15,972 bases of DNA from an uncultured Frankiales bacterium. Lineage in GTDB: Bacteria > Actinomycetota > Actinomycetes > Mycobacteriales > SCTD01. A program made the position numbers and the translations under genes. This document shows, in pieces, positions 1-15,972 of the stretch (positions are counted from its first letter, which is position 1; each line of letters starts with the position of its first letter). Below the pieces are notes generated by a model. It saw only the letters and a program-made list of their open reading frames with translations, searched no databases and was not told where the DNA came from. The stretch spans positions 1-15,972 of the forward strand of contig CAMLIA010000092.1 of the NCBI GenBank assembly GCA_946479905.1, read 5' to 3'.

Positions 1-65
1 GGTGCCTTCTTGGCAGGTGCCTTCTTGGCTGCCGGGGCGGCCTTCTTGGCGGGCGCCTTCTTGGC
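1..65. repeat. Short tandem repeat coding for AKKAP units
   Basis: The 10-mer CCTTCTTGGC occurs four times (5-14, 20-29, 41-50, 56-65). The first two copies lie in a near-perfect 15-base tandem unit (1-15 and 16-30). It encodes the Lys-Lys-Ala repeats of the partial minus-strand gene and may continue beyond the window edge. Confidence 0.8.
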
Positions 66-104
66 GGTGGTGGGCTTGCTGGCGGACGAGCTGGGGCCGG
101 GCAC
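1..104 (-). CDS. N-terminus of a Lys/Ala/Pro-rich (AKKAP-repeat) protein, partial at window edge
   Basis: A GTG start at 104 lies 7 bases downstream of a good ribosome binding site (GGAGAGG, 112-118 on the minus strand). The frame stays open to the window edge, giving 34 residues. The peptide begins MPGPSSSASKPTTAKK and continues as alternating AKKAP/AKKA units, a strongly basic low-complexity segment like the tails of histone-H1-like and HupB-type nucleoid proteins. Here it is at the N-terminus, so it could equally be a disordered cytoplasmic leader of a membrane or cell-envelope protein. As I recall the synteny, the gene after the sortase/small-membrane-protein pair is usually a trpG/pabA-like glutamine amidotransferase or the pknB cluster. 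Neither normally starts this way, so I assign no function. The start is well supported; the identity is unknown because the rest of the gene lies outside the window. Confidence 0.6.
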   Translation of the reverse strand, partial: MPGPSSSASKPTTAKKAPAKKAAPAAKKAPAKKA

Positions 105-118
105 AGGGACGCCTCTCC

Positions 119-134
119 GTGCACGCAGGTGCAC
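119..134. other. Inverted repeat abutting the ribosome binding site of the AKKAP gene
   Basis: Two copies of the palindromic hexamer GTGCAC (119-124 and 129-134) are separated by GCAG. This allows a 6-bp stem with a 4-base loop, one base or so upstream of the GGAGAGG ribosome binding site (112-118, minus strand). It could act as an operator or as an mRNA hairpin at the 5' end of the AKKAP gene. No function is demonstrated. Confidence 0.3.
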
Positions 135-149
135 GTCTTCAGGACCAGG

Positions 150-165
150 GGCCCGGGCACGGGCC
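150..165 (-). terminator. Possible hairpin terminator after the sortase operon
   Basis: A perfect 6-bp all-GC stem (GGCCCG 150-155 with CGGGCC 160-165) and a 4-base loop lie about 50 bases past the stop of the 53-residue membrane protein. No U-tract follows on the minus strand, so this would be a U-less actinobacterial-type terminator at best. GC-rich DNA makes chance hairpins common. Confidence 0.3.
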
Positions 166-216
166 GGGACAAGTGTGGCAGATTCCCGCGCCGACACGGC
201 GGCCTCGACGGGTCCG

Positions 217-378
217 TCAGCCGCCGTCGACGGTGACGTCGTTCCAGGGCAGCTGGGGCTCGATCCACGGGAAGACGACGAGGAGCAGCAGCGCGACCAC
301 TGCCGCCACCAGCAGCAGGGCGAGCAGCACCCGCACCAGCAGCGGGCCGGGCAGGTGGCGCCAGATCCAGGTGTACAT
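217..378 (-). CDS. Small single-pass membrane protein (53 aa) downstream of the class E sortase
   Basis: The 53-residue product starts MYTWIWRHLPGPLLVRVLL and ends PQLPWNDVTVDGG. Residues 14-36 form one uninterrupted Leu/Val/Ala-rich TM helix, followed by FPWIEPQLPW and a DVTV tail. From memory, short proteins with this MYxxIWRxLPGP...FPWxEPxLP...DVTV pattern sit next to the sortase in many actinobacteria, and no function is known to me. The ATG (376-378) shares its A with the sortase stop codon (TGATG), so translation is almost certainly coupled. The conserved position suggests a partner or assembly role linked to the sortase or neighbouring cell-envelope functions. This is inference from context. 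Confidence 0.85.
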   Translation of the reverse strand: MYTWIWRHLPGPLLVRVLLALLLVAAVVALLLLVVFPWIEPQLPWNDVTVDGG

Positions 379-1073
379 CAGCGGTCACCCAGCACCGGGA
401 GCAGCGCGGGCGGCACCACGTGCGGGCCCTTGACGAGCTGGGCGGTCAACCGCGCGTGCACGATGAGCCGGGTACGGGCGGAGTACTTCGGGTTGCAGGT
501 CGTCAGCGTCAGCAGCCGCGCGGTCGGCTTCTCGCCGAGGTGGTACGGCACCGGGTAGGTCACCTCGACGGCGGTCGGCGCGACGACGGTCTCCCCGGTG
601 ACCGTGTAGGTGAACCAGGCCGCCTGCGTCTCGAGCACGATCGGGTCGCCGGGGTGCAGCTCGTCGACGCGGTTGAACGGCGCCAGGTAGGTGGTGCGGT
701 GCCCGCTGATGACGACGTTGCCCACCGCCCCGATCCGGGCGCTCGTCGGGTAGTGGCCTGGTCCCTTCTTCAGGTCGTCCCTGCTCACGCCCTCCACGAC
801 CACGTAGTGCGCGTGCAGGGTGGGCATCCAGATCCGCGCGATGCCGTCCCCCACGACGTAGGGCAGCAGCGCCGGGGGCTTGCCCGGCCGGGGCGCCGGG
901 GCCTGCGCCCAGGTGTGGTCGAGGCTGTTGCCCAGGTCGTGCTGCTGCTGCTTGGTGTAGATCCCCGTGAACCAGAGCTCGTAGCCGCAGAACAGCAGCA
1001 CGACGAGGCCCATCGTGATCAGCGTCTGGCCGATCCCCCGCAGGACCCAGCGGAACCGGTCGGCTGCCGTCAC
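378..1073 (-). CDS. Class E sortase (membrane transpeptidase)
   Basis: Sortases cleave a C-terminal sorting motif in exported proteins and join the new carboxyl end to cell-wall peptidoglycan. Class E enzymes of actinobacteria typically prefer LAxTG-like motifs. The 231-residue protein has an N-terminal TM helix (about 16-38), so the catalytic domain faces outward. The triad is complete: His125 in GHRTTY, Cys193 in the TLTTC motif (189-193) and Arg202 in SARTRLIVHARL. These motifs and the length fit class E. The GTG start (1071-1073) overlaps the DUF881 stop as GTGA, and the stop shares one base with the following 53-residue membrane protein. The three genes therefore look like one translationally coupled operon. 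I see no clear LPxTG- or LAxTG-type substrate gene in the window; the giant repeat protein ends in an ordinary TM anchor instead. Housekeeping wall-anchoring function is inferred. Confidence 0.95.
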   Translation of the reverse strand: MTAADRFRWVLRGIGQTLITMGLVVLLFCGYELWFTGIYTKQQQHDLGNSLDHTWAQAPAPRPGKPPALLPYVVGDGIARIWMPTLHAHYVVVEGVSRDDLKKGPGHYPTSARIGAVGNVVISGHRTTYLAPFNRVDELHPGDPIVLETQAAWFTYTVTGETVVAPTAVEVTYPVPYHLGEKPTARLLTLTTCNPKYSARTRLIVHARLTAQLVKGPHVVPPALLPVLGDR

Positions 1074-1813
1074 GGCAGGGCCGTGGTGTGCGGGAGGTCG
1101 ACCGTTCCGTCGTAGGCCGGCAGGTGCAGCGCGGACGCGTTCAGCACGTCGAACCGCAGCCCGTAGTCGTCGACGTACCGCTGGAAGAGCGCGACGCCCG
1201 GCTCGACGCGCAGCGCCGCGCGCAGGGCGCGCGCATCACCGATCGCCGCGATGACGAAGGGCGGCCCGATCAGCCGACCCTGGACGAGCAGCGTGTTGCC
1301 GACGCAGCGCACGGCGCTCGTCGACACGATCCGCTCGCCCATGAGCGTCATGGCCTCGGCGCCGCCCGCCCACAGCGCGTTGATCACGGACTGGACGTCC
1401 TGCTGGTGCACCACCAGGTCGTCGGGGTTGTCGCTCGCCGGTGGCTGGCCGTTCGTGCGGGTGGGGGCGTCGTCCAGGCTGACGCGGATCCCGGGGCCGG
1501 TGACGGCCTGGAGCCCCGCCGCGCCGAGCAGCGCGTCGCCGCGGGACTTCTCCGCGCCGACGGTCGCGGATCCGTTCGCCGCAAGCTGGGTCTCGGCCTC
1601 GACCTGCCGGCGCAGCGCCGTGGCCCGCTGCTCCTCCTTGCGGACGCTCTTGCTCGAGGCGTCGATCAGCCCCGTCAGGTCCGAGAACCGGCCGGCGCGC
1701 AGGTCGGTGCCCTGGGCCGTCGACGCGCTGGCCGCGAACAGCAGGCCCGCGAGCAGCGCCGTGACCGGGACCAGCGCGTGCCAGGCACGAGAGCGGACGG
1801 AACCCCGGATCAC
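1070..1813 (-). CDS. DUF881 family membrane-anchored protein
   Basis: The 247-residue protein has a basic N-terminus, a TM/signal-anchor helix at about 10-32, an Arg/Glu/Ala-rich probable coiled coil (about 40-80) and a globular C-terminal region. The motifs TGPGIRVSLDDAP and the following DLVVHQQDVQSVINALWAGGAEA are the hallmark of the DUF881/YlxW-like family. Biochemical function is unknown. The family commonly occurs beside crgA or division genes and the sortase, as here, which points to an envelope or division-linked role (inference). The GTG start at 1813 has no well-spaced Shine-Dalgarno sequence. A TAGCGT hexamer ends 7 bases upstream of the start, so a leaderless transcript is possible. 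The stop overlaps the sortase start (GTGA). Confidence 0.93.
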   Translation of the reverse strand: MIRGSVRSRAWHALVPVTALLAGLLFAASASTAQGTDLRAGRFSDLTGLIDASSKSVRKEEQRATALRRQVEAETQLAANGSATVGAEKSRGDALLGAAGLQAVTGPGIRVSLDDAPTRTNGQPPASDNPDDLVVHQQDVQSVINALWAGGAEAMTLMGERIVSTSAVRCVGNTLLVQGRLIGPPFVIAAIGDARALRAALRVEPGVALFQRYVDDYGLRFDVLNASALHLPAYDGTVDLPHTTALP

Positions 1814-1869
1814 TCCGATACGCTAACTCTCCGGGACGCCAACGGATCGCAAGCAGGAGGTCGAAGGAC
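1814..1869. promoter_or_regulatory. Divergent promoter region between DUF881 and crgA with overlapping -10-like hexamers
   Basis: Only 56 bases separate two divergent starts. A plus-strand TACGCT (1819-1824) and a minus-strand TAGCGT (1820-1825), both fitting TAnnnT, overlap because TACGCTA and TAGCGTA are reverse complements. The minus copy is spaced for a leaderless start at the DUF881 GTG. The plus copy would give crgA a leader of about 40 bases containing its AGGAGG. I see no convincing -35 for either, so this is a motif-level call. Confidence 0.35.
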
Positions 1870-2127
1870 GTGCCAGAGTCCAAGAAGCGGAAGAAGGCCG
1901 TCTACGTCCCGCCGCCGAACATGTCGCCGGCGAAGAAGAAGGGACCGAGCCCGGTCTGGGTGCCGGCCCTGATGCTGGGCCTGATGCTCATCGGTGTGGC
2001 CTGGCTCGTCGTGTTCTACATGGTCGGGTCGTCCATGCCGCTCGTGGGCGGCCTCGACAACTACAACCTGCTCATCGGCTTCGGCTTCATCGTGGCCGGT
2101 TTCGCGATGTCCACCCAGTGGCGCTGA
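1870..2127 (+). CDS. crgA: CrgA, cell division / septation protein
   Basis: CrgA is a small integral membrane protein that interacts with FtsZ, FtsQ, FtsI and related divisome components. In Streptomyces it coordinates growth with septation, and in mycobacteria it helps recruit divisome proteins. The 85-residue product has the family layout: a Lys-rich cytoplasmic N-terminus with YVPPP, then TM1 (about 29-52), a short loop with LDNYN, TM2 (about 64-81), and the terminal QWR. The length matches the family. The GTG start is preceded by AGGAGG and AAGGA. It is divergent from DUF881, followed after 53 bases by the PH-domain gene, and sits in the usual actinobacterial neighbourhood of DUF881, sortase and rhomboid genes. 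Confidence 0.96.
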   Translation: MPESKKRKKAVYVPPPNMSPAKKKGPSPVWVPALMLGLMLIGVAWLVVFYMVGSSMPLVGGLDNYNLLIGFGFIVAGFAMSTQWR

Positions 2128-2180
2128 CCCCCGCACCCGGGCAATGACAGCGGTGTAGTTCTCCCCAGGAGATACCCACA

Positions 2181-2576
2181 GTGTTGATATCTCCGCCTTG
2201 CTGGCAGCCCGCCCGTGCCTGGGTGGCCGCGCAGCTCGGGGCGGCGGTGCTGCTGGTGGCGCTGCTGCCGTTCGTCGACCGGCTCGGCTGGGTCATCCTG
2301 CTGCCGACAGCGGGGTACGCCGTCGCCTTCGGGCTCCGGGACCTGCTGCTGCGGCCGGTGCTGGCCGCCGGCCCGGACGGGATCGAGGTCGTGGACGGGC
2401 TGCACCGGGTGCGGGTGGGCTGGGACCAGGTCAGGCGGCTGCGCACCGTCCGGGACCGGCGCACGCCGCTGCTCGAGGTCGACCTCGACCACCGCGTGGT
2501 GGTGCTGTCCCGCAGGCGGCTCGGCGCTCCGGTGGAGGACGTGCTGCGCGCGCTGGAGGAGCTCCGGGTCAGCTGA
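2181..2576 (+). CDS. PH domain-containing membrane protein
   Basis: The 131-residue product has two N-terminal hydrophobic helices (about 13-32 and 35-52). A small beta-rich domain follows (about 60-128), with the run GPDGIEVVDG, WDQVRRLR and LEVDLDHRVVVLSRR. This matches the short actinobacterial bacterial-PH (bPH) proteins encoded next to crgA. The ligand and biochemical role of the family are unknown; attachment at the inner face of the membrane is inferred. The GTG start (2181) lies 10 bases after an AGGAGA sequence; a TTG at the next codon is an alternative start. The gene lies 53 bases after crgA, probably in the same transcript, and its last 8 bases overlap the convergent rhomboid gene. 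Confidence 0.85.
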   Translation: MLISPPCWQPARAWVAAQLGAAVLLVALLPFVDRLGWVILLPTAGYAVAFGLRDLLLRPVLAAGPDGIEVVDGLHRVRVGWDQVRRLRTVRDRRTPLLEVDLDHRVVVLSRRRLGAPVEDVLRALEELRVS

Positions 2577-3450
2577 GCTGGGCGGTGCGGGTGACTGCCA
2601 GAGCGACGAGGAGCACGCCGACCGCGACCACACCGGCCGACTGCAGCGCCGTGCGCTGCTTGGTGTGGGGGGCGTAGACGATCGCCGCGGCCAGCGCCGC
2701 GCCGGTGATGAGGCCGCCGACGTGGCCGCGCCAGTCGATGCCGGACAGCGAGAAGCTGATCACCAGGTTGAGCACGATGGTCGTCGTGATGGGGCTGACG
2801 TCGAGGTTGCGGTGCCGCCCGAGGACGTACCACGCCCCGAAGATCCCGAACACCGCACCGGAGGCGCCGGCGGCCAGCTCGTTCTGCGGCCCGAGCAGGT
2901 AGGAGAGCACCGAGCCGCCCAGCCCGGACATCAGGTAGGTCACGGCGTACCGCACCTGGCCGAAGGCCTGCTCGAGGGCCGGGCCGAGCAGGTAGAGGGC
3001 GTACATGTTGAGGGCGAGGTGGATCGGCCCGAAGTGCAGGAACATCGAGGTGAACAGCCGGTAGTACTCGCCGTGCGCCACCCCGCCGATGCACGGGCCG
3101 TCGACGAAGAGCTGCGGGCACGGGCTGAGGCCGAGCTTCTGGAAGACGGTGCCCCCGGGGTTGCCGTTGAGCACGTTGCCGCCGCCGGCGGACTGCACCA
3201 CCAGCATGGTCACGTTGATCGCGATGAGGGTGTACGTGACGTACGGGACACGCCTCGCCCGGCCGCCGTAGGCCGCCTTCAGCGGGCGGGCACCCTTGTT
3301 CCCCTCCTTCACGCAGTCGGGGCACTGGAAGCCGACCGCCGCCTCGCGCATGCAGTCGGGGCAGATCGGCTTGCCGCACCGGGTGCAGCTGACGTAGGTC
3401 TCCCGGTCGGCGTGGCGGTAGCAGACCGGGACCGCCTCCTGCTCGGTCAG
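2569..3450 (-). CDS. Rhomboid family intramembrane serine protease with N-terminal zinc-binding domain
   Basis: Rhomboids cleave TM segments of other membrane proteins. With the proposed start the protein has 293 residues. The first 46 carry eight spaced Cys/His ligands (C10, H13, C22, C25, C30, C33, C43, C46), a B-box-like module that probably binds two zinc ions. The rhomboid core follows, with HLALN (144-148, oxyanion Asn148), the nucleophile Ser197 in GASG, His243 in WRGHVGG, and about six TM helices. Both catalytic residues are present, so it should be active. No ATG, GTG or TTG precedes the zinc module in this frame. The best start is a CTG (3448-3450) that overlaps the cyclophilin stop as CTGA, with AGGG 7 bases upstream. 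The first in-frame ATG (MREAAVGF) would remove most of the zinc ligands. The family call is firm; the start is inferred. Confidence 0.93.
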   Translation of the reverse strand: MTEQEAVPVCYRHADRETYVSCTRCGKPICPDCMREAAVGFQCPDCVKEGNKGARPLKAAYGGRARRVPYVTYTLIAINVTMLVVQSAGGGNVLNGNPGGTVFQKLGLSPCPQLFVDGPCIGGVAHGEYYRLFTSMFLHFGPIHLALNMYALYLLGPALEQAFGQVRYAVTYLMSGLGGSVLSYLLGPQNELAAGASGAVFGIFGAWYVLGRHRNLDVSPITTTIVLNLVISFSLSGIDWRGHVGGLITGAALAAAIVYAPHTKQRTALQSAGVVAVGVLLVALAVTRTAQLS

Positions 3451-3971
3451 GAGTCGCCCTGCTCGATGGTGATGGCGTTGATGACCACGTCCTCGCGGGG
3501 GCGGTCCATCGCGCCGACCGGCGTCTTGGCGATGGCGTCCACGACGTCGCGGCTGGCCTGGTCGGCGACCTCGCCGAAGATGGTGTGCTTGGTGTTGAGC
3601 CACGGCGTGGGTGCCACCGTGATGAAGAACTGCGACCCGTTGGTGCCCGGGCCGGCGTTGGCCATGGCCAGCAGGTAGGGCTTGGAGAACTGCAGCTCCG
3701 GGTGGATCTCGTCGTTGAAGCGGTAGCCGGGGCCGCCCGTCCCGGTGCCCAGCGGGTCGCCGCCCTGGATCATGAAGCCGTCGATGACCCGGTGGAAGAC
3801 GGTGCCGGCGTAGAGCGAGCCCTCGCCCTTGCTGCCCGTGCGCGGGTTCGTCCACTCACCGGTGCCGTCCGCCAGCCCCACGAAGTTCTTCACCGTCTTC
3901 GGCGCGTGGTTGGGGAACAGCTCGACGCGGATGTCTCCGCGGTTCGTGGACAGCGTCGCAAAGGTGGCCAC
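3447..3971 (-). CDS. ppiA: Cyclophilin-type peptidyl-prolyl cis-trans isomerase
   Basis: This enzyme catalyses cis-trans isomerisation of X-Pro bonds and assists protein folding. The 174-residue product is a single cyclophilin domain. Its signature is FHRVIDGFMIQGGD, which includes Arg61, Phe66 and Gln69, followed by GTNGSQFFIT (Phe115, Phe116) and WLNTKHTIFG (Trp124, His129). These correspond to the known active-site residues, and the Trp that favours cyclosporin binding is present. No signal peptide or TM helix is seen, so it is cytoplasmic. The GTG start (3969-3971) follows GAGGAG at 5-base spacing. It corresponds to the cyclophilin encoded near gyrA in mycobacteria (ppiA), and the symbol rests on that context. 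The stop overlaps the proposed rhomboid start, suggesting translational coupling. Confidence 0.96.
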   Translation of the reverse strand: MATFATLSTNRGDIRVELFPNHAPKTVKNFVGLADGTGEWTNPRTGSKGEGSLYAGTVFHRVIDGFMIQGGDPLGTGTGGPGYRFNDEIHPELQFSKPYLLAMANAGPGTNGSQFFITVAPTPWLNTKHTIFGEVADQASRDVVDAIAKTPVGAMDRPREDVVINAITIEQGDS

Positions 3972-4010
3972 CAGGGCTCCTCGTTCTCGTCGGGGGATGC
4001 GCCCCCCAAT
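3972..4010 (-). promoter_or_regulatory. Short gap upstream of the cyclophilin gene with -10-like hexamer and hairpin
   Basis: This 39-base gap separates the diguanylate cyclase stop from the cyclophilin start. On the minus strand a TAGATT (TAnnnT) spans the cyclase stop codon. It is followed by a G-run/C-run hairpin (3992-4007, 5-bp stem, 5-base loop) and then the cyclophilin ribosome binding site. The hairpin could be a weak terminator for the giant-protein/cyclase operon or part of the cyclophilin leader. The two readings cannot be separated from sequence alone. Confidence 0.3.
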
Positions 4011-5708
4011 CTAAGCGGAGTCCGCACCCCGCGGCGTGGGGGCCACGACGTCGCCGTCGCGGGTGCCGCCGCTCGTGCTGTCCTGGCTGCTGACCGGCCG
4101 GCCGAGCCGCTGGCTGACCGCCCGGCGCAGCAGCGCGTCGACCTGCGCCTCGGGCGGGACGCCCTCGCTGATGCTCGTCCGGTTGCGGCCGGCCCGCTTG
4201 GACCGGTAGAGCGCCTCGTCGGCAGCCCGGACGAGGGTGTCTGAGTCACCGGCGTGCGACGGGTAGGTCGCGACGCCGGCGGAGGCGGTGATCGGGACGA
4301 CGGCCGGGGCCGCGGACACCGCGACCCGGAGCCGCTCGGCGATGTCGCTGGCCTCCTCCGGCCCGCAGCCGGGGAGGATGACGGCGAACTCCTCACCGCC
4401 GTACCGCGCGGGGGTGTCGAAGTCACGGCACTCGCACGACAGCGCCGCCGCGACGTTGCGGAGCACCTCGTCGCCGGCCTGGTGGCCGTGCTGGTCGTTG
4501 AGCTGCTTGAAGTGGTCGATGTCGACCATGACGAGGCTGACGTGCTCGGCGCTGCGGGTGGCGCGGGCCACTTCGCGCTCGAGGGTCGCCTCGAAGGTCC
4601 GCCGGTTGGCGATCTTCGTGAGCCCGTCGGTCGCGGCGAGCCGCTGCACCTGCTCGAGCAGCCAGGCGTTGCGCAGCGCGAGCGCGGCGTAGGACGCCGA
4701 CCGCTCGAGGCCGGTGACGACGCGGCGCTGGATGCGCTGCCCGCCGGTGTGCTCGATGACGAGCGCGCCCAGCGAGCGGCCCTCGGCCGACAGCGGGACG
4801 ACGACGAGGTTGCTCGCCCCGGGCAGCAGCCGGGCCAGCCAAGGGTCGGCCTCGGGGTCGAGGCCGCGTACGAGGACGGTGGCCTTGGACTCGTGCGCCT
4901 GGCCCACCACGAGGGACGGGCCCGGGCGGCCCGGGCGGCGGGCGAGGTCCTCGTCGAGGCCGTAGGACGCCAGCAGCGGCAGGTGCCCCTCGGAGCTGGC
5001 GAGCACGACGCCGCGCGGGAAGCCGTAGGTCGTCACGGCGGCGTCGAGCAGGGTCCGTGCCACCGAGCTGGAGTCGTCGGTGCGCTCGATCTGCTCGGCG
5101 AGGCTGGTCAGCGCCTCGAGGTCACCGCGGCGACGGCGCAGCTCGCGCTCGTTGATGGCCGACAGCGTGCTGGTGGAGATGGCCACCAGCCAGAGCACGA
5201 CGATGAAGATCGCCAGTCGGTGGTCCGCGGTGCCGTAGCCCGACAGGTTGGCCGGCGCGGTGTCGCTGATCACGTGGCCCGCGACCATGTTGCGGATGGT
5301 GAACAGCAGCAGGGAGTGCCACACGGCGAGCTTGATGCCGGTCCGGTAGGACGCGAGCAGGCAGACTGCCCCGAGGTGCAGCAGCACGGCGTAGCGCAGC
5401 GGGCTCGTCGTACCGCCGGTGAGGAACGCGGCCCAGGCGAGGTAGACGCCGTCGACCATGAGCATGCCGCTGAAGAGCACGAGGGTGCGCTTGGGCAGGG
5501 ACCGGGCGAGCAGCTCCGCGATGGCGGTGAGCCCGAGGAAGCCGAAGGTCCACGGCACCAGGTCGTTCCGGTCAGGGAGCAGGGTGTCCGGGGCCACCAG
5601 CTTGCAGAGCAGGACGAGCCCCACCGCTGCGATGCGCAGCCACTGGGTGATCCGGAACCGCTCGTTGACGGGGACGGCGTCCCCGGGAAGCGTGGCGACT
5701 CGGGTCAT
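4011..5708 (-). CDS. Membrane-bound diguanylate cyclase (6 TM - GAF - GGDEF)
   Basis: This enzyme should make the second messenger c-di-GMP from two GTP. The 565 residues hold about six TM helices (roughly 23-40, 52-69, 75-96, 103-121, 124-143, 165-187), a basic linker (EINERELRRRRGD region), a GAF-like sensor domain (about 200-347) and a GGDEF domain (about 355-515). Visible GGDEF motifs are DGLT (361-364), the metal-site stretch VDIDHFK (395-401), RYGGEEF (435-441) and the inhibitory-site RxxD as RDFD (428-431). GGEEF is a catalytically competent variant, and the I-site implies product feedback inhibition. The last 50 residues look disordered. The ATG overlaps the giant gene's stop (ATGA). 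A perfect AAGGAGGT lies 8 bases upstream, inside the giant gene, so the two are made together. No phosphodiesterase (EAL or HD-GYP) domain is present. The input signal is unknown. Confidence 0.95.
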   Translation of the reverse strand: MTRVATLPGDAVPVNERFRITQWLRIAAVGLVLLCKLVAPDTLLPDRNDLVPWTFGFLGLTAIAELLARSLPKRTLVLFSGMLMVDGVYLAWAAFLTGGTTSPLRYAVLLHLGAVCLLASYRTGIKLAVWHSLLLFTIRNMVAGHVISDTAPANLSGYGTADHRLAIFIVVLWLVAISTSTLSAINERELRRRRGDLEALTSLAEQIERTDDSSSVARTLLDAAVTTYGFPRGVVLASSEGHLPLLASYGLDEDLARRPGRPGPSLVVGQAHESKATVLVRGLDPEADPWLARLLPGASNLVVVPLSAEGRSLGALVIEHTGGQRIQRRVVTGLERSASYAALALRNAWLLEQVQRLAATDGLTKIANRRTFEATLEREVARATRSAEHVSLVMVDIDHFKQLNDQHGHQAGDEVLRNVAAALSCECRDFDTPARYGGEEFAVILPGCGPEEASDIAERLRVAVSAAPAVVPITASAGVATYPSHAGDSDTLVRAADEALYRSKRAGRNRTSISEGVPPEAQVDALLRRAVSQRLGRPVSSQDSTSGGTRDGDVVAPTPRGADSA

Positions 5709-8700
5709 GCGTGCGCACCTCCTTCCAGACTGCGTCGCTGGACCGGGCCGAAGTCGAGCTCCGGCTCCGCTCCGACAGGGGCCGACGCGAGCTTGGGGTC
5801 ACGTCGGTCGATCCGGTTCTGCAGCAGCAGGAAGCCAACCACGACACCGAGGAGCAGGAGCGGGATCGTGGGTTTTCGTGCGACCTGCGCGAGAGTGTTG
5901 CCGATCGCCTTCGGCACCTCGGTGGTGATGAAGGAGCCGGGTGTCGGGACGGCAAGGGTCGACCCGGGCCGCACGTGCTTGCTGCTTCCTGCCGCCGAGA
6001 CGGCCGGGCTGGTCAGCCGCTGTCGCGTCGCCGGCCCGAGGTCGGGTGTGGCGACCGCCGGTCCGGCCGGCGTCGTCGTGCCACCGGACGGGCGCGCACC
6101 GGGAACCGACCCGCTGACGCTCGCTGCCCGGTACGTGTAGGGCGTGCTGCGGGTGTACGGGCCCTCGTCGCCGCGGCTGTTGACCAGCTGCACCGTCAGG
6201 GTGAAGGACCCGTGCGGCTGACCGGAGAGGTCGGCGGTGTACCGGCCCGACCCGCAGCTCGCCTGAGCGAGCACGGCGTCGCCGGCGTTGGAGAGCAGGC
6301 AGGTCGCGGAGTAGCCCTTCGGGACGGTGAACGTCCAGGTCGGGTGGCTGCTCGTCCCGCTGGGCGGGGTCAGCAGGTCCGTCACCGCTGGCACCTTGGA
6401 GAAGAACGTGTAGCTCGAGGAGGCCGGTGCCGCGAAGTTGCCCGCCACGTCGACAGCCCAGACCCACAGCGTCCAGGTGCCGGTCTGCGTGAGGAGCTCG
6501 GTGTGCGGCGAGCTGCAGCGGGTGGAGTGCGTCACCGACGGCGCGGTCCGGCCCTTGGTCAGCTGGCAGGTGAACAGCACGCTCGCCGTCCCGAGGTGGC
6601 TCAGGCTGCCGGCAGCGCGCAGGGCGCTCGCGTCGGTCGGCTCCCCGAAGCTCCAGCTGACCTGCGGGCTGGTGCCCGTGTCGCTGGCCAGCGGCCGGAT
6701 GACCGCCGGCGGCGGCGGGACGTCGTCGTAGACGTAGGACGCCGTGGCGGTGCCGCTCAGGTTGCCGGCCGCGTCCTTGCCCCGCACGAACAGCGTGACC
6801 AGCCCCTGAACCCGAGGTGCCACACCGGTGAGCTTCACGGTGGTGCTGCCGTAGCCGCAGGGGGACGCCGTCGCCGGCAACCCGTCGAACCGCGTCACCG
6901 CGCACTGCAGGGTGAGGGCCTCGTCGGACCCGAGTCCCTTCGCGATGCGGAACACCGGCGAGGTGGAGTCGTCGGGCGAGTGCAGGGGCGGGCTCACCAC
7001 GGGCGGGACGGGCGCGTTGGCGTCGAGCACGTACGTCGGCGCGGACACGACCGGGCTCTGGTTGCCGGAGCGGTCGGTCTCGCGGACCTGCAGGGTGTAG
7101 GTCCCTGAGGTCGCCGGGCTGAGGTCGTACGTCACGGGGCTGGTGCACGCGGTCCAGGAGGAGCCCGGCAGCCCCTCGAGCTGGCACTCGAGGGCGTCGG
7201 ACGGATCGCTGAGCTGCACCCCCCAGACCGGCGTGACGACCGGCGAGGGCGAGCCGGGCGTGAGAGTGAGGAGCGGGCCGTCGGGCGGCGTGCGGTCCAG
7301 GGTGTAGTCGCTCGAGCTGCTCGGCCCGATGTTGCCGGCAGCGTCCTTGAGGCGCACCGACAGGGTGTAGACCCCGTCCTGCAGCCAGCTCAGGTCGGTC
7401 GACACGGGCGAGCTGCAGTCGGCCTCCGCCGTCGCGACAGCGGTCGCCGACAGCAGCGTGCACAGGCCGGTGGTGCCCGGGTCGCCGGTGAACGTCCAGG
7501 ACACGAAGGTGGCGTTGCTGGGCGAGACGTGGTCGACGCTGACCCCCGTCGGTGCCCCGGGCGCGACGGTGTCGAGCTCGTAGGAGCTGGACACCTCCGG
7601 GCCGAGGTTGCCGGCGGCGTCGCGCGCCCGGGCCGTCAGCACGTAGGTGCCGTCCGGGCTGGCGGTCAGGTCCGCCGTGAACGTCCCCTGTCCGGCGCCG
7701 GACCCGGGGCAGGTGGTGAAGCTGAGGGCGCTGCCGAAGCGGCACTCGAGCGCCGCGTCGCTGTCACCGGTCAGGGTCCAGGTGACGACCTTGCTGTTGC
7801 CGGGCGTGGGCGGGGCCTGGACGAGGACCGCGGCAGGCGCGGTCGTGTCGAGCAGGTAGGGCGCCGAGGTCGCGTCCGTCGCGTTGCCCGCGGCGTCGCG
7901 CACGGTCACGGTCAGGATGTACGAGCCGTCGGGCGCGCCGGTCAGGTCGGCGGTGAAGGGGGCTCCGCTCTGCGGCGCCGCACAGCTGACGCCGCTCGCG
8001 GGCGTCGTCGGGCCGCTCACGGTGCAGGTCGCGGTGAGCCCGGGCTCGGAACCGGTGACGGTCCACACCGGCTGCCGGCCCGAGGCGGGCGACGACGGCG
8101 TGACGAGCACCGCCGCTGCCGGCGCGGTCCGGTCGAGGACGTAGCTGCTCGTCGTCTCCGCCGAGGTGTTGCCCGCGGTATCGGTGGTGCGCGCAGACAC
8201 GGTGTAGACACCGTCGGCGCCGGTGAGCGTCGGGGCGAAGGTCGACGGGCAGGCCGTCCACGGCACGAGGACCGTGCCGCCGCTCGTGAGCTGGCAGGTG
8301 GCCGCGCCCTCGGTGACCGAGACGCCCCAGACCGGGGAGGTGCTCTGGCTGGGGGACGCGGGGGCCGTGAGGGTCGGCGCGGCAGGGGCGGTCGTGTCGA
8401 GCTCGTAGGAGTCAGTGGCCCCAGGTCCGGTGTTCCCGGCGGCGTCGGTGGCCACGACCGTGAGGGTGTAGGTGCCGTCACCGGGCAGGTCGGCGGTGAA
8501 CGGGCTGGTGCAGGGGCCCGACGAGACGGTGCCGCCGCCGGTGCTCGTCACGGTGCAGGTGGTCGTCGCGCCGGTCTCCGCCGTGAAGCTCCAGGAGGGG
8601 CGCGCGTCCGGCGCAGGGGTCGCCGGCCGGGCGGTGAAGACCGGCGCGGCGGGGGCGGCCCGGTCGAGCACGTAGGTCGCCGTGCCCGCGGATCCGGTGT

Positions 8701-11700
8701 TGCCCGCTGCGTCCGTCAGCGCCACCGCGAGGGTGTAGCTGCCGTCCGGCCGGCTGGACAGGTCGACGACCACCGGGTCGGTGCAGGAGGCGGGACCGGA
8801 CACCGTCGTGGTGCCACTGGTGACGGTGCAGCTCGCGGTGCTGCCGGCCTCCCCGGTGAACCGGAAGGACGGGCTGGTGCCCGAGCCCGGGCTCTGCGGT
8901 GCGGTCACGGTCGGGGCCGTGGGGGCGGCCGTGTCCAGCGTGTAGACGGCGGTGCCGGGTGTGCTCCGCAGACCGACCTCGTCGACCGCACGGACCGACA
9001 GCGTGTAGACGCCGTCCGGCTGGCCGCTCAGGTCCGTCATCACCGGGACCGCGCAGGCGGCCCAGTCCGAGACCAGGCGCGCGCCCTCGCTGGTGGAGCA
9101 CTCCGCGGTGTCACCGGCGGTCAGCGTCACGCCCCACAGCGGCTGGGTGTCACGGCCCGGGCTCGGCGGGGCCGTCACGACCGGTGCGTCGGGCGCCGTC
9201 GTGTCGAGCAGGTACGGGCCGGCGGTGCCTGCCGGGCTGGTGTTGCCCGCAGCGTCGGTGACCGTCACGGAGACCCGCCAGGCCCCGTCGCCGCTGAGCG
9301 TCGGCTGCCACGGGGTGGCGCACGCCGTCGGGGACTGGGCCGTCCCGTCCAGCGAGAGCACGCAGGTCCCGGTGGTGCCCGTCTCGGCGGTCCACGAGAT
9401 CGTCGGGGTGGTGGTGGTCGACGGGCCGGACGGCATGCTCACGAGCGGGGCGGTGGGCGCCGTGGTGTCGAGCCGGTAGGCCAGCGAGCTGCCGGTCGCA
9501 CCGGTGTTGCCGGCGGCGTCGGTGGCGCGCACGTCGAGGGCGTAGTCGTCGTCGGGCATTGCCGTCAGGTCAGCGGTGAAGGGGGTCGTGCACGGCGCCC
9601 AGTCGAGCAGCACGCTGGTCCGCTGCCGCCAGCGGCACTCGGTCGTCGCCCCGGCCTCGGCCGTGATGGCGAAGGACGGCGACCGGTCCTGCGACGGGCT
9701 CTGCGGCGTGGTCACCGTCGGGGCGGGCGGCGGGGTCTGGTCGACGACGTAGGTCGGGCTGGTCGACACCGTGCTCGTGTTGCCGGCCGCGTCGACCACG
9801 GTGACCTGCAGGACGTAGCTGCCCTCGCCCGGCAGCGACAGGGCCGTGCCGCTGGTGCAGGTGAACGCCGCTCCGGCGACCCCGTCCCGCAGCAGCGTGC
9901 AGACGGAGGTGGCGCCGCTCTCGGCAGACCAGGTCCAGGTCGCCGTGGCCGTGCTCGACCGGCCCGACGAGCCGGTCACGGTGGGAGCGACCGGGGCGAC
10001 CGTGTCGAGGGTGTAGGTGCTGGCCGTCGTGCTGAGCGAGGGGTTGCCGGCGGCGTCCGTGAGCTGCACGACCACGACGTAGTCGGCGTCACCGGTGAGC
10101 GTGGGGCTGAAGCTGCCGCTGTTGCACGGGACGGCACTGCCGATGACCCCGTCCCGGTCGAGCCGGCAGGTCGCGGTGACGCCGCTCTCCCCGGTCCACG
10201 TCCACGTCGGCGCGGCGTCGTTGCCGGGGCCGCTGGGCCCGCTGACGGTCGGGGCGCTGGGCGCCGTCCGGTCGGAGGTGTACGCCGCGCTGCTCGCGAT
10301 CGCCGCGGCGTTGCCGGCCAGGTCGGTGACCAGCACGTCGACGGTGTAGGTGCCGTCTGCGGGGTTGTCGACGGTGTAGCGGCCGGTGCTGCAGTCCGTC
10401 CAGCTGGTCGACGCGAGTCCCTGGACCAACCGGCACTGGGCGGTGGTGCCGGACTGGACGGGGAAGGTCCAGCTCGGCGCGGGGTCGTTGCCCGTGCCGG
10501 TCGGTCCGGAGACGGTCGGGCTGTTCGGGGCGGTCGTGTCGAGGACGTACGGCCAGGTGCTGACCGCCGTGTTGCCCGCCGCCTCGGTGGCGGTGACCTC
10601 GACGGTGTAGCCGCCGTCGGCCTGACCGGTCAGGTCGGCGGTGAAGCTCGTCGTGCAGGGGGTGGTCCCCCCGACGGTGCCGGCGGTCGGGGGCGCACCG
10701 ACGAGCAGCCGGCAGGTGATCGTCGTCGTGGGGTCGCCGAGCAGCGTCCAGCTCGGGCTGCGGGACTGGCTGGGCCCGCTCGGTCCGGAGATGACGACGG
10801 CCGTCGGCGCGGAGGTGTCGAGGTCGTAGCCGAAGGTCGACGGCGACGAGGTGTTGCCGGCGGCGTCGGACAGGGTGACGGCGAGCGTCCAGCTGCCGTC
10901 GCTGCCGAGGGTCGGGGTGTAGGTGCCGTTGGTGCAGTCGGTCCACGTCGGGCTGCTGGGCGGGGTGCTGCCCGCGTAGAACGTGCAGGCCGCGGTGCCG
11001 CCCGGGGTCTCCGGGGTGAAGGTGACAGTCGGCGTCGTGTCGTTGCCGGGCGTCGCCGGGGTGCTCAGCACCGGCGGGGCGGGCGCTGTGCCGTCGTACA
11101 GGTAGCTGCCGGAGCTGGTCCCGACGGCGCCCAGGTTGCCGAGCGGGTCGGTGAGCCGCGCCTGGAAGACGTAGCTGCCGTCGCCCGGCAGCGTGGGGTC
11201 GAAGAAGTTCGTGTCGCAGGCGGTCCACGGGCCGTCGGTCGTGACGCCTCCGACCGTGCGCTGCCACCGGCACTCGCCGGTGGACGGGATCTCGCCGTCC
11301 CACGTGATGTGCGGGGTGGCGTCGTTGGACAGCCCGGTCGGGGCGGACACGACCGGTGCGGCAGGGCCGGTCGTGTCGAGCAGGTAGGCGGCACTGGTGG
11401 TGTCGACGGTGTTGCCGTAGCCGTCGTCCTCGGTGACGACGAGGGTCCAGCTGTCGTCGCCGGGGAGGGTGAAGCTCGCGGGCGAGGTGCACGGACCGGA
11501 CGACACGGTGCCGCTGACGGCTCCCACCAGCCGGCAGCTGCTGCTCGCGCCCGGCTCGGTGAACGTCCACGACACCGACGGGTCGGTGCCCGAGCCGCTG
11601 GGTCCGGCGCTGAAGACCGCCGCGGCCGAGGGAGTCGTGTCGAGGGTGTAGGTCGGACCCGTCGCGACGGGGCTGCGGTTGCCGGCGGCGTCGGAGAGCA

Positions 11701-12544
11701 CGACCGTCAGCTGGTAGTCGCCGTCGGTCGCGATCGCACCGGTGTAGGAGGTGTGGGTCGTGCAGGGCACCTCACTGCCCGGGCCGGCCGGCGTCGAGAG
11801 GGTGCACAGCGCCGCGACGTCCTCCGGGTTGGACCACGTCCACGTGGGGCTGGTGTCGCTGCCCGTGCCGCTCGCGCCGGACACCGTGGTCGCGGCCGGG
11901 GCGCTGGTGTCCAGGACGTAGGTCGTGGAGGAGGGGACGGAGGTGTTGCCGGTCGGGTCGGTGGCGGTCACGTCGAGGGTGTGGCTGCCCTCGGCGAGGT
12001 CGCTGGCCGGCGTGAACCCCCCGGTGCAGTCGGCAGCTGGGGCTCCGTCCAGCGAGCAGCTGGCGGTGCCGGACGGCTCGACCGAGATGGCCCACGTGGG
12101 CCGCGGGTCGGCACCGGGGGACGGCGGCGGGGTGACGGTGAGGTCGGCGACCGTGTCCAGGGTGTAGGCCACGGTCGCGGGCAGCCCGTCGCCGGCCTGG
12201 GTCTTCTCGCGCACCGAGAGCGTGTAGGTCCCGTCCGTCGTCAGGGCGGGCACGGTCCAGGGGCTGAAGCAGTCCGCGTACGACGGGGACGGGTCGGAGG
12301 CGAGGGCGGCTGAGCACTCGTACTGCGTGCCGCCACCCGTGAACGTGACCACGGGCGACCGGTCGTTGGACGTGACCGTGGCTGCGGGGCTGCTGATCAC
12401 GGGCGCCGGGGCGGAGGCGTGCGCCGGGACGGCGAGGGCGACGAAGCCGGTCGAGGCCACGGTCGAGGTGAGGAGCAGGGCAGCGGCGCTCCGCACCGCA
12501 CGAGTCCGTGTGGTGCGAAGCAGACGCCATGCGCCCAACGTCAC
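5705..12544 (-). CDS. Giant secreted, membrane-anchored protein with 23 Ig-like repeats
   Basis: With the chosen start the product has 2,279 residues. A basic N-terminus and hydrophobic core end in PAHA|SAPA, a signal peptide (cleavage near 43). Twenty-three repeats of about 91 residues follow (44-2142). The usual repeat runs PSGPGxxxSPTWTFT, then C-x-L, a second Cys, the stretch DGxYTLxVxxTDAAGN, and ends in YxLDTTAPxAP. This is the pattern of bacterial Ig-like (Big-type) surface repeats. Each repeat has exactly two cysteines. After a Gly/Pro/Thr-rich linker (about 2143-2224) come a TM helix (2225-2242) and a 37-residue tail beginning NRIDRRDPKLA. There is no LPxTG-like sorting signal, so it is membrane-anchored with the repeats outside. 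The GTG at 12542-12544 has AGGAG 5 bases upstream; a GTG at 12550 overlaps that site. An adhesive or receptor role is inferred; the binding partner is unknown. Translation is coupled to the cyclase gene. Confidence 0.9.
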   Translation of the reverse strand: MTLGAWRLLRTTRTRAVRSAAALLLTSTVASTGFVALAVPAHASAPAPVISSPAATVTSNDRSPVVTFTGGGTQYECSAALASDPSPSYADCFSPWTVPALTTDGTYTLSVREKTQAGDGLPATVAYTLDTVADLTVTPPPSPGADPRPTWAISVEPSGTASCSLDGAPAADCTGGFTPASDLAEGSHTLDVTATDPTGNTSVPSSTTYVLDTSAPAATTVSGASGTGSDTSPTWTWSNPEDVAALCTLSTPAGPGSEVPCTTHTSYTGAIATDGDYQLTVVLSDAAGNRSPVATGPTYTLDTTPSAAAVFSAGPSGSGTDPSVSWTFTEPGASSSCRLVGAVSGTVSSGPCTSPASFTLPGDDSWTLVVTEDDGYGNTVDTTSAAYLLDTTGPAAPVVSAPTGLSNDATPHITWDGEIPSTGECRWQRTVGGVTTDGPWTACDTNFFDPTLPGDGSYVFQARLTDPLGNLGAVGTSSGSYLYDGTAPAPPVLSTPATPGNDTTPTVTFTPETPGGTAACTFYAGSTPPSSPTWTDCTNGTYTPTLGSDGSWTLAVTLSDAAGNTSSPSTFGYDLDTSAPTAVVISGPSGPSQSRSPSWTLLGDPTTTITCRLLVGAPPTAGTVGGTTPCTTSFTADLTGQADGGYTVEVTATEAAGNTAVSTWPYVLDTTAPNSPTVSGPTGTGNDPAPSWTFPVQSGTTAQCRLVQGLASTSWTDCSTGRYTVDNPADGTYTVDVLVTDLAGNAAAIASSAAYTSDRTAPSAPTVSGPSGPGNDAAPTWTWTGESGVTATCRLDRDGVIGSAVPCNSGSFSPTLTGDADYVVVVQLTDAAGNPSLSTTASTYTLDTVAPVAPTVTGSSGRSSTATATWTWSAESGATSVCTLLRDGVAGAAFTCTSGTALSLPGEGSYVLQVTVVDAAGNTSTVSTSPTYVVDQTPPPAPTVTTPQSPSQDRSPSFAITAEAGATTECRWRQRTSVLLDWAPCTTPFTADLTAMPDDDYALDVRATDAAGNTGATGSSLAYRLDTTAPTAPLVSMPSGPSTTTTPTISWTAETGTTGTCVLSLDGTAQSPTACATPWQPTLSGDGAWRVSVTVTDAAGNTSPAGTAGPYLLDTTAPDAPVVTAPPSPGRDTQPLWGVTLTAGDTAECSTSEGARLVSDWAACAVPVMTDLSGQPDGVYTLSVRAVDEVGLRSTPGTAVYTLDTAAPTAPTVTAPQSPGSGTSPSFRFTGEAGSTASCTVTSGTTTVSGPASCTDPVVVDLSSRPDGSYTLAVALTDAAGNTGSAGTATYVLDRAAPAAPVFTARPATPAPDARPSWSFTAETGATTTCTVTSTGGGTVSSGPCTSPFTADLPGDGTYTLTVVATDAAGNTGPGATDSYELDTTAPAAPTLTAPASPSQSTSPVWGVSVTEGAATCQLTSGGTVLVPWTACPSTFAPTLTGADGVYTVSARTTDTAGNTSAETTSSYVLDRTAPAAAVLVTPSSPASGRQPVWTVTGSEPGLTATCTVSGPTTPASGVSCAAPQSGAPFTADLTGAPDGSYILTVTVRDAAGNATDATSAPYLLDTTAPAAVLVQAPPTPGNSKVVTWTLTGDSDAALECRFGSALSFTTCPGSGAGQGTFTADLTASPDGTYVLTARARDAAGNLGPEVSSSYELDTVAPGAPTGVSVDHVSPSNATFVSWTFTGDPGTTGLCTLLSATAVATAEADCSSPVSTDLSWLQDGVYTLSVRLKDAAGNIGPSSSSDYTLDRTPPDGPLLTLTPGSPSPVVTPVWGVQLSDPSDALECQLEGLPGSSWTACTSPVTYDLSPATSGTYTLQVRETDRSGNQSPVVSAPTYVLDANAPVPPVVSPPLHSPDDSTSPVFRIAKGLGSDEALTLQCAVTRFDGLPATASPCGYGSTTVKLTGVAPRVQGLVTLFVRGKDAAGNLSGTATASYVYDDVPPPPAVIRPLASDTGTSPQVSWSFGEPTDASALRAAGSLSHLGTASVLFTCQLTKGRTAPSVTHSTRCSSPHTELLTQTGTWTLWVWAVDVAGNFAAPASSSYTFFSKVPAVTDLLTPPSGTSSHPTWTFTVPKGYSATCLLSNAGDAVLAQASCGSGRYTADLSGQPHGSFTLTVQLVNSRGDEGPYTRSTPYTYRAASVSGSVPGARPSGGTTTPAGPAVATPDLGPATRQRLTSPAVSAAGSSKHVRPGSTLAVPTPGSFITTEVPKAIGNTLAQVARKPTIPLLLLGVVVGFLLLQNRIDRRDPKLASAPVGAEPELDFGPVQRRSLEGGAHA
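5717..5724 (-). promoter_or_regulatory. Perfect ribosome binding site for the diguanylate cyclase inside the giant gene
   Basis: AAGGAGGT, a full match to the anti-Shine-Dalgarno core, lies 8 bases before the cyclase ATG (5706-5708). It encodes part of the SLEGGAHA tail of the giant protein. This fixes the cyclase start and supports translational coupling. Confidence 0.85.
6119..12415 (-). repeat. Array of 23 divergent Ig-like repeats, mean period about 273 bases
   Basis: Repeat boundaries are marked by the YxLDTTAP codons. On the plus strand these appear as recurring (g)tgtcgag or tgtccag motifs, near 12155, 11908, 11640, 11375, 11092, 10818, 10537, 10270, 10004, 9742, 9466, 9205, 8934, 8662, 8395, 8130, 7845, 7567, 7291, 7020, 6723 and 6397. 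Units are clearly homologous at protein level but well diverged in DNA, with no near-identical neighbours noticed. The expansion therefore looks old. Repeats 21-23 lack the consensus LDTTAP ending. Confidence 0.85.
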
Positions 12545-12549
12545 GCGCA

Positions 12550-12554
12550 CTCCT
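12550..12554 (-). promoter_or_regulatory. Ribosome binding site that sets the giant-gene start
   Basis: AGGAG on the minus strand, 5 bases before GTG 12542-12544. It favours this GTG over the in-frame GTG at 12548-12550, which overlaps the site, and over any start further upstream. Confidence 0.6.
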
Positions 12555-12718
12555 GACCAGCCCCAAGGTCGCACCAGGTGCTGGGTGCTCCTGGTGCCGA
12601 GGCGTGCCGTCGCACGCCCGATGAAGTGCTTCGGCACGATCACCCGAAAAGGTGAGGGCTGATCGGCACGAATCTTGCTGCGCCGGATGTCCCGACCGCC
12701 GTGCCCGGATTGCTCCGA

Positions 12719-12748
12719 ACGGCGGTGTTTGTCGTCGGCACCCGCCGT
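12719..12748 (-). terminator. Possible terminator hairpin after tRNA-Ala
   Basis: ACGGCGGTG (12719-12727) pairs with CACCCGCCGT (12739-12748) with one bulged C and an 11-base loop. It begins 22 bases past the 3' end of tRNA-Ala. No U-tract follows on the minus strand. Its left arm also pairs perfectly with ACCGCCGT (12695-12702), giving a mutually exclusive hairpin. Confidence 0.35.
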
Positions 12749-12770
12749 CAGGGAGGTGGTCGTCCTTCGG

Positions 12771-12842
12771 TGGAGCCACGGGGATTCGAACCCCGGACCT
12801 TCGCCTTGCAAAGGCGCTGCTCTACCACTGAGCTATGGCCCC
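12771..12842 (-). tRNA. tRNA-Ala (anticodon TGC)
   Basis: The 72 bases fold as a full cloverleaf: acceptor GGGGCCA with TGGCTCC, D-arm GCTC/GAGC, anticodon loop TTTGCAA (anticodon TGC), variable loop AGGTC, T-arm CGGGG/CCCCG with TTCGAAT, and discriminator A73. CCA is not encoded (CCG follows). The outermost anticodon-stem pair is a G-A mismatch (27-43). It is the second tRNA of the usual Ile/Ala pair after gyrA. Confidence 0.97.
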
Positions 12843-12849
12843 CGGTCGC

Positions 12850-12975
12850 TCAGCGCAGGTCGGGGTCCTTCGTCGCGCTCTTCCACACGTCCCGCTCGCT
12901 GCGCTGGGCCTGCGCCCGCTTCGCGAGGGCCGCCGCGGCGCCGAGCAGGGCGACCAGCAGGACGGGCTTGCGCAT
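12850..12975 (-). CDS. DLW-39 family peptide (41 aa)
   Basis: The 41-residue product begins MRKPVLLVALLGAAAALAKR, a single short hydrophobic helix after a basic start. It continues with a charged tail containing RDVWKSAT and ends DPDLR. This layout matches the small actinobacterial DLW-39 family, whose name comes from a DLW motif; here the motif reads DVW. Function is unknown. The ATG (12973-12975) has GGAGGTGA at 5-base spacing, one of the best ribosome binding sites in the window. The gene is wedged between tRNA-Ile (start 28 bases after its CCA end) and tRNA-Ala (7 bases after its stop), so it is presumably made from the same primary transcript and released by tRNA processing. Confidence 0.85.
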   Translation of the reverse strand: MRKPVLLVALLGAAAALAKRAQAQRSERDVWKSATKDPDLR

Positions 12976-13002
12976 GGCGGTCACCTCCGGGTGGGGACGT
13001 GC

Positions 13003-13079
13003 TGGTGGGCCTGGGAGGACTTGAACCTCCGGCCTCATCCTTATCAGGGATGCGCTCTAACCGTCTGAGCTACAGGCCC
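13003..13079 (-). tRNA. tRNA-Ile (anticodon GAT)
   Basis: The gene is 74 bases plus an encoded CCA (13003-13005). It shows acceptor GGGCCTG/CAGGCCC, D-arm GCTC/GAGC, anticodon stem CATCC/GGATG with loop CTGATAA (anticodon GAT), T-arm GGAGG/CCTCC and discriminator A73. Unlike the neighbouring tRNA-Ala, it encodes its CCA. It lies 28 bases downstream of the DUF3566 stop. Confidence 0.98.
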
Positions 13080-13107
13080 GGGTGCGGTGGACGAGCGTAC
13101 ACGAACG

Positions 13108-13874
13108 TCAGTCGCGCTCGGCGAGCGTGACTTCCAGGCCGCCGGTGAAGGTGGCGACGAGGTTGTAGAGCATCGACCCGATCGTCGCGAGGGCGGTCAG
13201 GAACAGCACGTTGCTGCCGGCGATGAGGGCGGCGATCCCGACGAACTTGCCCTGCGTCAGCAGGTTCTGGTTCTTGGTGATGTCACCGATGTTGCTGTTG
13301 ATGCTCTTCGGCACGCCGAGCCCGCTGAGGACGCCGTAGAGCACGAACGCGCCCACGATCGTCACCACTGCCAGCAGCAGCGACAGCACCAGGCTGGTGA
13401 CGAAGACCGACCACGGGTCGAGCCGCTTGACGGCCAGCTTGGCGCGCCGTCGCTGCCCCCGCCCGGCCCCCGGGCGCGACATCGGGCGCGGCGCGGGCCG
13501 CCGGACGTTCTCGGGGACGACGGTGGCGGCCGCCAGGCTGCCCGCCATGTCAGGGGGCGTGGTCGCCGGGCCCGGTCGCGGCGGTGGCAGCGGGCTGGGG
13601 CGGGGCGGTACGCCGCTGGCCACGGGTGGGCGGACGGGGTTGCTCGCCGCGCCGACCGGGAGGGGCGAGGTCGCGCCCGCGCCGACGCTGCCGGGCTGGC
13701 GCGCCGGCTCCGGGCGGCCCGGCCACCCGGTCGGTGCCGGCCGCGCCGGGATCGGCCGGGCGGGGCCGGTCCAGGCCCGTGGTGCCGGCTCGGCCGGGCC
13801 GTCCGACGACGCCGGGGCGTCAGGCGCGGGACCCTCGTCCTCCGCGTCAGGTCGAGACGGCTCGACGGGGCCCG

Positions 13875-13878
<4 letters not shown>
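13108..13878 (-). CDS. DUF3566 domain membrane protein
   Basis: This 256-residue protein has a long Pro/Ala-rich, probably disordered N-terminal region (about 1-145). A basic patch ([18 protein letters not shown]) and two TM helices (about 157-183 and 212-238) follow. The [13 protein letters not shown] entry to TM1 and the short [11 protein letters not shown] end are typical of DUF3566 proteins encoded directly after gyrA in actinobacteria. The function is unestablished. The start overlaps the gyrA stop (ATGA), so it is coupled to gyrA. The disordered region varies widely in length in this family and probably faces the cytoplasm (inference from the basic patch before TM1). Confidence 0.93.

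Positions 13879-15972
<2,094 letters not shown>

What the first reader, a model, noticed from the sequence alone, without database searches (positions are those of the whole stretch)
4011..12544. Candidate surface-receptor to c-di-GMP module: giant Ig-repeat protein coupled to a diguanylate cyclase
Seen: the giant gene's stop overlaps the cyclase start (ATGA), and a perfect AAGGAGGT for the cyclase lies within its 3' end. The first protein has 23 outward Ig-like domains, one TM helix and a short cytoplasmic tail. The second has six TM helices, a GAF-like domain and an intact GGEEF plus RxxD I-site. Known: c-di-GMP usually links surface contact to adhesion, development or motility. Inference: the two proteins work together. 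Either the rod senses contact and its tail or TM helix tunes the cyclase, or the cyclase controls display of the adhesin. Coupling at fixed ratio fits a complex. I know of no described system of this form, but I cannot search.
Basis: partly seen in the sequence, partly recalled or inferred. Interest (0 to 1): 0.75.

Follow-up and report, generated by a model that had tools for sequence, protein, structure and literature searches.

The report
Surface-protein subunit paired with c-di-GMP cyclase
A giant Ig-repeat surface protein ends in a conserved membrane plug that, in scattered lineages across the Actinobacteria, is usually encoded directly before a six-helix membrane signalling enzyme (mostly a c-di-GMP cyclase, sometimes a histidine kinase), which suggests an undescribed two-part membrane receptor.

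Summary
In detail: the giant gene (5705-12544, minus strand) overlaps the cyclase (4011-5708) by ATGA, with 23 two-cysteine Ig units, one C-terminal TM helix and a 37-residue tail; the cyclase has GAF, GGEEF and RxxD. The pairing is not local. Profiles of the giant's TM/tail (48 residues, QxRIDRRDPKLA) and of the cyclase membrane domain hit 19 and 25 of the same 396 genomes, 18 shared. Over all loci, 78 of 92 distinct tails lie directly before such an enzyme, 67 with a 4-nt overlap; once they form one frame. The TM/tail and six-helix domain are constant, not the Ig rod: in the even sample 19 of 21 partner frames are under 600 aa. Output changes too: seven enzymes look like histidine kinases (five by Pfam), one adds EAL. 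The membrane domain is distantly 6TM_PilS-like, and PilS reads a pilin in the membrane. Best reading: the single-pass protein is the input subunit of a split membrane receptor. Contact, direction and signal are not shown; AlphaFold models of the natural fusion gave no confident docking. Ten open-access literature searches listed no description.

The parts
5705..12544 (-). giant single-pass surface protein, 2279 aa, GTG start
12413..12544 (-). signal-peptide-like N-terminus (residues 1-44)
   Evidence: read from the sequence
6131..12406 (-). array of 23 Ig-like units, each with two Cys
   Evidence: repeat profile; Pfam Big_13
5819..5869 (-). C-terminal TM helix (about residues 2226-2242)
   Evidence: limits by eye; conserved in alignments A1 and A3
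5777..5821 (-). tail motif QNRIDRRDPKLASAP, strongly conserved among relatives
   Evidence: 56 of 61 hits match the first motif pattern and P0158 carries it with one change
5708..5818 (-). cytoplasmic tail, 37 residues
5717..5724 (-). AAGGAGGT ribosome-binding-like site for the cyclase inside the giant's 3' end
5705..5708 (-). ATGA stop/start overlap
4011..5708 (-). membrane diguanylate cyclase, 565 aa
5109..5708 (-). six-helix membrane domain (about residues 1-200), distant 6TM_PilS-like, ends in NERELRRRR
   Evidence: 19.5 bits, E 8.5e-4, below the curated cut-off of 27
4674..5075 (-). GAF domain
4179..4637 (-). GGDEF domain
4386..4400 (-). GGEEF active-site motif
4416..4427 (-). RxxD inhibitory site (RDFD)

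Best explanation
The giant and the cyclase are the two subunits of one membrane signalling unit. The single-pass protein carries a variable outer part (here a 23-unit Ig rod, in most of the evenly sampled genomes a short one) on a constant TM helix and QxRIDRRDPKLA tail. That constant part docks on the six-helix domain of the enzyme (as PilA does on PilS) and sets the state of its stalk, GAF domain and output domain. Shown by sequence: the pairing, its spread, one natural fusion, change of output domain, conservation of tail and membrane domain, joint divergence. Inferred: physical docking, signal flow from outside to inside, and the nature of the signal (binding, cell-wall or surface contact, or subunit abundance).
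For: Same 396 genomes: tail profile 19, membrane-domain profile 25, overlap 18; hypergeometric P 1.5e-24, relatedness not corrected. Paired places: 32 of 37, 17 of 21, 22 of 28, 15 of 16, 18 of 21 in five searches that share some loci; 78 of 92 after removing duplicates, 67 with a 4-nt overlap. L032 encodes tail and cyclase in one frame. Of 14 genomes, one for each unpaired tail, 11 hold such an enzyme elsewhere. Five distant cyclases follow an ORF that by eye ends in a TM helix and short tail without the motif. Output change with the same pairing: HisKA_3 in L147, L148, L149, L150, L112; GGDEF+EAL in L022. 6TM_PilS matches in 12 of 18 members at E up to 1; PilS is said to interact directly with PilA (PMC6058289, passages). 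Tail and membrane-domain distances correlate, Spearman 0.53, 0 of 500 permutations reaching it. Structural likeness of the six-helix part to adenylyl cyclase anchors and ImcA.
Against: No contact is shown: in models of the natural fusion the TM helix has pLDDT 65-79, the tail below 60, and there is no interface score. 14 of 92 tails have no adjacent enzyme, and three of the 14 genomes searched have none detected. G223 has a tail and an enzyme on different contigs, each without the other beside it. L161 has the cyclase at the gyrA-like site without the giant, its only detected tail elsewhere. Tail distances correlate nearly as well with the GAF region (0.49) as with the membrane domain (0.53), so joint inheritance explains most of it. 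The fusion is in one MAG. The membrane-domain profile was built from enzymes found beside tails or close to the window's, which favours paired finds. The system is patchy: 19 of 396 genomes.
Confidence: 0.65

Rival explanations
1. Inside-out control: the enzyme is the regulator and the single-pass protein its target. The six-helix domain, changed by its output state or by lipids, controls display, stability or shedding of the outer protein.
For: Adjacency and fusion fit either direction. A GAF domain gives the cyclase its own possible input.
Against: The same pairing occurs with histidine kinases, whose usual role is to pass an input inward (general knowledge). Many partners have short outer parts; the five short ones scanned gave no Pfam match, which fits adhesins poorly. 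In the BLAST the window's rhomboid is found near the pair in only 6 of 37 loci; other proteases were not looked for.
Confidence: 0.18
2. Operon neighbours only: translational coupling keeps two proteins at a similar level, without direct contact, and the tail interacts with something else such as the cell-division or export machinery.
For: Unpaired tails exist (14 of 92). No modelled docking.
Against: The pairing persists in different neighbourhoods, beside a gyrA-like gene or not, with different outputs, and once as a fusion.
Confidence: 0.12
3. The tail is a general stop-transfer, sorting or proteolysis signal, for instance for the rhomboid protease two genes downstream, and the cyclase is incidental.
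For: A rhomboid-like gene lies within 2569-3537 in the window; basic residues after a TM helix are a usual stop-transfer feature (general knowledge).
Against: More conservation than a positive-inside signal needs (Q23 and F46 invariant in 51 rows). In one search the rhomboid neighbour is seen in 6 of 37 loci (L001, L003, L005, L006, L016, L018). No LPxTG was seen on reading the giant's end.
Confidence: 0.05

Closest known systems
PilS-PilA (six-helix sensor kinase regulated by a single-pass pilin)
   Same: Six-helix membrane domain of the PilS-like type, single-pass partner with an outer part, output domain inside. PMC6058289 (passages) states the six segments let PilS interact directly with PilA; the primary paper (Kilmury and Burrows 2016) is not held and was not read.
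   Different: Partner here has a C-terminal TM and a conserved cytoplasmic tail, is encoded directly upstream with a 4-nt overlap in most pairs, and the output is mostly GGDEF with GAF.
Membrane adenylyl cyclase anchors (Rv1625c, AC5, AC9) and the membrane DGC ImcA
WalK with YycH/YycI (WalHI)
   Same: Accessory membrane proteins of a sensor enzyme (PMC7355866, start of abstract in the listing).
   Different: Firmicute system with a different kinase; no shared sequence feature was tested.
GrtK, ammonia-sensing 6TM_PilS kinase
   Same: PF25323 membrane domain in a sensor kinase (PMC12918730, passages).
   Different: No single-pass partner appears in the passages read.

Membership tests
Diguanylate cyclase (GGDEF) | GGDEF domain above the Pfam cut-off | tested here: met
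   157.7 bits against 23.8
Diguanylate cyclase (GGDEF) | GG[DE]EF active site and RxxD inhibitory site | tested here: met
   GGEEF, RDFD
Diguanylate cyclase (GGDEF) | makes c-di-GMP | not testable with these tools
   needs enzyme assay
6TM_PilS membrane domain (PF25323) | curated gathering score, window protein | tested here: not met
   19.5 bits against 27, E 8.5e-4; relatives L147, L148, L149, L022 exceed 27. Not filed as a member; likeness only.
6TM_PilS membrane domain (PF25323) | six transmembrane helices followed by a stalk | tested here: met
   six helices in the AlphaFold models of relative L032, last one long; window protein not modelled
PilS-type sensor regulated by a TM partner | direct intramembrane contact with a single-pass protein | tested here: inconclusive
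   TM helix pLDDT 65-79, no interface score
LPxTG sortase-anchored surface protein | LPxTG-type signal before the C-terminal TM | tested here: not met
   none seen on reading the last residues of the giant; no motif program run
Bacterial Ig-like (Big_13) repeat protein | Big_13 domains above the cut-off | tested here: met
   292.4 bits against 27

The most novel reading that the evidence does not exclude
A modular split receptor of Actinobacteria: a universal TM/tail plug carries freely exchanged outer domains, from under 200 aa to a 23-unit rod and more, and fits a six-helix socket that carries exchangeable outputs (GGDEF, GGDEF-EAL, histidine kinase). Extra plugs encoded elsewhere in the genome share the same socket.
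Probability: 0.5. Interest if true: 0.85.

Novelty: new variant of a known kind. Interest (0 to 1): 0.73.

Why it matters
Inputs of most membrane cyclases and of six-helix membrane domains are unknown (general knowledge). Here the likely input subunit is encoded in an overlapping gene with a short, strongly conserved interface candidate, in several lineages and with two kinds of output, so how a six-helix domain is switched by a protein in the membrane becomes directly testable by mutation. It would also give a function to a family of giant Ig-repeat proteins whose given names are mostly hypothetical or large repetitive protein.

Tried and rejected
Searching the window's own genome failed: none is held. 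Kilmury and Burrows 2016 is not held. Alignments A4-A8 put the tails or the first helix in the wrong columns and were not used; only A9 and A10, checked at three and two motifs, went to AlphaFold. The models did not settle docking. Neither profile matched a PDB sequence at E up to 1. Two weak membrane-domain hits (L108, L109) looked like other proteins and were set aside. A first regex for GGDEF caught a different motif and was replaced; a first distance test failed on empty overlaps and was repeated without short rows. Rhomboid cleavage, sortase anchoring and operon-only synteny were considered and ranked low.

Literature: ten searches of the open-access library; nothing in the listings I saw describes this pair. 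The motif strings are in no held paper. One search found no paper with four of five terms.

Rows dropped: alignment A2 used 18 of 21 pieces printed, A3 51 of 57 printed. One search left out tail hits lying more than 60 residues from the end of their frame unless fused, and kept one locus for each identical C-terminal stretch of up to 60 aa; its enzyme starts were picked by a rule (first ATG, GTG, TTG or CTG from 20 nt before the partner's stop). One search used 72 of 78 pairs (fusion and cut rows left out). The frame lengths leave out frames cut by the locus end, which favours short ones; one search reports whole frames.

Full report
WHAT IS THERE. The window is an actinobacterial block read on the minus strand: a gyrA-like frame (13875-15971) and a small membrane protein (13108-13878), both named from recall; tRNA-Ile and tRNA-Ala; the giant (5705-12544); the cyclase (4011-5708); a peptidylprolyl isomerase (3447-3971) and a rhomboid-like protein (both below the NCBIfam cut-offs of the named families). 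The giant has 23 Ig units, each with two cysteines, a linker, one TM helix and a 37-residue tail. The cyclase start overlaps the giant's stop as ATGA with AAGGAGGT 8 nt before. The cyclase has GAF and GGDEF domains with GGEEF and RxxD.

THE CONSTANT PART IS THE TAIL. A search with the giant's last 330 residues returned 61 proteins. 56 of 61 match my first pattern for the tail motif and one more (P0158) carries it with one changed residue; of the other four, two end without a TM/tail and two are other proteins. In the first 20-row alignment the 48-residue TM/tail has 14 invariant columns; in a 51-row, wider one Q23 and F46 are invariant and P9, F19, D27, R28, D30, P31, A36 nearly so. By comparing the listings by eye, 15 contig lengths occur in both the cyclase and the giant list, an early hint of linkage.

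THE PAIRING. The tail profile A1 was made from the giants alone. In named genomes 118 stretches matched its patterns and 37 were confirmed: Frankiales and Frankiaceae MAGs, Pseudonocardiales, Acidimicrobiaceae, Nitriliruptorales, Acidothermus, Kineosporiaceae, Kineosporia sp. A_224, Cellulomonas marina, other actinobacterial MAGs, and MAGs labelled Chloroflexi and Acidobacteriota. 32 of 37 have an enzyme with the same membrane domain directly downstream. In 396 genomes drawn evenly from the phylum, the tail profile hit 19 (21 places) and the membrane-domain profile 25 (26 places), 18 in common; chance overlap this large has P 1.5e-24, with no correction for relatedness. Of the 21 tail places, 17 are paired. 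Of the 26 membrane-domain places, by my reading follow a recognisable tail, five follow an ORF that by eye ends in a diverged TM helix and tail, one (G223) has no partner at the spot, and two are weak hits to other proteins. Further samples gave 22 of 28, 15 of 16 and 18 of 21 paired places; these sets share some loci. Tail-positive genomes were 23 of 200, 15 of 148 and 16 of 345 there, and 7 of 16 and 7 of 27 in two small orders, so the system is patchy. After removing duplicates 78 of 92 distinct tails are paired, 67 with exactly 4 nt of overlap. The membrane-domain profile was built mostly from paired enzymes, so it is not free of selection.

FUSION, EXTRA PARTNERS, CHANGED OUTPUTS. In L032 (MAG Centralia_MAG_137) the tail runs in frame into the cyclase through a linker of about 15 residues; no stop lies between. 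Two other genomes of its family were searched: one has a separate pair, one no tail. A single MAG could be mis-assembled. For the 14 unpaired tails, one genome each was searched for the enzyme: 11 of 14 have it. One of these (G426) has the cyclase at the gyrA-like site with no giant (L161). Two unpaired tails lie about 20-30 nt before a hydrolase-like gene in two genomes. The enzyme's output changes: HisKA_3 in L147-L150 and L112, GGDEF plus EAL in L022; L151 and L152 look like the kinase type from sequence alone. So of 78 pairs, seven are kinase-type, 63 show GGDEF (62 by pattern, L022 by Pfam), and eight are cut or end before the motif is complete. Of the 62, 59 carry RxxD.

OUTER PARTS. In the even sample, partner frames run from 183 to 2,317 residues and 19 of 21 are under 600; elsewhere they reach 3,170. 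L008, L010 and L016 have Ig repeats; L017, L022, L026, L033 and L037 give no Pfam match, and short ones printed read as rich in P, S and T. The giant rod is therefore one elaboration, not the defining part.

MECHANISM. PilS is stated to use its six segments to interact directly with PilA (PMC6058289, passages). By analogy I propose that the partner's TM helix and RIDRRDPKLA tail dock on the six-helix domain and pass the state of the outer part to stalk, GAF and output. Outside-in is favoured because the same pairing serves histidine kinases. Tail and membrane-domain distances correlate (0.53), but tail and GAF distances do too (0.49); partial values are 0.31 and 0.23, so co-inheritance as a unit is shown and specific co-evolution only hinted.

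NOVELTY. Ten searches of an open-access library listed no description; subscription papers are mostly not held. A survey of Streptomyces c-di-GMP proteins (PMC6205966, passages) lists 6TM proteins with GGDEF-EAL or HD-GYP outputs but no such pair in the passages read; I did not test whether their membrane domains are related. I class it as a new variant of a known kind: a sensor enzyme with an accessory membrane subunit.

Noticed in passing
window 6131-12406: Every one of the 23 Ig units carries two cysteines, as if each were disulphide-locked (inference).
   Followed up: partly
L161 (G426:C11): The gyrA-like site keeps the cyclase but lacks the giant; the only tail protein detected in that genome lies elsewhere (L074). 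A natural case for testing partner sharing.
   Followed up: partly
L023 9383-11198 and L034 830-3011: Unpaired tail proteins about 20-30 nt upstream of a metallo-beta-lactamase-fold-like hydrolase gene (fold named from recall) in two genomes that also hold a full pair.
   Followed up: no
L155-L160: Downstream of six kinase-type members, the same-strand gene calls show a response-regulator-like gene only in L158 (about 590 nt downstream; named from recall).
   Followed up: partly
L103-L107: Distant cyclases preceded by an ORF ending in a TM helix and a short tail without the RIDRRDPKL motif: the pairing may outlive the motif.
   Followed up: partly
window 12862-12976: Short ORF between tRNA-Ile and tRNA-Ala, resembling the small DLW-39 family of Actinobacteria (recalled).
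   Followed up: no
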